From positions 744,001-808,000 of the forward strand of contig NZ_CP162495.1 of the NCBI RefSeq assembly GCF_040939125.1: a DNA stretch of 64,000 nucleotides. The letters are read 5' to 3'. Origin of the DNA: Clostridium sp. BJN0013 (GTDB lineage Bacteria > Bacillota > Clostridia > Clostridiales > Clostridiaceae). Made by a program: the position numbers and the translations under genes. The notes under the pieces were generated by a model, which worked only from the letters and a program-made list of their open reading frames with translations, had not been told where the DNA came from and made no database searches. This document shows, in pieces, positions 1 through 64,000 of the stretch (the stretch's first letter is position 1; every line of letters begins with the position of its first letter).

Positions 1-449
1 CTGTAAGAGAAGGTGAAGAAGTATTTATTCCGTCACTGAACCAAAAAGTATTGGTATTATCAAAGCCTGATAATAAAGGAGAGGTACAAGTTCAGGCAGG
101 CATTATGAAAATAAGTGTTAATCTAAAAAAATTAAGGGCATTTAAAGGAAGTACTAAAAGTACAGATAAAAAATTAAAAAGAGAAGTCAACTTAAATTTA
201 AAAAATGTAGCTGCATCAGTAGACCTGAGAGGAATGGATTCTATAGAAGCAGCTTATATTACAGATAAGTATTTAGATGATGCTTATATAGCAGGACTCA
301 AAGAAGTAACTATAATACATGGAAAGGGTACGGGAATATTGAGAAGTTCCATAACAGATATGTTGAAATCTCATTCCCATGTAAAAAGCTATAGAATTGG
401 TGAGTATGGTGAAGGTGGTACTGGAGTTACAATAGTAGAACTAAAGTAG
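1..449 (+). CDS. mutS2: MutS2 (RqcU) C-terminal part, 5' end outside the window
   Basis: The reading frame is open from the first bases of the window, so the gene is cut by the left edge. The visible ~149 residues hold a KOW-like linker (FIPSLNQ, then GEVQVQAGIMKI, typical of MutS2) followed by a C-terminal Smr domain with VDLRGMDSIEAAY and the HGKGTG signature that ends in TIVELK. In the family, the missing part is a MutS-like ATPase. MutS2 proteins bind branched DNA, and in Bacillus the protein also splits collided ribosomes; the Smr domain is the nuclease-like module. The downstream DUF523 gene follows 18 bp later on the same strand. I am sure of the family; function in this organism is by homology. 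Confidence 0.93.
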   Translation, partial: VREGEEVFIPSLNQKVLVLSKPDNKGEVQVQAGIMKISVNLKKLRAFKGSTKSTDKKLKREVNLNLKNVAASVDLRGMDSIEAAYITDKYLDDAYIAGLKEVTIIHGKGTGILRSSITDMLKSHSHVKSYRIGEYGEGGTGVTIVELK

Positions 450-467
450 TTTAGATTAGGAGGAAAA

Positions 468-911
468 ATGATATTAGTAAGTGCATGTTTGTGTGGAATT
501 AATACTAAATACAATGGGGAAAACAATCTTTCTCAGGATGTTTTAAAACTTATAAGGAAAGAGAGAATGATACCTGTATGTCCAGAACAGCTGGGAGGAC
601 TTACCACCCCAAGAGAACCCTGTGAAATATGTGGAGGTACAGGAAAAGATGTATTAAATAAAAAAGCCATTGTAATAACTTCAGACGGAAAAAATGTTAC
701 AGATAATTTTCTAAGAGGGGCTTATGAAACCTTAAATATAGCTAAAGCATTCGATATAAAAAAAGCCATATTAAAATCTAAAAGTCCCTCCTGCGGTTAT
801 AATAAAATTTATGATGGCAGTTTTAAGAAAAACATTATAAAAGGAAATGGAGTTACAACAGAGCTTCTTGTTAAAAATGGAATAAAAATATATACAGAAG
901 AAGATGTATAG
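468..911 (+). CDS. DUF523 family protein (YbbK-like)
   Basis: A 147-residue protein with a strong ribosome binding site (TAGGAGG, 7 bp before the ATG). Features are an N-terminal VSACLCG, then CPEQLGGL, PREPCEICGG and the C-terminal KSKSPSCGYNKIYDG, which define the DUF523 family. The conserved cysteines suggest a bound metal or Fe-S centre; relatives include enzymes that desulfurise thiouracil, so a role in thio-nucleobase chemistry is possible but not shown. It sits directly behind mutS2 and converges with the decarboxylase gene on the other strand; only 24 bp separate the two and I see no terminator hairpin between them. Confidence 0.85.
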   Translation: MILVSACLCGINTKYNGENNLSQDVLKLIRKERMIPVCPEQLGGLTTPREPCEICGGTGKDVLNKKAIVITSDGKNVTDNFLRGAYETLNIAKAFDIKKAILKSKSPSCGYNKIYDGSFKKNIIKGNGVTTELLVKNGIKIYTEEDV

Positions 912-935
912 AGGGAACGTACCTTGTATTTGTAT

Positions 936-2396
936 TTATACTACTACTTTTATATATTCTACCTCGGGATCTTCTGTACCCTGAACATATAATCCAGTGT
1001 CCTTCAATCTTTGTACATAATCTACAATTTCTTTTGTTATCTCTTCTCCAGGACAAAGTATTGGTATTCCAGGAGGATATGCCATTAAAAATTCACCACT
1101 TATCATGCCTATACTGTTTTTTAAGAGAAGTGGTTGTTTAGGAGAATTAAAAGCATCCCTTGGGATTTTTATCTGTTTTGGTATATCGGGTATATCTAAA
1201 AAATCAGATTTTTTATTTTCTTTAACATAATATTCCATGCTTATTTCTTTCAATGCCTGCAATAGGGTATCCATGGCTTCTTTAGTATCCCCAAAGGAAC
1301 CCACTGCTAAAACATTATATAAATCGGAAAGCTCCATTTGAATATGATATTTATTGGATAAGATCATATCTAAGTCATATCCTGTAATTCCAAGTTCTCT
1401 ACAGTTTATAGTTATTTTAGTAGGATCAAGGGTTGTGACACCCTCATTTCCTACTATTTCTTCTCCAAAGCAGTAGAATCCTTTAATATTGTTTATTTCA
1501 TACCGCACATAATTTGCAAGTTCAATAGATTTATCCAAAAGTTCTTTTCCATGAAGAGCTATTTGTCTTCTGGCACAGTCCAGCGAAGCCATTAAAATAT
1601 AAGAGGGAGAAGTTGTCTGTAATAGAGATAAAACCTGATGAACTCTATTTATGTCAATACGTTCTGAACAGACATGAAGTAGGGAACACTGGGTTAAGGC
1701 ACCGATTATTTTATGTGTACTTTGTGCACACATATCCGCACCGGCTTCTATAGCGGACATAGGTAGATTATCATTAAAACCAAGGTGTGGTCCGTGAGCC
1801 TCATCTACAATTAGAGGAATATCATAACTGTGTACAATATCTGAAATTTTCTTTATATCTGTAGCTACTCCATAATAGGTAGGATTTATTATTAAAACAG
1901 CTTTGGCATCAGGATGCTTTTTTAAAGTCTTCTCCACAGTTTCAGGAGTGACACCCTGAGCAATTCCTACTCTTTTGTCTAGGGCTGGCTGCATATATAC
2001 AGGTATTGCACCGCTTAGTATAATTCCTGCAGTAACGGATTTATGCACATTTCTCGGAATTATTAATTTGTCACCAGAATTTACTACAGCCATAATCATT
2101 GACTGTATAGCTCCTGATGTACCATGAATGGAAAAAAAAGCAGCGTCAGAACCATAGGCATCTGCAGCTAATTGCTGGGCTCTTTTTATTGGACCTGTAG
2201 GGTGATGAAGGCTATCCACTAGTTTAAATACAGTAACATCAATTTTAAATAGGTTTTCTCCTATAAATTGTTTGAATTCCTTATCCATTCCTATACCTTT
2301 TTTATGTCCTGGTACATGAAAAGGTATGGTGTCCCTGTTTACATATTCCATTAATGCGTCAAATAGTGGAGTTTCACTTTGATCTAATCTATACAC
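936..2396 (-). CDS. Orn/Lys/Arg decarboxylase, Bacillus SpeA/YaaO type
   Basis: A 486-residue PLP-dependent decarboxylase of the short fold-type I class. The PLP-binding lysine lies in STHKIIGALTQ and the cofactor Asp in IVDEAHGPHLGF; the N-terminus has the typical PLFDALMEYV and FHVPGHKKG. Length matches Bacillus SpeA (about 490 aa) rather than the 700+ aa inducible enzymes. The substrate (arginine, lysine or ornithine) cannot be decided here; spermidine synthase in the same window (31260) makes a polyamine role attractive. The start codon is GTG, with AAGGTG about a dozen bases upstream. A sigma-A-like promoter and a terminator-like hairpin lie in its leader. Confidence 0.88.
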   Translation of the reverse strand: MYRLDQSETPLFDALMEYVNRDTIPFHVPGHKKGIGMDKEFKQFIGENLFKIDVTVFKLVDSLHHPTGPIKRAQQLAADAYGSDAAFFSIHGTSGAIQSMIMAVVNSGDKLIIPRNVHKSVTAGIILSGAIPVYMQPALDKRVGIAQGVTPETVEKTLKKHPDAKAVLIINPTYYGVATDIKKISDIVHSYDIPLIVDEAHGPHLGFNDNLPMSAIEAGADMCAQSTHKIIGALTQCSLLHVCSERIDINRVHQVLSLLQTTSPSYILMASLDCARRQIALHGKELLDKSIELANYVRYEINNIKGFYCFGEEIVGNEGVTTLDPTKITINCRELGITGYDLDMILSNKYHIQMELSDLYNVLAVGSFGDTKEAMDTLLQALKEISMEYYVKENKKSDFLDIPDIPKQIKIPRDAFNSPKQPLLLKNSIGMISGEFLMAYPPGIPILCPGEEITKEIVDYVQRLKDTGLYVQGTEDPEVEYIKVVV

Positions 2397-2427
2397 CTTG
2401 ATAAAGCACCTTCTTTCATAAAAATAT

Positions 2428-2452
2428 CCCTTTAACTTTTAAAATTAAAGGG
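2428..2452 (-). terminator. Terminator-like hairpin in the decarboxylase leader
   Basis: Read on the minus strand, CCCTTTAA pairs perfectly with TTAAAGGG around a 9-nt loop and is followed by ATATTTTTAT. It lies between the promoter at 2483-2511 and the GTG start at 2396, so it could act as an attenuator rather than end an upstream gene, since no minus-strand gene precedes it. Confidence 0.5.
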
Positions 2453-2482
2453 TCGGCCGCACGTTTAATCAAAACTAATATC

Positions 2483-2511
2483 ATTATATGTTAATTGTTC
2501 TATAAATTCAA
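2483..2511 (-). promoter_or_regulatory. Sigma-A-type promoter for the decarboxylase gene
   Basis: Minus strand: -35 TTGAAT (2511-2506), 17-bp spacer, -10 TATAAT (2488-2483). This predicts a leader of about 80 nt before the GTG start. The rest of 2397-2677 is AT-rich intergenic DNA between divergent genes; a second TATAAT at about 2635 on the + strand may serve the mutase gene, but I see no well-spaced -35 for it. Confidence 0.65.
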
Positions 2512-2677
2512 TAATATGCAGCTAATTTTTATATAATAATAAAATCTATTAATAACATATTCATAAATTATGTACATAAAGTAAAATAAAAGTAAAATAT
2601 AAGATTATAGGTATCTTTGATTATAAAATTTATAGTATAATAGTAAATGTTAAATATTGCATGTAGGAGGTAAAAAT

Positions 2678-4405
2678 ATGTATAGAGAAAAGTATGAGTT
2701 CTGGTTAAATTCATCTTATTTAAATAATGAGGAAAAATTAGAATTAAAAAATATAAAGGATGAAAAGGAAATAGAAGATAGATTTTATAAAGAGTTAGAA
2801 TTTGGTACAGGTGGTCTCAGAGGTATAATAGGTTTGGGGACCAATAGAATGAATATACATACTGTTGGAAAAACAACTGAAGGCTTATCACGATATCTTA
2901 TAGAGACATATGGCAATAATATTTCTGTAGCTATAGCCTATGATTGTAGAATAATGTCTAAAGAATTTGCCAGGGCTGCTGCAAGTAATTTATGTGCAAA
3001 TGGTATAATAGTAAATCTTTTTGGCACACTTCATCCTACTCCAATGCTTTCTTATGCAGTAAGAGAACTTAAATGCAAAGCAGGGATTGTTATAACGGCA
3101 TCCCATAATCCTAAAAATTATAATGGATACAAGGTTTATGGAGAAGATGGTGGTCAGGTGACAGATAAAATCGCAAATAAAATACTTAATTATATAAACA
3201 ATATTAAGGATTTTTCAGAAATAAAGCGTATGGATATAAAAGAAGCAGAAAATAGAAAAATTTTTCGCGTAATAGGAGAAGATATAGACAGGTCTTATAT
3301 AGAAAAAGTAAAACAAATCGTTATAAGAAAAGAACTGGTATCCTCCCATGGAAAAGATTTAAATATAATATATACACCGCTTCATGGAACTGGAAATATT
3401 CCGGTAAGGAGAACTTTAAAGGAATTAGGATATGAAAATGTATTTATAGTAAAAGATCAGGAATATCCAGATGGAAATTTTCCAACAGCAGCATGCCCTA
3501 ATCCAGAAGATCCTAAAGTGTTTCAATTGGCTTTAGATTTAGCAAAGGAAGTAAAACCAGATATAATATTTGGAACGGACCCTGATTGTGACAGAATAGG
3601 AATTATAGTGAAAGATAATGACAATAACTATAGGGCACTTACTGGAAATCAGGTAGGAATTCTTTTGACAGAATATATTTTATCCTCATTGAAAGAGTTG
3701 AATAGATTGCCAGAAAATGGTGTAATAATAAAGACAATAGTAACTACGGAGATGGTAAAAACTATAGCCGATGAGTATAATGTAAAACTTATAGATGTAT
3801 TAACCGGATTTAAATATATAGGGGAAAAAATAAAGGAATTTGAACAGTCTCAAAATAAAAAATTTATATTTGGATTTGAAGAAAGTTATGGATATCTGGC
3901 AGGAGATTTTGTAAGAGATAAAGATGCTGTAATTGCATCTACTTTAATATGTGAAATGGCTTTATACTATAAGATGAAGGGAATAAATATCTACAAGGCA
4001 TTAATCAATCTTTATAGCAGATATGGATTTTATAAGGAAAATATAGTTTCTATAGAACTTAAAGGCAGGGAAGGTTGTGAAGAAATAGACACAATACTTG
4101 AATATTTGAGACATTCCATGAAAAGAACATTGGGAGGAGTAAAAATAGTTAAAAAACTAGACTATAAATTAAGTATTGAAAAAGATCTTGTAAATATAAC
4201 TGAAAATATAATACAGCTTCCAAAATCGAATGTACTTAAATTTGTTATGGAGGATAGGAGTTGGTTTGTAGTAAGGCCTTCAGGAACAGAACCAAAGATA
4301 AAAATTTATTTTTCAGTAATAGGAAATAGTTTAAAAGATTCTGAAGACAAAATGGAAATGTTAAAACAAAATGTAATGAATATAATTAAGGATGCCAATT
4401 GTTAA
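2678..4405 (+). CDS. pgcA: Phosphoglucomutase/phosphomannomutase (PgcA type)
   Basis: A 575-residue alpha-D-phosphohexomutase. The phosphoserine loop is TASHNPKNYNGYKVY, the metal loop GTDPDCDR, the sugar-binding loop GFEESYGYLAGDF and the phosphate-binding loop RPSGTEPKIK. The order and length fit the PgcA/YhxB family, which interconverts glucose-6-P and glucose-1-P. The frame is open further upstream with an ATG at 2657, but GTAGGAGG ends 8 bp before the ATG at 2678, so I choose 2678. Together with GalU at 5542 it would supply UDP-glucose to the polysaccharide locus that follows. The TPR gene begins 27 bp after its stop codon. Confidence 0.93.
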   Translation: MYREKYEFWLNSSYLNNEEKLELKNIKDEKEIEDRFYKELEFGTGGLRGIIGLGTNRMNIHTVGKTTEGLSRYLIETYGNNISVAIAYDCRIMSKEFARAAASNLCANGIIVNLFGTLHPTPMLSYAVRELKCKAGIVITASHNPKNYNGYKVYGEDGGQVTDKIANKILNYINNIKDFSEIKRMDIKEAENRKIFRVIGEDIDRSYIEKVKQIVIRKELVSSHGKDLNIIYTPLHGTGNIPVRRTLKELGYENVFIVKDQEYPDGNFPTAACPNPEDPKVFQLALDLAKEVKPDIIFGTDPDCDRIGIIVKDNDNNYRALTGNQVGILLTEYILSSLKELNRLPENGVIIKTIVTTEMVKTIADEYNVKLIDVLTGFKYIGEKIKEFEQSQNKKFIFGFEESYGYLAGDFVRDKDAVIASTLICEMALYYKMKGINIYKALINLYSRYGFYKENIVSIELKGREGCEEIDTILEYLRHSMKRTLGGVKIVKKLDYKLSIEKDLVNITENIIQLPKSNVLKFVMEDRSWFVVRPSGTEPKIKIYFSVIGNSLKDSEDKMEMLKQNVMNIIKDANC

Positions 4406-4432
4406 TAATAAAATGTGCAGGTGACAAAACTT

Positions 4433-5518
4433 ATGAGTATAAAATCTTATTTTGCAGAGAAATTGTCTAAATTATTATTCTTGGAAATAAAAAAAGAAAA
4501 CATTAAAAAGATATTTAAGATTTCATTAGAAGAAGATATATATATACCTATAAATTCCAGGTATATAGTAGATAGTATTAAACTACAGGATAATCTGGAT
4601 AAAATACCTGTAACATATTTTATAGAAGGTATGTTTTATGTATTGGGGGCAGATGAGGAATTTAGATTTAATAAATACTATAAAGATATAATTTCTAAAG
4701 ATAAAAATAATAATAAGTTTATAAAAAGTATAATTGGAAAAAATGTTAAAAGCAAAAATTATGAAGAAGCCTATATAATTTTGAAAGGCTTATCCCAAAT
4801 AGAAGATACTGTAGAAATATATGATAAACTCATAGTTATGGCAGAGGAAATTAGAAAGAAAAATAATATATATAAAGAAGAGGAATTAAATATATTGCAA
4901 AAGGCTAAACTTAAAGATAATTATGCTCTGCCTTATTTATATGAGGCAATTATAAAGAAAGAAGAAGGAGACGACGAAAGGGCGCTGTTTTGTATAAATA
5001 ACTACATAGTAAAAGGTGGAGAAGAAACTCTAGAGGTAACAGATATGAAACAGTGGTTGAAGTCTGCCGTAGATTATGACAGGGGGAAAGAACTTTTGGA
5101 AAGCAATCCCCAGGAAGCTCTGAAATATTTAATTCCCCTTATAGATATTTTAGGAGACAATGCCTCTATTTATTATTATATAGCTGTGGGATATAGGATG
5201 ATTGAAAACCACGAAAAAGCTATCTATTATTTAAATGAAGCTTTAAATATAGATAGCAGCATAGTGGAGGTGGTAAATGAAATGGGAATAAATTATGCAT
5301 CTTTAGGAAATTATGAAAGGGCCATAGCTTATTTAAGGAAAGCTTTTGAAGCCACTAAATCAGTGGAGGTATGTACAAATCTTATATTGTGTTATTTGAA
5401 TTCAGGAAATTTAAAAGATGCTAAAGCTCATTTGGAAATTGCAAAAAAATTGGATTCAAAAGATCAGGTGGTAATAGAGTTAAACGAAATTATTAATAAA
5501 ACAGTAGATAAGAATTAA
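4433..5518 (+). CDS. Tetratricopeptide repeat protein
   Basis: A 361-residue, lysine- and glutamate-rich protein without signal peptide or membrane segment. The C-terminal ~150 residues carry TPR-like units (NPQEALKYL, NHEKAIYYLNEAL, NYERAIAYLRKAF, NLKDAKAHLEIAKKL); the N-terminal part is probably helical but I recognise no domain. A GTG at 4415 is in frame, but AGGTG at 4419-4423 points to the ATG at 4433. It lies between the mutase and galU in the same direction, with short gaps, so it is probably co-transcribed. TPRs mediate protein contacts; the partner is unknown. Confidence 0.8.
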   Translation: MSIKSYFAEKLSKLLFLEIKKENIKKIFKISLEEDIYIPINSRYIVDSIKLQDNLDKIPVTYFIEGMFYVLGADEEFRFNKYYKDIISKDKNNNKFIKSIIGKNVKSKNYEEAYIILKGLSQIEDTVEIYDKLIVMAEEIRKKNNIYKEEELNILQKAKLKDNYALPYLYEAIIKKEEGDDERALFCINNYIVKGGEETLEVTDMKQWLKSAVDYDRGKELLESNPQEALKYLIPLIDILGDNASIYYYIAVGYRMIENHEKAIYYLNEALNIDSSIVEVVNEMGINYASLGNYERAIAYLRKAFEATKSVEVCTNLILCYLNSGNLKDAKAHLEIAKKLDSKDQVVIELNEIINKTVDKN

Positions 5519-5541
5519 AAATTAATGAGAGGAGATTTATT

Positions 5542-6468
5542 ATGAATGTAAAAAAAGCTATAATACCCGCCGCAGGGTTGGGTACACGGTTTTTACCTGC
5601 TACTAAAGCCCAGCCTAAAGAGATGCTTCCCATAGTAGATAAACCCACTATACAATATATTATAGAAGAAGCAGTAGCCTCTGGAATAGAAGAAATATTG
5701 ATAATAACAGGGAGAAATAAAAGGGCTATAGAAGATCATTTTGACAAATCTATAGAATTGGAAAGAGAACTGGAGAAAAAGGGAAAAGAAGATCTTTTGA
5801 AAATAGTAAAAGATATATCCAGTATATCGGATATTTATTATATAAGACAAAAAGAACCAAAAGGTCTTGGCCACGCCATAGGTTGTGCCAGAACTTTTGT
5901 AGGGAATCAACCTTTTGCAGTAATGCTGGGGGATGATGTGGTAGATAATGAAGTTCCTTGTTTAAAGCAGCTTATAGATTGTTATAATGAATATAAAACT
6001 TCAATTATAGGAGTACAGGAAGTACCTAAAGAAGAAGTATACAAATATGGCATAGTGAAAGGTATGTACATAGAAAATAATGTATATAAGGTTAAAGATT
6101 TAATAGAAAAACCCAAAGTAGAAGAAGCTCCTTCAAATATGGCTATACTTGGAAGATATATAATAACTCCTTCTATATTTGAAATACTACAAAATACTAC
6201 TCCAGGAAAAGGAGGAGAAATACAGCTTACAGATGCCCTTAGAACTCTGGCCAAGAATGAAGCTATGTACGCTTATACTTTTCAAGGGAGAAGATATGAT
6301 GTGGGTGATAAGCTTGGATTCCTTCAGGCTACAGTGGAATTTGCATTAAAGAAAGAAGAACTAAAAAAACCTTTTATGAAATATCTTTTAGGGTTGAAAG
6401 AACAGACCATATTTAAAGAAGTTAAGGATGAAGTGACCGATAAGGTAAAGGAGAAACAATTGCAATAG
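5542..6468 (+). CDS. galU: UTP-glucose-1-phosphate uridylyltransferase
   Basis: A 308-residue nucleotidyltransferase that makes UDP-glucose from UTP and glucose-1-phosphate. The N-terminus has the G-rich loop AAGLGTRFLPATKAQPKEML and then VDKPTIQYIIEEAV; further on are KEPKGLGHA, LGDDVV, LIEKPK and GRYDVGDKLGF, all characteristic of bacterial GalU. Length is usual for the family. It has a GAGAGGAG ribosome binding site and is followed by a strong hairpin at 6481, which closes this short pgcA-TPR-galU group. Confidence 0.95.
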   Translation: MNVKKAIIPAAGLGTRFLPATKAQPKEMLPIVDKPTIQYIIEEAVASGIEEILIITGRNKRAIEDHFDKSIELERELEKKGKEDLLKIVKDISSISDIYYIRQKEPKGLGHAIGCARTFVGNQPFAVMLGDDVVDNEVPCLKQLIDCYNEYKTSIIGVQEVPKEEVYKYGIVKGMYIENNVYKVKDLIEKPKVEEAPSNMAILGRYIITPSIFEILQNTTPGKGGEIQLTDALRTLAKNEAMYAYTFQGRRYDVGDKLGFLQATVEFALKKEELKKPFMKYLLGLKEQTIFKEVKDEVTDKVKEKQLQ

Positions 6469-6480
6469 GGTAGCATTTGA

Positions 6481-6519
6481 TTTTGCTGTAATTTAACTAT
6501 ATGTTAAATTACAGCAAAA
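6481..6519 (+). terminator. Long perfect hairpin after galU
   Basis: Two 17-bp arms (6481-6497 and 6503-6519) are exactly complementary around a 5-nt loop. The arms begin with TTTTGCTG and end with CAGCAAAA, so each strand ends in a short T run, as in a bidirectional terminator. It separates galU from the polysaccharide genes. Confidence 0.75.
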
Positions 6520-6573
6520 ATAATTATAGCAATGTTAAGCTTATATGTATAATTGCTGGATGGCAAAAATATG

Positions 6574-6601
6574 TTGATTAATTTTCTTTATGATGTAAAA
6601 T
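6574..6601 (+). promoter_or_regulatory. Possible promoter for the polysaccharide locus
   Basis: TTGATT (6574-6579), 16-bp spacer, TAAAAT (6596-6601), about 45 bp before the ATG at 6647. It follows the galU hairpin, so it would be the first promoter of the long + strand run. The match is fair only. Confidence 0.4.
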
Positions 6602-6646
6602 AGATAAGGAGAGTTTATATAATCAATAGATTTAGGAAGTGTTTAA

Positions 6647-8485
6647 ATGCAGAAAGACAAAAAACTTATAGTGTATGACATATTTTTTCTCATAGCTTCT
6701 TTATACTTTGCTTTATTACTTAAGTTTGATTTTAATATACCATCAGAGTATATGATATTTTTGAAATTATCTGCTGTTCCAGTGGTTATAGTAACATTAG
6801 TGTGCAATAAATTTTTTAATTTATATAACAACATATGGAAATATGCATCTGTAGAAGAGTTGATTTCTATAGTGTACTCCGTATCTCTATCCAATATTAT
6901 TTTTATAATTTACAGTTATTTTATAAACTATAAATTTCTTGAGAACAGGTATTATAGATTTCCCTATACAGTACATATAATTTTTTGGATACTGTCTGTA
7001 TTGGCCTTAGGTGGGATAAGATTTACATATAGATTATCTGGAGACAAAAAGGAAGAAAATTGTAAAAAAAGAAGACATAAAAATCTCCTTATAATTGGAG
7101 CAGGAGATGCCGCTGCAATGCTCATAAAAGAAATAAAAAAACATACAAATTTCAACTATAATATAATAGGGCTTATAGATGATGACAAATCTAAAAGGGG
7201 GAAGCTCATAAAGGGTATAGAAGTTTTAGGTGGAAGAAATGAAATAATAGAGGTATGCAAAAATAGGGGTATAGAAGAAATAATAATTGCAATGCCTTCT
7301 GCTGATCTTCATACAAAAAGAGAAATTATAAACATATGTAAAAATACAAAATGCAAATTAAAAACTTTACCGGGAATATATGAGATGATAGACGGAAACA
7401 TAAATATTACAAAGCTTAGAGATGTAAATATAGAAGATTTGCTTGGAAGAGAAGAGGTTAAATTAAATACTCGGGACATAAGCAAGTACATAAAAGATAA
7501 AATTATAATGGTTACAGGTGGAGGAGGATCTATAGGCTCCGAATTATGCAGACAACTAGCTAAATTTCAGCCCAAACAATTACTTATATTAGATATATAT
7601 GAAAATAATGTATATGATCTTGAGATGGAATTAAATTATAATTATGCTGATTTAAATAAAAAAGTAATTATAGCATCTATAAGAGACAGTGAGAGGTTAA
7701 AGGATATATTCAGGAAGTATACTCCACAGGTGGTTTTTCATGCAGCTGCCCATAAGCATGTTCCTCTTATGGAGGGAAATCCTTCAGAAGCTGTAAAGAA
7801 CAATATAATTGGAACTTATAGAGTTTTAAAATGCTGTGATGAATTTAAAGTAGAGAAATTTGTACAGATAAGTACGGATAAAGCTGTTAACCCTACCAAT
7901 GTTATGGGGGCTACAAAAAGATTTTGTGAAATAATGGTGCAGGCTTTTAATGAAGTCAGTAAAACTGAATATGTGGCTGTAAGATTTGGAAATGTCTTGG
8001 GAAGTAATGGTTCTGTAATTCCATTATTTAAAAGGCAAATAGCTCATGGTGGGCCTGTTACAGTAACTCATCCTGAAATAAATAGATTTTTTATGACAAT
8101 TCCAGAAGCGGCTCAATTGGTAATTCAGGCAGGTGCTATAGCTGCCGGGGGAGAAATTTTTGTGCTTGATATGGGAAAACCTGTTAAGATAGTGGATTTA
8201 GCCAGAGATCTTATAACTTTATCAGGATATGAACCGGATGTAGATATAAAAATAGAATATACAGGTCTTAGACCAGGTGAAAAGTTATATGAAGAACTGC
8301 TTATGAATGAAATAGCATTGACTTCTACGGAGCATGATAAAATATTTGTGGAAAAACCTAATAAGGTAGATATGAATTTTATAGAAAAATCTATTGATGA
8401 ATTTAAAGAAGTATTGAATCAGGATAAAGAGCATATAATGCAGCTTATAGAAAAGAAAGTTCCTACTTATAAGAGAAAAAAATAG
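6647..8485 (+). CDS. CapD/PglF-type membrane-bound nucleotide-sugar 4,6-dehydratase
   Basis: A 612-residue protein with about four N-terminal membrane segments (residues ~10-120), a first Rossmann domain (IIGAGDAAAMLIKEI, near residue 150) and a second, catalytic extended-SDR domain (VTGGGGSIGSELCRQL, near 290). The active-site segment is STDKAVNPTNVMGATKR, where Met replaces the SDR tyrosine, as in CapD, FlaA1 and PglF. Relatives convert UDP-GlcNAc to a 4-keto-6-deoxy sugar, the precursor of bacillosamine- or FucNAc/QuiNAc-type sugars. It opens the polysaccharide locus. The exact sugar product cannot be read from sequence. Confidence 0.9.
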   Translation: MQKDKKLIVYDIFFLIASLYFALLLKFDFNIPSEYMIFLKLSAVPVVIVTLVCNKFFNLYNNIWKYASVEELISIVYSVSLSNIIFIIYSYFINYKFLENRYYRFPYTVHIIFWILSVLALGGIRFTYRLSGDKKEENCKKRRHKNLLIIGAGDAAAMLIKEIKKHTNFNYNIIGLIDDDKSKRGKLIKGIEVLGGRNEIIEVCKNRGIEEIIIAMPSADLHTKREIINICKNTKCKLKTLPGIYEMIDGNINITKLRDVNIEDLLGREEVKLNTRDISKYIKDKIIMVTGGGGSIGSELCRQLAKFQPKQLLILDIYENNVYDLEMELNYNYADLNKKVIIASIRDSERLKDIFRKYTPQVVFHAAAHKHVPLMEGNPSEAVKNNIIGTYRVLKCCDEFKVEKFVQISTDKAVNPTNVMGATKRFCEIMVQAFNEVSKTEYVAVRFGNVLGSNGSVIPLFKRQIAHGGPVTVTHPEINRFFMTIPEAAQLVIQAGAIAAGGEIFVLDMGKPVKIVDLARDLITLSGYEPDVDIKIEYTGLRPGEKLYEELLMNEIALTSTEHDKIFVEKPNKVDMNFIEKSIDEFKEVLNQDKEHIMQLIEKKVPTYKRKK

Positions 8486-8504
8486 CAAAAGGATGAATAA
8501 GCCC

Positions 8505-9686
8505 ATGAAGAATATACTAGTTATTTCCCATATGTATCCCTCACCTTCAAATAGTGTTTTGGGTATTTTTGTCCATAAACAGGTACAGAAGCTTATAAAT
8601 GAGGGCTGTAAAGTAAAGGTAATATGTCCGGTACCCTATGTGCCATCTTTTTTAGGTGTAATAAAAAAATATAAAGCTTATATTGATATTCCCACTAAAG
8701 TATTTCTTGATGGGGTGGAAGTTTTTTATCCTAGATATGTAGAATTTCCAAGAGGGCTATTTCTACAGTACTCTGGAATTTTTATGTATCTTGGTATAAA
8801 AAGAACTATAGATAATTTATACAAAAGATTTAAATTCAATGTTATACACGCACATACTGCCATACCTGTAGGTTTCGCAACTATACACTTAAGTAAAAAG
8901 TATAATGTACCTTTTGTAGTAACCATTCACGGTCAGGATTTCCAATATACCGTAAAAAAGAATAGTATGTGCAGAAAAAATGTATTTAAAGTTTTAAAAG
9001 CTGCAGATAAAATAATAACTGTCAGTAATAAATTGAAAAATGTTATAAAAGAAAAGTATATTTTAAATAAAACCATAGTTATAAATAATGGGATCAATCC
9101 TGAAGAGTATGTAATAAAGGAACAAGTGGAATTAAAGGGAAGTCATATAATGCTAAGTGTATCTGCTTTAATAAAAACCAAAGGTATAGATTTAAATATA
9201 AGGGCAGTATCAAAACTTGTAAAAAAATATCCTGATTTAATGTATTACATAATTGGAGATGGAGAAGAAAATAGAAATTTAAGAAAGCTGGTAAATGATC
9301 TGAATTTAAATGGAAATGTATTTTTTCTAGGTAGATTGCCTCATTCTCAAGTAATAAAATATATGTCTTCGAAATGTGATGTTTTTTCACTTCCCAGCTG
9401 GCAAGAAGGATTTGGAATAGTATATATAGAAGCTATGAATAGTGGAATACCGGTTATAGGTGTCAGGGGTCAGGGAATAGAAGACGTTATCGAAGATAAA
9501 AAGAATGGTTTTTTAGTTGAACCCCATCAGGTGGAGGATCTGATTTTTACCATAGATTATATATTAAGTAATAAATCTGAAGCCAGAATCATAGGACAAA
9601 ATGGTAAAAATACTGTATTAAAAGAATTTACCTGGCTTAGAAATGCACAAAAAACTATTGATATATACAATGAAATTATGAGGTGA
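8505..9686 (+). CDS. Family 4 glycosyltransferase
   Basis: A 393-residue GT-B glycosyltransferase. The N-terminal domain starts MKNILVISHMYPSP and includes HAHTAIPVG and VVTIHGQDF; the C-terminal donor-binding domain has the EX7E motif in EGFGIVYIEAMNSGIP followed by GIEDVIEDKKNGFLVEP. No membrane segment is visible. An ATG at 8493 is also in frame, but the AAAAGG ends right against it, so the ATG at 8505 fits better. Its stop overlaps the GTG of the next transferase, which suggests translational coupling. Donor and acceptor are unknown. Confidence 0.88.
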   Translation: MKNILVISHMYPSPSNSVLGIFVHKQVQKLINEGCKVKVICPVPYVPSFLGVIKKYKAYIDIPTKVFLDGVEVFYPRYVEFPRGLFLQYSGIFMYLGIKRTIDNLYKRFKFNVIHAHTAIPVGFATIHLSKKYNVPFVVTIHGQDFQYTVKKNSMCRKNVFKVLKAADKIITVSNKLKNVIKEKYILNKTIVINNGINPEEYVIKEQVELKGSHIMLSVSALIKTKGIDLNIRAVSKLVKKYPDLMYYIIGDGEENRNLRKLVNDLNLNGNVFFLGRLPHSQVIKYMSSKCDVFSLPSWQEGFGIVYIEAMNSGIPVIGVRGQGIEDVIEDKKNGFLVEPHQVEDLIFTIDYILSNKSEARIIGQNGKNTVLKEFTWLRNAQKTIDIYNEIMR

Positions 9687-10813
9687 GGAAAGTGAATATT
9701 GCAATGATATTGACCAATGGATTTGATCCGGATCCCAGAGTATATAAAGAGGCAAAATCACTGAAAAAACTTGGACATAAGATAACTATTTTATGCTGGG
9801 ATAGAGAGGGAACTTATGTGGATACTCCGGAAGAGGATTTAGATGGAATACATATAGTAAGATTTTTTGGAAATGCAGAATATGGCACAGGATATAAGCA
9901 AATTTTTAAGTTTTTAAATTTTAAAGATGATGTTTATAATTACATGAAAGACAAGAATTTTCAAGCACTGCACTGTCATGATTTTGACGGACTTTTTATA
10001 GGATATAGTATAAATAAAAAGCTTAAATTAAAGGTTACATATGATGAACACGATTTGTTTTACATGTATTTTTACAATAGGAAGGGACTTCTAAACAAAC
10101 TTATATATTATTCTGTTATTTTACTGGAAAAACATATGGTAAAAAGAGTAGATACCCATATAGTGGTTACTCCCAAGATGAAGGAAGTTTATAAAAAGAT
10201 AAGTAAAAATATTTACATAGTAAATAATGCACCTTATAAAAGTTTATTTAATGATATAGAAAAAACTCCAGATAATCTACTTAGAATAGGATTTATAGGT
10301 TCTGTTAGATATTATGATGAGATAAAAGCACTAATTGATGCGGCACAAAAGTATGATAAATCTGTAAAGGTAATAATTTGCGGCTGGGGAATATATGCAG
10401 AACAACTTGCCAGTTATTCTAAAAAATTCTCAAATGTAGAAATAAAAGGTGCTTATAATATAAGTGAATTGGAACAATTGTATAAAAATATAGATGTAAC
10501 TTATGCCTTTTATCCAGGGGATACAGCTACCATATCCATGCCTAATAAATTTTATGAAAGCATAATAACAGAGACACCTATTATTGCCAATAAAGTTACG
10601 GAGTTTGGACATGAGGTTTGGAAAAATAATTTTGGCTATGGAATAGAAGGAAAAAATCTTAAAGAAGAAATAGAACATATTATAGAGAAACTTCTAAAAG
10701 ATCCGGCAGAAAAAAATAATATAATAGAAAATATGAGAAAAGCCAAAAATAATTATTTTTGGGAAAGCAATGAATCAAAATTAAATGCTATATATACAAT
10801 TTGCAATTCATAA
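9683..10813 (+). CDS. Glycosyltransferase (GT-B fold)
   Basis: A ~376-residue protein with the GT4-like N-terminus IAMILTNGFDPDPRVYKEAKSLKKLG, then LHCHDFDG, TYDEHDLF and RIGFIGSVRYYDEIKALIDA. The usual EX7E motif is weaker than in the preceding gene (a SMPNKFYESIITETPII segment occupies that place). The start is ambiguous: GTG at 9683 overlaps the previous stop, while a GTG at 9692 lies closer behind AGGTGAGG. I keep the longer form. It follows the GT4 gene directly and is probably part of the same repeat-unit assembly line. Confidence 0.82.
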   Translation: MRKVNIAMILTNGFDPDPRVYKEAKSLKKLGHKITILCWDREGTYVDTPEEDLDGIHIVRFFGNAEYGTGYKQIFKFLNFKDDVYNYMKDKNFQALHCHDFDGLFIGYSINKKLKLKVTYDEHDLFYMYFYNRKGLLNKLIYYSVILLEKHMVKRVDTHIVVTPKMKEVYKKISKNIYIVNNAPYKSLFNDIEKTPDNLLRIGFIGSVRYYDEIKALIDAAQKYDKSVKVIICGWGIYAEQLASYSKKFSNVEIKGAYNISELEQLYKNIDVTYAFYPGDTATISMPNKFYESIITETPIIANKVTEFGHEVWKNNFGYGIEGKNLKEEIEHIIEKLLKDPAEKNNIIENMRKAKNNYFWESNESKLNAIYTICNS

Positions 10814-10880
10814 TTCACAGTGCATAATTGCAGTGATTATTTTTGGTTTTGAAACAGAAAATTGATTAAAGGAGATTCAT

Positions 10881-11876
10881 ATGTATAAAAAACATACGGT
10901 TTCAATAATAATTCCTGTTTATAATGAAGAACTTTATATAGAGAAATGTTTAAAATCTATAATTAACCAAACTTATGAAAATATTATTGAAATATTAGTG
11001 GTAGATGGTATGTCAACGGACTCTACACGAAATCTATTAAAAAGTTTTGAAAATGAAAAAATCATTTTAATAAATAATGAAAAGAAAATTCAATCTGCAG
11101 CTTTAAATAAGGGAATAAAAATGGCAAAGGGTGATATAGTGGTTAGAGTTGATGCCCATGCACTATATGATAAAGATTATGTAAGAGAATGTGTAAATAC
11201 ATTAAATAAATTCAAAGGAGATAATGTGGTAAATGTAGGTGGACCTACTTATTTACTTACTTCAAAATCCTATGTGGAAAACTGTATTGTTTTTCTTCAT
11301 GAAAGTAAATTTGGAATAGGTGTAGCTAAGTTTAGACAGAAGGATTACGATGGCTTTGTAGATACGGTTTGGAATGGAGCTTTCTACCGATGGGTGTTTG
11401 ATGAAATTGGTTTTTATAATGAAAGTTTTACAAGAAGTGAGGATAATGATTTAAACAATAGAATATTAAAAAGTGGTTATAAAATATATCAAAATAAAAA
11501 TATAATAGCCTACTATAAACCTAGAAGCAGTGTAAAGAAAGTGCTATTTCAAAATTATGGCAATGGTAAGGCGATAGGCCAATCTCTTATTAATAATAGA
11601 GATATAGTAAAAGTCAGACATATTGTGCCTTTAATATTTTTTCTCACCATAGTAATATTTGGATTAAGCTATAGACTTTTTTTTGCAAGTAAAATAATAG
11701 AAATTTTGGCTTTGGGAAGCTATTTTATTGTAGATATGGTAGAATGTATAAAAATAGGTGTAAAAAATGGGGCGAAATATATACCTTTAATGTTTATACT
11801 ATTTTTTTTACTTCACATTATGTATGGCCTAGGAACTATAGTTGGCTTTTTTACTGGCTTAAAAAAAGCATCTTAG
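10881..11876 (+). CDS. Family 2 glycosyltransferase with C-terminal membrane segments
   Basis: A 331-residue GT-A enzyme: VSIIIPVYNEELYIEKCL at the N-terminus, VVDGMSTDSTRNLL, the DXD-like VDAHALYD, and an acceptor-side SEDNDLNNRILKSGY. The last ~85 residues hold two or three hydrophobic segments (HIVPLIFFLTIVIFGLSY onward), so it is anchored in the membrane with the catalytic domain in the cytosol. The AAAGGAG ribosome binding site is well placed. The 67-bp gap before it carries heptanucleotide-type repeats on the minus strand. Confidence 0.88.
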   Translation: MYKKHTVSIIIPVYNEELYIEKCLKSIINQTYENIIEILVVDGMSTDSTRNLLKSFENEKIILINNEKKIQSAALNKGIKMAKGDIVVRVDAHALYDKDYVRECVNTLNKFKGDNVVNVGGPTYLLTSKSYVENCIVFLHESKFGIGVAKFRQKDYDGFVDTVWNGAFYRWVFDEIGFYNESFTRSEDNDLNNRILKSGYKIYQNKNIIAYYKPRSSVKKVLFQNYGNGKAIGQSLINNRDIVKVRHIVPLIFFLTIVIFGLSYRLFFASKIIEILALGSYFIVDMVECIKIGVKNGAKYIPLMFILFFLLHIMYGLGTIVGFFTGLKKAS

Positions 11877-11912
11877 AAAACAAATAACCAGTGAAAGGAA
11901 GGATATTCCAAA

Positions 11913-13202
11913 ATGATACATAAAATCTGTAACAGAGGAAATGAAAACAGTAAGATAACCTCATTCATTTTATACATAGTTATGATAGCCGGATTAACAG
12001 TAGGATACATTGGATCCATTACATATTATAAATCCTTTAATTTCATAATAAATGCAGGTATTTTAAAAAGAGTATTTGTTATGGCACCTTTATTTGTAAT
12101 TATAGTCTACACCTTAATATTTTTAGTACCTTCAAAAATTGATAAACTGTCAAGTTTATACTGGTTTTTATTTTTAACTTTAAATATAACACCCCTTTTA
12201 ATAGTATATATTATGAGTGGACTGGCAGAAAGCAAAAATTCAGAAATATACATATATCTAATAACATTCATTGCTGTAATAGGAATATTACTTGTAAGTA
12301 AACCGGATTTTAAAATTCCCCAAATTAAAGTTACCCCTAAAGTGTTCTGGATAGGCATTATAGCTTTTATGGTAATTGGATATTCATATCTGGTGTATAC
12401 CTTGGGACTTCCTACTAACATAATAGAAGCTTTTAAAGATGTATATGGTGTAAGATTGAATTACAGAGACACGGCAGGAAGATTTGACGATTATTTTATA
12501 CAATGGCTTGGCAATGTAATAAATCCTTTTATACTTACATTTTTAATATACAAGAAAAAATATAAGCTCATATTTATACCGTTTGTATTGCAATTGGTGT
12601 TATACGGTTATGCAGCCTATAAAAGTCAATTTGCCGTTTTATTTTTGGCTCCATTTTTTGCCATGGTTTTAAAAGGAGGGATAAAGAGAACCTTTATAGA
12701 AAAAATGATGCTTTTGTCTATAGTAGTAGGTCTTGTTGCATTTTATTTTAAAAAATTATCCATATATCTTCTCATAATTATAAGAATATTTTTATTTCCC
12801 CCATTAATAGCCTTGGAGTATTATGATTTTTTCTGGATGTATCCTAAGATGTTATTATCCCACAGTATATTTGGTGGCTTCTTCAAAAATATATATAATA
12901 TGGATCCCAACTTTTATATGGGAACAGTATATTATGGAAGATCAGATATGAGATTAAATGTAACCTGGTATGGAGATGCATATATGAATTTTGGCCTTAT
13001 AGGAGTAATTTTATTTGCCATACTTTTGTATTTTATAATGATAGTTATAAAATCTGTAGAAAATAAAAATATATTTTTAGTATCTGCACTGCTTTTTGGA
13101 GGTGTAATGGCATTATTCAATGGACCTATATTGACTACTCTACTTACTAATGGACTGGGACTTGGATTACTTCTGGCATATCTGATGCCTGAAAAAATAT
13201 AA
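11913..13202 (+). CDS. Oligosaccharide repeat-unit polymerase, Wzy-like membrane protein
   Basis: A 429-residue protein with about ten to twelve hydrophobic segments and a hydrophilic loop near residues 150-200 (VRLNYRDTAGRFDDYFIQW). Composition, size and position among glycosyltransferase and flippase genes fit a Wzy-type polymerase; these proteins have little sequence conservation, so the call rests mostly on topology and context. A second Wzy/WaaL-type protein is at 21613. Possible alternative: another polysaccharide membrane protein with no polymerase activity. Confidence 0.65.
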   Translation: MIHKICNRGNENSKITSFILYIVMIAGLTVGYIGSITYYKSFNFIINAGILKRVFVMAPLFVIIVYTLIFLVPSKIDKLSSLYWFLFLTLNITPLLIVYIMSGLAESKNSEIYIYLITFIAVIGILLVSKPDFKIPQIKVTPKVFWIGIIAFMVIGYSYLVYTLGLPTNIIEAFKDVYGVRLNYRDTAGRFDDYFIQWLGNVINPFILTFLIYKKKYKLIFIPFVLQLVLYGYAAYKSQFAVLFLAPFFAMVLKGGIKRTFIEKMMLLSIVVGLVAFYFKKLSIYLLIIIRIFLFPPLIALEYYDFFWMYPKMLLSHSIFGGFFKNIYNMDPNFYMGTVYYGRSDMRLNVTWYGDAYMNFGLIGVILFAILLYFIMIVIKSVENKNIFLVSALLFGGVMALFNGPILTTLLTNGLGLGLLLAYLMPEKI

Positions 13203-13216
13203 TCGTCTCTTCAATT

Positions 13217-13251
13217 GTGAATCGTGAACTGTGAATCGTGAATTGTAATAA
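13217..13251 (+). repeat. Heptanucleotide tandem repeat (GTGAAYY)n
   Basis: Four exact-length 7-nt units of the form GTGAAYY (13217-13244) plus a degenerate fifth fill the gap between the polymerase and acyltransferase genes. The same 7-nt unit occurs at 31122, 32419 and 41663, and on the minus strand at about 10805. Confidence 0.8.
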
Positions 13252-13267
13252 AAGGTGGTAAATTATT

Positions 13268-14248
13268 ATGAAAAAATATTATAAAGATATGGATATAGCC
13301 AGGGGAATAGGTATATTTTTAGTGGTTCTTGGACATTCTTTTCCCGATGCGCAATTTAACGGAAGTGTTTTTTATGCTTACATATATAGACTTATATATT
13401 CATTCCACATGCCCTTGTTTTTTATTATATCAGGTTTCTTTGCCTATAAAATATATGAAATAAGCACTTTAAAAAGTTATGGTAGGTTTGTTTATAGCAA
13501 ATTTAAAAGACTTATGATTCCTTATATTTCCGTATCTTTGATTGCAGTGCCTATAAAGCTGTATATGAATAATTATGCTGCAAGGCCTATAAAATTAAAT
13601 GATTTAATAATAAATATAATATTTTATCCCTTGGATATTCCTATACAATATTTTTGGTTTATATACACCTTGTTTTTTATATTTGTAGTGGCACCTTTAT
13701 TTAAAAAACTGCCTATAAATATAACACTTGCAATAACCTTAATATTGAACCTACTTTTTACCAAACAAATAGGCTTTATGTATATCTATGGGGTAATCCA
13801 CTATTTATTTTATTTTTTCTTTGGAATCTATTTAAACAGTACATATAAAAACTGGGGGAATATTAAAAATAAACAGATAATAATTGTAACATTTTCTATA
13901 ATTATTATAGTTTTAAATCTATTTCAGCCTACAAGGAAAATATATCCTTACTACAATTTAATTACTTCTCTTGTGGGAAGCGGGATATTTTTAATGCTGT
14001 CAAATTTAATAGTAAATGGTTCTGTAGGAGAACTATTCAAGAATATAGGAAAATACAGTTATGATATTTATCTATTATCCTGGTTTTTTCAAACTGGATT
14101 TAGAGTAGTAACTTATCAAGTGTTGGGCTTTAATTACAATATAGTAATTCTTATAATGTTCCTAGTAGGATTTTTCCCTATAATGATGTCTATGTATATT
14201 TTCAATAAAAGTCCATTGCTAAGTAAAATATTTTTAGGACATAAATGA
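13268..14248 (+). CDS. Acyltransferase family 3 membrane protein
   Basis: A 326-residue membrane protein with about ten segments. The N-terminus DMDIARGIGIFLVVLGHSFP contains the catalytic-type histidine of acyltransferase 3 proteins, and SFHMPLFFIISGFF is the second typical motif. Family members O-acetylate (or otherwise acylate) surface polysaccharides. It stands between the polymerase and the first MurJ-type flippase, so it probably decorates the repeat unit. RBS AAAGGTGG precedes the ATG. A second, different acyltransferase is at 25590. Confidence 0.85.
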   Translation: MKKYYKDMDIARGIGIFLVVLGHSFPDAQFNGSVFYAYIYRLIYSFHMPLFFIISGFFAYKIYEISTLKSYGRFVYSKFKRLMIPYISVSLIAVPIKLYMNNYAARPIKLNDLIINIIFYPLDIPIQYFWFIYTLFFIFVVAPLFKKLPINITLAITLILNLLFTKQIGFMYIYGVIHYLFYFFFGIYLNSTYKNWGNIKNKQIIIVTFSIIIIVLNLFQPTRKIYPYYNLITSLVGSGIFLMLSNLIVNGSVGELFKNIGKYSYDIYLLSWFFQTGFRVVTYQVLGFNYNIVILIMFLVGFFPIMMSMYIFNKSPLLSKIFLGHK

Positions 14249-14404
14249 AGAATTAGTTATTAATTGTTGACTAAATACTAGGATTATTAACTCATTGTAT
14301 ATGAAATTAATTAGTGATAAAATACTTAAAGATAGAATCTATTGTCTTTAAATATGTAAAAATACTGTTAAATAATGTTGCAGGAAGATTATTTGGAGGA
14401 AAAC

Positions 14405-15958
14405 ATGAAAAAAGATAAACTTGTTAAAGCTGCTGGAGTAGTAATGGTGATTTCAATGGCAAGCAGAGTAATGGGATTTGTAAGAGATGTACTTATTGCC
14501 AGTGCCTTTGGCGCATCTAATAGTTCAGATGCATATTTTATGTCACTTACAATACCTAATCTACTGTTTAATTTATTTGGGCTTGCCATTACTACTACTT
14601 TTATTCCTCTACTTAGTGAAAGTTATAATAAAGAAGGCAAAAAGGGAATGTTCAAATTTGCTAATTCTATAATGAATATTCTCATGTTAATTTCAATTGT
14701 TTTATGCATCCTGGGATGGATATTTACCAAAGAGATAGTGGGTGTTATTGCACCAGGCTTTACAGGGGAAAGGTATACTTTAGTTATATTCTTAACTAAA
14801 ATAAGTATGATAAATATATTATTTTTGAGTCTAAACAGCGGTTATACTGCGGTGCTTCAAACACTAGATGATTTTATTGCACCGGCACTGGTTGGTATAG
14901 TGATGAACATACCTATAATAACATACATATTAATTGGAAATCACCATGGAATCGTAGGACTTACTGTAGCTACAATGCTTGGAAATGGACTTCAGATAGT
15001 AATACAAATTCCCTGGCTTATAAAAAATAAATATAAATATAGTTTTAAAATAGATTTTAAAGATACGAAGATAAAAAAAATGCTTATGCTTATTGCACCG
15101 GTTATTATAGGAACGGGAGTTAATCAGGTAAATGAAGTAGTCCAAAAGAGAATGGCTTCTGGCCTTGCAGTGGGAAGTATAGTAGCTCTGGATTATGCCA
15201 ATAAATTGAATATGCTTGTATATTTTACTTTTGCATCTGCTATAGTTACAGTAATGTTTCCTTCTCTATCTAGAAGTGGAAATCTGAAAAAATATGATGA
15301 ATTTAAAGAGCATATAAGCAGTGCTGTAAATAATATCAATATTATAGTAATTCCAGCTATAATAGGACTTTTGGTACTTAGAATTCCTATAATAAGCGTA
15401 CTTTTTATGCATGGTGCTTTTAATGAAAAGGCAGTTAACATGACTGCAGAAGCTCTGTCCTTTTTAATATCCGGTTTAGTATTTTGGGGTATAAGGGATA
15501 TATTTAATAGATCTTTTTATGCTATTCAGGATACCACCACTCCTATGATAAATGGAGCTATAGGTGTGGGGGTAAATATAATTATGAGTATAGTACTGGT
15601 TACAAAAATGGGTATAGGAGGATTGACCTTGGCTACTACAATTTCTGCTTTTGTAAGTTGTGTACTTCTTGTGAAAGATTTGAGAAAGAAAATTGGAAAT
15701 ATTAATGGCCTTAGTATGTTAAAATGTGGAATTAAAATATTGACTTCAGGAGTAACCATGGGTGTAGTTATATTTTTTATAAATGATTACTTAGGACAAT
15801 TTTTAATAGGATTTAAAGGTCAAATTATAATAATATTAGTTTCAATTGTAGTTGGTGTTTTAGTATATGTAGCGATGCTGCTGCTTTTAAAAGTAAATGA
15901 ACTTAAAACTATAATAGACTTAATTAAAAGAAAATTTAAAAGATCACAATGTGTTTAA
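14405..15958 (+). CDS. MurJ/MviN-type lipid-linked oligosaccharide flippase (copy 1)
   Basis: A 517-residue protein of the MOP exporter superfamily with about 14 membrane segments. Family marks are AAGVVMVISMASRVMGFVRD, FGASNSSDAYF, then NLLFNLFGLAITTTFIPL. An upstream in-frame ATG exists at 14375, but TTGGAGG lies 5 bp before the ATG at 14405, which decides the start. MurJ flips lipid II; here, in a polysaccharide locus with a second paralog (24013), it may instead serve as the repeat-unit flippase in place of Wzx. Which substrate it moves is not visible. Confidence 0.88.
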   Translation: MKKDKLVKAAGVVMVISMASRVMGFVRDVLIASAFGASNSSDAYFMSLTIPNLLFNLFGLAITTTFIPLLSESYNKEGKKGMFKFANSIMNILMLISIVLCILGWIFTKEIVGVIAPGFTGERYTLVIFLTKISMINILFLSLNSGYTAVLQTLDDFIAPALVGIVMNIPIITYILIGNHHGIVGLTVATMLGNGLQIVIQIPWLIKNKYKYSFKIDFKDTKIKKMLMLIAPVIIGTGVNQVNEVVQKRMASGLAVGSIVALDYANKLNMLVYFTFASAIVTVMFPSLSRSGNLKKYDEFKEHISSAVNNINIIVIPAIIGLLVLRIPIISVLFMHGAFNEKAVNMTAEALSFLISGLVFWGIRDIFNRSFYAIQDTTTPMINGAIGVGVNIIMSIVLVTKMGIGGLTLATTISAFVSCVLLVKDLRKKIGNINGLSMLKCGIKILTSGVTMGVVIFFINDYLGQFLIGFKGQIIIILVSIVVGVLVYVAMLLLLKVNELKTIIDLIKRKFKRSQCV

Positions 15959-15995
15959 CATGCAAAATGTAAGTGAAAAGGAGAAGAAAATTCCT

Positions 15996-17189
15996 ATGAG
16001 AAGATTTTACAAATATCTCTGTACTTTATTAATATGTATACTTTTTTTTACAGGTTGTACCAATACTGTAGGCGACAAAAAAGAAATAGTGATTTGGTCT
16101 CATCTCACAGACGCTGAAATAGCAGAACTTAGAATTTTGGCAGACAAATGGTCTGAAACTTCTGGTTATAAAGTTAAAATTCATTCTGATAAAGGAGATA
16201 ATAGAGCCTATATAGAAGCTGCAAAGCGGGGAATAGAACCAGATATAGAGTTCGGCGTATCTCATGATAGAATGGAAAAACTAAATAGTGAAAAGTTATT
16301 AGCCCAGGTTCCTGACAATTTAATAGATAAGAACAAGTATGTATCTTCTTCCCTTGAGACCGTTACCTTTGGAAATAAAATGTATGGAATACCTATATCT
16401 ATAGAAACCTATGGACTTTATTATAATAAAAATAAAGTCAAGAAAGTGCCTGAAACTTTAGAGGAATTGATTTCCCAAGGGGAAAAACTGGGATTTCAAT
16501 ATGATATAAATAACTTTTATTTAAGCTTTCCTATATTACAAGCCAATGGGGCATACATATTTAAAAAACAAAATGGAAATTACAATGTAAAAGATATAGG
16601 ACTAAATAATAAAGGAGCCATTAAGGGATACACCATGATTAGAGATATGGTTCAAAAGTATAAATTAATGCCTGAAAATATAGAAAGTATAACTGCTAGA
16701 AATAATTTCAAGAACGGAGAGACCAGTTTTTATATAAGTGGTTCCTGGGATTTGGAAGAATTAGATAAGTCAGGACTGAATTATGGGGTAGCAGCCTTTC
16801 CCAAATATAATGGAAATCAGATGATGTCTTTTATCACATCACAGGTGGTTTATGTAAGTTCAAAATCAAGCCACCAAAAAGAAGACTGGGACCTCGTAAA
16901 TTATCTTATTGATAATTCCAAGGGAAAATTATTTGATATAACAGGCAGGATTCCTCCTTTTAAAATAGATTATAATATAAAAGAAGTTAAAAATAGTGAA
17001 AAGTTAAAGACCTTTATAGAACAGTCACAATATGGAGAGGTATTGCCTAATGTATCTGAGATTCAGGCTCTTCAGGATGCCAATAAAATAATGATGGAAT
17101 TAACTGCAGGTAAAATAACTCCAGAGGAATGTGGCAAAAAAATAGAACAAAATATACTGGACTTTATCATTAAAGAGAAACAAAAATAA
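15996..17189 (+). CDS. Extracellular sugar-binding lipoprotein (ABC transporter family 1), orphan
   Basis: A 397-residue lipoprotein. After MRRFYKYLCTLLICILFFTGC the cysteine at residue 21 is the lipidation site (lipobox FTGC). The mature part reads EIVIWSHLTDAEIAELR and GIPISIETYGLYYNK, and later GETSFYISGSWD, typical of maltose/multiple-sugar binding proteins. The frame opens at 15951 inside the flippase gene, but AAGGAG and the signal peptide favour the ATG at 15996. No permease or ATPase gene is next to it; it sits between a flippase and a nucleotide-sugar dehydrogenase, which is an odd place for a transporter component. Confidence 0.87.
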   Translation: MRRFYKYLCTLLICILFFTGCTNTVGDKKEIVIWSHLTDAEIAELRILADKWSETSGYKVKIHSDKGDNRAYIEAAKRGIEPDIEFGVSHDRMEKLNSEKLLAQVPDNLIDKNKYVSSSLETVTFGNKMYGIPISIETYGLYYNKNKVKKVPETLEELISQGEKLGFQYDINNFYLSFPILQANGAYIFKKQNGNYNVKDIGLNNKGAIKGYTMIRDMVQKYKLMPENIESITARNNFKNGETSFYISGSWDLEELDKSGLNYGVAAFPKYNGNQMMSFITSQVVYVSSKSSHQKEDWDLVNYLIDNSKGKLFDITGRIPPFKIDYNIKEVKNSEKLKTFIEQSQYGEVLPNVSEIQALQDANKIMMELTAGKITPEECGKKIEQNILDFIIKEKQK

Positions 17190-17230
17190 GAAAAAATCTA
17201 TGCAGTAAGTTAAACTAGGAGGTAAAAATA

Positions 17231-18547
17231 ATGTCACGGTTAAAAAAAGAACTAGTGAAAAAGATAGAGGATAAAAAGGCTAAATTAGGGGTAGTGGGAT
17301 TAGGATATGTAGGACTCCCATTAGCAGTAGAAAAAGCTAAGGCGGGATATAAGGTTATTGGTTTTGACGTTCAGGATAAAAAAGTAGAACTTGTAAATAA
17401 AGGCCACAACTATATTGGAGATATAGTGGATTCAGACTTGGAAAAATTAGTTGAATTAGGATCTCTTAAGGCTACTACAGATTTTAGTTTTGTGGAAGAT
17501 GTAGATGTGGTTTCTGTATGTGTTCCTACCCCTTTGGATAGATATAAACAACCAGATATATCTTATGTAGTAAATTCTACCGAAAGTATTGCAAAGTATT
17601 TACACAGGGGAATGCTTGTAGTACTTGAGAGCACTACTTATCCTGGCACTACAGAAGAGGTATTAAAACCCATACTTGAAGACAGTGGATTAAAATGTGG
17701 GGAGGATTTTTTTCTAGCTTTTTCACCAGAGAGGGTAGATCCTGGTAATAAAAAATTTAAAACCAAGAATACTCCAAAAGTTGTGGGGGGATGTACTCCA
17801 GAATGTACAGAAGTGGCAGCAACTTTATACAGAAACATATTGGAAAGTGAAATATACACTGTATCCTCACCAGCTGTAGCAGAAATGGAAAAAATACTTG
17901 AAAATGTATTTAGGAATATCAATATAGGTCTTGCCAATGAAATGGCAATACTATGTAAAAGAATGAACATAGATGTATGGGAAGTTATAGATGCAGCTAA
18001 AACTAAACCCTATGGATTTATGCCATTTTATCCAGGACCAGGTCTTGGAGGACATTGCATACCGCTGGATCCTTCTTATCTATCCTGGAAAGCCAAAGAA
18101 TATGATTACCATACCAAATTAATAGAAACTTCTGGAGAGATAAATGATTTAATGCCGGAATTTGTTGTGGATAATGCCATGAAGCTTTTAAATGACCATA
18201 AGAAAGCAATGAATGGTGCAAAGGTTCTTATTATGGGAATGGCCTATAAAAAGGATATAGATGATTTAAGAGAATCTCCATCTCTTAAGGTAATAGAGCA
18301 TCTGGAGAAAAATGGAGCAGATATAATTGTAAATGATCCTTACATTCCTGAATTTAAATATAGAGGCAAGGTATATCACACAGTGGATTGGGAAGAAGTA
18401 ATAGATGAATCAGATATAGTAATTATAACCACGGATCACAGTTGTTATGACTATGAAGGTATAGCTGAAAGGGCTAAAATAGTCTATGATACAAGAAATG
18501 CTACCAAGGATGTAAAAAACAACAGAGATAAAATACATAAGTTATAG
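17231..18547 (+). CDS. UDP-N-acetyl-hexosamine 6-dehydrogenase, WbpA/WecC family
   Basis: A 438-residue NAD-dependent dehydrogenase. The N-terminal Rossmann motif is GVVGLGYVGLPLAVEKAKAG; the catalytic cysteine is in GGHCIPLDPSYL (about residue 276); LESTTYPGTTEEV and SPERVDPGN are family marks. Such enzymes oxidise the C6 of UDP-GlcNAc or UDP-ManNAc to the uronic acid in two steps. The three next genes resemble WbpB, WbpD and WbpI, which argues for the UDP-GlcNAc (WbpA) reaction, but WecC-type specificity cannot be ruled out. RBS AGGAGG is 8 bp before the ATG. Confidence 0.9.
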   Translation: MSRLKKELVKKIEDKKAKLGVVGLGYVGLPLAVEKAKAGYKVIGFDVQDKKVELVNKGHNYIGDIVDSDLEKLVELGSLKATTDFSFVEDVDVVSVCVPTPLDRYKQPDISYVVNSTESIAKYLHRGMLVVLESTTYPGTTEEVLKPILEDSGLKCGEDFFLAFSPERVDPGNKKFKTKNTPKVVGGCTPECTEVAATLYRNILESEIYTVSSPAVAEMEKILENVFRNINIGLANEMAILCKRMNIDVWEVIDAAKTKPYGFMPFYPGPGLGGHCIPLDPSYLSWKAKEYDYHTKLIETSGEINDLMPEFVVDNAMKLLNDHKKAMNGAKVLIMGMAYKKDIDDLRESPSLKVIEHLEKNGADIIVNDPYIPEFKYRGKVYHTVDWEEVIDESDIVIITTDHSCYDYEGIAERAKIVYDTRNATKDVKNNRDKIHKL

Positions 18548-18601
18548 TTAACAATTAAAATTTAGTATATATTAATCAATTATTTTTAAGAGGTGTTTTT
18601 T

Positions 18602-19702
18602 ATGAAAAAATTAAAGTTTGCCATTATAGGTTGTGGCAGAATTTCTTATAAACATGTGGAAGCTTTAAGAGCTAATTATGAAGAAGCTGTTTTAGTAGCA
18701 TTATGTGATATAGTAGAAGAAAAGACTGAAAAGTTAAAAAGTGAGTATATAGAAAAGTTGAAAAAAGATGAAAAAGTATCCCTTTATACTGACTATAAAG
18801 AGATGTTGAAAGCAGAGGATATAGATGTGGTAACTATAGCTACTGAAAGTGGATATCATTTTGAGATAGCAACATATTGCATGAATAATAAAAAACATGT
18901 TATATGTGAAAAACCTATGGCACTTTCTTCAAAAGATGCAGAGGAAATGATAAATTGTAGTGAAAAGAATAATGTTAAATTGTGTGTAAGCCATCAGAAT
19001 AGATTTAATAAGCCAATTCAACAGCTTAGGAGAGCCATTGAAAGTAATAGATTCGGAAAGCTAATAAATGGAACTGCCAGAATACTATGGAATAGAAATA
19101 TGGATTATTATAAACAGGCTCCATGGAGAGGTACCTGGAAGCTTGATGGGGGAACTCTCATGAATCAATGTATACATAATATTGATCTGCTTCAATGGAT
19201 GATGGGTGGAGAAGTAGATACGGTATATTCCCAGTGTGACACTTTCTTAAGAGACATAGAAGGAGAAGATTTCGGGGCCATTATAATAAGATTTAAAAAT
19301 GGAGCCATAGGAATAGTTGAAGGAAGTGCTTGTGTTTATCCGAGAAATTTAGAAGAAACTTTAAGTATATTTGGAGAAAAGGGTACAGTATGCATAGGTG
19401 GCCTTGCGGTAAATAAAATTGAAACGTGGAAATTTGAAGATCATAGAGATATAGACGATGAAATATTAAAATCTCAGCAGGGTGATCCAGATACTGTATA
19501 TGGATTTGGACATATACCACTTTTTAAAAATATGATAGATGCTGTAAACCTCAATAAAAGTCCTCTTATAGATGGAAGACAGGGTAAAAAAGGACTGGAT
19601 ATAATTTTGGCCGCATATAAGTCTAGGCTTACAGGGACGCCTGTAAAATTTCCTATAGGAGACTTTTCTACTAAGGATATGGTTTCAGCTAAAAGTAGGT
19701 AA
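18602..19702 (+). CDS. Gfo/Idh/MocA oxidoreductase, WbpB/WlbA-like
   Basis: A 366-residue NAD(P)-dependent oxidoreductase: KLKFAIIGCGRISYKHVEAL (Rossmann), VICEKPMAL (the EKP motif), CVSHQNRFNKPIQ, and GGTLMNQCIHNIDLLQWMMG with the conserved histidine. WbpB/WlbA oxidise the C3 hydroxyl of UDP-GlcNAcA before transamination; the neighbours make this the best guess. The start at 18602 is chosen over a GTG at 18593 because AGAGGTG lies just upstream. No DegT-type aminotransferase, the expected next enzyme, is found in the window. Confidence 0.85.
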   Translation: MKKLKFAIIGCGRISYKHVEALRANYEEAVLVALCDIVEEKTEKLKSEYIEKLKKDEKVSLYTDYKEMLKAEDIDVVTIATESGYHFEIATYCMNNKKHVICEKPMALSSKDAEEMINCSEKNNVKLCVSHQNRFNKPIQQLRRAIESNRFGKLINGTARILWNRNMDYYKQAPWRGTWKLDGGTLMNQCIHNIDLLQWMMGGEVDTVYSQCDTFLRDIEGEDFGAIIIRFKNGAIGIVEGSACVYPRNLEETLSIFGEKGTVCIGGLAVNKIETWKFEDHRDIDDEILKSQQGDPDTVYGFGHIPLFKNMIDAVNLNKSPLIDGRQGKKGLDIILAAYKSRLTGTPVKFPIGDFSTKDMVSAKSR

Positions 19703-19751
19703 AGTATATTTTAAGTACTTTTAAAATATGCAGTAATAGGAGGGAGTACCC

Positions 19752-20501
19752 ATGTGTGAAAATTATATATCTAATACTTCTCAAATTGGACACAATGTAA
19801 CTATAGGAAAGTTTTCAGTTATTGAAGATGAAGTAGTTATAGGAGATAACTGTATCATAGGTCATAATGTGGTGATACATAGTGGGAGTAGGATTGGCAA
19901 GAATGTAAGAATAGATGACAACACAGTAATTGGAAAACAGCCTATGAGATCAATAAACAGCATATTTAAAGATGAAGATAAGCTTCAGCCTGCCATTGTA
20001 GATGATAATTGTTTAATAGGTGCAGGAGTTATAATATATTGTGGATGCAGTATAGGACAACATGCACTAATTGCAGATTTAGCTACAGTAAGAGAAAATG
20101 TTACAGTAGGTAGTAGGACAATAATAGGTAGAGGGGCAGCTGTTGAGAATTTCTGTAAAATAGGTTCTAGTTGTAAGATTGAAACTAATGTGTATATTAC
20201 TGCCTATTCACAGATTGAAGATAATGTGTTTATTGCCCCGGGAGTTGTAACTTCAAATGACAATTTTGCCGCCAGATCTAAAAAAAGATATAAGTATTTT
20301 AAAGGAGTTACTGTTAAAAAGGGAGGAAGAATAGGGGCACAGGCTACTATTCTTCCAGGGAAGATTATAGAAGAAGATGGATTTGTGGCAGCTGGAAGTG
20401 TAGTTACAAAAAATGTGGAGAGTGAAAATATAGTTGCAGGGAATCCAGCAAGAAAATTAAAAAAGGTTCCAGAGGATCAACTTCTTAAAAATCAGCAGTG
20501 A
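19752..20501 (+). CDS. Left-handed beta-helix acetyltransferase, WbpD-like
   Basis: A 249-residue hexapeptide-repeat transferase, with many [LIV]-G-x-x-x-x units from residue 10 (IGHNVTIGKFSVIEDEVVIG) to about 225, ending with VAAGSVVTKNVESENIVAGN and PARKL. Some relatives N-acetylate UDP-3-amino sugars. It is longer than Pseudomonas WbpD by an extra N-terminal coil stretch, including the NTVIGKQPM insertion. RBS GGAGGGAG is 7 bp before the ATG. Its place between the WbpB-like and WecB/WbpI-like genes supports amino-sugar acetylation. Confidence 0.82.
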   Translation: MCENYISNTSQIGHNVTIGKFSVIEDEVVIGDNCIIGHNVVIHSGSRIGKNVRIDDNTVIGKQPMRSINSIFKDEDKLQPAIVDDNCLIGAGVIIYCGCSIGQHALIADLATVRENVTVGSRTIIGRGAAVENFCKIGSSCKIETNVYITAYSQIEDNVFIAPGVVTSNDNFAARSKKRYKYFKGVTVKKGGRIGAQATILPGKIIEEDGFVAAGSVVTKNVESENIVAGNPARKLKKVPEDQLLKNQQ

Positions 20502-20521
20502 ATTTAATAGGGAGGAAATAA

Positions 20522-21574
20522 ATGAAAATATTAACGGTTGTAGGGGCTAGACCTCAGTTTATTAAAGCCTCTGCAGTATCCAATGTAATAAGAAAGTGCC
20601 ATGAAGAAATATTGGTTCATACAGGGCAGCATTATGATGAAAATATGTCTCAGGTATTTTTTGAAGAACTAAATATACCAAGACCGGATTATAACTTGGA
20701 AGTTGGATCGGGAAATCATGGAAAACAAACGGGAACCATGCTTATAAAGCTGGAAGAGATATATATAAAGGAAAAACCGGATTTTGTACTTGTTTATGGA
20801 GATACCAATTCAACTTTAGCAGGTGCTCTCTGTGCAAGCAAGCTTTTAATTCCACTGGCCCATGTGGAAGCCGGTCTTAGAAGCTTTAACAGGAAAATGC
20901 CCGAAGAACAAAACAGGGTAATTACAGATAGATTATCCAATATTTTATTTGTTCCCACAGAGTCTTCTATTGAAAATTTAAAGAGAGAAGGTATTAAAGA
21001 AGGCATATATAATGTAGGGGATGTAATGTTTGACGCAATTCTCAATTTTAAAAAACTAGCAGAAAATAAAAATGAACTTATTGAAAAGCTCAATTTGGAA
21101 GGTACTGATTATATACTAACAACTATACATAGGGCTGAGAATACAAATTATATAAACAGATTAAAAAATATAGTAGAAGCTTTAAATGAATGTGGTAAAC
21201 CTGTGGTGCTTCCACTTCATCCTAGAACTAGAAAGTATATGGCAGATTATGAATTAAAATTTAATGACAATATAAAAGTTATAGAACCTGTAGGTTATTT
21301 AGAAATGATAAATCTTGAAATGAATTCACAAAAGATAGTTACGGATAGCGGGGGAGTTCAGAAAGAAGCTTTCTTTATGAAAAAACCTTGTATAACTATG
21401 AGAGATGAAACAGAATGGGTGGAAACTGTAGAAAATGGATGGAATATAGTAGTGGGTACAGATAAAAATAAAATATTAGATGGTATAATTAATTTTATAC
21501 CAGAGAAAACACAAAAAAATATATTTGGAAAAGGAGATGCTGCCATTAAAATACTTGAAGTACTAAACAGGTGA
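20522..21574 (+). CDS. wecB: UDP-N-acetylglucosamine 2-epimerase, non-hydrolysing (WecB/WbpI)
   Basis: A 350-residue GT-B-like epimerase. Motifs: GARPQFIKASAVS at the N-terminus, HTGQHYDENMS, YGDTNSTLAGAL, HVEAGLRSFNRKMPEEQNR and near the C-terminus TDSGGVQKEAFFMKKP. It inverts C2 of UDP-GlcNAc, or, in a Wbp-type pathway, of UDP-GlcNAc(3NAc)A, to give the manno form. The ribosome binding site GGGAGGAAAT is close to the ATG. The neighbouring genes favour the WbpI reaction, but ordinary WecB activity would also feed the TagA-type transferase at 27520. Confidence 0.9.
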   Translation: MKILTVVGARPQFIKASAVSNVIRKCHEEILVHTGQHYDENMSQVFFEELNIPRPDYNLEVGSGNHGKQTGTMLIKLEEIYIKEKPDFVLVYGDTNSTLAGALCASKLLIPLAHVEAGLRSFNRKMPEEQNRVITDRLSNILFVPTESSIENLKREGIKEGIYNVGDVMFDAILNFKKLAENKNELIEKLNLEGTDYILTTIHRAENTNYINRLKNIVEALNECGKPVVLPLHPRTRKYMADYELKFNDNIKVIEPVGYLEMINLEMNSQKIVTDSGGVQKEAFFMKKPCITMRDETEWVETVENGWNIVVGTDKNKILDGIINFIPEKTQKNIFGKGDAAIKILEVLNR

Positions 21575-21612
21575 TTTTTACAGAAGATATTTTTTAAGGA
21601 AGAGGTGAGATT

Positions 21613-22878
21613 TTGTTTTTGGATAGATTATTGTATTTGTTTATGTGTGCCTATGTAATCTTATTACCTTTATTAAGCAGTAATAAGATGTCTATAATGG
21701 GAATTCATGTTCCACCCGCAGATTGTATACTTGCTTTAATTATACTTGTTTATATAGTGAAGTTTATACTTTCTAAAGAGTGCAGAGGAAGATTTTTCTC
21801 TGGAATAAAGGATTTTTTCACCAGTTATTTGACTATATTTATAAGTATACTGGCTCTTATGATGCTTATTTCCATAAGTTATGCAGGTGAAAAAACAATA
21901 GCTTTAAGTGAAAGTTTTAGATTTATATCTTATATAGTATTATTTTTTATAATTAAATATGAATATAATAAAAAGGAACTTTTAAATGGAATATTGGGAT
22001 CTTATATAGCTGTAAGTGCTGTCTTGTGTATATATGGCATTTATCAGTATTTTACAGGATTTGGACTAAATGAGAAATTTGAGAATTATGGCTATGCTAA
22101 ATTTAAAATAATGGCTACCATGGATAATCCAAATAATCTGGCAGCTTTTTTAGTATTGGCTATTTTCCCTATAATTATGCTGAGTATATATGAAAAAGAA
22201 AGAATAAAAAAGCTTTTTTATATTTTATTGACAATTATAATGCTTTTGAATATAGCATTTACAGGTTCAAGAAATGCTATTGTTGGAATAGTAGTGGGAA
22301 TGATAGTGTTAATTGTCTTATATAGTTTGAAGCTTATTATACCACTTTTTGTAGTAGCTGCAGCAGCATTATTTGTTCCAGGCGTAAGGGATAGAATTTT
22401 GGACATAAGTGATCCTGTACAGAATCAATCCAGAATATATCTTTGGAGTATTGCAAAGAAAATGATAGTGGATCATCCTATATTTGGAGTGGGAAATGGA
22501 AATTATGTAAGCCTGTATAATAAATATGTGGAAATATACCCACAATACAAATTTTATGGATACAGCAGATATCCATGCCATAATTCTTACCTAAAGATTG
22601 AAAGCGAACTTGGAATTATAGGGGGTATATCCTTTGTGGCAGTGCTTATTTCCTCTTTGATTCAGGTTAAGACATTTATAAATACTGTAAAGAGTAATTT
22701 TTATAAATATTTTTATACAGGATTTTTGGCTTCCATGATAGCCTTCTATGTTATGAATTTATTTGACAACTTGTTCTTTGTACCTAAAACAACTACATAT
22801 TTTTGGATATTGTTAGCTGTATCTCAGGGAATGATGTATAGAGAAAAGAATAATAGTATTTTTATAAGGTCATTTTAA
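21613..22878 (+). CDS. O-antigen ligase/polymerase (Wzy_C family) membrane protein
   Basis: A 421-residue protein with about eleven membrane segments. The long outer loop carries the Wzy_C/WaaL signatures SRIYLWSIAKKMIVDHPIFG, VGNGNY and HNSYLKIESELGIIG, with the conserved histidine. It polymerises or ligates lipid-linked glycans at the outer face of the membrane. The start codon is TTG (21613) behind GAGGTGAG, which is well spaced. Unlike the protein at 11913, this one can be placed by sequence as well as by topology. Confidence 0.82.
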   Translation: MFLDRLLYLFMCAYVILLPLLSSNKMSIMGIHVPPADCILALIILVYIVKFILSKECRGRFFSGIKDFFTSYLTIFISILALMMLISISYAGEKTIALSESFRFISYIVLFFIIKYEYNKKELLNGILGSYIAVSAVLCIYGIYQYFTGFGLNEKFENYGYAKFKIMATMDNPNNLAAFLVLAIFPIIMLSIYEKERIKKLFYILLTIIMLLNIAFTGSRNAIVGIVVGMIVLIVLYSLKLIIPLFVVAAAALFVPGVRDRILDISDPVQNQSRIYLWSIAKKMIVDHPIFGVGNGNYVSLYNKYVEIYPQYKFYGYSRYPCHNSYLKIESELGIIGGISFVAVLISSLIQVKTFINTVKSNFYKYFYTGFLASMIAFYVMNLFDNLFFVPKTTTYFWILLAVSQGMMYREKNNSIFIRSF

Positions 22879-22894
22879 TAGTGGGGGTGAAAAT

Positions 22895-23998
22895 ATTAAA
22901 GTACTGCAGATTATATCCTCAAATGATACTGGAGGAGGGGGAATTCATGTATTGAATTTAGCCCTTTATTCAAAAGATATGTTTCATTGTATTATTGGAA
23001 CCTTAGGAGCAGGGGAACTTTATAAAAAAAGTAAAAGTTTAAAAATAGATACGGTGAAGTTTGAAAAAAATCCAACTTATGGAAAAGATATAATGGAGTA
23101 TATAGTACAAAATAATATTGATATTGTAAATTTTCATGGGGCAAAGCCTTTTTTCATACATTATTTTTTAAAAAACAGTATAAAAATACCTACAGTTGCT
23201 ACATTGCATAGTGATTATAGAAAAGATTTTCTAAATAATAAAATTAAGTATTTATTTTTCACCCCTTTGAGTTTCATAGGATTAAAAAGTTTTAAAAATC
23301 ACATATGTGTTTCCCGCTACCTTGAAAATTTACTTCAGAAAAATAATTTTATGGGAAAAAAATTTATAGTAAGTAATGGAATGGATTTTAATCATATAAA
23401 TATAAGTTGTTCCAGGAAAAATATAAGAGAAAAATATGGAATTTCAGAAGATGATTTTGTGTATGTAAATGTAGCCAGAATGCATCCTGTAAAAAATCAA
23501 CTATCTCTTATAAAGGCTTTCGGCTTACTTGAAAATCACGTAAAAAATGTAAAGCTTATTATAGTTGGAGATGGCTCTATGGAGGAAAGATTGAGAAAAG
23601 AAATACTTCAGTTGAATTTACAGCATAAGGTAATACTTACAGGATATAAGTCCAATGGAATAGATTTTATAAATGCAGGAGAAGTAGGAATTTTGACTTC
23701 TTTCAATGAAGGTGGAGCCCCTCCTATGGTCTTACTTGAAAGTGCTGCAGTAAAAAAATTTTTTATAGCTCCGGATGTAGGAAGTATAGGAGAAGTAGTG
23801 GGCAAAAATTCAATTTATTTGATAAATCCCACATCTATAGAAGATATATATCAAAAAATGAAAGCAGTTTATAATAGAAGAGATGAAATTTCTCTTATGG
23901 GGCAAAATTTATACAATAGTACAGTAGGTAAATTTTCCATAAATAATTTTTGTAGGCAATACCTAGAAGCATATAATGAAATACTTTCAGAAAAATAG
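22895..23998 (+). CDS. Family 4 glycosyltransferase with an apparent ATT start
   Basis: A 367-residue GT4 enzyme. The true N-terminus reads IKVLQIISSNDTGGGGIHVL, which is the donor-loop start expected for GT4; the first ATG/GTG/TTG in frame (TTG at 22952) would cut this off. GGGGGTG ends 5 bp before an ATT at 22895, so ATT looks like the start codon. Later motifs are NFHGAKPFF, VSNGMDFNHI, VARMHPVKNQLSLIKAF, and SFNEGGAPPMVLLESAAVKK in the EX7E region. The gene follows the ligase by 16 bp and precedes the second flippase. Confidence 0.85.
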   Translation: MKVLQIISSNDTGGGGIHVLNLALYSKDMFHCIIGTLGAGELYKKSKSLKIDTVKFEKNPTYGKDIMEYIVQNNIDIVNFHGAKPFFIHYFLKNSIKIPTVATLHSDYRKDFLNNKIKYLFFTPLSFIGLKSFKNHICVSRYLENLLQKNNFMGKKFIVSNGMDFNHINISCSRKNIREKYGISEDDFVYVNVARMHPVKNQLSLIKAFGLLENHVKNVKLIIVGDGSMEERLRKEILQLNLQHKVILTGYKSNGIDFINAGEVGILTSFNEGGAPPMVLLESAAVKKFFIAPDVGSIGEVVGKNSIYLINPTSIEDIYQKMKAVYNRRDEISLMGQNLYNSTVGKFSINNFCRQYLEAYNEILSEK

Positions 23999-24012
23999 TT
24001 GGAGTGAAAATA

Positions 24013-25563
24013 ATGACAGGAAAAAAAGTAATAAAAGGTTCCGCTGTAGTTATGCTTTTGATAATTGTAGGGAAAATTTTAGCGCTGATAAGAGATGCAC
24101 TTATAGCTGCCAAGTTTGGTGCAACCTATATTACGGATATATATAACTTTGCCCTAGGTATAGTGTATTTGCTTACTACTGTGAGCTATGGACTTACCAC
24201 TACTTTCATACCGCTGCATTGGGAGCATATTCAAAAGGGCAATAAAAAGGAAAGGTATAATTTTGTAAATAATATAATAAACATATCCTCTCTTTTTACT
24301 GTAATTATAACTGTGCTGCTTATATTATTTTCAAAACAAATAATATATGTTTTTGCTCATGAATTTACATATAATAATTTAATATTTAGTCAGTTCGTAG
24401 AAATAGTTAGAATATTACTTTTGTCTTTGATATTTGTAACTCTTCAAAGTGTAGTTACAGGAGTACTTCAGGCTCACAAAAATTTTTATGAGCCTGCGGC
24501 TATGGCATTAATGTCCAACTTGGTTTATATAATATATCTGGTGTTTTTAACTTCTAAATATGGAATGAAGGGTTTTGCTGTAGCAACAGTAATAGCATTC
24601 TTTATTCAATTTGCAGTAAATGTACCTAAATATAGAAAATTAGGCTATGGCTATAAATTTATATTGAATTTTAAAGATAAATATGTAACACAGATGTTTA
24701 GAATGATGATACCTGTAATTATAAGTACTTCATTAATTCAGCTAAATGTTTTCGTGAACAGGTCTTTTGCCACCAATATATATTTTGGAGCTGTTACAGT
24801 ATTGGATTATGCAAACAAAGTCAATACCCTGGCCTATGAGGTTTTTGCCATTGGAATAGCTATGATAGTATATCCAACACTATCTGAACTGGCAGTTAAA
24901 AATAATATTTTAAAATATAAAAAAGCGCTTGTAACTGCTATAACTTCTATAATGATAATAATGGTACCTGCAGCAGTTGCCATAGGGATATTAAGATATC
25001 CCCTTATAGATATAATTTTCAAAAGAGGGGCTTTTACATTGCAGGCTGCTAATTTAACTTCCAGTGCACTGCTTTTTTATTGTCCTGCTATGGTAGCCTA
25101 TGGACTAAGAGATATTTTAAATAAGGCTTTTTATTCTATTAAAGATGTAAAAACTCCTATGATAAATAGTTTTATAGGAATAGTGTTAAATATAATTATA
25201 AATTTTTTTATAATAAAATATATGAAAGTGTCGGGACTTGCTTTAGCCACATCTGTATCTGCTATTGTGACCACTTTACTTATGTTGTGGAATTTAAATA
25301 AGAAATTACAGGGTATAGAACTTGGCAGAATATTTTTTGGCTTTTTCAAAATAGTTCTTTCATCGATTATAATGGGTATAGCCATATATATTATAAATGA
25401 CATATGCAAGAATGTAATTTCTTCTATCATGGTAGGAAGTCTCACTTCCATAGTAGTATGTTTTATATTTGGAAGTACAATTTATTTTATGTGTTTGTAT
25501 TTTTTTAAGGTTGAAGGATTTAGATATTTAGTTGATGAATTTAAAATGAAAATTTTAAAATAA
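24013..25563 (+). CDS. MurJ/MviN-type flippase (copy 2)
   Basis: A 516-residue MOP-family protein with about 14 membrane segments, paralogous to the protein at 14405: KGSAVVMLLIIVGKILALIR followed by DALIAAKFGATYITDIYNF, then TVSYGLTTTFIPLHWEH. GGAG ends 8 bp before the ATG at 24013; a GTG at 24004 is also in frame. It ends a second group of wzy-type, transferase and flippase genes, mirroring the first group. Substrate unknown. Confidence 0.87.
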   Translation: MTGKKVIKGSAVVMLLIIVGKILALIRDALIAAKFGATYITDIYNFALGIVYLLTTVSYGLTTTFIPLHWEHIQKGNKKERYNFVNNIINISSLFTVIITVLLILFSKQIIYVFAHEFTYNNLIFSQFVEIVRILLLSLIFVTLQSVVTGVLQAHKNFYEPAAMALMSNLVYIIYLVFLTSKYGMKGFAVATVIAFFIQFAVNVPKYRKLGYGYKFILNFKDKYVTQMFRMMIPVIISTSLIQLNVFVNRSFATNIYFGAVTVLDYANKVNTLAYEVFAIGIAMIVYPTLSELAVKNNILKYKKALVTAITSIMIIMVPAAVAIGILRYPLIDIIFKRGAFTLQAANLTSSALLFYCPAMVAYGLRDILNKAFYSIKDVKTPMINSFIGIVLNIIINFFIIKYMKVSGLALATSVSAIVTTLLMLWNLNKKLQGIELGRIFFGFFKIVLSSIIMGIAIYIINDICKNVISSIMVGSLTSIVVCFIFGSTIYFMCLYFFKVEGFRYLVDEFKMKILK

Positions 25564-25589
25564 TTGTTATGTAAAGAAGGTGGGGAATT

Positions 25590-26585
25590 ATTAAAAGACG
25601 TGTTTTAGAGATAGATGTAATCAGGGCAGTTTCTATAGTGGCAGTAATAGTATTACATGTTTCTGCTACTGTACTTTATAGATGTACACCTTATTCTACT
25701 ACTTATGATATAACGTTTTTATTGAATCAGCTCTCAAGATTTTCTGTTCCTGCCTTTATAGTTGTTTCAGGAATGGGATTGACTATAAATTATAAAAAGA
25801 ATTCCAGCTATTCAGAGTTTATAGTTAAAAGATTTTTAAAAATTGTACCTCAGTATGTATTGTGGTGTATTCTGTATATATTAATTATAACTAAAAATTA
25901 TAATATATATAGTGATTTAAATGATATGGTATATGGAAATGTATTTTATCATTTTTATTTTGTACCTCTAATTATAGAATTTTATATTATATTTCCCTTT
26001 ATATATAAATTTATGGGGAAAAGATGGTGGCTTTTTTTGAGCTTTCTTATTACCTCTTTTTTTCTTATATATTTTTATTATTTCAAAGCGCAAGCACCGG
26101 AGCAGTGGTTCTGGAATAAGAAAAATTTATTTTACTGGCTTTTTTATTTTTCTTTAGGAGGATACATTGGAAAAAATATTGACAGCATTTCTGAAAAATT
26201 AAATAAATATAGACCTGTAATTTTAATTATGTTTTTCTTATCAATATTTATAGTACTTTATAATTTCATACCAGGCAATCAATATAATAAGGATATAGAC
26301 TGCATTACTACATTTCAACGTCCGGCAGTACTTGTATATTCTACGCTATTTATATTATTTATATTTAGTTTCAGGTGGAAAAAAGGATTTTTTATGGATA
26401 TAATAAAATATATATCTAATACTTCTTATGATATTTATTTATCCCAATCGGGAATATTGTATTTATATGGACAATATTATACGGTGAAATATGGACATAT
26501 GGGAAATCTGCATTTTGCTTTAAGTGCCTTTATAGTCACATTTTTTGGTGCTATGATTTTAAATAGGGTAAAAAAGTTATTATAA
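25590..26585 (+). CDS. Acyltransferase family 3 protein with an apparent ATT start
   Basis: About 331 residues and ten membrane segments. The N-terminus IKRRVLEIDVIRAVSIVAVI then VLHV has the typical R-A-x(5)-V-x-x-x-H arrangement of acyltransferase 3; FSVPAFIVVSGMGL is the second motif. The first standard start codon in frame is a GTG at 25638, which would remove the conserved segment. AAGGTGGGG ends 4 bp before tandem ATT codons (25587, 25590), so I place the start at ATT 25590. It is followed by the structured RNA element at 26590. Confidence 0.83.
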   Translation: MKRRVLEIDVIRAVSIVAVIVLHVSATVLYRCTPYSTTYDITFLLNQLSRFSVPAFIVVSGMGLTINYKKNSSYSEFIVKRFLKIVPQYVLWCILYILIITKNYNIYSDLNDMVYGNVFYHFYFVPLIIEFYIIFPFIYKFMGKRWWLFLSFLITSFFLIYFYYFKAQAPEQWFWNKKNLFYWLFYFSLGGYIGKNIDSISEKLNKYRPVILIMFFLSIFIVLYNFIPGNQYNKDIDCITTFQRPAVLVYSTLFILFIFSFRWKKGFFMDIIKYISNTSYDIYLSQSGILYLYGQYYTVKYGHMGNLHFALSAFIVTFFGAMILNRVKKLL

Positions 26586-26589
26586 AGTG

Positions 26590-26786
26590 ATTTTTAGGTT
26601 CAGATGGAGTTTACTATATATAAATGCTTTTTCCGTCGAACCTTATTAACAGTATTCTTAGTGTCTCTAGCACTTAGAATACGTTATCCTTTAGGGGAAG
26701 AACCTGTTCAGGCGCGTAGCAGTGCTTGTCTTCCACTTTGAAGACGATGGGGGGAGGTATTAGCTAATTCTAGCGTTCGGATAAAA
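26590..26786 (+). ncRNA. Structured RNA element, copy A
   Basis: About 197 nt, closely matching 34221-34416 along its whole length. Helices: GGTTC with GAACC (with GATGGA opposite TCCGTC inside), an AGTG/CACT stem-loop flanked by ATTCT/AGAAT, and CTTCCA opposite TGGGGG. A GTTATCC near the middle can pair with GGATAA(A) at the 3' end. The loop sequence AATGCT of the first hairpin can pair with AGCGTT near the 3' end. The same helices are kept in copy B by different bases. There is no open frame across it. I do not recognise an Rfam family. Confidence 0.7.
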
Positions 26787-26826
26787 TATCGGATGAAATA
26801 TTCTATAGGGTGAAAGTAGGTGAATA

Positions 26827-26867
26827 CATAATTTCTGTAATATATTTTTACGGAATATAAAATTATG
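26827..26867 (+). promoter_or_regulatory. Hairpin that buries the start of the WcaJ-type gene
   Basis: CATAATTT (26827-26834) is complementary to AAATTATG (26860-26867), whose last three bases are the start codon. Inside, TGTAA pairs with TTACG and TTC with GAA, so the weak ribosome binding site GGAA (26852-26855) is also in the stem. It could limit translation initiation. Confidence 0.45.
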
Positions 26868-27518
26868 CAGATAGAAGATATAAAAATAGATTTGGATAAA
26901 GATATAAAATGTAAAAAGATACAACTTTTTTTTAAGAGAATATTTGATTTTCTAATTTCACTCTTAGGGATAATTGTATTGAGTATAGTGTTTATAGTAT
27001 TGGCTATATGGGTGAAATTAGATTCAAAAGGGCCTGCTATATTTAAACAAACTCGAGTAGGAAAAAATGGAAAAAAATTTATAATATATAAATTTAGAAC
27101 TATGATAGTAGATGCAGATAAAAAAATGACATTGGATATAAACCCTGAAGATTTGGAAAGTTTTGTGTTTCAAAGCAGAAATGACAGTAGAATTACAAGA
27201 TCTGGAGCTTTTTTAAGGAAAACAAGTTTAGATGAAATTCCCCAGCTATTTAATGTACTTCTTGGAAATATGAGTTTAGTGGGGCCTCGACCTGAAATAC
27301 CAGATGTGGTTAAATTTTATCCTGAAGCATACAAACAAAGACTTCTAGTTACCCCTGGAATAACTGGATTGGCTCAAGTCAACGGCAGAGGGGAAATAGA
27401 GCTTGGGAAAACCGTCTATTATGATCTTATCTATATAAAAAATTTTTCATTATGGACAGATATAAAAATTTTATTAAAAACAGTTTTTTCTGTATTTAAA
27501 AGTGAAGGTGCATTTTAA
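26865..27518 (+). CDS. Undecaprenyl-phosphate sugar phosphotransferase (WcaJ/CpsE type)
   Basis: A 217-residue initiating phosphoglycosyltransferase of the short, monotopic type. One hydrophobic segment (residues ~27-50) precedes the catalytic core: GPAIFKQTRVGKNGKKF, YKFRTM, TSLDEIPQLFNVL (with the D-E pair), MSLVGPRPEIP and TPGITGLAQVNGRG. It transfers a sugar-1-phosphate from a UDP-sugar to undecaprenyl phosphate and so starts the repeat unit. The ribosome binding site is weak and lies in a hairpin with the ATG. The TagA/WecG gene starts one base after its stop. Confidence 0.92.
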   Translation: MQIEDIKIDLDKDIKCKKIQLFFKRIFDFLISLLGIIVLSIVFIVLAIWVKLDSKGPAIFKQTRVGKNGKKFIIYKFRTMIVDADKKMTLDINPEDLESFVFQSRNDSRITRSGAFLRKTSLDEIPQLFNVLLGNMSLVGPRPEIPDVVKFYPEAYKQRLLVTPGITGLAQVNGRGEIELGKTVYYDLIYIKNFSLWTDIKILLKTVFSVFKSEGAF

Positions 27519-27519
27519 C

Positions 27520-28239
27520 ATGTTTACTAGAATATTAGAATATGATGTGTTTAATAGAAGTAAATTAGAATTTTTAAATTATATAGAGAAATTTTCAAAA
27601 GTTAATATAGTCTCTGGCAATCCTGAAATACTTTACAATGGACTTAATGACAGCAGGCTTTTAAGAAGTTTTACTTCTAAAAGCACTGTAATAATTCCAG
27701 ATGGAATGGGTACTGTGTTGGCTTCTAAAATGCTGAAACTGCCTGTAAAAGAAAAGATAGCAGGTATAGATGTAATGGAGTCTTTAATAAAAAAGTGCAG
27801 TGAGGAAGGAAAATCCATATATCTTTTGGGAGCCAGACAAGACATATTAGAAGACTGTATTAAAAATTTGTTAAATAAATATCCTAATTTAAATATATCT
27901 GGAAGTCACAATGGATATTTTGATTTGAATAACTGTGAAGATATTATTCAGGATGTAAAAAAAAGTGAGCCTTATGTACTGTTTGTGGCTATGGGTGCCC
28001 CTAGACAGGACATTTTTATAGCTGAAAATATGGATAGACTCCCTTGTAAGGTATATATGGGAGTAGGGGGAAGTTTTGATGTTTTTTCCGGAAAAATCAA
28101 AAGAGCTCCAGCCTGGATGATAAGATTAGGACTTGAATGGTTGTATAGAGTTTTTAAGGAACCCTGGAGAATAAAAAGACTTTCTTCAATACCCAAATTT
28201 TTATTCAAAGTAATAGTATATAGTAAAAAGTTTAATTAA
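27520..28239 (+). CDS. WecG/TagA/CpsF family glycosyltransferase
   Basis: A 239-residue GT26 enzyme. Motifs: SGNPEILY, IPDGMGTVLASKML, SIYLLGARQDI, FVAMGAPRQDIFIAEN, GVGGSFDVFSGKIKRAPAW and GLEWLYRVFKEPWR. The family adds ManNAc or ManNAcA to undecaprenyl-linked GlcNAc. With the 2-epimerase and dehydrogenase upstream in the locus, a ManNAcA-type donor is a reasonable inference. The start at 27520 is behind AAGGTG inside the end of the preceding gene. It closes the polysaccharide locus; a hairpin follows. Confidence 0.9.
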   Translation: MFTRILEYDVFNRSKLEFLNYIEKFSKVNIVSGNPEILYNGLNDSRLLRSFTSKSTVIIPDGMGTVLASKMLKLPVKEKIAGIDVMESLIKKCSEEGKSIYLLGARQDILEDCIKNLLNKYPNLNISGSHNGYFDLNNCEDIIQDVKKSEPYVLFVAMGAPRQDIFIAENMDRLPCKVYMGVGGSFDVFSGKIKRAPAWMIRLGLEWLYRVFKEPWRIKRLSSIPKFLFKVIVYSKKFN

Positions 28240-28270
28240 GAGTTAAGAGTTAAAATTCATAACTCTTAAC
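28236..28270. terminator. Bidirectional terminator built from a TTAAGAG heptamer repeat
   Basis: GTTAAGAGTT pairs with AACTCTTAAC around a short loop between the convergent TagA/WecG and deacetylase genes. The left arm is made of tandem 7-nt units (TTAAGAG twice, then TTAAAAT), resembling the other heptamer repeats of this window. Confidence 0.65.
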
Positions 28271-28283
28271 CTTTAATTTATTT

Positions 28284-29168
28284 TTAAGGAATTTTATCTA
28301 AGCTTTGCAATATATAGCCATTGTTTCTCCAGTCTTTTATTACAGAATCCAGTATTTCTGAATTTGTTTTTGATACTGCATGAAGCAAAATAATAGCTCC
28401 ATTGTGAGTCCTGCGACTTATCATTTTTTTACATTCAACAGGAGAAGGCTGCCTTTTTATATTCCAATCATTATAGGCAAAACTCCAAAAAATTGTTTTG
28501 TAACTTAATTTTTGAGTATAAAACAAGGATAATTCACTGTATTTTCCCATAGGAGGTCTAAAAAATTTAGGCATTTGTTTGCCTGTGATATTTTTATAGG
28601 TATCTTCTGCAACAGTGAATTCTTTTTGGAATTTTACAGGATCTTTTGCAGCTTCTGCCATAGAAGGATGATGTGTAGAATGATTGCATACCAGATGCCC
28701 TTCATCCACCATTCTTTTTACAAGATCCGGGTTATCTTTCATATAAGGGGTAGTAACAAAAAAGGCGGCACTGACATTGTTTGATTTTAGTATATCTAAT
28801 ATTTTAGGGGTATATCCATTTTCATATCCTTCATCAAAAGTCAAATAAAGTACTTTTTTAGAGGTATCTCCTAAATAATACGAAGAATATTTATTTAAAA
28901 GTTGTAAAATTTCTTCAGGTTCTTCTGAAGGAGTACCCCTATTATTAGGCTTAAAAAACCAATTTTTTTCACTTCTGTCCAATTTAGATATGTCTAAGCC
29001 TTTTAAACTTTCGGAATCGGTATTGGACTCATTGACACTTAAATTTTTATTAACAGTTAAAGTATGGCCATTTCCCAAAATAGCCTTATGTTTATAGCAA
29101 TTTTTTGTGTTAAAAAAACATAAAAAAATTATACATAACAGAATTAGCGATGTGAATTTCTTTTTCAT
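28284..29168 (-). CDS. pdaA: Polysaccharide deacetylase, PdaA-like
   Basis: A 294-residue NodB-fold deacetylase. It starts with a signal-anchor (KKKFTSLILLCIIFLCFF) and the catalytic part has LTFDEGYENGYTPKILDIL, AFFVTTPYMKDNPDLVKRM, NHSTHHPSM (metal histidines), FRPPMGKYSE and IILLHAVSKT. These fit PdaA, which removes the acetyl group from muramic acid so that the muramic lactam of the spore cortex can form. RBS AGGTGAT precedes the ATG on the minus strand. Expression late in sporulation is expected from the family; I saw only a weak sigma-G-like sequence upstream, so I do not annotate it. Confidence 0.87.
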   Translation of the reverse strand: MKKKFTSLILLCIIFLCFFNTKNCYKHKAILGNGHTLTVNKNLSVNESNTDSESLKGLDISKLDRSEKNWFFKPNNRGTPSEEPEEILQLLNKYSSYYLGDTSKKVLYLTFDEGYENGYTPKILDILKSNNVSAAFFVTTPYMKDNPDLVKRMVDEGHLVCNHSTHHPSMAEAAKDPVKFQKEFTVAEDTYKNITGKQMPKFFRPPMGKYSELSLFYTQKLSYKTIFWSFAYNDWNIKRQPSPVECKKMISRRTHNGAIILLHAVSKTNSEILDSVIKDWRNNGYILQSLDKIP

Positions 29169-29313
29169 TTTATCACCTACCTTACAATATATATTTTATG
29201 GTATACTTAATCAGATATCTTATACTTAAAATTTACAGGAATCATTTCAATTATTAGGTATATTAAAATAGTAATAAGTAAAACATAATTTACATAAAAA
29301 TGGAGATAAAAAT

Positions 29314-31077
29314 GTGAATGATTTTATTGAAAGTATTAAAACAATTTATAATTTTATGGAAATATCAATTTCTAGGGAAGAAAAATTAAACTTTATAAAA
29401 AATTACAAACAAAAGTTCAATATATCTAAAGAGGAATATTTCTCTGAGAAATATTATGAACTGATAAAAATAAATAAGAGAAAAGGAATAGTATATACCC
29501 CAAGGGAAATTTCCTACTTTATGATTAAAAATTTAATAGTGGCAAAGGATGTAATTGATAATCCATTTATAAAAATTGTAGATCCAGCTTGTGGCTGTGG
29601 AAATATACTTTATGTGTGTTTTTTTTATTTACGCCATATATTTATTAAAAATATAGAGGTTATAAATAAAATAAATAATATGAATTTAAAACTTGAGAAT
29701 ATAAATTCACATATAGTACGTAATAATTTATTTGGATTTGATATAGATGAAATTGCACTTAAAATTTTAAGTATAGATCTGTTCTTGATAAGTGGAGAAT
29801 TTGCCAAAGAAAATTTTGTTCTAAAGGATTTTTTAATAGATACCATAGAAGAAAAATTCGATATATTCATAGGGAATCCTCCCTATATAGGACATAAATC
29901 TATAGAAAAGAACTATTCTAAAATTTTAAAAGGAGTTTATAAAAATATATATAAAGACAAATCGGATATCTGTTATTGTTTTTTTGAGAAATCACTAAAG
30001 GCCTCAAAAGAAGGAGGAAAATCTGCTTTTATTGTTCCCAGATATTTTTGTGAAGCCTGTAGTGGAAAACAGCTGAGAAAATTTTTAAGTGATAATACAA
30101 CTATATATAAAATTGTGGATTTTTATGGAATAAGACCTTTTAAAGGAGTTGGAGTAGACCCTATAATAATATTTTTAAAGAACAAAAAAGGTCTTAATAA
30201 TAAAATAGAAATTATAAGACCTGAACAAAATGAAAAAAAGGGTGAAAATAAATTTTATCATTCTTTATTTTTAAATAAGTATAAAGTTGGGTATAAAAAA
30301 TTTTTTATACCCCAAAACTCTATAGATGACAATGGATGGGTATTTATCAGTGAATTTGAAAAAAATATAATTTATAAGATAAGAAAAAAATGTAATTTTA
30401 CATTGAATGATATATGTGAAAGTTATCAGGGTATAATAACAGGTTGTGATAAAGCTTTTATAGTGGATAGGGATACTATATTAAAGAATAAAATTGAATC
30501 AAATATAATAAAGCCCTGGATAAAGAACAGCCAAATATACAAAAACGACATAGTGGAAGATAAAAAATTTATAATATATTCTAATCTTATAGAATATGAA
30601 GATCAATATCCTAATTCCATAAAATATATAGGTCAGTATAAAGAAAAACTTATTAAACGAAGAGAGTGCAAAAAGGGAATAAGAAAATGGTATGAGCTTC
30701 AATGGGGAAGAAAAGCGGAAATATTTGAGAACAGAAAAATTATATTTCCCTATAAATCTAAAAATAATAGATTTGCTTTAGACAAGGGAAGCTATTTTAG
30801 TGCAGATATATACTCTCTGGTAATCAAAAAAGATGCTCCAATAGATTACCATACTCTTTTAAATGTGTTAAATAGTTCTGTTTATGAATTTTATTTTAAG
30901 ACTTTTGGAAAAAAATTAGGATATGATTTATATGAATATTACCCCAGCAATTTAATGAAGTTGTACATTCCCCCTATAATTTTTTCAAAATTATATAGTT
31001 TTGAAGAACAATTATATGATTATTTCCAATTAACAGATAGAGAAATTAAATTTATAGAGAATAATATAAATATTTAA
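29314..31077 (+). CDS. Orphan adenine-N6 DNA methyltransferase, CamA-like
   Basis: A 587-residue gamma-type methyltransferase with a C-terminal target-recognition region. Motif X-like YTPREISYFM (61-70), SAM motif I VDPACGCGN (89-97), FGFDIDEIA (140-148), catalytic NPPY (188-191), and C-terminal segments SYQGIITGCDKAF and RRECKKGIRKWYELQWGR. As I remember C. difficile CamA (577 aa), it shares NPPYIGHK, the VYKDKADLYFCF-like stretch, QGIITGCDKAF, the ECKxGIRKWYELQWGR block and PYKSxxNRFA. CamA methylates CAAAAA and affects sporulation. No endonuclease gene is nearby. The start is GTG at 29314, behind GGAG. It lies between pdaA and speE, next to sporulation genes. Confidence 0.85.
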   Translation: MNDFIESIKTIYNFMEISISREEKLNFIKNYKQKFNISKEEYFSEKYYELIKINKRKGIVYTPREISYFMIKNLIVAKDVIDNPFIKIVDPACGCGNILYVCFFYLRHIFIKNIEVINKINNMNLKLENINSHIVRNNLFGFDIDEIALKILSIDLFLISGEFAKENFVLKDFLIDTIEEKFDIFIGNPPYIGHKSIEKNYSKILKGVYKNIYKDKSDICYCFFEKSLKASKEGGKSAFIVPRYFCEACSGKQLRKFLSDNTTIYKIVDFYGIRPFKGVGVDPIIIFLKNKKGLNNKIEIIRPEQNEKKGENKFYHSLFLNKYKVGYKKFFIPQNSIDDNGWVFISEFEKNIIYKIRKKCNFTLNDICESYQGIITGCDKAFIVDRDTILKNKIESNIIKPWIKNSQIYKNDIVEDKKFIIYSNLIEYEDQYPNSIKYIGQYKEKLIKRRECKKGIRKWYELQWGRKAEIFENRKIIFPYKSKNNRFALDKGSYFSADIYSLVIKKDAPIDYHTLLNVLNSSVYEFYFKTFGKKLGYDLYEYYPSNLMKLYIPPIIFSKLYSFEEQLYDYFQLTDREIKFIENNINI

Positions 31078-31121
31078 ATCTAAGAATTACTTGATTTGTG
31101 AAGAATAAAGTTACTTCAATT

Positions 31122-31149
31122 GTGAACTGTGAATTGTAAATCGTGCATT
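31122..31149 (+). repeat. Heptanucleotide tandem repeat
   Basis: Four 7-nt units (GTGAACT, GTGAATT, GTAAATC, GTGCATT) follow one another in the 182-bp gap before speE. The remainder of the gap is an AT-rich stretch with an imperfect ATAATATTATT-type inverted repeat near 31153-31190, possibly including the speE promoter. Confidence 0.75.
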
Positions 31150-31259
31150 GTATAATTATAATATTATTGCTATAATAATATCTGCAGTAAATAAGACTTT
31201 AGTAGTTTTAACTAAGTGGTGGCAGTTCACAATTAAAGAGTAGGAAAGGAGTTTTGTCA

Positions 31260-32087
31260 ATGGATTTATGGTTAAAGGAAGGTCAAATTGAAAATGCTGC
31301 TATGACCTATAAAATAAAAGAGACTTTAGTTACAAAGAAAACTAAATATCAGGAACTAGCTATAGTAGATACCTATGCTTTAGGAAGAATGTTGGTTTTA
31401 GATGGTATAGTACAAACTACAATTAAAGATGAGTATGTATACCATGAAATGATAACTCATGTACCTTTATTTACCCATTCCCATCCACGAAAAGTCCTTA
31501 TAGTTGGTGGAGGAGATGGAGGGACTGTAAGAGAAGTATTAAAACATGAAACCGTAGAAAAAGTTGTACTTTGTGAAATTGATGAAGAAGTTATTAATGA
31601 GTGTAAAAAGTATCTTCCAGAAATAAGTTGTGAGCTGGATAATCCAAAATGTGAAATTTTTATTGGAGATGGAATAAAATATGTTCATGAACATAGAAAT
31701 GCATTTGACGTTATAATAGTGGATTCCACAGATCCTTTTGGTGCTGCAGAGGGATTGTTTGGGGGAAGCTTTTATAAGGAAATATATAAGTGTTTAACAG
31801 AAGATGGAATATTTGTAGCTCAGACAGAAACTCCTTTTTATTTGCCAGAAGTAGTAAAACAGGTTTATAAGGATGTTAGTGAAAGTTTTCCTATTGCAAA
31901 ATTGTTCATGGCAGGTATACCAACTTATCCTAGTGGGTTTTGGAGTTTTACCATAGGTTCTAAAAAGTATGATCCTAAGGAAGTAGATTTATCTTCTGCT
32001 TTAGATATAGATACAAAGTATTACACTAAAGAATTACATAAGGCATGTTTTGTACTTCCAAAATTTGTAGAAGATTTAACCCGGTAG
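31260..32087 (+). CDS. speE: Spermidine synthase
   Basis: A 275-residue aminopropyltransferase. It moves an aminopropyl group from decarboxylated SAM to putrescine. Motifs: [34 protein letters not shown] (nucleotide binding), EIDEEVI, and the catalytic [14 protein letters not shown] followed by QTETPF. Length is normal. A TTG at 31254 is in frame but too close to AAGGAG, so the ATG at 31260 is chosen. No speD or speB gene is next to it; the Orn/Lys/Arg decarboxylase at 936 may belong to the same pathway. Confidence 0.94.
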
Positions 32088-32123
32088 TTTTTGATAATCC
32101 ATAATTTGGTTTTTAAATATGTC

Positions 32124-32170
32124 AAAAGGTTATTGATTTGGTTTAATATAAGCTAGATCAATAACCTTTT
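32124..32170 (+). terminator. Terminator after speE
   Basis: AAAAGGTTATTGAT (32124-32137) and ATCAATAACCTTTT (32157-32170) are exact complements around a 19-nt loop and are followed by ATTATCTTTGTTT. Confidence 0.8.
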
Positions 32171-32284
32171 ATTATCTTTGTTTAGTTTAAATACTTGAAA
32201 GCTATTAAAAATTTTCAACATATGTTTAAAAATATACTAACTGTCAATAATATGAATAAAATATCGATAAAAATACAAAAAAAT

Positions 32285-32311
32285 AAAGGAAAATTATTTC
32301 CTGTGTAGAAT
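32285..32311 (+). promoter_or_regulatory. Sigma-H-type promoter of the spoIIA operon
   Basis: AAAGGAAAA (32285-32293), 11-bp spacer and GTAGAAT (32305-32311) match the sigma-H pattern RnAGGAWWW-n11/12-RnnGAAT at every defined position. In Bacillus and Clostridium the spoIIA operon is transcribed by sigma-H RNA polymerase, so the context agrees. It predicts a leader of about 335 nt before spoIIAA. Confidence 0.7.
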
Positions 32312-32418
32312 ATATTAAAAACATGTATTTTATTTTGATAAATGTAAAATATTTTATCTGAAAACTGAAATTGGCTAATACCCCAGTTTCTTCAAAGTAG
32401 GGGAATAGTACTGCAATT

Positions 32419-32446
32419 GTAAATTGTAAATTGTGAATCGTGAATT
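32419..32446 (+). repeat. Heptanucleotide tandem repeat in the spoIIA leader
   Basis: Units GTAAATT (twice), GTGAATC and GTGAATT follow head to tail. It lies downstream of the predicted sigma-H promoter and would be transcribed with the operon. Confidence 0.75.
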
Positions 32447-32509
32447 GCAAAATATTATAAGAGGGGGGGTAAGAAGGTCTGACTCGGACTATGCAATATT
32501 TTGCATATG

Positions 32510-32635
32510 CTAAAGTTTATATATTAAACTTTAGTCATATAACATGGGCTCATATGTTATATGGTAAATTAAAGTTAAAAGTATATTTTAACGCTAAAAC
32601 TACATTAGAGCAGATTATTTTTGTATTAGTTTTAG
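32510..32635 (+). promoter_or_regulatory. Multi-hairpin 5' leader of spoIIAA
   Basis: Three perfect stems: CTAAAGTTT with AAACTTTAG (32510-32534), CATATAACAT with ATGTTATATG (32536-32563), and CTAAAACTA with TAGTTTTAG (32594-32635). The last ends 18 nt before the ATG. The ribosome binding site of spoIIAA is weak, so folding could matter for its expression. Confidence 0.5.
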
Positions 32636-32653
32636 TAGAGTTTTGTATAGTAT

Positions 32654-32989
32654 ATGAATTTAGAATTTTATGTAAAAGAAGATAATCTTATAGTTATTAT
32701 GGAAGGTGAACTAGATCATCATAGTACAGAAGAAGTTAGAAATAAAATCGATAATCAACTGGATGTAGAAGGCATGAACAAGTTAATATTGGATTTTTCA
32801 AAGATAAGCTTTATGGATAGCTCAGGAATAGGGGTGGTAATTGGAAGGTATAAAAAGCTGCATGCCAAGAAAGGAAATTTATGTATTGTAGGTGTATCAC
32901 CCTCAGTGAGAAGAGTGTTTGAATTATCGGGGATGTTTAAAATTATAGGACTTTATGACAATATTGAGGAAGCAGTTCAGAATATTTAA
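32654..32989 (+). CDS. spoIIAA: Anti-sigma-F factor antagonist
   Basis: A 111-residue STAS-domain protein. LIVIMEGELDHHSTEEVR is the first strand-helix part, and the phosphorylated serine is in FMDSSGIGVVIGRYK, as in Bacillus SpoIIAA (Ser58). Dephosphorylated SpoIIAA binds SpoIIAB and frees sigma-F in the forespore. It heads the spoIIAA-spoIIAB-sigF operon. I see no strong Shine-Dalgarno sequence before its ATG, unlike most genes here. Confidence 0.96.
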   Translation: MNLEFYVKEDNLIVIMEGELDHHSTEEVRNKIDNQLDVEGMNKLILDFSKISFMDSSGIGVVIGRYKKLHAKKGNLCIVGVSPSVRRVFELSGMFKIIGLYDNIEEAVQNI

Positions 32990-33003
32990 TGGGGGGATAA
33001 ATT

Positions 33004-33432
33004 ATGTATGATAACAGTATGAAAATAGAGTTTATTAGTAAGTCACAAAATGAAAGTTTTGCTAGAGTATCAGTAGCGGCCTTTGTATCCCAGTTGGATC
33101 CTACATTAGATGAATTAACAGATGTAAAAACTGCAGTTTCAGAAGCAGTTACAAACTCTATTATTCATGGTTATGAAAACAAAGAAGGTATAGTTAAAAT
33201 TGAAGCCACTATTAAAGAAAAAGAGCTAACTTTAATAGTAGAAGATAATGGTATAGGTATAGAGGATATAGATGTCGCCATGCAACCTCTTTATACTTCT
33301 AAACCTGAACTAGAAAGATCAGGAATGGGATTTACTGTAATGGAGACATTTATGGATTCCCTTCAAGTGGAATCTGAAAAAAACAAAGGGACAAGATTGA
33401 TTATGAAAAAGGTTTTTAATTCATTAAGTTAG
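33004..33432 (+). CDS. spoIIAB: Anti-sigma-F factor, serine kinase
   Basis: A 142-residue GHKL-fold kinase: [20 protein letters not shown], then the N-box [14 protein letters not shown], the G1 box [11 protein letters not shown] and the G2 part [15 protein letters not shown]. It binds sigma-F and phosphorylates SpoIIAA. GGGGGGAT lies 7 bp before the ATG. The gene follows spoIIAA by 14 bp and abuts sigF. Confidence 0.96.
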
Positions 33433-33441
33433 GTGAATGAT

Positions 33442-34197
33442 ATGGGTGAAGAAACAGTAAAAAAAATTAAATATAGCTACGATGATAATCTAAAATTGAT
33501 TAAATGTGCAAAAGAAGGAGACAAAAAAGCATTAAACAAGCTAGTGGAACTAAATTTACCATTGGTTTCAGCTATAAGTAAAAAATTTTTAAATAGAGGA
33601 TATGAATATGAAGATATATTTCAAATAGGCTGTATGGGACTTATGAAGGCAATAAATAATTTTGATGAAACTTATAATGTGAAATTTTCTACATATGCTG
33701 TACCCATGATATTAGGAGAGATAAAGAGATTTCTCCGAGATGACGGAATGATAAAAGTAAGCAGAAGCATAAAAAATACAGCTAAGAAACTTCATTATGA
33801 TAGAGAAGCACTTACAAAAAAATTGAACAGAGAACCTACTATAGAAGAATTGGCTGAATATTCAGGAGTAAAAACAGAAGAATTACTTTTTGCCACAGAG
33901 TCTACCAATAGTTTGCAATATCTATATGATACTATACATCAAGATGATGGGTCACCTGTTCTTTTAATAGATAAAATAAGTGAAAATCCTAAGGAAGATG
34001 TGGAAGTTATAGATAGAATTGCATTAAAAGAGGCTTTAAGAAATTTAGATGTAAAGTCCAGGCAGATTATAATGCTAAGATATTTTAAGGATAAAACTCA
34101 AGTACAGGTGGCAAAAATGTTAGGAATAAATCAAGTACAGGTTTCTAGAATTGAAAAAAAAGTACTTAAAATCATGAGAGAAATTTTAAGTGAATGA
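33442..34197 (+). CDS. sigF: RNA polymerase sigma-F factor
   Basis: A 251-residue sporulation sigma factor. Region 2 is NLPLVSAISKKFLNRGYEYE with DIFQIGCMGLMKAINNFD and FSTYAVPMILGEIKRFLRDD; region 3 VSRSIKNTAKKL; region 4 TQVQVAKMLGINQVQVSRIE is the -35 recognition helix-turn-helix. A GTG at 33433 directly follows the spoIIAB stop, but AGGTGA is better placed for the ATG at 33442. It is the first forespore-specific sigma factor. The structured RNA copy B follows its stop codon. Confidence 0.96.
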   Translation: MGEETVKKIKYSYDDNLKLIKCAKEGDKKALNKLVELNLPLVSAISKKFLNRGYEYEDIFQIGCMGLMKAINNFDETYNVKFSTYAVPMILGEIKRFLRDDGMIKVSRSIKNTAKKLHYDREALTKKLNREPTIEELAEYSGVKTEELLFATESTNSLQYLYDTIHQDDGSPVLLIDKISENPKEDVEVIDRIALKEALRNLDVKSRQIIMLRYFKDKTQVQVAKMLGINQVQVSRIEKKVLKIMREILSE

Positions 34198-34220
34198 TCT
34201 GCAAAATGTAGTAAATCAAA

Positions 34221-34416
34221 TGATTCTAAGGTTCAGGTGGAGTTTGTTATAGAGAAATGCTTTTCTCCATATGAACCTTATTAACAGTATTCTTAGTGTC
34301 TTTAGCACTTAGAATACGTTATCCTTTAGGGGAAGAACTTATCCAGGTGTGTAGCAGTGTTTATCTCCCACTTTGAAGAAGATGGGAGTATTAATAATGG
34401 TAGCATTCGGATAAAA
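34221..34416 (+). ncRNA. Structured RNA element, copy B
   Basis: About 196 nt, closely matching 26590-26786. Copy B keeps each helix with other bases: TGGAG opposite CTCCA (copy A: GATGGA/TCCGTC) and CTCCCA opposite TGGGAG (copy A: CTTCCA/TGGGGG). The loop AATGCT can pair with AGCATT near the 3' end (copy A: AGCGTT), which predicts a pseudoknot. It sits downstream of sigF and upstream of a convergent terminator. No frame crosses it. The surrounding 316-bp gap holds only this element and the terminator at 34456. Confidence 0.7.
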
Positions 34417-34455
34417 AAATTAAAATAACATATAAGTAGTATTACCCCGAAGATT

Positions 34456-34485
34456 AATTCCACCTTAAAATACTAAGGTGGAATT
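34456..34485. terminator. Terminator between sigF and the PBP gene
   Basis: AATTCCACCTT and AAGGTGGAATT are exact complements (loop 8 nt), with T-rich sequence on the right and A-rich on the left, so it can serve both convergent transcripts. Confidence 0.8.
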
Positions 34486-34513
34486 TTAATTTAACTTAAT
34501 ATACTTAAATATA

Positions 34514-36862
34514 TCAGTTATTTTCAACAGATGTTTCTGTAGAAGAATTATCCGTGTGAGTCTCATCCTTTTTTCCTGAATTATTCTTGTCATTATCATC
34601 ATTTTTTTCGGAGGAATTATTATTATCTACAGTATTGTTATTATCTTTGTTGTTGTCTTTATCAGTATCTGTATTTTTGTTAGTATTCCTTTTATATTGA
34701 CTTCTATTGGTATTTTTGTTAGGAAGGTTGTCAAATATATTCCACGAATGGGACATATTACAGTAACTTGTAGGTACTGTACCTTCTATAAATAATTCGT
34801 TGTAAACCTTGTTGCCTGTAAGATCCTTATAACAATTGGATCTGGCAAGTTTACCAGATTCAGAACAGATTGCTGCAGTTACCACTCCAGAGGGCATTTC
34901 CAACTCTTTTGATTCTAAAGTTTCATGGAAAGGAGACATTATATCTGCCCAGAGTTTGGCTGCAGAGTTACTGTTAAGTCCATATAATGTGGAACTATTG
35001 TCATTGCCAATCCATACTGCTGCAGAGTAGTATGGAGTTAATCCACAAAACCACAGGTTTTTGCTATCAGTGGAAGTACCAGTTTTACCCCTTACAGCCA
35101 TATTTCCAAAGTTCGCATTATATCCTGTACCTTCTGCACTAACGGGTCCTTTTAACATATCGTATAGTATATAGGCAGTTTGACTGGATAGAACGGTTTT
35201 TGTTTCCGTTTTATTCTGCAATAAAATTTTTTGGTTTCTATCCTCCACTTTAGTATAAAGTTTTGGAGATGTATAGGTACCGTAATTTCCAAATACTCCA
35301 TAAGCTGCAGCCATTGTAAGGGTATTTGTACCATGGTGAAGCTCGCCAAGAGATAGTGCTGCTATACTGGCTCTATCATGTTCGTCTAAAGTTATGCCAA
35401 ATTTTTCTGCATATTCAGATGCAATTTCTAGTCCCAGTTTATCTTCCAGTTTAACGGCAACTAGATTTATAGAATGCATTAAAGCAGTCCTTAAAGTCAT
35501 ATTACCTCCAATGTAGTCATCATCTTTAGGTTGATAAGGTTCACCATTAGAGGCATATTTATTGGCTATTTCATTGGATAATGGGGAATCCTCAAAAATA
35601 CTGGCAGATGTAAACTGCTGTGAATTTATGGCAGGGCTGTATACAGTTAATGGTTTTATACTAGATCCAGGGGATCTTAAGTAATTTTCAGAGGCAGCTC
35701 TGTTAAAAGATCTAGCAGGCTGAGTTCCCCTACCACCTACAAGAGCTTTTACTTTTCCAGAATGATAATCCATAACTACTGCTGATGCTTCAGGTTGTAA
35801 TATCCCATTTTCATCTGTGGTAGAATTTTGAAAAACACTATTGTTAGTTATAGTATCTTCTGTTTTTTTCTGTAAGTCCTTGTCCATTGTAGTATATATC
35901 TTAAGGGCCCCATACATAAGTAAATTGTTTATTTGTTCATCAGTATACTTGTATTTAGATTTTAAATCCTTTTTTACTTGAGTGATAACAGGTACTGTAA
36001 ACCACTCATAGTTATATGTATTACTTACAGTAGGTTCTGGTTTAATATCTAATTTACCTTCTGAAATGTCTTTTATGGCAGTAGTATACTGACTTTGAGA
36101 AATGTATCCATTTTCATACATTTTTGTAATTACCGATTTGGTTCTGTTTAAATATATGGATGGATCTTTTTTAGCTTTATCAGAATAGGGATAATACACA
36201 GAGGGACTTTGGGGAATAGCCGCAATAAGGGCACATTCAATTAAATTCAAGTCTTTTGCAGACTTCCTAAAATATTGCTGGGATGCAGCTTCAACACCTA
36301 ATGCTCTTCCACCTAAATATATCGTATTCATATATGCTCCCAGTATTTCATCTTTACTTAATTTATTTTCAAGCTTTATAGATAAGTACATTTCCTGAAG
36401 TTTTCTTTTAAAAGATACATCGGAAGATAGAAATATACCCCTTACCAGCTGCTGGGTTATAGTAGATGCTCCTTGAATGTTGTCATTGCCTGTAATCTTA
36501 TTTTTGATATCTATAAATATTACACCTATAATTCTTTTCAAATCTATACCGTTATGTTTATAAAATCTTTCATCTTCTATGCTGATAAAAGCATTTTTTA
36601 AGTCCTGGGGCATATTATCAAAAGGAATTACTGTTCTTTGTTGTGGGGTAACTACTACATCCATAGCATCATTGCTGTCATCATATAGAACAGAAGGCTC
36701 ATTTAAATTTAATATCTGGTTTACATCAAGTGTTGGAGAATTTTTTATAATAGCTAAGCTTGCACCAATTATTGATACAAATGCCAATAACAATAAGCCG
36801 GATAAGATAGTAAATATAAGTTTAGAAGTTTTAAATGGAGCCTTTTTATGTCTTTTTACCAT
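34514..36862 (-). CDS. Class A penicillin-binding protein (PBP1A type)
   Basis: A 782-residue bifunctional cell-wall enzyme. Order: short cytosolic tail, membrane anchor (residues ~15-40), GT51 glycosyltransferase domain with [12 protein letters not shown] and [12 protein letters not shown], then the transpeptidase domain with [12 protein letters not shown] (SxxK serine), SIN in [12 protein letters not shown], and KTGTS. A last ~80-residue tail is very rich in Asn, Asp, Lys and Ser, typical of disordered extracellular PBP tails. It polymerises and cross-links peptidoglycan. AAGGAGG precedes the ATG on the minus strand. Confidence 0.94.
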
Positions 36863-37037
36863 AATTGTCCTCCTTGCTCTAAATTGTTATTTTAATTTTA
36901 ATTATTATAACATAAATTAAAGTATTAATGAAATATAAATGATTTTTGGAATTTTGGCAAGGGAATATGTGAAAATGATTTTTACTTTATAAGTATATAA
37001 TGTATACTAGAAGGGTAAATGGTAAGATTAAATATTG

Positions 37038-37169
37038 ATGGTTTTAGATAGAGATATAAATTTTGCAATAAATATCTTTAATAAATACAAAGAAAATCAA
37101 GAGTTGAATTATAAGAATATAAATAAAGTAACTACTCTATATTTTCAAGATGGAAAATTAGTTGCTTAA
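37038..37169 (+). CDS. Possible 43-residue small protein
   Basis: An open frame from ATG to TAA coding for a short polar peptide (begins MVLDRDINFAINIFNKYKEN). The only hint of a ribosome binding site is GGTAAG 11 bp upstream. I recognise no family. It lies in the 464-bp gap between the PBP and hflX genes. The rest of that gap holds two small hairpins (see next entry) and AT-rich DNA. It may be chance. Confidence 0.25.
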   Translation: MVLDRDINFAINIFNKYKENQELNYKNINKVTTLYFQDGKLVA

Positions 37170-37191
37170 TTTTGGAAGGGAAGTGACAAAA

Positions 37192-37238
37192 GTACCGTTG
37201 GCTTGCGGTATAACATTATAGAGAAATGTTATTATGTA
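37192..37238 (+). other. Two adjacent small hairpins upstream of hflX
   Basis: TACCG pairs with CGGTA, followed directly by TAACATT pairing with AATGTTA. They lie about 90 bp before the hflX start. Neither has a T tract, so they are not terminators. The function is unknown. Confidence 0.35.
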
Positions 37239-37326
37239 CACTAATAGCAATATTGAGTGTATGAACTAAATCTATAATTTTTTATATATTTAACTGGATT
37301 TTTATAGATTTTTTAAAGCTGATTTT

Positions 37327-39099
37327 TTGATATATGGAAATACAGAAGGCATAAGAAAGTCTATATTGGATGAATTAGAAGAAATATATGATATTAAAGT
37401 ACCTAAAGATATTGTTTGCAGTATGGAGATTGTAGAAATACTTTGCAAAAATACTATATATTTAAATAGAGAAATAAGTGTGCTTATTAATAGAAAAGGA
37501 AAGGTTTTAAATATATCAGTAGGTGACAGTAACAGTGTAAATATTGAAGTTTATACATCAGAAAATAAGCTTTCTGGAATTAGAATGATACACACTCATC
37601 CTAATGGCAATTCACAGCTTTCAAAAGTAGATATTTCAGCTTTAATAAAATTGAAATTGGATTGTATATCGGCCATAGGAGTTAATGATAGAGGACCTAC
37701 GGGTATGAGTTTAGGTTTTTTAAGTATTAAAGGAGATTCTGTTGAAAGTGAAGTCTTGGATAACCTGACTCTGGAAGAAGCTGCTAATTATAATGTATTA
37801 AGAAAGATAAATGAAATAGAAGAGTTGATAAAAAAAATATATACACTGGAGGAGTATGAAGAAAGAGCCATACTCGTAGGAACGGATAGTGAAGAGAGTT
37901 TAGATGAATTAGAAGAATTGGCTAGAGCTTGTAATGTAAAAGTTTTAGAAAAAATATTCCAAAAAAGAACTATCATAGATACAGCTTTTTATGTGGGAAA
38001 AGGAAAAGTAAGTGAGATAGGATTAATTGCTCAAATTCATAATGCCAATGTAGTGATTTTTGATGATGAAATATCTGGCTCACAGGCTAGAAATTTAGAA
38101 GAGAGTTTAAAAATAAAGATAATAGACAGAACTACATTAATACTTCACATATTTGCTACCAGGGCAAAAAGTAGAGAGAGTAAAATGCAAGTAGAGCTTG
38201 CCCAACTTAAATATAGATTAGCTAGACTTTCAGGATTTGGTATAGTTCTTTCAAGAACTGGTGGAGGTATAGGTACTAGAGGACCGGGAGAAAAAAAGCT
38301 GGAAACAGATAAAAGGCATATAAGAGAAAGAATATATGAGATTAATAGAGAATTAAAAAAGATAAAAAAAGTAAGAAAAGTACAAAGAGAAAAGAGAAAT
38401 GAAATATACAATGTATCTCTGGTTGGATACACTAATTCAGGAAAATCCACCTTGAGAAATAAGTTATGTGAAATAGCTGTGCCTAAGAAAAATATTTCAA
38501 AAGATAAAGTGTTCGAAGCAGATATGTTATTTGCCACTTTAGATACTACTACCCGTGCTGTAGAATTAAAAGATGGCAGAATAATTACAATAACTGATAC
38601 CGTAGGATTTATAAATAAACTTCCTCATGATCTTATAGAAGCCTTTAAATCTACCTTGGAAGAAGTTTATTATTCTGATTTACTGCTTCATGTGGTGGAT
38701 ATATCCTCAGAAAATGTATGTCAGCATATAGAAACAGTAGATAGGGTTTTACACCAACTTGACATAAGTGATAAACCAATACTTTTGGTATTAAATAAAA
38801 TAGATAAAGTGAAAACAAAAAAAATAAAGGATATAGAAAATACGTATAATATAGATAATATATACATATCTGCTAAATATGATATTAATTTAGAAGAACT
38901 TCTAGAAAAAATATCACATATGCTTCCCCAAAGTATAAAAAAGGTGGAATATTTAATTCCCTATACGGAACAAGCTACAGTAGCTTTTATACACAGAAAT
39001 TGTAAAATAGAACAGGAGGATTATAGGGAGCAGGGAACCTATATAAGTGCTTTGGTAGACGAAGAAGTATATAACAAGTGTAGAAAATTTATGTATTGA
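37327..39099 (+). CDS. hflX: HflX ribosome-associated GTPase with RadC/JAB-like N-terminal domain
   Basis: A 590-residue protein, longer than usual HflX (about 420-450). Residues ~1-160 form an extra domain with HTHPNGNSQLSKVD (H89, H91, S99, D102), which has the exact spacing of the RadC/JAMM motif. Then comes HflX: AFYVGKGKVSEIG, DDEISGSQARNLEE, GGGIGTRGPGEKKLE, and the G domain with GYTNSGKST, DTVGFINKLPHDLI and NKID. HflX splits stalled ribosomes after stress. The start is a TTG at 37327 without a good ribosome binding site, so the N-terminus is less certain, but the frame is closed upstream at 37291. Confidence 0.9.
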   Translation: MIYGNTEGIRKSILDELEEIYDIKVPKDIVCSMEIVEILCKNTIYLNREISVLINRKGKVLNISVGDSNSVNIEVYTSENKLSGIRMIHTHPNGNSQLSKVDISALIKLKLDCISAIGVNDRGPTGMSLGFLSIKGDSVESEVLDNLTLEEAANYNVLRKINEIEELIKKIYTLEEYEERAILVGTDSEESLDELEELARACNVKVLEKIFQKRTIIDTAFYVGKGKVSEIGLIAQIHNANVVIFDDEISGSQARNLEESLKIKIIDRTTLILHIFATRAKSRESKMQVELAQLKYRLARLSGFGIVLSRTGGGIGTRGPGEKKLETDKRHIRERIYEINRELKKIKKVRKVQREKRNEIYNVSLVGYTNSGKSTLRNKLCEIAVPKKNISKDKVFEADMLFATLDTTTRAVELKDGRIITITDTVGFINKLPHDLIEAFKSTLEEVYYSDLLLHVVDISSENVCQHIETVDRVLHQLDISDKPILLVLNKIDKVKTKKIKDIENTYNIDNIYISAKYDINLEELLEKISHMLPQSIKKVEYLIPYTEQATVAFIHRNCKIEQEDYREQGTYISALVDEEVYNKCRKFMY

Positions 39100-39179
39100 A
39101 TAGTAAACTATATTTTAAAGTCGAAATATTAAAAAAAGGTACAGTGTAAGTACAATTACTCTTCTTCAAAATCTTCCTA

Positions 39180-39209
39180 TTGTATTCTTATAAAAATATA
39201 TTATATAAT
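39180..39209 (+). promoter_or_regulatory. Possible promoter of the nucleotidyltransferase gene
   Basis: TTGTAT (39180-39185), 18-bp spacer, TATAAT (39204-39209), about 60 bp before the ATG at 39272. The local AT content makes chance matches common. Confidence 0.4.
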
Positions 39210-39271
39210 ATATAAAAATTCAGAATAATCTTTGTTTGCGGGAATTAAATTTAAAAGGAGGTTCATTTTAT

Positions 39272-40168
39272 ATGGGAAGGACTATCTTGCAATATCAAAA
39301 AGCTTTTAACAGTGCTATTGATAGATTTAAAGCTAATAAATCAGTTCTTGCAGTTATGGTCTTTGGAAGTATGATTAGTGGAGACTTGTGGGATGAATCA
39401 GATATTGATTTGCTTGTAGTATTTGATAATAAGAGAACTGGTTTAAAAGACATATATACAGAAGAAAAGGGGATACCAATCCATATTAAACTTATGAGTA
39501 AGAGTAATTTTTTGCAATCTTCCAAAGAAGACTTAAAGGGAGGCTTTATCCATAGAATAGTATCTTCTTCCAGATTAGTATTTTCAAAGGACATGGAAAT
39601 AACATCTAAATATGATGTGGGAAGATATTATCCTGATCTGGATAGAGAGAGATGGAACATGGTATACCTTGGAGAATTATTTAAAAATATGGGAGTATGT
39701 AAAAAGTATCTTCAAAATGATGTTATATATACATCTTATATTGCAGCAGTACGTTCTGTGGAAGAATTCTCAAAGTTATATGTAAATTCCTCGGGACATA
39801 TGATAAGTAAAGATGCGGTAACTATTGCTATGAATTTAAATAATAGCTTTAGAAAATGTGTAGAGGAATTATTCTTTAGTAAATTGGATGTAGCTGAAGC
39901 TATAAATGACATTATGGATTATTTTAAAAAATATATAGATAAGAATATAAGAAATATTACAAAAGTACTTTTAAATTATATGAGAGAAAAGGATTCTTTT
40001 TTAAGTTCCGAAGATATAAAAAATGATAGATTATTTTATAATTATGACATAAATATGGAAGAAATATTAAATAGTTTATGGCAGAAAAATTTACTTAAGA
40101 AGGATACAAGAGACTATAAGATGAAGGATGGAACTACCTTAGCTAAAGAAAATGTGTATTTTATGTAA
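39272..40168 (+). CDS. Nucleotidyltransferase-domain protein
   Basis: A 298-residue protein. The N-terminal pol-beta type fold has VMVFGSMISGDLWDESDIDL followed by LVVF, that is the GS-x(n)-DxD metal motif. A central helical part (YIAAVRSVEEFSKLYV) resembles HEPN-like or substrate-binding domains of such proteins, and the C-terminal ~70 residues look like a winged helix. The RBS AGGAGG and ATG at 39272 are preferred over an ATG at 39236. Kantamycin-type or toxin-antitoxin type substrates are possible; I cannot choose. No partner antitoxin gene is adjacent. Confidence 0.7.
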   Translation: MGRTILQYQKAFNSAIDRFKANKSVLAVMVFGSMISGDLWDESDIDLLVVFDNKRTGLKDIYTEEKGIPIHIKLMSKSNFLQSSKEDLKGGFIHRIVSSSRLVFSKDMEITSKYDVGRYYPDLDRERWNMVYLGELFKNMGVCKKYLQNDVIYTSYIAAVRSVEEFSKLYVNSSGHMISKDAVTIAMNLNNSFRKCVEELFFSKLDVAEAINDIMDYFKKYIDKNIRNITKVLLNYMREKDSFLSSEDIKNDRLFYNYDINMEEILNSLWQKNLLKKDTRDYKMKDGTTLAKENVYFM

Positions 40169-40224
40169 TTATTGACGCTAATTAATAAAAGTATTTTTAT
40201 AAATATAGATTAAGGTTTTGGGGG

Positions 40225-41646
40225 GTGAAATTTATTTTAAATAAATATTTTGTAGATCTAAATAAGGGAGAAATACCCAAATATTTATTAATAAAAAAAC
40301 ACATAAAAAGATTAATTGATACCAATATAGTAGAGGATAGAGAAAGATTGCCTTCCATAAGAAAGTTAGCTCAGTTTTTGAATGTAAATAATATTACAGT
40401 AATAAATGCCTATAAAAGGCTTCAAGCTGAGGGATATGCAATTCAAAAAATAGGAAGTGGAACTTACGCCAAAAAAAAAGACATACATAAAAATTTTAAT
40501 AGAGAATATTCTAAGGCTCTAAAAAAAATATTTAATAAAGAAACAGTAGATTATATAGATTTTACAGGAGAAACCCCCAGTGGGGAATTTTTCCAGATAG
40601 ATTTTTTTAAGGATGTTTTAAATGAAGTATTGGATAGAGATGGAGCTAAAGCCCTGATTTGTCAGGAATATCTAGGATATGAAGGTCTTAGAAATAGTAT
40701 AAGTAGTGTTTTCTGGAATAAAAATGTGGATAAAGAAGACATACTTATAATTTCCGGGGCACAGCAGGGTATAGATTTGGTTTCAAAAGCAATATTGAAT
40801 ATAAATGATAGTGTAATAGTGGAAAAGCCGACTTACAGTGGAGCCTTATCTGTATTTAAATGGAGAAGAACGGAGATTTTTGAAGTACCTGTTGAAAAAG
40901 ATGGTATTGACATGGACAAGTTTGAAAAAATACTTAAAAAAAATAATATAAAATGTTTTTATACCATGAGTTATTTTCAGAATCCTACAGGAATAAGCTG
41001 CAGTAATTATAAAAAAATACAAATATTGAAATTGGCACAAATATATGATTTCTATATAATAGAAGATGATTATCTGTCAGAATTAATCTATGATAATAGT
41101 ATAAAGTATAATAGCTTTAAAAGTTTAGATAATAATGATAGGGTGGTATATATAAAAAGTTTTTCAAAAATATTTTTACCCGGTATAAGAATTGGATATT
41201 TAATACCTCCTAAAGTATTTAAGGAGAGTATTCAAAATTCTAAAATTAATACGGATATATCTACATCTAGTATTATGCAGAGAGCTTTAGACTTATATAT
41301 TAGAAAGGGGTTGTGGAAAAATTATATAGAAACTTTAAATTGTGCCTATAAAAAAAGATATATTTACATGGAAAAGTGTATATTAAAGTATTTGGGAGAT
41401 AAAGTAGAATTTGTAAAACCAGGGGGAGGATTACACTTTTATTTAAAAATTAAGGAAGATATAAAATTAAATTCTGTAGATATTTTTAGACAGGGAAAAG
41501 ATAGGGGAATTTTAATTACTCCCGGACTTTTATTTTATAAAAACGCTTTAGAGGGGAAAAATTATTTTAAGATAAGTTTTTCTCATACAAATGAAGAAGA
41601 AATAGAATATGGAATAAAAATATTAAGTGAAATCATGATTGCATAA
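40225..41646 (+). CDS. MocR/PdxR-type regulator (GntR HTH fused to aminotransferase)
   Basis: A 473-residue fusion. Residues ~1-80 form a GntR winged helix (RERLPSIRKLAQFLNVNNIT, AYKRLQAEGY, GSGTYAKKK). The rest is a fold-type I aminotransferase domain with NPTGISCSNYKK, EDDYLSEL, and the PLP lysine in YIKSFSKIFLPGIRIGYL. MocR proteins sense PLP or amino acids and control nearby genes for vitamin B6, GABA or transporters; no such target is adjacent here. The start is GTG in GGGGGTGAAA. Confidence 0.88.
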   Translation: MKFILNKYFVDLNKGEIPKYLLIKKHIKRLIDTNIVEDRERLPSIRKLAQFLNVNNITVINAYKRLQAEGYAIQKIGSGTYAKKKDIHKNFNREYSKALKKIFNKETVDYIDFTGETPSGEFFQIDFFKDVLNEVLDRDGAKALICQEYLGYEGLRNSISSVFWNKNVDKEDILIISGAQQGIDLVSKAILNINDSVIVEKPTYSGALSVFKWRRTEIFEVPVEKDGIDMDKFEKILKKNNIKCFYTMSYFQNPTGISCSNYKKIQILKLAQIYDFYIIEDDYLSELIYDNSIKYNSFKSLDNNDRVVYIKSFSKIFLPGIRIGYLIPPKVFKESIQNSKINTDISTSSIMQRALDLYIRKGLWKNYIETLNCAYKKRYIYMEKCILKYLGDKVEFVKPGGGLHFYLKIKEDIKLNSVDIFRQGKDRGILITPGLLFYKNALEGKNYFKISFSHTNEEEIEYGIKILSEIMIA

Positions 41647-41662
41647 CATTTAATTTTGCATT

Positions 41663-41676
41663 GTGAACTGTGAATT
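41663..41676 (+). repeat. Short heptanucleotide repeat
   Basis: Two units, GTGAACT and GTGAATT, between the MocR and YigZ genes; the same pair order occurs at 31122. Confidence 0.6.
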
Positions 41677-41707
41677 GTTTAAAGGGTATTGGAAAGGTGG
41701 GTTATTC

Positions 41708-42352
41708 ATGAGCTATTTTACAGTGAAAGATGAGGCTAATTCTAGAGTTGAAGAAAAAAAATCTGTATTTATAGGTAATATAAAAAGAGTCTGTACAGAA
41801 AATGATGCTAAAAAATTTATAAGCAGAATAAAATCAGAAAACTCCAAGGCATCTCATAATGTGTATGCTTATGTAATTGGACAAAAAATGAATATACAAA
41901 GGTACAGTGATGATGGAGAACCTCAGGGAACTGCAGGAATACCTATATTAGAAATAATAAAACAGCATAAGATAACAGATGTGGCTGTAGTTGTTACAAG
42001 ATATTTTGGAGGTACATTGCTTGGTAAAGCGGGGCTAATTAAAGCCTACTCAAAAGCTGCAGTCTCAGCAATTGACCAGGGTAAAATAGTAGAAAAAGTA
42101 CAGGGCTCCTCTGTAGATATGTTTATAGATTATTATAATTTGGGTAAATTACAGTATATGTTTGAACAAAAATCAGTTTATGTAGAAAATGTAGAATATG
42201 CCGATAAGGTTAAAGTATCCATAAACTGTGTTATAGAAGATGTAGATAAATTAATAAATGAAATTATAGAAGTTACAAATGGAAAGTGTGAAGTAATAGT
42301 TGGTGATGAAGAATTTTATTTTAAAATGGATAATAGACTTATCAAGGAATAA
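41708..42352 (+). CDS. YigZ/IMPACT family protein
   Basis: A 214-residue protein: the N-terminal UPF0029 domain has EEKKSVFIGNIKRV, YSDDGEPQGTAGIPIL and VVVTRYFGGTLLGKAGLIKA, all hallmarks; the C-terminal ~70 residues are the DUF1949 domain. Eukaryotic IMPACT regulates Gcn2; the bacterial role is not settled, with links to translation proposed. AAAGGTGG before the ATG at 41708 decides the start, although the frame is open from 41663. Confidence 0.9.
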   Translation: MSYFTVKDEANSRVEEKKSVFIGNIKRVCTENDAKKFISRIKSENSKASHNVYAYVIGQKMNIQRYSDDGEPQGTAGIPILEIIKQHKITDVAVVVTRYFGGTLLGKAGLIKAYSKAAVSAIDQGKIVEKVQGSSVDMFIDYYNLGKLQYMFEQKSVYVENVEYADKVKVSINCVIEDVDKLINEIIEVTNGKCEVIVGDEEFYFKMDNRLIKE

Positions 42353-42394
42353 TTTTTGAAGTAGTTGACTGAGAGCTGAATTAGATAATTAAAT

Positions 42395-42424
42395 TTGTAT
42401 ATAATTATGTTTATATGATATAAT
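42395..42424 (+). promoter_or_regulatory. Possible promoter of yebC
   Basis: TTGTAT (42395-42400), 18-bp spacer, TATAAT (42419-42424), 45 bp before the yebC ATG. Confidence 0.5.
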
Positions 42425-42468
42425 ACCTTCGGATAAATAAGTAACACCGCAGTTAGGGGGAAATTTAT

Positions 42469-43209
42469 ATGTCAGGACATTCAAAATGGCATAATATACA
42501 GGCAAAAAAGGGTAAAGCAGATGCGATAAAAGGTAAGATATTTACTAAAATAGGAAAAGAGTTGGCTATTGCAGCTAAAGATGGGGGATCGAATCTAGAT
42601 AACAATGCTAAACTAAGAGACATTGTAGCAAAGGCTAGGTCCAATAATATGCCCCAGGATACAATTAACAGGGCCATTAAAAAAGGTGCAGGAGAAATGG
42701 AAGGGGTAAATTATGAAGAAATAATTTATGAAGGATATGGCTCAAATGGAGTAGCAGTAATAGTTAAGGCTTTAACAGATAATAAAAACAGAACAGCAGG
42801 TAATGTAAGGAGTATATTTTCAAAGCAAGGTGGAAATTTAGGAGCTAATGGCTGTGTATCATGGATGTTCCAAACTAAAGGTGAATTAGTAGTAGAAAGA
42901 AAAGATGATATGGATGAAGATGAAATTATGATGCAGGCATTGGATGCAGGTGCAGAGGATTTTAATACTGAAGAGGAAGTATTTGAAATAATTACAAGCG
43001 TAGAAGATTTTGGAAGTGTGCGAGAAAAATTGGAGAATGAGGGTCTTGAATTTATATCAGCAGAAATTACAATGATACCGGATAATACAGTAGCTGTTGA
43101 TATGGATGCTGCAGGAAAAGTTCAAAAACTTATAGATAAGCTGGAAGATGATGACGATGTTCAAAATGTCTATCATAATGCAGATTTTCCAGATGAATTT
43201 GAAGAATAA
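42469..43209 (+). CDS. yebC: YebC/TACO1 family protein
   Basis: A 246-residue protein starting [20 protein letters not shown], with [45 protein letters not shown] and CVSWMF. The family has been described as a transcription regulator (PmpR) and more recently as a translation factor that helps ribosomes past difficult stretches. GTTAGGGGG precedes the ATG. A terminator follows. Confidence 0.94.
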
Positions 43210-43228
43210 AATACATATGTCAGCTGTA

Positions 43229-43262
43229 AAAAAGGACGTTTTTAAAAGACGTCTTTTTTTAT
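43229..43262 (+). terminator. Terminator after yebC
   Basis: An A-rich left arm ending GGACGT faces ACGTC followed by TTTTTTATTTT, giving a hairpin with a T tract. Confidence 0.8.
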
Positions 43263-43351
43263 TTTAGGGAATATAGAAATGAATTAATGGAGAAAATAGA
43301 TCTATTTTAAGTTGATATTTTTTAAAATGTTGATGGAGGAATGGATCGATT

Positions 43352-44176
43352 ATGAAGAAAATAATAACATTCATTGCTACCTTTATACTAATAATAGGTA
43401 TAAATAATATAGCTTCTGCAGGTCATGAAAAATACGAGGTACATTTTTTGAATGTAGGTCAGGGTGACTGCATTTTAGTAAAAGCACATGACAAAAGCTA
43501 TTTGATAGATACAGGGAGTGCATATTATAGTAAAAAAGTGATAAAATATTTAGATTCAAATAAGATAAATAAAATAGAAGGTATAATATTAACCCACTAC
43601 CATAGTGATCATTACGGTGGCATAATAAAAATAGCACAATGTAAAAAGGTAGGCAAGGTATATTTGCCGGGGCATGAAAGTTCTATGAAATATATTATAA
43701 GGGGTAAATTAATTAATATGGGAACTCCTGTGGAATACATAGGTGAAGGCTGGCGTCTAAAATCACAGGGTATAGATCTTGAAGCTATTGCACCCTTGCA
43801 TGAAGATAATAATATAGAAAATAATAATTCCATTGTATTACAGGGAAATATAGGTCAGCTTGATTATCTGTTTGCTGGGGATTGCGAAAAAAGTGAAGAA
43901 CAGAGTATGATAGATTCAGGAAAGATTAGAAAATGTGATGTACTAAAAGTTCCCCATCATGGAATTCATACAAGTACTCTTGGCGAATTTTTAGAAAAAA
44001 CAAATCCCAAAGTGGCCATTATAACGAGTAATAAAAGTACTCCGAATAAGACAATAGAAGATAGACTGGTAAATAGGGGAATTACAGTTTGGAGAACAGA
44101 CAAGCAAGGGAATATATTTATTAAAAATAAAATTTTATATTGTGATAGAAATTATACTAGTATAAAGTTAAAATAA
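43352..44176 (+). CDS. Secreted ComEC-like metallo-beta-lactamase-fold hydrolase
   Basis: A 274-residue protein with a signal peptide (KKIITFIATFILIIGINNIA, cleavage near ASA). The mature part is the ComEC C-terminal-type MBL domain: HFLNVGQGDCILVKA, LIDTGS, LTHYHSDHYGG (metal motif), FAGDCEKSEEQ, and VPHHGIHTST. Full ComEC carries membrane channel segments that are absent here. Stand-alone secreted forms are thought to be nucleases or phosphodiesterases; the substrate is unknown. Confidence 0.85.
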   Translation: MKKIITFIATFILIIGINNIASAGHEKYEVHFLNVGQGDCILVKAHDKSYLIDTGSAYYSKKVIKYLDSNKINKIEGIILTHYHSDHYGGIIKIAQCKKVGKVYLPGHESSMKYIIRGKLINMGTPVEYIGEGWRLKSQGIDLEAIAPLHEDNNIENNNSIVLQGNIGQLDYLFAGDCEKSEEQSMIDSGKIRKCDVLKVPHHGIHTSTLGEFLEKTNPKVAIITSNKSTPNKTIEDRLVNRGITVWRTDKQGNIFIKNKILYCDRNYTSIKLK

Positions 44177-44228
44177 TATGTATAATTTTACAATGAATTG
44201 TCCATAATATTCAAAAAGGAGGGATATT

Positions 44229-44831
44229 ATGGATAGAAGAAAATTGCGTACTGTAATATTAGTTATTTTTACTATTTTAATTTTTGGTTTAAGTTGTTAT
44301 ATATGTGTGACAGGATTTCAAAATGCCAACATGAAAAAGGAATTGCTTCAAGTGAAAGAAAAAAATAAGGAAAGTGGTACTGTAAAAACAAATTCTAATG
44401 TAGCTACTACTGTTTCTGATAAGGCAAAAGTTATATTTAAAATCAAATATGATAAAAGTGGAGAGTACCAGATAGAAAAAGAAGAATCAGCAAAAGAACT
44501 GTCTGGAAAGAGTAAAAATGAAGTTGAAGCCACCTATAAAAGTGCAGGCTACAAAATAGAAAAATTTAATACGGAAGAAGTAATACTGGTAAAAGAAGTG
44601 GATAAGTATGTTCCGAATAAATATGTACTGGGTATAAAAAATGGCTTTATTGCTATATATAAGACAGATAAAGAGGGGAATATGTTCATAGAAAATGAAA
44701 ATACGGATATAACTGATATAAAAACAAAAAAATTAAAAGAACAAGATATCAAACTTTTAACTAAAGGAGATAAGTATTTTCAGTGTAATACTAGAGAAGA
44801 AGCACAGTCACGCCTGGAAGACTATGAATAA
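44229..44831 (+). CDS. Membrane-anchored protein with BofC-like C-terminal domain
   Basis: A 200-residue protein: N-terminal membrane anchor (residues ~8-30), a Lys/Ser-rich linker, then a domain whose last ~70 residues (KYVLGIKNGFIAIYKTDKEG, then LKEQDIKLLTKGDKYFQCNT, EEAQSRLEDYE) resemble the C-terminal domain of BofC, a sporulation checkpoint protein of Bacillus. The similarity is by eye and partial. RBS AAAGGAGGG. The terminator hairpin overlaps its last codons. Confidence 0.65.
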   Translation: MDRRKLRTVILVIFTILIFGLSCYICVTGFQNANMKKELLQVKEKNKESGTVKTNSNVATTVSDKAKVIFKIKYDKSGEYQIEKEESAKELSGKSKNEVEATYKSAGYKIEKFNTEEVILVKEVDKYVPNKYVLGIKNGFIAIYKTDKEGNMFIENENTDITDIKTKKLKEQDIKLLTKGDKYFQCNTREEAQSRLEDYE

Positions 44832-44856
44832 TAGTAGCTTCCAGGGCTTTTTCTGA
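44813..44856 (+). terminator. Terminator overlapping the BofC-like stop codon
   Basis: CCTGGAAG (44813-44820, coding) pairs with CTTCCAGG (44838-44845), followed by GCTTTTTCTGATTTTT. Confidence 0.8.
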
Positions 44857-45003
44857 TTTTTACTTAATGATATAATTATTATGTTATAAAATTTGGGACG
44901 AACCCTAATTTTAAAATATTTCCTTGAACTAAATTATTTTCCGTGATAAAGTAATATGTGTTATTTTGAAATTAAACAGTTCAGATTTTGGAGGAGTTTG
45001 TAA

Positions 45004-45594
45004 ATGTATGAGTATATAAAAGGCATATATAAAGGGGTAGTTAAGGATTATATAGTAGTTGAAAACAACGGTATAGGATATAAGATAAATACCTCTGGAA
45101 GTACTATTGCTAAAACTCCAAAAATAGATGAAAATATAACTTTATATCTTCAGCAAATAGTAAGAGAAGATTTTATAGGATTATATGGATTTTTAACAAA
45201 AGAAGAGATTAATATGTTCAATCTTCTTCTTACTATAAATGGCATAGGAGCAAAAGCGGCGCTTTCTCTCTTATCTATGTGTAGTGTTAATAATTTAAAA
45301 TATGCTATAATATCTGGAGATGAAAAAAATTTAGTAAGAGCTCCAGGGGTAGGAAAGAAAACTGCACAGAGAATTATATTGGAACTTAAAGATAAAATAA
45401 AAACAGAAGAAATTATAAATAATGAAAAAGATTATAGACAAGTTAATTCAGAAGAACAGACGACGGAAGTTTTAGAAGCACTTATAGCCCTTGGATATTC
45501 CGAAAAAGAAGCAGCTAGGGCTGTGGCTTTTATAGATACTAATGATTCTATTGAATCAATGATAAAAAATGCTTTGAAATTTTTAATGAATTAG
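45004..45594 (+). CDS. ruvA: Holliday junction branch migration protein RuvA
   Basis: A 196-residue protein. Domain I starts MYEYIKGIYKGVVKDYIVVE and has REDFIGLYGF; the helix-hairpin-helix motifs are LTINGIGAKAALSLLS and APGVGKKTAQRIILELKDK; domain III ends with EVLEALIALGYSEKEAARAV. It binds the four-way junction and loads RuvB. RBS GGAGG. The ruvB gene starts 14 bp after the stop. Confidence 0.96.
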   Translation: MYEYIKGIYKGVVKDYIVVENNGIGYKINTSGSTIAKTPKIDENITLYLQQIVREDFIGLYGFLTKEEINMFNLLLTINGIGAKAALSLLSMCSVNNLKYAIISGDEKNLVRAPGVGKKTAQRIILELKDKIKTEEIINNEKDYRQVNSEEQTTEVLEALIALGYSEKEAARAVAFIDTNDSIESMIKNALKFLMN

Positions 45595-45608
45595 GTTAGG
45601 TGATGGGT

Positions 45609-46652
45609 ATGGAAGATAGAATAGTTACTCCACTTAATATTAAAGGCGATGCAGAAGGTGAGTACAGTTTAAGACCTAAAAGCCTCAGTGAATATATTGG
45701 ACAGAGAAAAGTGAAAGAAAAATTAAAAATATTTATAGAGGCTGCTAAAAATAGAAAAGAAGCTCTGGATCATGTACTGTTTTATGGTCCCCCAGGGCTT
45801 GGCAAAACTACACTAGCTAATATAATTGCTTTGGAGATGGGAGGTAATTTAAAAATTACCTCAGGACCTGCTATAGAAAGGGCAGGGGACTTAGCTGCAA
45901 TACTTACCAGCCTTGATGACAGGGATGTGCTTTTTATAGATGAAATACACAGATTAAATAGAAGTGTAGAGGAAATACTGTATCCAGCTATGGAAGATTA
46001 TGCCCTCGATATAGTTATAGGAAAGGGAGCAGCCACCAAGTCCATAAGATTGGATTTACCTAGATTTACCCTTATAGGAGCTACTACAAGGGTAGGACTT
46101 TTGACTGCTCCTTTAAGAGATAGATTTGGCGTTTTATGTCCTATGGATTTTTATGAACAGGATGAGTTAAGTCAAATTATAGTTAGATCCTGTAGTATAC
46201 TCCAAGTAAAAATAGAGCCGGAGGCTGCAGTGGAGATAGGAAAGAGATCCCGGGGAACTCCAAGGATTGCCAATAGACTTTTAAAAAGGGTAAGAGATTA
46301 TTCTGAAGTTAAAGGTAATGGAATAATAGATTTAAAAACCAGCAAGGCAGCATTGGAACTGTTGGAAGTGGATAGAGAAGGATTTGACAGTATAGATAAT
46401 AAAATATTAAGAGCCATTATAGATAACTTTAATGGAGGACCTGTGGGCATAGAAACACTTGCTTACTTTATAGGAGAGGAACTGGATACTATAGAAGATG
46501 TATATGAGCCTTATCTGCTTCAAAGGGGATTTATAATTAGAACTCCCAGAGGGAGAGTTGCCTCTGACAGTGCTTACAGGCACTTTAATAAAACCAGGAA
46601 AAGTAGTAATAAAAATTTTAAACAGTCATCTCTATTTGAGGACGAGGTATAA
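45609..46652 (+). CDS. ruvB: Holliday junction helicase RuvB
   Basis: A 347-residue AAA+ ATPase. Motifs: [19 protein letters not shown], Walker [12 protein letters not shown], Walker [15 protein letters not shown], sensor 1 GATTRVG, arginine finger region LRDRFG, and the C-terminal winged helix ending RTPRGRVAS. It drives branch migration with RuvA. Starts at GTG 45600 and ATG 45603 are in frame; AGGTG spacing favours the ATG at 45609. No ruvC is present, as is usual for Firmicutes, which use RecU or others. Confidence 0.96.
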
Positions 46653-46699
46653 CTTAATGTATTAAAAATATTACATAAGATGAAATGGAGTGAAGCTTA

Positions 46700-47725
46700 T
46701 TGGAGGTTACAGATTTCGATTTTTACTTGCCAGAGGAATTAATTGCACAGAAGCCTTTAAAAAAAAGGGATGAAGGAAGGCTTATGATACTGGATAGAAA
46801 AACTGGTAAAGTTGAACACAAAGTATTTAAGGATATAATAGATTATCTAAATCCAGGGGATTGTCTTGTATTAAATGATACCAGGGTTTTACCTGCAAGG
46901 CTTATAGGTGTGAGAGAAGATACCATGCGGAAAATGGAGTTTTTGCTGTTGAAAAGAAAGGATAGCTGTACCTGGGAAACTTTAGTTAAGCCTGGCAGAA
47001 GGGCTAAGATTGGGAGTAGATTTAATTTTGGCAATGGACAGTTAAAGGCTGAAGTAGTTAGTATAAACCAGGATGGAAATAGAATAGTTAAATTTGAATA
47101 TAATGGAGTATTTGAAGAAATACTAGATAAACTAGGCCAAATACCTCTTCCACCATACATAAAGGAAAAATTAGAGGATAAAGAGCTATATCAAACTGTG
47201 TATTCCAGGGAAGAAGGATCTGCAGCAGCACCTACAGCTGGACTTCATTTTACTGAAGAACTATTGAGAGAGCTCCGTGAAAAAGGTGTCAATCTGGCAT
47301 TTTTAACGCTGCATGTGGGTCTTGGAACTTTCAGGCCTGTTAAAGTAGAAAATATAGAAGAGCATACCATGCATTCTGAGTTTTATTCCATGTCAGAAGA
47401 GGCTGCGAATATGATAAATACAGCTAAAGAAAGCGGTCACAGTGTAATTTCTGTGGGAACTACCTCTTGCAGAACACTTGAAACTATAGGAGATGAAAAT
47501 GGCAGGGTAAAAGAGCAATCGGGATGGACGGATATATTTATATATCCGGGATATAAATATAAAGTAGTAGATAAACTTATAACAAACTTTCATCTTCCAA
47601 AATCCACCCTTATAATGCTTGTAAGTGCATTTTACGGAAGAGAAAATACATTGAAGGCGTATAATACGGCAGTAAAAGAAAAATATCGCTTTTTCAGTTT
47701 TGGGGATGCTATGTTCATCAAGTGA
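46700..47725 (+). CDS. queA: S-adenosylmethionine:tRNA ribosyltransferase-isomerase
   Basis: A 341-residue enzyme that transfers the ribose part of SAM to 7-aminomethyl-7-deazaguanine in tRNA to make epoxyqueuosine. Motifs: [53 protein letters not shown] and [11 protein letters not shown]. The start is TTG (46700) behind TGGAG. It is followed 14 bp later by tgt, the other queuosine enzyme. Confidence 0.95.
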
Positions 47726-47739
47726 AGTGAGGTGCTTAA

Positions 47740-48870
<1,131 letters not shown>

Positions 48871-48914
48871 AAGGATTTTTAATATATAGAATTTTATAGA
48901 GGGAGGTGAAAATA

Positions 48915-49214
48915 TTGGATGCATTGGGTAGATTGGCACCGCTTATAATTGTGCTAGCATTTTTTTATTTACTTATATTCTTGCCGGAAAGCAGGAGAAG
49001 AAAAAAGTATAATGCTATGCTGCAAAGTCTTAAAGTTAATGATGAGATTATGACTAAAGGCGGTATAATAGGTAAAATTACACATATTCAGGAAAATGTT
49101 TTAACCATTCAAACAGGACCTGACAGAGTGAAAATAAAATTAGATAAAACAGGAATATTGAATGTTTTATCTGAAACAAAAAAACAAGAAAGTACTGACA
49201 TTGATAAAAAGTAA
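48915..49214 (+). CDS. yajC: Preprotein translocase subunit YajC
   Basis: A 99-residue protein with one N-terminal membrane segment (LAPLIIVLAFFYLLIFLPES) and the basic RRRKKYNAMLQSLKVNDEIM then TKGGIIGKI, the family mark. It is the small partner of SecDF. A GTG at 48906 overlaps GGGAGGTG, so TTG at 48915, six bases after it, is the better start. secD and secF follow after the SCIFF genes. Confidence 0.92.
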   Translation: MDALGRLAPLIIVLAFFYLLIFLPESRRRKKYNAMLQSLKVNDEIMTKGGIIGKITHIQENVLTIQTGPDRVKIKLDKTGILNVLSETKKQESTDIDKK

Positions 49215-49287
49215 AAAGAAGTTTGAAATTAAGGTATAAAGCACCGTTTATCTACATAGATACTATTAGATGGGGGGTGTTTTAATT

Positions 49288-49656
49288 TTGGAAAAGAATA
49301 ATAATTACCTTCCTGCAGTGGAAGGGGTTCTAAGAGGGTTCATAATTACAGTTATTTTGCTCTTGATTTTTGCAGTTGTAATGACTTTTGTAGAAGTTAG
49401 TTCAAGGGCAAGTTATATATTCTACTTAATTACTACAATACTTAGTATAATGTATGCTTCTATTTATGCAGTGAGAAAAATAGGGAAGAAAGGATGGCTT
49501 ATAGGTATTTTAGTAACTCTTCTATATTTGGTTATATTGTATGTAGTTTCCATTATTTCAGGAAATTCTATGGTTATAGGTACAGGTGGATTTACCAGGG
49601 TTTTACTTGCTCTTATAGTTGGTGCGCTATCCGGTATTATTGGAATCAATTTATAA
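49288..49656 (+). CDS. TIGR04086-type small membrane protein
   Basis: A 122-residue protein with four hydrophobic segments (VLRGFIITVILLLIFAVV and three more) and the pattern GVLRGFIIT...KKGWLIGILV...GTGGFTRVLLALIVGALS...GIIGINL. I recall this family from clostridial genomes next to yajC and the SCIFF genes. Start: TTG at 49288 behind GGGGGTG; an ATG at 49270 is also in frame but lies before that ribosome binding site. Function unknown. Confidence 0.78.
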   Translation: MEKNNNYLPAVEGVLRGFIITVILLLIFAVVMTFVEVSSRASYIFYLITTILSIMYASIYAVRKIGKKGWLIGILVTLLYLVILYVVSIISGNSMVIGTGGFTRVLLALIVGALSGIIGINL

Positions 49657-49669
49657 ACATTCATATCTA

Positions 49670-49730
49670 GTGGTTCAGAGGTTCAGGTAGAATTTACTCA
49701 CAAGGTATGCTTTTCTCTACCTAAACTGTT
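49670..49730 (+). repeat. Truncated copy C of the structured RNA element
   Basis: The first ~55 nt of copies A and B are recognisable: AGGTTCAGGTAGA, the TATGCTTTTCTC loop and TCTACCT closing the hairpin. The helix is kept (AGGTAGA with TCTACCT), but the outer GGTTC/GAACC pairing and everything 3' of it are lost. It lies just before scfA. Confidence 0.55.
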
Positions 49731-49798
49731 AAACTTTATTTTATATACAGTTTATGTTATAATCAATCAGATAACTTAATTACATGGAGGAGCTTAAT

Positions 49799-49936
49799 AT
49801 GAAGCATATAAAAACTATAAATAATAGTAATATAAAAGATAGTCTGAAAAAGCCAGGATGTAAGGAATGCACTAACTCATGTCAGTCAGCATGTAAAACT
49901 TCCTGTACAGTTGCCAATCTGGCTTGTGAAAATTAA
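49799..49936 (+). CDS. scfA: SCIFF ranthipeptide precursor
   Basis: A 45-residue peptide with six cysteines at 21, 24, 28, 32, 36 and 43 (six cysteines in forty-five residues). The N-terminal ~20 residues are the leader (MKHIKTINNSN), followed by the PGCKECTNSCQSACKTSCT core. Thr37 follows Cys36, and Cys32 and Thr37 occupy the positions that I recall being cross-linked by a thioether in the C. thermocellum peptide. ATGGAGGAGC before the ATG is a strong ribosome binding site. The maturase gene is 74 bp downstream, behind a hairpin. Too short for routine gene calls. Confidence 0.93.
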   Translation: MKHIKTINNSNIKDSLKKPGCKECTNSCQSACKTSCTVANLACEN

Positions 49937-49940
49937 CATT

Positions 49941-49974
49941 TTTTAGGCAGTAACAAAATAGTTGCTGCCTAAAA
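49941..49974 (+). terminator. Hairpin between scfA and scfB
   Basis: TTTTAGGCAG and CTGCCTAAAA are exact complements, extended by TAAC/GTTG, followed by TTTATT. It would reduce read-through so that peptide mRNA exceeds maturase mRNA. Confidence 0.75.
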
Positions 49975-50010
49975 TTTATTATAAGAATTACTTGATAGGA
50001 GGAGAAAAAT

Positions 50011-51381
50011 TTGGCTGATATTCATAAATTTATTCAGGGATCATATTTTTATGTAATAGATGTGAACTCTGGTGCAATTCATGAAGTTGATGAATTGGTA
50101 TATGATATTTTGGATGACGAAAAATTGCCGGAACTTAATCAGGTATTGGAATCACTTAAAGACAAATATGATAAAAATGAGATTATAGAAGCCTATGGAG
50201 AAATATACCAGTTAATTAAAGATGATATACTTTATTCACAGGACTTATATGAAAATATTGTATTAAAAGACAATACTACTTCATTTATAAAAGCCTTGTG
50301 TTTAAATGTTGCCCACGATTGTAATTTAAAGTGTAAGTACTGTTTTGCAGATGAAGGTGAATATAAAGGTGCAAAAGCATTGATGCCTGTACATATTGGC
50401 AAAAAAGCCATTGATTTTGTTATAGAAAAATCAGGCCCCAGAAAAAATATAGAGATAGATTTATTTGGCGGAGAACCTTTAATGGCCTTCCAGTGTATAA
50501 AAGAAATTGTGGAGTATGCAAAAGAGCAGCAAATTAAAAATAATAAGAAAATAAGATTTACCATGACTACCAATGCCATGATGCTAAATGATGAAATAAT
50601 GGAGTATATTGACAAAAATATGGGGAATATAGTACTTAGCATAGATGGTAGAAAGGAAATAAATGACAATATAAGAGTTAGGAAAGATGGAGGAGGGACC
50701 TTTGATTCCATATTACCTAAAATTAAACATATGGTGGAAATTAGGGACAAGTCTAAACAATACTATGTAAGGGGAACTTTTACTAGAAAAAATACAGATT
50801 TCTTTGAAGATATAAAATTTCTTCGAAATGAAGGTTTTGAAGAAATATCTGTAGAACCTGTAGTACTTCCCCCAGATAACCCCTTATCTCTTAGAGAAGA
50901 GGATTTGCCTGAAATTTACGCTCAATATGATAAATTATATGAGGAAATGTTAAAATGCAGCTATGGTGATAAAAAATTTAAATTCTATCATTTTAACATA
51001 GATATTACTGGAGGACCTTGTATATATAAAAGGATATCTGGATGTGGAGCAGGTCATGAGTATGTAGCTATAACTCCTCAGGGAGATATATATCCCTGTC
51101 ATCAATTTGTAGGAAATGAAGATTTTAAAATGGGTAATTTAGATGACTGGAACAATTTAAGAGAAGATATTTCCAGTGAATTTAAAAATTCTCATATATA
51201 TAACAAACCTCAGTGTAAAAAATGCTGGGCTAGATTTTATTGCAGCGGAGGATGTCAGGCAAATAATTATAATTTTAATGGAGATATGAAAATACCTTAT
51301 GAACTAGGGTGCAAAATGCAAAAAAAGAGAATTGAATGTGCCATTGCTCTTAAAGCTAGAGGTATGGTAAATAATATTTAA
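50011..51381 (+). CDS. scfB: SCIFF peptide maturase, radical SAM/SPASM
   Basis: A 456-residue thioether-forming enzyme. The N-terminal ~90 residues form a peptide-recognition part (YFYVIDVNSGAIHEVDELVY). The radical SAM cluster motif is CNLKCKYCFA (CxxxCxxC), then DLFGGEPLMAF. The C-terminal SPASM region has CGAGHEYVAITPQGDIYPCH and CKKCWARFYCSGGCQANN, binding two more clusters. It makes Cys-to-Thr thioether links in the SCIFF peptide. The start is TTG behind GGAGGAG. The pair lies between yajC and secD as in many clostridia. Confidence 0.95.
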   Translation: MADIHKFIQGSYFYVIDVNSGAIHEVDELVYDILDDEKLPELNQVLESLKDKYDKNEIIEAYGEIYQLIKDDILYSQDLYENIVLKDNTTSFIKALCLNVAHDCNLKCKYCFADEGEYKGAKALMPVHIGKKAIDFVIEKSGPRKNIEIDLFGGEPLMAFQCIKEIVEYAKEQQIKNNKKIRFTMTTNAMMLNDEIMEYIDKNMGNIVLSIDGRKEINDNIRVRKDGGGTFDSILPKIKHMVEIRDKSKQYYVRGTFTRKNTDFFEDIKFLRNEGFEEISVEPVVLPPDNPLSLREEDLPEIYAQYDKLYEEMLKCSYGDKKFKFYHFNIDITGGPCIYKRISGCGAGHEYVAITPQGDIYPCHQFVGNEDFKMGNLDDWNNLREDISSEFKNSHIYNKPQCKKCWARFYCSGGCQANNYNFNGDMKIPYELGCKMQKKRIECAIALKARGMVNNI

Positions 51382-51441
51382 TATTATACATTTTTTACAG
51401 AAAGTTAATACTATCTATGGTTCTAATTGGTCTTGTATGTA

Positions 51442-51470
51442 TTGACGGTATTTTTTTTAAGTAATATAAT
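51442..51470 (+). promoter_or_regulatory. Strong sigma-A promoter for secDF
   Basis: TTGACG (51442-51447), 17-bp spacer with an eight-T run, TATAAT (51465-51470). It is the best sigma-A match in the window and lies 58 bp before the secD ATG. Confidence 0.8.
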
Positions 51471-51528
51471 TGCTAATGTGAATATATGAAAGTGAAGAAT
51501 ATTTGGCTAGTGGCAAAGGAGGTAAATA

Positions 51529-52803
51529 ATGAAATCTAAGGTGAAAAGCACTATAGTTTTCTTCCTGTGTTTGATTGTAATAGGTTTTTTAGTCTATTCG
51601 GGAGCATATGGGGTGACTTTAGGTGGATACAAATTGAAACCCTTTAGTGAAGTCATAACTAGAGGTCTAGACCTTCAGGGCGGGGTTTCTGTACTTGAGG
51701 AAATTCAAGGGAAAAATGTAGACGAAAGTACCATAGAAAGAACAGTAGAACTTTTGTCCTTAAGAGTTAATAAATTGGGGGTAAGTGAAACAGTAGTTGT
51801 TAGAGAAGGTAAAAACAGGATAAGAATTGACATACCGGGTAAATTTGATGCTAAAGAAGTGACTGATGGTGTGGCTAAAACGGGAGAACTGAAATTTGTA
51901 GGACCTGATAATAAAACCATACTTACAGGTAAAGATGTAAAAGATGCCACAGCTTCCATTGACTCTCAAAATGGTAGTAAAGCTATAATAAATTTAGAGT
52001 TTAATAAAGATGGTACTAAAAAATTTTCAGATGCCACTAAAAAATTTATAGGGCAAAAGATTGCTATTTATTTAGATGATGAAATGCTTACTGATCCCCA
52101 GGTAGATGCACATATAACCGATGGCAAGGCTATTATACAAGGTAATCAGACCCTTAAAGAGGCCCAGAGACAGGCAAATTTAATAAAATCTGGGGCACTG
52201 CCAGTTACAGTAAAACCAGTTCAGGTTAAAACAGTAGGAGCTTCTCTTGGAGCTAATGCACTGCCTCTTAGTATATTGGCAGGTGAAATTGGTATAGGAC
52301 TTGTAATGTTGTTTATGCTACTTTACTATAGATTACCTGGACTTATTGCAGACATAGCACTGGCGTTGTATGTATACATAGTTCTGGCTGCTTTTGCCAA
52401 TATAGGTGTAACTCTCACTCTGGCAGGCATTGCAGGATTTCTTTTGACGGTAGGTATGGCAGTAGATGCAAATATACTTATATTTGAAAGAACCAAAGAA
52501 GAACTTAAAAGTGGTAGAACCATTAAAGCATCTATAGATGCAGGTTTTAGAAGGGCCATGACTTCCATACTGGACTCAAATATAACTACAATTATTTCAG
52601 GTTTTATACTTTACAGTATTGGAACAGGTTCTGTAAAAGGATTTGCCCTTACGCTTATTATAGGTACAATTTTAAGTATGTTTACAGCAATAACTGTTAC
52701 TAGAACACTCATGAAGCTTGTTGCCAATATGGGATGGTTTAATCATAAACAGACTATTGGAACCTTCGGTGTACATGACTTCAGAAAGGGGGTAGTAAAA
52801 TAA
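51529..52803 (+). CDS. secD: Protein translocase subunit SecD
   Basis: A 424-residue membrane protein: one segment at the N-terminus, a large outer domain with TRGLDLQGGVSVLEE, RIRIDIPGKF and NQTLKEAQRQANLIKSGALP, then five membrane segments with LAGIAGFLLTVGMAVDANIL and IFERTKEELKSG. It uses the proton gradient to pull secreted proteins outward with SecF. RBS AAAGGAGG. secF starts one base after its stop codon. Confidence 0.96.
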   Translation: MKSKVKSTIVFFLCLIVIGFLVYSGAYGVTLGGYKLKPFSEVITRGLDLQGGVSVLEEIQGKNVDESTIERTVELLSLRVNKLGVSETVVVREGKNRIRIDIPGKFDAKEVTDGVAKTGELKFVGPDNKTILTGKDVKDATASIDSQNGSKAIINLEFNKDGTKKFSDATKKFIGQKIAIYLDDEMLTDPQVDAHITDGKAIIQGNQTLKEAQRQANLIKSGALPVTVKPVQVKTVGASLGANALPLSILAGEIGIGLVMLFMLLYYRLPGLIADIALALYVYIVLAAFANIGVTLTLAGIAGFLLTVGMAVDANILIFERTKEELKSGRTIKASIDAGFRRAMTSILDSNITTIISGFILYSIGTGSVKGFALTLIIGTILSMFTAITVTRTLMKLVANMGWFNHKQTIGTFGVHDFRKGVVK

Positions 52804-52804
52804 T

Positions 52805-53686
52805 ATGGATAATATATATAAAATTATCGAGAAGAGAAAAATATGGTTTACTATATCCCTTATAGTAATTGCAATTGGAATTTTTACTATGGCCACAAAA
52901 GGATTGGAGTATGGACTTGATTTTAAAGGAGGTACCATAGTTGAGATAAATTTGGGAAGTAATTTTAACAAAGAAGATGTAGACAGTATAATAAAAAAAT
53001 ACTCAAAGGATTTTCAATCAACTAAATCAGATAATAAATCCATAACCATAAAGTCTACTTCTCTAAGTAGTGATAATGTAAATAAGATTGTAAAAGATGT
53101 AAAGGCCAAGTACAAAAAAAGCAGTCTTACAAATCAGGAAAATATAGGTACTACTATAGGAAAGGAGACTAAAGTTAAGGCTATACAAGCTGTTATAGTG
53201 GCCATTATAGCCATGTTTATATACATAGGTATAAGATTTGAACTGAGTTATGGTATAGCTGCCATGATATCTTTGGTTCACAATATACTTGTAATGCTTT
53301 CAGTCTATGCAATATTTAGGATTTCCATAGATTCTAATTTTATAGCTGCCACACTTACAGTTATGGGATATTCTGTTCATGATACCATAGTTGTGTTTGA
53401 TAGAATAAGAGAAAATCACAAGTACATGAGAGGGCAGGAACCTGAAATGGTTGCAGATGCCAGTGTAACTCAGACTCTGGCAAGATCAATAAACACTGTA
53501 CTTACAGTTGTAATAACCTTGATATCGGTATATGTTTTGGTACCTTCCATAAGGATTTTTTCAGAGCCTATACTTATAGGAGTAATAACAGGATGTTATT
53601 CATCTATATGTATAGCCAGTCCGTGTTGGGTTATAATTAAAAAACATATAGTGAGTAGAAAGAAGAGATTACGCAGTGCAGTATAG
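52805..53686 (+). CDS. secF: Protein translocase subunit SecF
   Basis: A 293-residue partner of SecD: GLEYGLDFKGGTIVEIN at the outer P1 domain, IRFELSYGIAAMISLVHNIL, TLTVMGYSVHDTIVVFDRIR and ENHKYMRGQEPE. Six membrane segments. Its ribosome binding site lies within the end of secD (AAAGGGGGTAG), which suggests translational coupling. Confidence 0.96.
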   Translation: MDNIYKIIEKRKIWFTISLIVIAIGIFTMATKGLEYGLDFKGGTIVEINLGSNFNKEDVDSIIKKYSKDFQSTKSDNKSITIKSTSLSSDNVNKIVKDVKAKYKKSSLTNQENIGTTIGKETKVKAIQAVIVAIIAMFIYIGIRFELSYGIAAMISLVHNILVMLSVYAIFRISIDSNFIAATLTVMGYSVHDTIVVFDRIRENHKYMRGQEPEMVADASVTQTLARSINTVLTVVITLISVYVLVPSIRIFSEPILIGVITGCYSSICIASPCWVIIKKHIVSRKKRLRSAV

Positions 53687-53855
53687 TAAAGCTTATTATC
53701 TAAAAAATAATACTTAATACGATAAAATAAAAAATTTAGAGTATATTAAAACTCTAGATTTTTTTATTGTGAAAAATGTGGTCATACTGTATTTGTAATA
53801 GAAGACAATATCATTTATAATATAAGTGCTTTCGATCAGTTTGGAGGATTTTGTT

Positions 53856-54707
53856 ATGGAGTGGCAAAAGCATAATATACAGGATTTTGATTTTTTAGGC
53901 ATGGAAAACCCTTTCCTTTTAAAAGATATGGAAGAAGCCATGAAAAAAATAATAAAAGCTGTAAACAAAAGAGAGAAAATTGTAATTTATGGTACCTGTG
54001 ATTTAGATGGTATAGCTTCAGTGGCTATATTGTTACTTGTGTTGAAGTATTTAAATGCAGATGTAGAGTATTTTATTTCAGATAAAATTGATGACTTTAG
54101 TATAAAATCTGATATAATAGAAAATCATATAAAATTTTTAGGGGCAAAACTTATAATAACCATAGGTTGTGGAATTAAATCTCTACCTGAGATAGAACTT
54201 TGTAAAAGGCTGGGCATTGATGTCATAGTAACAGATTACCATAAATGTGGAGAGTTTCTGCCTGAAACAATTATTATAAATCCCAATCAACCAGGTTGTG
54301 AGTATCCCTTTAAGGATCTTGTGGCAGTAGGAATTGTATTTAAATTGTGTCAAGCTATATCCATTTATTATAATATGAAGTATATAAGTAAATATTTAGA
54401 TCTTGTAACCCTGGGTATTTTTTCTAAAGGAATTTATATAACTGGAGAAAATGAAGTTATGGTAAGGGAGGGCATGCGCTGTTTGAGTTATACTAATAAT
54501 TACGGGATAAAGGCCTCATTGAAAGTAAATAAAATTCATACTATAACCAAAGAAAATATATATGAACTTTCAAATAAAATGGTATCCTCAATTGGCTGCA
54601 AAAGGTATATAGACAATGCCAGAATTGCAGTAGAACTCTTTACAACGGAAAGTACAGATAGAGCAGAGCAGATAGCTAAATATTTAAGAAATGAAATGAT
54701 ATATTAA
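53856..54707 (+). CDS. DHH-family RecJ-like protein with substituted active site
   Basis: A 283-residue protein that aligns by eye with the N-terminal DHH domain of RecJ but ends there (RecJ is about 560-800 aa). The catalytic motifs are changed: GTCDLDG (46-52) where RecJ has GDYDxDG; IGCG (103-106) instead of VDCG; TDYHK (126-130) instead of TDHHE; LGIFSK (186-191) instead of LGTIAD. The fold-forming parts, such as INPNQPGCEYPF and GVGI-like AVGIVFKL, are kept. The start at ATG 53856 follows TTGGAGG. It sits between secF and apt, where clostridia usually carry recJ. It is probably catalytically dead but has an intact frame. Confidence 0.82.
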   Translation: MEWQKHNIQDFDFLGMENPFLLKDMEEAMKKIIKAVNKREKIVIYGTCDLDGIASVAILLLVLKYLNADVEYFISDKIDDFSIKSDIIENHIKFLGAKLIITIGCGIKSLPEIELCKRLGIDVIVTDYHKCGEFLPETIIINPNQPGCEYPFKDLVAVGIVFKLCQAISIYYNMKYISKYLDLVTLGIFSKGIYITGENEVMVREGMRCLSYTNNYGIKASLKVNKIHTITKENIYELSNKMVSSIGCKRYIDNARIAVELFTTESTDRAEQIAKYLRNEMIY

Positions 54708-54834
54708 GTTGGAACTATTAAATTAATTATAGCTTGAAAGTTTATAAATATTTAATATATAATTATATGGTAAAAGGATTAGAATAGCATTACAATTTAA
54801 TGAGTTCATATAAGTTTTTGAGGGGGAATTGTAA

Positions 54835-55353
54835 TTGAATTTACAGGATAACATAAGGGTAATAGAAGGATTCCCGAAGAAAGGAATAAGTTTTAAAGAT
54901 ATAACCACTTTGCTCCGGGATAAGGATGCTTTTAAATATACAGTGGATAAGATAGCTGAATATTTAAAGGATAAGAATATTGATGTAGTAGTGGGTCCGG
55001 AAGCTAGAGGTTTTTTATTTGGAGCTCCTATAGCTTATACCATAGGGGCAGGTTTTGTTCCTGTTAGAAAGCCGGGAAAATTGCCTTATGATACTTTAAG
55101 TATTAAATATGATCTGGAATATGGAAGCGATGCACTTGAAATACACAAGGATGCAATAAAGAAAGGCGATAGAGTAGCTTTAGTAGATGACTTGCTTGCA
55201 ACAGGAGGAACTACATCTTCTGTGGCTAAGTTAATAGAACAAGCCGGTGGAGAAATTGTAACTATAGATTTTGTAATAGAATTGACGGATTTAAAGGGAA
55301 GAGAGAAACTAAAAGATTATGATGTACTTTCTTTAATAAAATATGACATTTAA
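54835..55353 (+). CDS. apt: Adenine phosphoribosyltransferase
   Basis: A 172-residue type I PRTase that makes AMP from adenine and PRPP. Motifs: [47 protein letters not shown] and the PRPP loop [14 protein letters not shown]. Normal length. The start is TTG (54835) behind AGGGGG. It precedes relA, as in most Firmicutes. Confidence 0.95.
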
Positions 55354-55406
55354 AGTATATAAATTTGAAATTATAATTTTCTATAGGATATAATATTAAC
55401 AAAAAT

Positions 55407-55432
55407 AATGGCTGGTTTATAAACCAGCCATT
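55407..55432. terminator. Perfect 26-bp palindrome between apt and relA
   Basis: A symmetrical sequence with arms starting AATGGCTGGTTT, followed by GATTTTAG. It could be a terminator after apt or an operator/leader stem for relA, whose ATG is 20 bp downstream. Confidence 0.6.
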
Positions 55433-55451
55433 GATTTTAGGGAGTATCAGC

Positions 55452-57632
55452 ATGTTGGAAAAATTAATGAGATTAATAGATGAAAATTGTAATAATATTG
55501 ATAAAAAAATGGTTAGAAAAGCATATTATTTTGCAGATGAAGCTCATAAAAAACAAAAAAGAGAATCTGGTGAGCCCTATATAATGCATCCTGTAGAAGT
55601 AGCTTGTATACTGGCAGAAATGGGAATGGATACAAGTACTATAGTAGCAGGATTACTTCACGATATAGTAGAGGATACCGAATTTAGTCGGGAAGATGTA
55701 AGTAGAGAATTTAGTGTGGAGGTTGCAAATTTAGTAGAAGGTGTTACTAAATTGGGAAAAATAGAGTATAAAACCAAGGAAGAACAGCAGGCGGATAATG
55801 TAAGAAAAATGCTTCTTGCCATGTCAGATGATATTAGAGTTATACTTATAAAGCTTGCAGATAGGTTGCATAATATGAGGACATTAAAATTTCTACCTGT
55901 AAAAAAACAAAAAGAAAAGGCAAAAGAAACCTTTGATATATACGCTCCTCTGGCATATAGATTGGGTATGTCTAAAATTAAATGGGAACTGGAGGATTTG
56001 GCTTTTAGATATATTAATCAAAATGAATACTATTTTATAGTTAGAAAAATTGCAGAAAAAAGGGTAGAGAGAGAAAAGTATATAGAACAGATAATAAAAC
56101 AGTTAAAAGAAAATATGGAAAAAGCAGGTATAAATACAGACATTGAAGGAAGACCCAAGCATTTTTACAGCATATATAGAAAAATGGTAAAGAAAAATAA
56201 AACCATAGATCAAATTTTTGATTTAACTGCAGTAAGGATTTTAGTAAGTACCATGAAGGATTGCTATGCTGCTCTTGGCATAGCACATACTATATATAAG
56301 CCTGTACCTGGAAGATTTAAAGATTATATTGCAATGCCAAAAGCAAATATGTATCAATCTTTGCATACTACAGTTATTGGTCCCCAGGGAAAACCTTTTG
56401 AAATACAGATAAGGACCTTTGAAATGCACAAAACTGCAGAATATGGTATAGCAGCCCATTGGAAATATAAAGAAGGGGTTGAGACTGCAGAGGATATAGA
56501 TAAAAAACTTACCTGGCTTAGGGAAATGCTGGAGTGGCAGAGAGAAACTTCAGATGCAGAAGAGTTTATGGAAAGATTTAAAATAGATTTATTTTCAGAT
56601 GAGGTATTTGTATTTACCCCAAAGGGTACTGTTATAAATCTGCCCTATGAAGCTACCCCTATAGATTTTGCCTATAAAATACACACTGATGTAGGAAATA
56701 GCTGTATAGGGGCTAAGGTTAGTGGGAAAATGGTTCCACTAGACTATCATCTTAAAACAGGAGAAATTGTGGAGATATTTGTATCAAATACCCCTAAGGG
56801 TCCAAGTATTGACTGGCTGAATATGGTTAAGAGCAATCAGGCAAAAAGCAAAATAAGGTCCTGGTTTAAAAAAGCCAGAAAAGAAGAAAATATAGTAAAA
56901 GGTAAAGAGCTTCTAGAAAGGGAGACAAAAAAACAGGGATACAACTTTGGGGAGATTGCAAAAAGGGAAATTATAGATGTTGTACTTAAAAGATACAATA
57001 TAAATTCTGTAGATGATCTTTATGCTTCTGTAGGAATTGGTGCTATAAATCCGTCTACTGTGGTTCTGAAGATGAAGGAAATGTATATAAATATTTCCAG
57101 ATCGGGCAATGAAGATTGGAGTGAGCTGGAAGATAAACTTAATAAATATTCAGATAAATCTACAGGTAAAAAAGTTAAAAAATCTCCTGGAGTAATTGTA
57201 AAGGGAGAAACCAATGTACTTGTTAGATTTGCAAAATGTTGTAATGCTGTACCGGGAGATTCTATAATAGGATATATAACTAAAGGCAGGGGAGTATCCA
57301 TTCATAGAAGAGATTGCAAAAATATGCAGCTGCCTTTAAAAAATAAAGATAATAAATTAATAGAAGTAACCTGGGGTAATCCTAAGGGGGCAGAGTATAT
57401 TACCGAGATTCAAATAAAAGCGGAAAATAGAGAAAGGCTTTTAGCTGAAATAGTAGAAATCATAAGTCAGAGCAATGCTACATTATATGCTATAAATACC
57501 AAACCCCCTAAAAATGGAATATCCATTATTAATATAAAGTTAAAAATATTAGATAGAGAAGACATTAAAGATGTAATAAAGAAACTTAGAAGAATAAAAG
57601 ATATTATTTATGCTTATAGGACAAAAAATTGA
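55452..57632 (+). CDS. relA: Bifunctional (p)ppGpp synthetase/hydrolase Rel
   Basis: A 726-residue stringent-response enzyme. Order: HD hydrolase (HPVEVACILAEMGMD, AGLLHDIVEDT), synthetase (EGRPKHFYSIYRKM, MYQSLHTTVIGPQGKPFEIQ), TGS (DLFSDEVFVFTPKGTVINLP), a zinc-finger-like CCNAVPGD part, and the C-terminal ACT domain (EITEIQIKAENRERLLAEIV-type). Both HD and synthetase residues look intact. The true ATG is at 55452 behind GGGAG, although the frame is open from 55431. Confidence 0.95.
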   Translation: MLEKLMRLIDENCNNIDKKMVRKAYYFADEAHKKQKRESGEPYIMHPVEVACILAEMGMDTSTIVAGLLHDIVEDTEFSREDVSREFSVEVANLVEGVTKLGKIEYKTKEEQQADNVRKMLLAMSDDIRVILIKLADRLHNMRTLKFLPVKKQKEKAKETFDIYAPLAYRLGMSKIKWELEDLAFRYINQNEYYFIVRKIAEKRVEREKYIEQIIKQLKENMEKAGINTDIEGRPKHFYSIYRKMVKKNKTIDQIFDLTAVRILVSTMKDCYAALGIAHTIYKPVPGRFKDYIAMPKANMYQSLHTTVIGPQGKPFEIQIRTFEMHKTAEYGIAAHWKYKEGVETAEDIDKKLTWLREMLEWQRETSDAEEFMERFKIDLFSDEVFVFTPKGTVINLPYEATPIDFAYKIHTDVGNSCIGAKVSGKMVPLDYHLKTGEIVEIFVSNTPKGPSIDWLNMVKSNQAKSKIRSWFKKARKEENIVKGKELLERETKKQGYNFGEIAKREIIDVVLKRYNINSVDDLYASVGIGAINPSTVVLKMKEMYINISRSGNEDWSELEDKLNKYSDKSTGKKVKKSPGVIVKGETNVLVRFAKCCNAVPGDSIIGYITKGRGVSIHRRDCKNMQLPLKNKDNKLIEVTWGNPKGAEYITEIQIKAENRERLLAEIVEIISQSNATLYAINTKPPKNGISIINIKLKILDREDIKDVIKKLRRIKDIIYAYRTKN

Positions 57633-57707
57633 TTGTTGAATCAACGGCTTTAAAACAAATGGTATTTTTGATGTTTATTTGAGGATAGCTTAAAGGGAGT
57701 GTTATGT

Positions 57708-58157
57708 ATGCGAGCAGTAGTTCAACGGGTAAAAAGATCCAAAGTTGAAGTAGATGGAAAAATTGTAGGTGAAATAGGAAAAGGATTAAATGTACTTTTG
57801 GGTATATCTGTAGAAGATAAAAAAGAGGATATATCCTATATGAAAGATAAAATATTAAATCTTAGAATATTTGAAGATGAAGAGGGAAAGCTTAATAAAT
57901 CTCTTCTGGATGTTCAAGGGGAATTACTTATAATTTCTCAGTTTACGTTATATGGAGATTGCAGAAGAGGTAGAAGACCCAGTTTTATAAAGGCTTTAGG
58001 GGGAGAAGAGGCCCAGATTATCTATAATGAATTTGTAGATCAGTGTAAGGATTTAGTGAATAATGTTCAAACGGGAGAATTTGGAGCAGATATGCTGGTT
58101 GCCATAGAAAATGATGGCCCGGTAACTATTATGATAGACAGTGAGAAAACTTTTTAA
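57708..58157 (+). CDS. dtd: D-aminoacyl-tRNA deacylase
   Basis: A 149-residue enzyme that removes D-amino acids from tRNA. Motifs: [38 protein letters not shown] (with the SQF motif) and [19 protein letters not shown] (with the Gly-cisPro-type NDGPVT). The ATG at 57708, behind GGGAG, is preferred over an upstream ATG at 57699. relA-dtd-MBL-hemZ-hisS-aspS form one run. Confidence 0.95.
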
Positions 58158-58238
58158 CAAGACTATATGTTATTAATTAAAATTTAAGAAGCAGTGTAAA
58201 AAACTTTACACTAACTAATATTTTAGGGAGGTATATTT

Positions 58239-58838
58239 ATGAAAATAAAGAGTTTGACTGTAGGAAATTATGGAACTAATTGCTATATATTAATAGATGA
58301 GGGCAGCTTGCAATGTGTGGTAATCGATCCAGGTGGAGATGCCTCGCAGATAATAAAAGCTGTAGATGATTCAAAATGTGAAGTGAAATATATACTGCTG
58401 ACCCATGGACATATAGACCATACAGGTGCCGTAGTGGAAATAAAAAATAAATATAATGCCCCGGTAGCAATAAATGAGAAGGACTATAAAATGGTACAGC
58501 AGGGAGCTTTCATATATGGAAATATAGGAAATGAAGCTCCCCTTTATATTAAAGACAATCAAATATTTGAAATTGGAAATATAAAGCTAAAGGCTGTTTA
58601 TACACCAGGACATACTCCGGGAGGTGTAAGTTTTTTAACAGACAAAGTAATATTTTCAGGGGATACACTTTTTCAAGGTTCCATTGGAAGAACTGATTTT
58701 CCAGGGGGAGATTTTAAAACAATTATAGATAGTATAAAAACTAAAATTATGGTTTTACCGGATGAAACTGTAGTATTATCAGGTCATGGTCCTAAAACTT
58801 TTGTAGGAGAGGAAAAAATGCATAATCCATTTCTGTAG
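58239..58838 (+). CDS. MBL-fold hydrolase (glyoxalase II-like, YqgX type)
   Basis: A 199-residue metallo-hydrolase with the metal motif LTHGHIDHTGAV, VIDPGGD near the N-terminus, TPGHTPGGVSF, and FSGDTLFQGSIGRTDFPGGD. Ends with SGHGPKTFVGEEKMHNPFL. It fits the GloB-like group common between dtd and hemZ in Firmicutes. True glyoxalase II activity is not proven. RBS AGGGAGG. Confidence 0.9.
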   Translation: MKIKSLTVGNYGTNCYILIDEGSLQCVVIDPGGDASQIIKAVDDSKCEVKYILLTHGHIDHTGAVVEIKNKYNAPVAINEKDYKMVQQGAFIYGNIGNEAPLYIKDNQIFEIGNIKLKAVYTPGHTPGGVSFLTDKVIFSGDTLFQGSIGRTDFPGGDFKTIIDSIKTKIMVLPDETVVLSGHGPKTFVGEEKMHNPFL

Positions 58839-58887
58839 TTATTTTAAGTTTTAGCTATTATCTGTATAGGTTTGAAGGGGGCTTAAA

Positions 58888-60336
58888 ATGACTTTTGTGG
58901 AAGTAAAAGTTAAATTAAATTGCCAGAAGCATAGATATCATATTTTTCAAATAATCAATCTGTTCTATGAATTTTCACATATAATTTTTGTAGAAGAGGA
59001 TAACTGGGATTTTAATATAGAAATATTAAAAAATAAGGTTATAATAAAGCATGACAATGAGACCTATGAAGCTGAGTTTGAAAGCTGCTTAAAAGAGAAG
59101 GAGAATATAAGAAAGATAATATTTCTATATTTTAGTAATATAGTTCACAAAAAATTGCCTTGGGGAACTTTGATTGGCATAAGACCAAGTAAAATAGCAC
59201 TGGAACTTATAGAAAAAGGGGAAAATTATGAAGGTATAATTGAATACTTTCGTAATCATTTTTGTTGTGAAAGTCGCAAAGCAGAACTTTGCATAAATGT
59301 AGCAATGAAAGAAAAAAATCTGGTGAATACATGTAGCAGGAATATAAGTGTGTACGTAGGCATGCCCTTTTGTCCTACTAAATGTCTTTACTGTTCTTTT
59401 ACTTCCAATCCTATTGAAAGCTTCAAAGATTTAGTAGAGCCTTACATTGAAAGTTTAATTTATGAAATAAGGCAGATCTCAAGATATATTAAAAAAAATC
59501 AATTGAATATAGAGTGTATATATTTTGGAGGAGGTACTCCTACTTCCGTTGATGATGAAAAATTTGAAAAAATAATCCGTGAAATATATAATAGTTTTGT
59601 ATATGGCTATAAAGTAAAAGAGTTTAATGTAGAATGTGGAAGACCTGACAGTATAACTTTAAATAAACTGGAAATCATGAAAAGATATAAAGTGAACAGG
59701 ATAAGCATAAATCCACAAACTATGAATGACAGTACCCTTAAGTTTATAGGAAGAAACCATAGGGTGAGAGATATAAAAGAAAAATTTTATATGGCAAAAA
59801 AGTGTGGATTTAACAATATAAATATGGATATAATTGTGGGGCTTCCCGGTGAAGGATTGAAACATATAGATAAAACCTGTAGTGAAATAGAAAAACTTTC
59901 TCCGGATAGTTTAACAGTACATGGCATGTCTATAAAAAGAGGATCCAGACTTTATGAGAATATAGTAAACAATGTGAAGTATTCCATTTCAGATGCTGAA
60001 CAGTTAAATTTTATGTATGAAAGAACAGCTCAGGCTGCTAAAGCTTTAAATATGGAACCTTACTATTTATACAGGCAAAAAAATATGGTAGGCAATATGG
60101 AAAATATAGGATATGCTGCAAACAATAAATTTGGACTCTATAATATAGAGATGATTGAAGAAAGACAGACTATAATAGGCTGTGGTGCTGATGCTGTTAC
60201 CAAGGTAGTATTTTTAGATGAGAATAGATTGGAAAGACATGCAAATGTAAAAGATATAAAAGTATATATAAATAGGACAGAGGAAATGGCAGAGAAAAAA
60301 ATAATGCTTTTAAATACCCTCTATGGAAATTTTTAA
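58888..60336 (+). CDS. hemZ: HemZ-type coproporphyrinogen dehydrogenase (radical SAM)
   Basis: A 482-residue radical SAM protein. An N-terminal ~150-residue part (GIRPSKIALELIEKG) precedes the cluster motif CPTKCLYCSF and IYFGGGTPTSVDDEK, VECGRPDSITLNKLEI, NMDIIVGLPGE. The length and N-terminal extension fit HemZ rather than HemN/HemW. Bacillus HemZ is linked to anaerobic haem synthesis, but many heme-free clostridia keep it, so the reaction here is uncertain. Confidence 0.88.
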   Translation: MTFVEVKVKLNCQKHRYHIFQIINLFYEFSHIIFVEEDNWDFNIEILKNKVIIKHDNETYEAEFESCLKEKENIRKIIFLYFSNIVHKKLPWGTLIGIRPSKIALELIEKGENYEGIIEYFRNHFCCESRKAELCINVAMKEKNLVNTCSRNISVYVGMPFCPTKCLYCSFTSNPIESFKDLVEPYIESLIYEIRQISRYIKKNQLNIECIYFGGGTPTSVDDEKFEKIIREIYNSFVYGYKVKEFNVECGRPDSITLNKLEIMKRYKVNRISINPQTMNDSTLKFIGRNHRVRDIKEKFYMAKKCGFNNINMDIIVGLPGEGLKHIDKTCSEIEKLSPDSLTVHGMSIKRGSRLYENIVNNVKYSISDAEQLNFMYERTAQAAKALNMEPYYLYRQKNMVGNMENIGYAANNKFGLYNIEMIEERQTIIGCGADAVTKVVFLDENRLERHANVKDIKVYINRTEEMAEKKIMLLNTLYGNF

Positions 60337-60380
60337 GCTCGATAATTAAACCAAAAAATTTAGGAAGGAAGTAAATAATT

Positions 60381-61631
60381 ATGGCTATACAAGCACCCAA
60401 AGGTACAAAAGATATATTACCTACGGAGTCTTATAAGTGGCATTATTTAGAGAACAAATTTAAAAATATAGCTGATTCTTATGGATATAGAGAAATAAGG
60501 ACCCCTGTATTTGAATATACAGAACTTTTTCAAAGGGGAGTAGGCGAGACTACCGATGTAGTACAAAAAGAGATGTATACCTTTGAAGATAGGGCAGGCA
60601 GAAGTCTTACATTGAAACCGGAAGGTACATCCCCTGCAGTAAGGGCTTTTGTAGAAGGCAGTTTGTACAATGAAGTACAGCCTACAAAATTATTTTATTT
60701 TACACCAGTCTTAAGATATGAAAATGTTCAAAAAGGAAGACTTAGAGAACATCATCAGTTTGGCATAGAGGCTTTTGGCTCCTGGGAGGCTTCATTGGAT
60801 GCAGAAGTAATAAGTCTGGCCATGAGAATTTATAAAGAACTTGGGGTAGACGGAATAGAACTGAATATAAACAGTATAGGTTGTTCTAAATGCAGAAAAG
60901 AATATAATGATATATTGAAAGCTTTCTTATCTGAACAATATGACAATATATGTGATACTTGTAAGACCAGGTTTCATAAAAATCCTATGAGAATATTGGA
61001 TTGCAAGGTAGAAAGCTGCAGGCAAATAGTTAAAGATGCACCTTTGATGCTTCACCACTTATGCCCTGAGTGCAGGGAGCATTTTGAAGGTCTTAAGATA
61101 TATCTTGAAGGTCTTGGAATAGAATATAAGATAAATCCTTTAATAGTAAGAGGACTTGACTATTACAGTAAAACTGTATTTGAAATAATTGATAAGAATA
61201 TAACCATATGCGGTGGGGGAAGATATGATTACTTAATAGAAGAAGTGGGAGGACCTAAAATGCCTGCGGTAGGATTTGGTATGGGAATAGAAAGAACACT
61301 TCTTACACTCAGTGAAAATGGCATAAAAATACCCAAACTTCCCTATATAGATTTATATATTGGAACTATAGGGGATAAAGCAAAAATAAAGGCTTTCAGT
61401 CTGGTGAACAAATTAAGGGAAAAAAATTTAAGATGTGAATATGACCATATGAGTAGAAGTGTAAAAGCAGAAATGAAATATGCCAATAAGATAAATGCAA
61501 GGTTCACAGTTATATTGGGGGAAAATGAAATTGAATCCGGTATTGCTAAATTCAAGAGAATGGAAGATGGGCAGCAGTTTGAGATCAATTTAGAAGATTT
61601 AAATGCAATTTTAAGTTTAACAAAGATATAG
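60381..61631 (+). CDS. hisS: Histidyl-tRNA synthetase
   Basis: A 416-residue class II synthetase. Starts [16 protein letters not shown]; motif 2 region [19 protein letters not shown]; histidine-A loop [14 protein letters not shown]; motif 3 [15 protein letters not shown]-terminal anticodon domain. Ribosome binding site AGGAAGG. No T-box leader precedes it: only 44 bp separate it from hemZ. Confidence 0.96.
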
Positions 61632-61715
61632 TTTGTAAGACTTGAAGTACTCAAATAATAATAGGATAGGAGTTGAAAATCTATTATGTGCTTAAGTATA
61701 TAATGGAGATATAAT

Positions 61716-63488
61716 ATGGGAGAAGAATTAAAAGGACTTAAGAGAACCTATATGTGTGGTGAATTAACAGAAAAAAACATAGGTGATAAAATTACTGTCA
61801 TGGGTTGGGTTCAGAGAAAGAGAAATTTGGGAGGTCTTGTATTTGTAGATTTAAGAGACAGGACAGGAATACTTCAAATAGTATTTGGGGAAAAAATAGA
61901 TAAAGAGGCCTTTGAAAAATCAGATAGTGTAAAATCAGAATACTGTATAGCAGCGGTGGGAACTATTGTAAAAAGGGAATCCCCTAATATGGAAATCCCA
62001 ACAGGAATGATAGAGTTAAAAGGGGAATATATAAGAATATTTTCAGAGTCGGAAACTCCCCCGATATACATAAAGGAAAATCTGGATGCGGCTGAAAATA
62101 TAAGGCTTAAGTATAGATATCTTGATTTAAGAAGACCGGATATGCAAAGAATATTTATGTTAAGGCATAAAACTGCCAAAGTTATAAGGGATTTTCTAGA
62201 TGAACAGGGATTCTTGGAAATAGAAACTCCTATACTTGGGAAAAGTACTCCAGAAGGTGCCAGAGATTATCTTGTACCCAGCAGAAATTATAAGGGAAAA
62301 TATTATGCCCTTCCTCAATCACCTCAGTTATTTAAACAGCTGTTAATGGTTTCCGGGTATGACAGATATTTTCAAATAGCAAAGTGTTTTAGAGATGAGG
62401 ATTTAAGAGCCAACAGGCAGCCGGAATTTACTCAGGTAGACATGGAAATTTCCTTTGTAGACCAGGAAGAAGTAATGGAATTGAATGAGAGACTACTTCA
62501 AAGGGTATTTAAACAGATATTGGATGTGGATATAAAACTTCCTATAGAAAGAATGACTTATAAGACTGCCATGGATAAATATGGAAGTGATAAGCCGGAT
62601 TTGAGATTTGGCATGGAGATAAATGATATAAGTCAAATTGTTAAAGGTGTGGATTTTAAAGTATTCCAAAGTGCATTGGAAAAAGGAGGCTCTGTAAGGG
62701 CCATAAAAGTTTCTGGTTCTGCTTCTATGGGAAGAAAACAAATAGATAAGCTGGTTGAATTTGTAAAAACCTATGGTGCCTCAGGACTTATATGGATGGC
62801 ATATAAAAAAGAAGGAATTAAGTGCTCCATATCAAAGTTTTTGACAGAAGAAGATACCCGGAATATATTAAATAAAATGGAAGCGTCTGAAGGAGATTTA
62901 ATATTAATAGTAGCAGATAAAAATAAAGTTGTACTTGAAAGCCTGGGTGCCCTTAGAATTCACATGGCTAAACAAACCGGCATACTGGAAGAAAATAATG
63001 ATTTTAAATTTGTATGGATAACAGAATTTCCTCTTTTATCTTATAATGAAGAGGAAAATAGATATCAGGCAGAACATCATCCTTTTGTCATGCCTATGGA
63101 CGAAGACATACAGTATCTGCAAAGTAACCCGGAAAAAGTAAGGGCCAAGGCCTATGACATAGTGTTAAATGGAGAAGAACTAGGTGGAGGAAGTATAAGA
63201 ATACATGATACAAAACTTCAGGAGAAAATGTTTCAGGCAATTGGTATTACAAAAGAGACTGCCTGGGATAAATTTGGATATTTCTTGGAAGCTCTTAAAT
63301 TTGGTCCACCACCTCATGGAGGACTTGCTTATGGATTTGACAGAATGATAATGTTTTTAGCTAAAACAGATAATATCAAAGATGTTATAGCTTTTCCTAA
63401 AAACCAAAATGCATTTTGTCCATTGACAGAAGCACCAAATGTAGTAGATAAATCCCAGTTAAAAGATTTAGGAATAGAAATATCATAA
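61716..63488 (+). CDS. aspS: Aspartyl-tRNA synthetase
   Basis: A 590-residue class II synthetase of the long bacterial type: N-terminal OB anticodon domain (VMGWVQRKRNLGGLVFVDLR), motif 1 and flipping loop region with QSPQLFKQLLMVSGYDRYFQ, motif 2 FRDEDLRANRQPEF, GAD insertion domain, and motif 3 GLAYGFDRMIMFL. Whether it is discriminating or also charges tRNA-Asn depends on residues I cannot judge. The ribosome binding site is weak (GGAG 9 bp before the ATG). A structured RNA follows. Confidence 0.95.
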   Translation: MGEELKGLKRTYMCGELTEKNIGDKITVMGWVQRKRNLGGLVFVDLRDRTGILQIVFGEKIDKEAFEKSDSVKSEYCIAAVGTIVKRESPNMEIPTGMIELKGEYIRIFSESETPPIYIKENLDAAENIRLKYRYLDLRRPDMQRIFMLRHKTAKVIRDFLDEQGFLEIETPILGKSTPEGARDYLVPSRNYKGKYYALPQSPQLFKQLLMVSGYDRYFQIAKCFRDEDLRANRQPEFTQVDMEISFVDQEEVMELNERLLQRVFKQILDVDIKLPIERMTYKTAMDKYGSDKPDLRFGMEINDISQIVKGVDFKVFQSALEKGGSVRAIKVSGSASMGRKQIDKLVEFVKTYGASGLIWMAYKKEGIKCSISKFLTEEDTRNILNKMEASEGDLILIVADKNKVVLESLGALRIHMAKQTGILEENNDFKFVWITEFPLLSYNEEENRYQAEHHPFVMPMDEDIQYLQSNPEKVRAKAYDIVLNGEELGGGSIRIHDTKLQEKMFQAIGITKETAWDKFGYFLEALKFGPPPHGGLAYGFDRMIMFLAKTDNIKDVIAFPKNQNAFCPLTEAPNVVDKSQLKDLGIEIS

Positions 63489-63556
63489 TACCAAAATATT
63501 TTTTAATTTACAGTTAAATTAATATACATACTAAAGATAAATTTAAAAAAATGTAG

Positions 63557-63562
63557 TATAAT
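63557..63562 (+). promoter_or_regulatory. Possible -10 element before the 6S-like RNA
   Basis: A TATAAT preceded by no clear -35 lies about 66 bp before the first RNA helix. It may serve the RNA or be chance in AT-rich DNA. Confidence 0.3.
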
Positions 63563-63619
63563 AGTATTATAAGATAACTTCTATTGTAGTTGAAAGTTGA
63601 AAATTTCATAAAAATATGT

Positions 63620-63800
63620 ATTAATTTCCTACTGTGTACGGGGAATGAGTTAATGTTGGCTGAACATTTTATAAAGGGGAATCCAACTCTTTTTGTGGAA
63701 TGAAACTCAATTTATTTTGGGCACAAGAAGCAAAAAGGAGATGCCCACCTGTTAAGAGCGGGTTCAATATAACTTATTCTGCGGCATGGTGGGGTTTTAT
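63620..63800 (+). ncRNA. ssrS: 6S RNA candidate
   Basis: The ends pair well: CCTACTGTG (63628-63636) with CATGGTGGG (63785-63793), then GAATGAGTTA (63643-63652) with TAACTTATTC (63770-63779), separated by an internal loop containing TGCGG on the 3' side. The position right after aspS matches 6S-1 RNA of Bacillus (aspS-bsrA-yrvM, from memory). Inner hairpins include AATGTT/AACATT and GGGCA/TGCCC. The inner part looks more branched than textbook 6S, so another structured RNA is possible. Ends are approximate. Confidence 0.5.
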
Positions 63801-63819
63801 TTTAGTTAAGAAGTAAGAG

Positions 63820-63966
63820 TTAAGAGTGAAAAGTGAAGGTGAATTTTTCTCTACTTTGTTATGAAAAATTCTAAATTAAGGTTTATTGAAGCAAAGTTTC
63901 AATAGTATTGCATAGGTTTTCCTCAGTTTTAACTGAAGAAAACCAACCATAACTTTTCACTTTTAA
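63820..63966 (+). repeat. Multi-hairpin inverted-repeat element
   Basis: Outer arms of 15 nt (63820-63834 and 63952-63966, TTAAGAGTGAAAAGT type, one G-T pair) enclose two strong hairpins: GAATTTTTC/GAAAAATTC (63841-63871) and GGTTTTC/GAAAACC (63915-63944). A third, smaller one (TTGAA/TTCAA) lies between. The arms are built of 7-nt units like the other heptamer repeats. It fills the gap between the RNA and the next gene. Confidence 0.6.
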
Positions 63967-63997
63967 CCCATAACTTTTAATAAGAGGAGATGACAGC

Positions 63998-64000
63998 ATG
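63998..64000 (+). CDS. Start codon of the next gene, rest outside the window
   Basis: AAGAGGAG ends about 8 bp before an ATG that forms the last three bases of the window. Only the start is visible, so the product cannot be named. Confidence 0.5.

Follow-up and report, generated by a model that had tools for sequence, protein, structure and literature searches.

An intergenic structured repeat of Clostridium sp. BJN0013 belongs to a real and widespread family of mobile structured repeats, apparently undescribed so far: our search of the open-licence PMC literature found no description of this clostridial family. The element is probably non-autonomous, high-copy mobile DNA of the IS200/IS605 type (PATE-like). 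Its base unit of ~150 nt has fixed points at which 51-nt modules may be present or absent. Module B stands between two palindromes (P1 and P3); module C occupies the P3 tip, as one unit or as tandem units.

Copies in the window and spread of the family

The window is the 64,000-nt stretch of contig NZ_CP162495.1 (positions 744,001 to 808,000) that was analysed; G000 denotes the source genome (4.10 Mb) and other G numbers denote compared genomes. As the initial annotation had reported, the window holds two near-complete copies, A and B, on the same strand and 7,635 bp apart (91% identity over a 114-nt common stretch). The third copy that it had noted, at 49665 (29 bits), is truncated, with the first hairpin arm recognisable. 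Two things had escaped that first reading: the remnant of P3 at 32353–32449 (minus strand) and the high copy number in the genome. Remnants related to those at 49665 and 32353 were found at corresponding places in G011 and G004. Copy A does lie between two same-strand ORFs (315 and 217 aa); their names, acyltransferase and phosphosugar transferase, are those given by the earlier reader. Coordinates are collected in Table 1.

Table 1. Copies and remnants in the window (window positions) and copies with a readable empty site in a relative (genome positions)
Feature	Position	Strand	Basis or remark
Copy A, with module B	26582..26785	+	R1 model, 188.1 bits, and sequence
Layout of copy A	AT 26582-26583; element 26584-26780; ATAAA 26781-26785	+	ATAAA taken as target-derived
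P1 of copy A	26596..26643	+	putative right-end palindrome in the IS200/IS605 reading; limits approximate (model alignment); covaries
Module B of copy A, 51 nt	26646..26696	+	pattern match G000:770646-770689, 1 mismatch
P3 of copy A	26705..26785	+	putative left-end palindrome, including pairing with target-derived ATAA; limits approximate (model alignment); covaries
Copy B, with module B	34215..34415	+	R1 model, 228.5 bits
Module B of copy B, 51 nt	34281..34331	+	pattern match G000:778281-778324, 0 mismatches
Old truncated copy	49665..49740	+	recognisable in the P1 arm only; 29.2 bits
Old P3-end remnant	32353..32449	-	adjoins simple AT-rich repeats; 25.6 bits
Copies with empty site ATAAA	G000:724722, G000:954321, G011:3106032, G011:3081299		
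Copies with empty site ATAAA, G003	3777749, 3787147, 3812970, 3914377		
Copy with variant empty site	G000:737071		ATAAT
Copy with variant empty site	G011:3269980		ATCAA
Copy with variant empty site	G006:101135		GTAAA
Copy with variant empty site	G006:44330		ATTTAAA
Copy with variant empty site	G000:706294		rearranged copy

Two other features of the window were recorded. A 40-nt AT-rich repeat of type AATTGTGAATTGTGAA is present in four places (13209, 31114, 32411 and 41648); one such repeat adjoins the 32353 remnant, and similar stretches stand there in relatives. A 6S RNA (RF00013) lies at 63623–63799 on the plus strand (68.8 bits, gathering score 46.4).

Used as a BLAST query against G000, copy A gave at least 40 matches. 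Covariance model R1, built from alignment A1 (38 of the first 40 BLAST matches; the rearranged L036 and L039 were left out), gave at least 150 matches in the same genome; copy numbers per genome are lower bounds throughout. The case considered in the initial annotation, that genome searches would show only the window's copies and no covariation, is contradicted by these numbers and by the covariation of the wider family. The first 47 R1 matches in G000 are 191–206 nt long and most others listed are ~150 nt; a further class of ~250 nt was seen in relatives. Nine matches fall within 48 kb (G000:1041954–1090000), far denser than elsewhere and perhaps an island.

R1 matched 23 of 59 relatives. With R2, a model of the short class, matches were obtained in 79 of 225 genomes at the level of the order, representing 23 of 56 genera, and in 29 of 398 from a sample of the phylum. 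C. ljungdahlii and C. ragsdalei are examples of acetogens that carry the element. The earlier impression that the repeat belongs to no known Rfam family (release 15) was borne out: it had no match at gathering in the window, and looser searches gave nothing relevant for copy A at E 10 or for six variant loci at E 1. Carriage by phages or plasmids was considered and rejected: viral contigs contained no exact match to the core, and blastn against plasmids and phages gave no match.

Insertion sites and conserved fold

Copy B is absent behind the same gene, presumably sigF-like, in 12 other genomes of the genus (420 nt read; among the 13 genomes G000 alone is filled); this gene is 94% identical in G011 and G004, which also lack the element there. 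Neither of these two genomes has copy A at its corresponding position. The junctions of both window copies are not letter-clean, and a 12-nt near-duplication behind copy A (CGGATAAAATAT CGGATGAAATAT; window ~26774–26798) blurs its empty-site comparison.

Among 45 element entries examined, 13 had a readable empty site in a relative; the other 32 showed no synteny in the stretches compared, shared copies or messy junctions. The empty site is exactly ATAAA in eight of the 13 cases, and the filled allele at these eight sites reads AT-(CAAG or AAACAG)...CGG-ATAAA. Read on the antisense strand, the empty/filled pairs place the element immediately 3′ of TTTAT. No duplication is obvious, although these pairs would look alike with a 2-bp AT duplication and with none. 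Across 70 aligned copies the 5′ AT is present in all 70, each base of the 3′ ATAAA is present in 97–100% and the wider flanks are merely AT-rich, statistics that are partly circular as the copies were cut with these ends in view. Filled copies nearly always end in ATAAA, also at sites for which the relative shows a different pentamer; purely target-preserving insertion would not account for this unless mutations followed.

The copies occupy intergenic DNA. Long ORFs, which make up 82% of the stretch, contain 237 of the 3,515 bases belonging to elements (ORFs in this count are long open frames, not annotation). Neighbouring genes point both ways: upstream, 11 share the orientation of the element and 12 oppose it; downstream, the numbers are 9 and 14.

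A hand-typed consensus folds at −73.3 kcal/mol compared with a shuffle mean of −46.9 (z −6.1; none of 200 shuffles as good). P1 lies near the 5′ end and P3 at the 3′ end; both are conserved, and so is a pairing around P1. Within the element, TTATCC is paired to GGATAA, in which ATAA derives from the target, and a segment close to the end is matched by an internal one. By inspection the ends, CAAG..CGG, are not inverted repeats.

The pairing is conserved, as shown only by the wider family; the signal is weaker within the genus. In alignment A3, a hand-picked set of 31 diverse copies, changes on both sides were seen at 26 of 48 pairs, with 156 such cells against 51.8 in shuffles, and 91.6% of cells were paired, compared with 81.2% in shuffles and 35.5–49.3% in slid controls. 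Within the genus, default RNAalifold yielded one pair of 36 changed on both sides. With the hand structure there were nine of 63, a number reached by 86 of 500 shuffles; none of the 500 equalled its covariation score or paired percentage. Copies A and B alone do not carry the argument that had been built on them: differences affect 22 of the 126 columns that are paired and 15 of the 80 that are not, hence not mainly the paired positions, and nine of 20 changed pairs are non-standard in one copy, so that kept pairing does not follow from this comparison.

Exchange of the 51-nt modules

Short copies read CCTTA-GAAGAAC at the site beside P1 where long copies hold the 51 nt of module B. Module C is a further 51 nt found in the ~250-nt class. 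By inspection, module B is a near palindrome and module C a hairpin with an 11-nt tail.

Presence of module B is independent of the arms of the element. Module statistics were computed from 38 B-bearing and 31 B-less copies among the at least 150 in G000, with B distances taken from 35 of the 38 (three with indels were left out). Divergence between copies is 2.5% for module B; for the arms it is 17.2% in copies with module B and 15.3% in those without it. The two arms, P1 and P3, are co-inherited (Mantel r 0.35, p 0.001), and presence of module B is unrelated to either arm (p 0.62 and 0.97). The nearest neighbour by arms belonged to the same B class in 26 of 69 cases, with 34.4 expected. In a truncated copy common to three species, module B is present in G000 and G011 and missing from G004, whose allele is also without ~10 nt of P1.

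The cleanest case for module C is the copy at G003:3700987 and its counterpart in G006. The flanks are 98% identical, the 51-nt module is present in G003 only and the elements otherwise differ only by a single-base length change in the P1 loop; this single case fits gain or loss of the module. Near-matches to the 40-nt C core number 59 in G003, 59 in G005, 49 in G006 and one in G010; there is none in G000, G004 or G011, and G004 has a more diverged module C (L149). Two loci of G005 (L302 and L308) represent a third subfamily, with a wholly different P1 arm and the same C core. In G003, loci L312 and L324 have other hairpins inserted in element copies, so the module repertoire seems larger than B and C.

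Modules B and C may themselves be mobile 51-bp DNA, which would enter or leave one fixed position of another mobile element precisely and would have spread, nearly unchanged, through subfamilies with unlike arms and across species. We put this forward tentatively, as a possibility that may well prove wrong; to our knowledge, mobile modules of 51 bp would rank among the smallest mobile units known. An even chance is given to the alternative that the modules have no mobility of their own and are exchanged among copies through homologous recombination of the usual kind or through gene conversion, tandem C arising by slippage. Such an exchange agrees with the words beside the module edges, which are conserved in most copies, with the location of all 44 near-matches to module B inside elements and with tandem C pairs at 51-nt spacing (six in G003, four in G006). 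It agrees less well with the lack, by inspection, of a direct repeat at the module edges and with a C core that is identical across three subfamilies with unlike P1 arms, the 11-nt tail being variable.

The G003/G006 case bears on both sides of this question. Among 39 distinct contexts compared, the longest uninterrupted 5′ identity of the best donors is four bases, which argues against recombination. A subfamily-2 context (L299) has two differences over 29 bases at one flank and 13 matching bases at the other, and a short conversion tract is therefore possible; on this ground we dropped the claim that the case leaves no room for gene conversion.

Nature of the element and related systems

In the reading that we prefer, the element would move in trans as a hairpin-bearing single strand and would insert directly 3′ of TTTAT on the strand opposite copy A (ATAAA in the orientation of copy A). 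P3 would serve as the left-end and P1 as the right-end palindrome. The ends of IS608 combine a guide with a cleavage site by base pairing; the TTATCC/GGATAA and the end-proximal/internal pairings of the element are likened to this and may act like the guide/cleavage-site pairing of IS200/IS605 ends. Readings as a serine-recombinase substrate (2-bp AT core) or as group-I-intron-like were ranked behind IS200/IS605 because of the ATAAA target.

The initial annotation had left the choice between a functional RNA and a mobile structured repeat. Copy number, empty sites and family-wide covariation speak for the mobile half of that statement; the other half fares badly, given the placement between genes in mixed orientation, the absence of both window copies from close relatives and within-genus G-U departures about as frequent as A-C ones. 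The rival view is that of a non-coding RNA class with a function, acting in trans or regulating in cis, whose copies are scattered over the host genome, whose fold is selected as RNA and whose core is module B. It could draw on the strong covariation of the diverse set and on a module B that is nearly invariant and shows compensatory stem changes between subfamilies (seen in subfamily 2 and in G025). The majority G-U pairs, five in A1 and four in A2 (31 short G000 copies and three from relatives; L125 and L137, of odd lengths, were left out), also favour the sense strand. Function of a sense-strand RNA predicts an excess of G-U over A-C departures at Watson–Crick-majority pairs; the excess is absent within the genus (82:90 in A1, 68:60 in A2) and mild in the diverse set, where 54:33 leans to the sense strand. 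In favour of the mobile reading, the antisense strand of copy B, as single-stranded DNA, folds with z −5.6. Elements missing at orthologous places and the lack of an Rfam family also count against an RNA class, as does the frequency of copies without module B, which among the matches listed equals that of copies with it. We dropped the idea of a functional RNA core because B-less copies exist and module B is independent of the arms. A regulatory role is unlikely, as the copies are intergenic with no orientation preference relative to genes, and the RNA class as a whole appears quite improbable.

As non-autonomous mobile DNA, the element would depend on an enzyme acting in trans. G000 has 15 matches to PF01797 (Y1). 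Nine are IS200 copies nearly identical to one another; the others are fragments or belong to a second type. No Y1 transposase with element-like ends was found among the IS200 copies examined, which counts against the IS200/IS605 reading, although an element mobilised in trans would not need to have one; an IS200 parent was rejected, since the ends of these copies are unlike those of the element. Y1 matches are present in 10 of 13 genomes of the genus, with zero in G003, G004 and G008; G003 and G004 are nevertheless both involved in insertion polymorphism. R2 matches lie next to a broken Y1 fragment and next to a TnpB, one case each, seemingly as separate insertions. Origin from a TnpB guide RNA was also rejected: the element lies ~340 nt behind one TnpB domain match, and a second TnpB stretch, 98% identical, has other sequence at that place and lacks the element, which makes the proximity look fortuitous. 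The TnpB-bearing stretches L254 and L255 (G000:532295 and 1093119) are 98% identical to each other; to the eye, the sequence before their TnpB ORF resembles what we take to be a group I intron (IStron).

A REP/RAYT-type system, in which a domesticated REP-associated tyrosine transposase moves the element, is a further candidate, and RAYT-like proteins do exist in six genomes (G005, G006, G007, G009, G010 and G012). They are 182–201 aa long where read, and their best family, NF047646, scores below its cut-off. In G007 an element copy with module B overlaps the end of a RAYT-like ORF (L334, 1468–2227). This overlap has to be set against an element within 1.5 kb of just one of the six RAYT-like loci searched, a result on which a RAYT parent was rejected, and against the absence of any RAYT-like gene among the Y1 matches of the copy-rich G000, G003, G004 and G011. 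The element, at 150–250 nt, is also unlike the REP/REPIN palindromes of 20–40 bp with their RAYT gene (PMC3733652), and G000 has no RAYT-like match. We consider such a system unlikely, though not as improbable as an RNA class.

If the IS200/IS605-type reading is right, clostridia and related orders carry mobile hairpins of the single-strand type, with at least 150 copies in a genome, and offer a natural data set on target choice by pairing of element ends. It also raises the question of what moves the element in genomes without any Y1 match. Exchange of nested modules, the part likely to surprise a specialist, could be tested by comparison of close strains; if modules B and C are mobile, they would make up a two-level parasite system in clostridia.

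Elements of the IS200/IS605 type are described in PMC4227781 as having subterminal palindromes and no terminal inverted repeats, and IStrons of this type as inserting downstream of TTGAT, ATTAT or TTTAT without duplication. The clostridial repeat resembles these IStrons and IS elements in its T-rich pentamer target and subterminal palindromes and may share the lack of a duplication; unlike them, it has no ORF and no group I intron (PMC4227781). Two other short repeats can be compared by description. Pneumococcal BOX elements are likewise high-copy, structured and intergenic, with an optional or multiple middle module, for which they are the closest parallel, but are described with terminal inverted repeats and target duplications (PMC3049150); the clostridial repeat has no inverted repeats at its ends, by inspection, and no clear duplication. 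The bcr1 repeat is also short and structured, with traits of a mobile element, and is described as specific to the Bacillus cereus group (PMC2267715).

The closest precedent is provided by the PATEs of Haloquadratum walsbyi with inserted SMR-A small mobile repeats (PMC3119063). Both PATEs and the clostridial element are transposase-free, with near-terminal palindromes, a short targeting sequence and no terminal inverted repeats; PATEs cause no target duplication, and the clostridial element may cause none either. In both, many copies contain a second short repeat that is more conserved than its host; SMR-A inserts in PATE palindromes, and here module C sits in the P3 palindrome and module B beside P1. 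PATEs are archaeal and their ends match resident IS605-type transposons, whereas for the clostridial element no parent was found. SMR-A is ~110 bp long with prominent terminal inverted repeats, in contrast to modules B and C, which are 51 nt and sometimes in tandem (PMC3119063).
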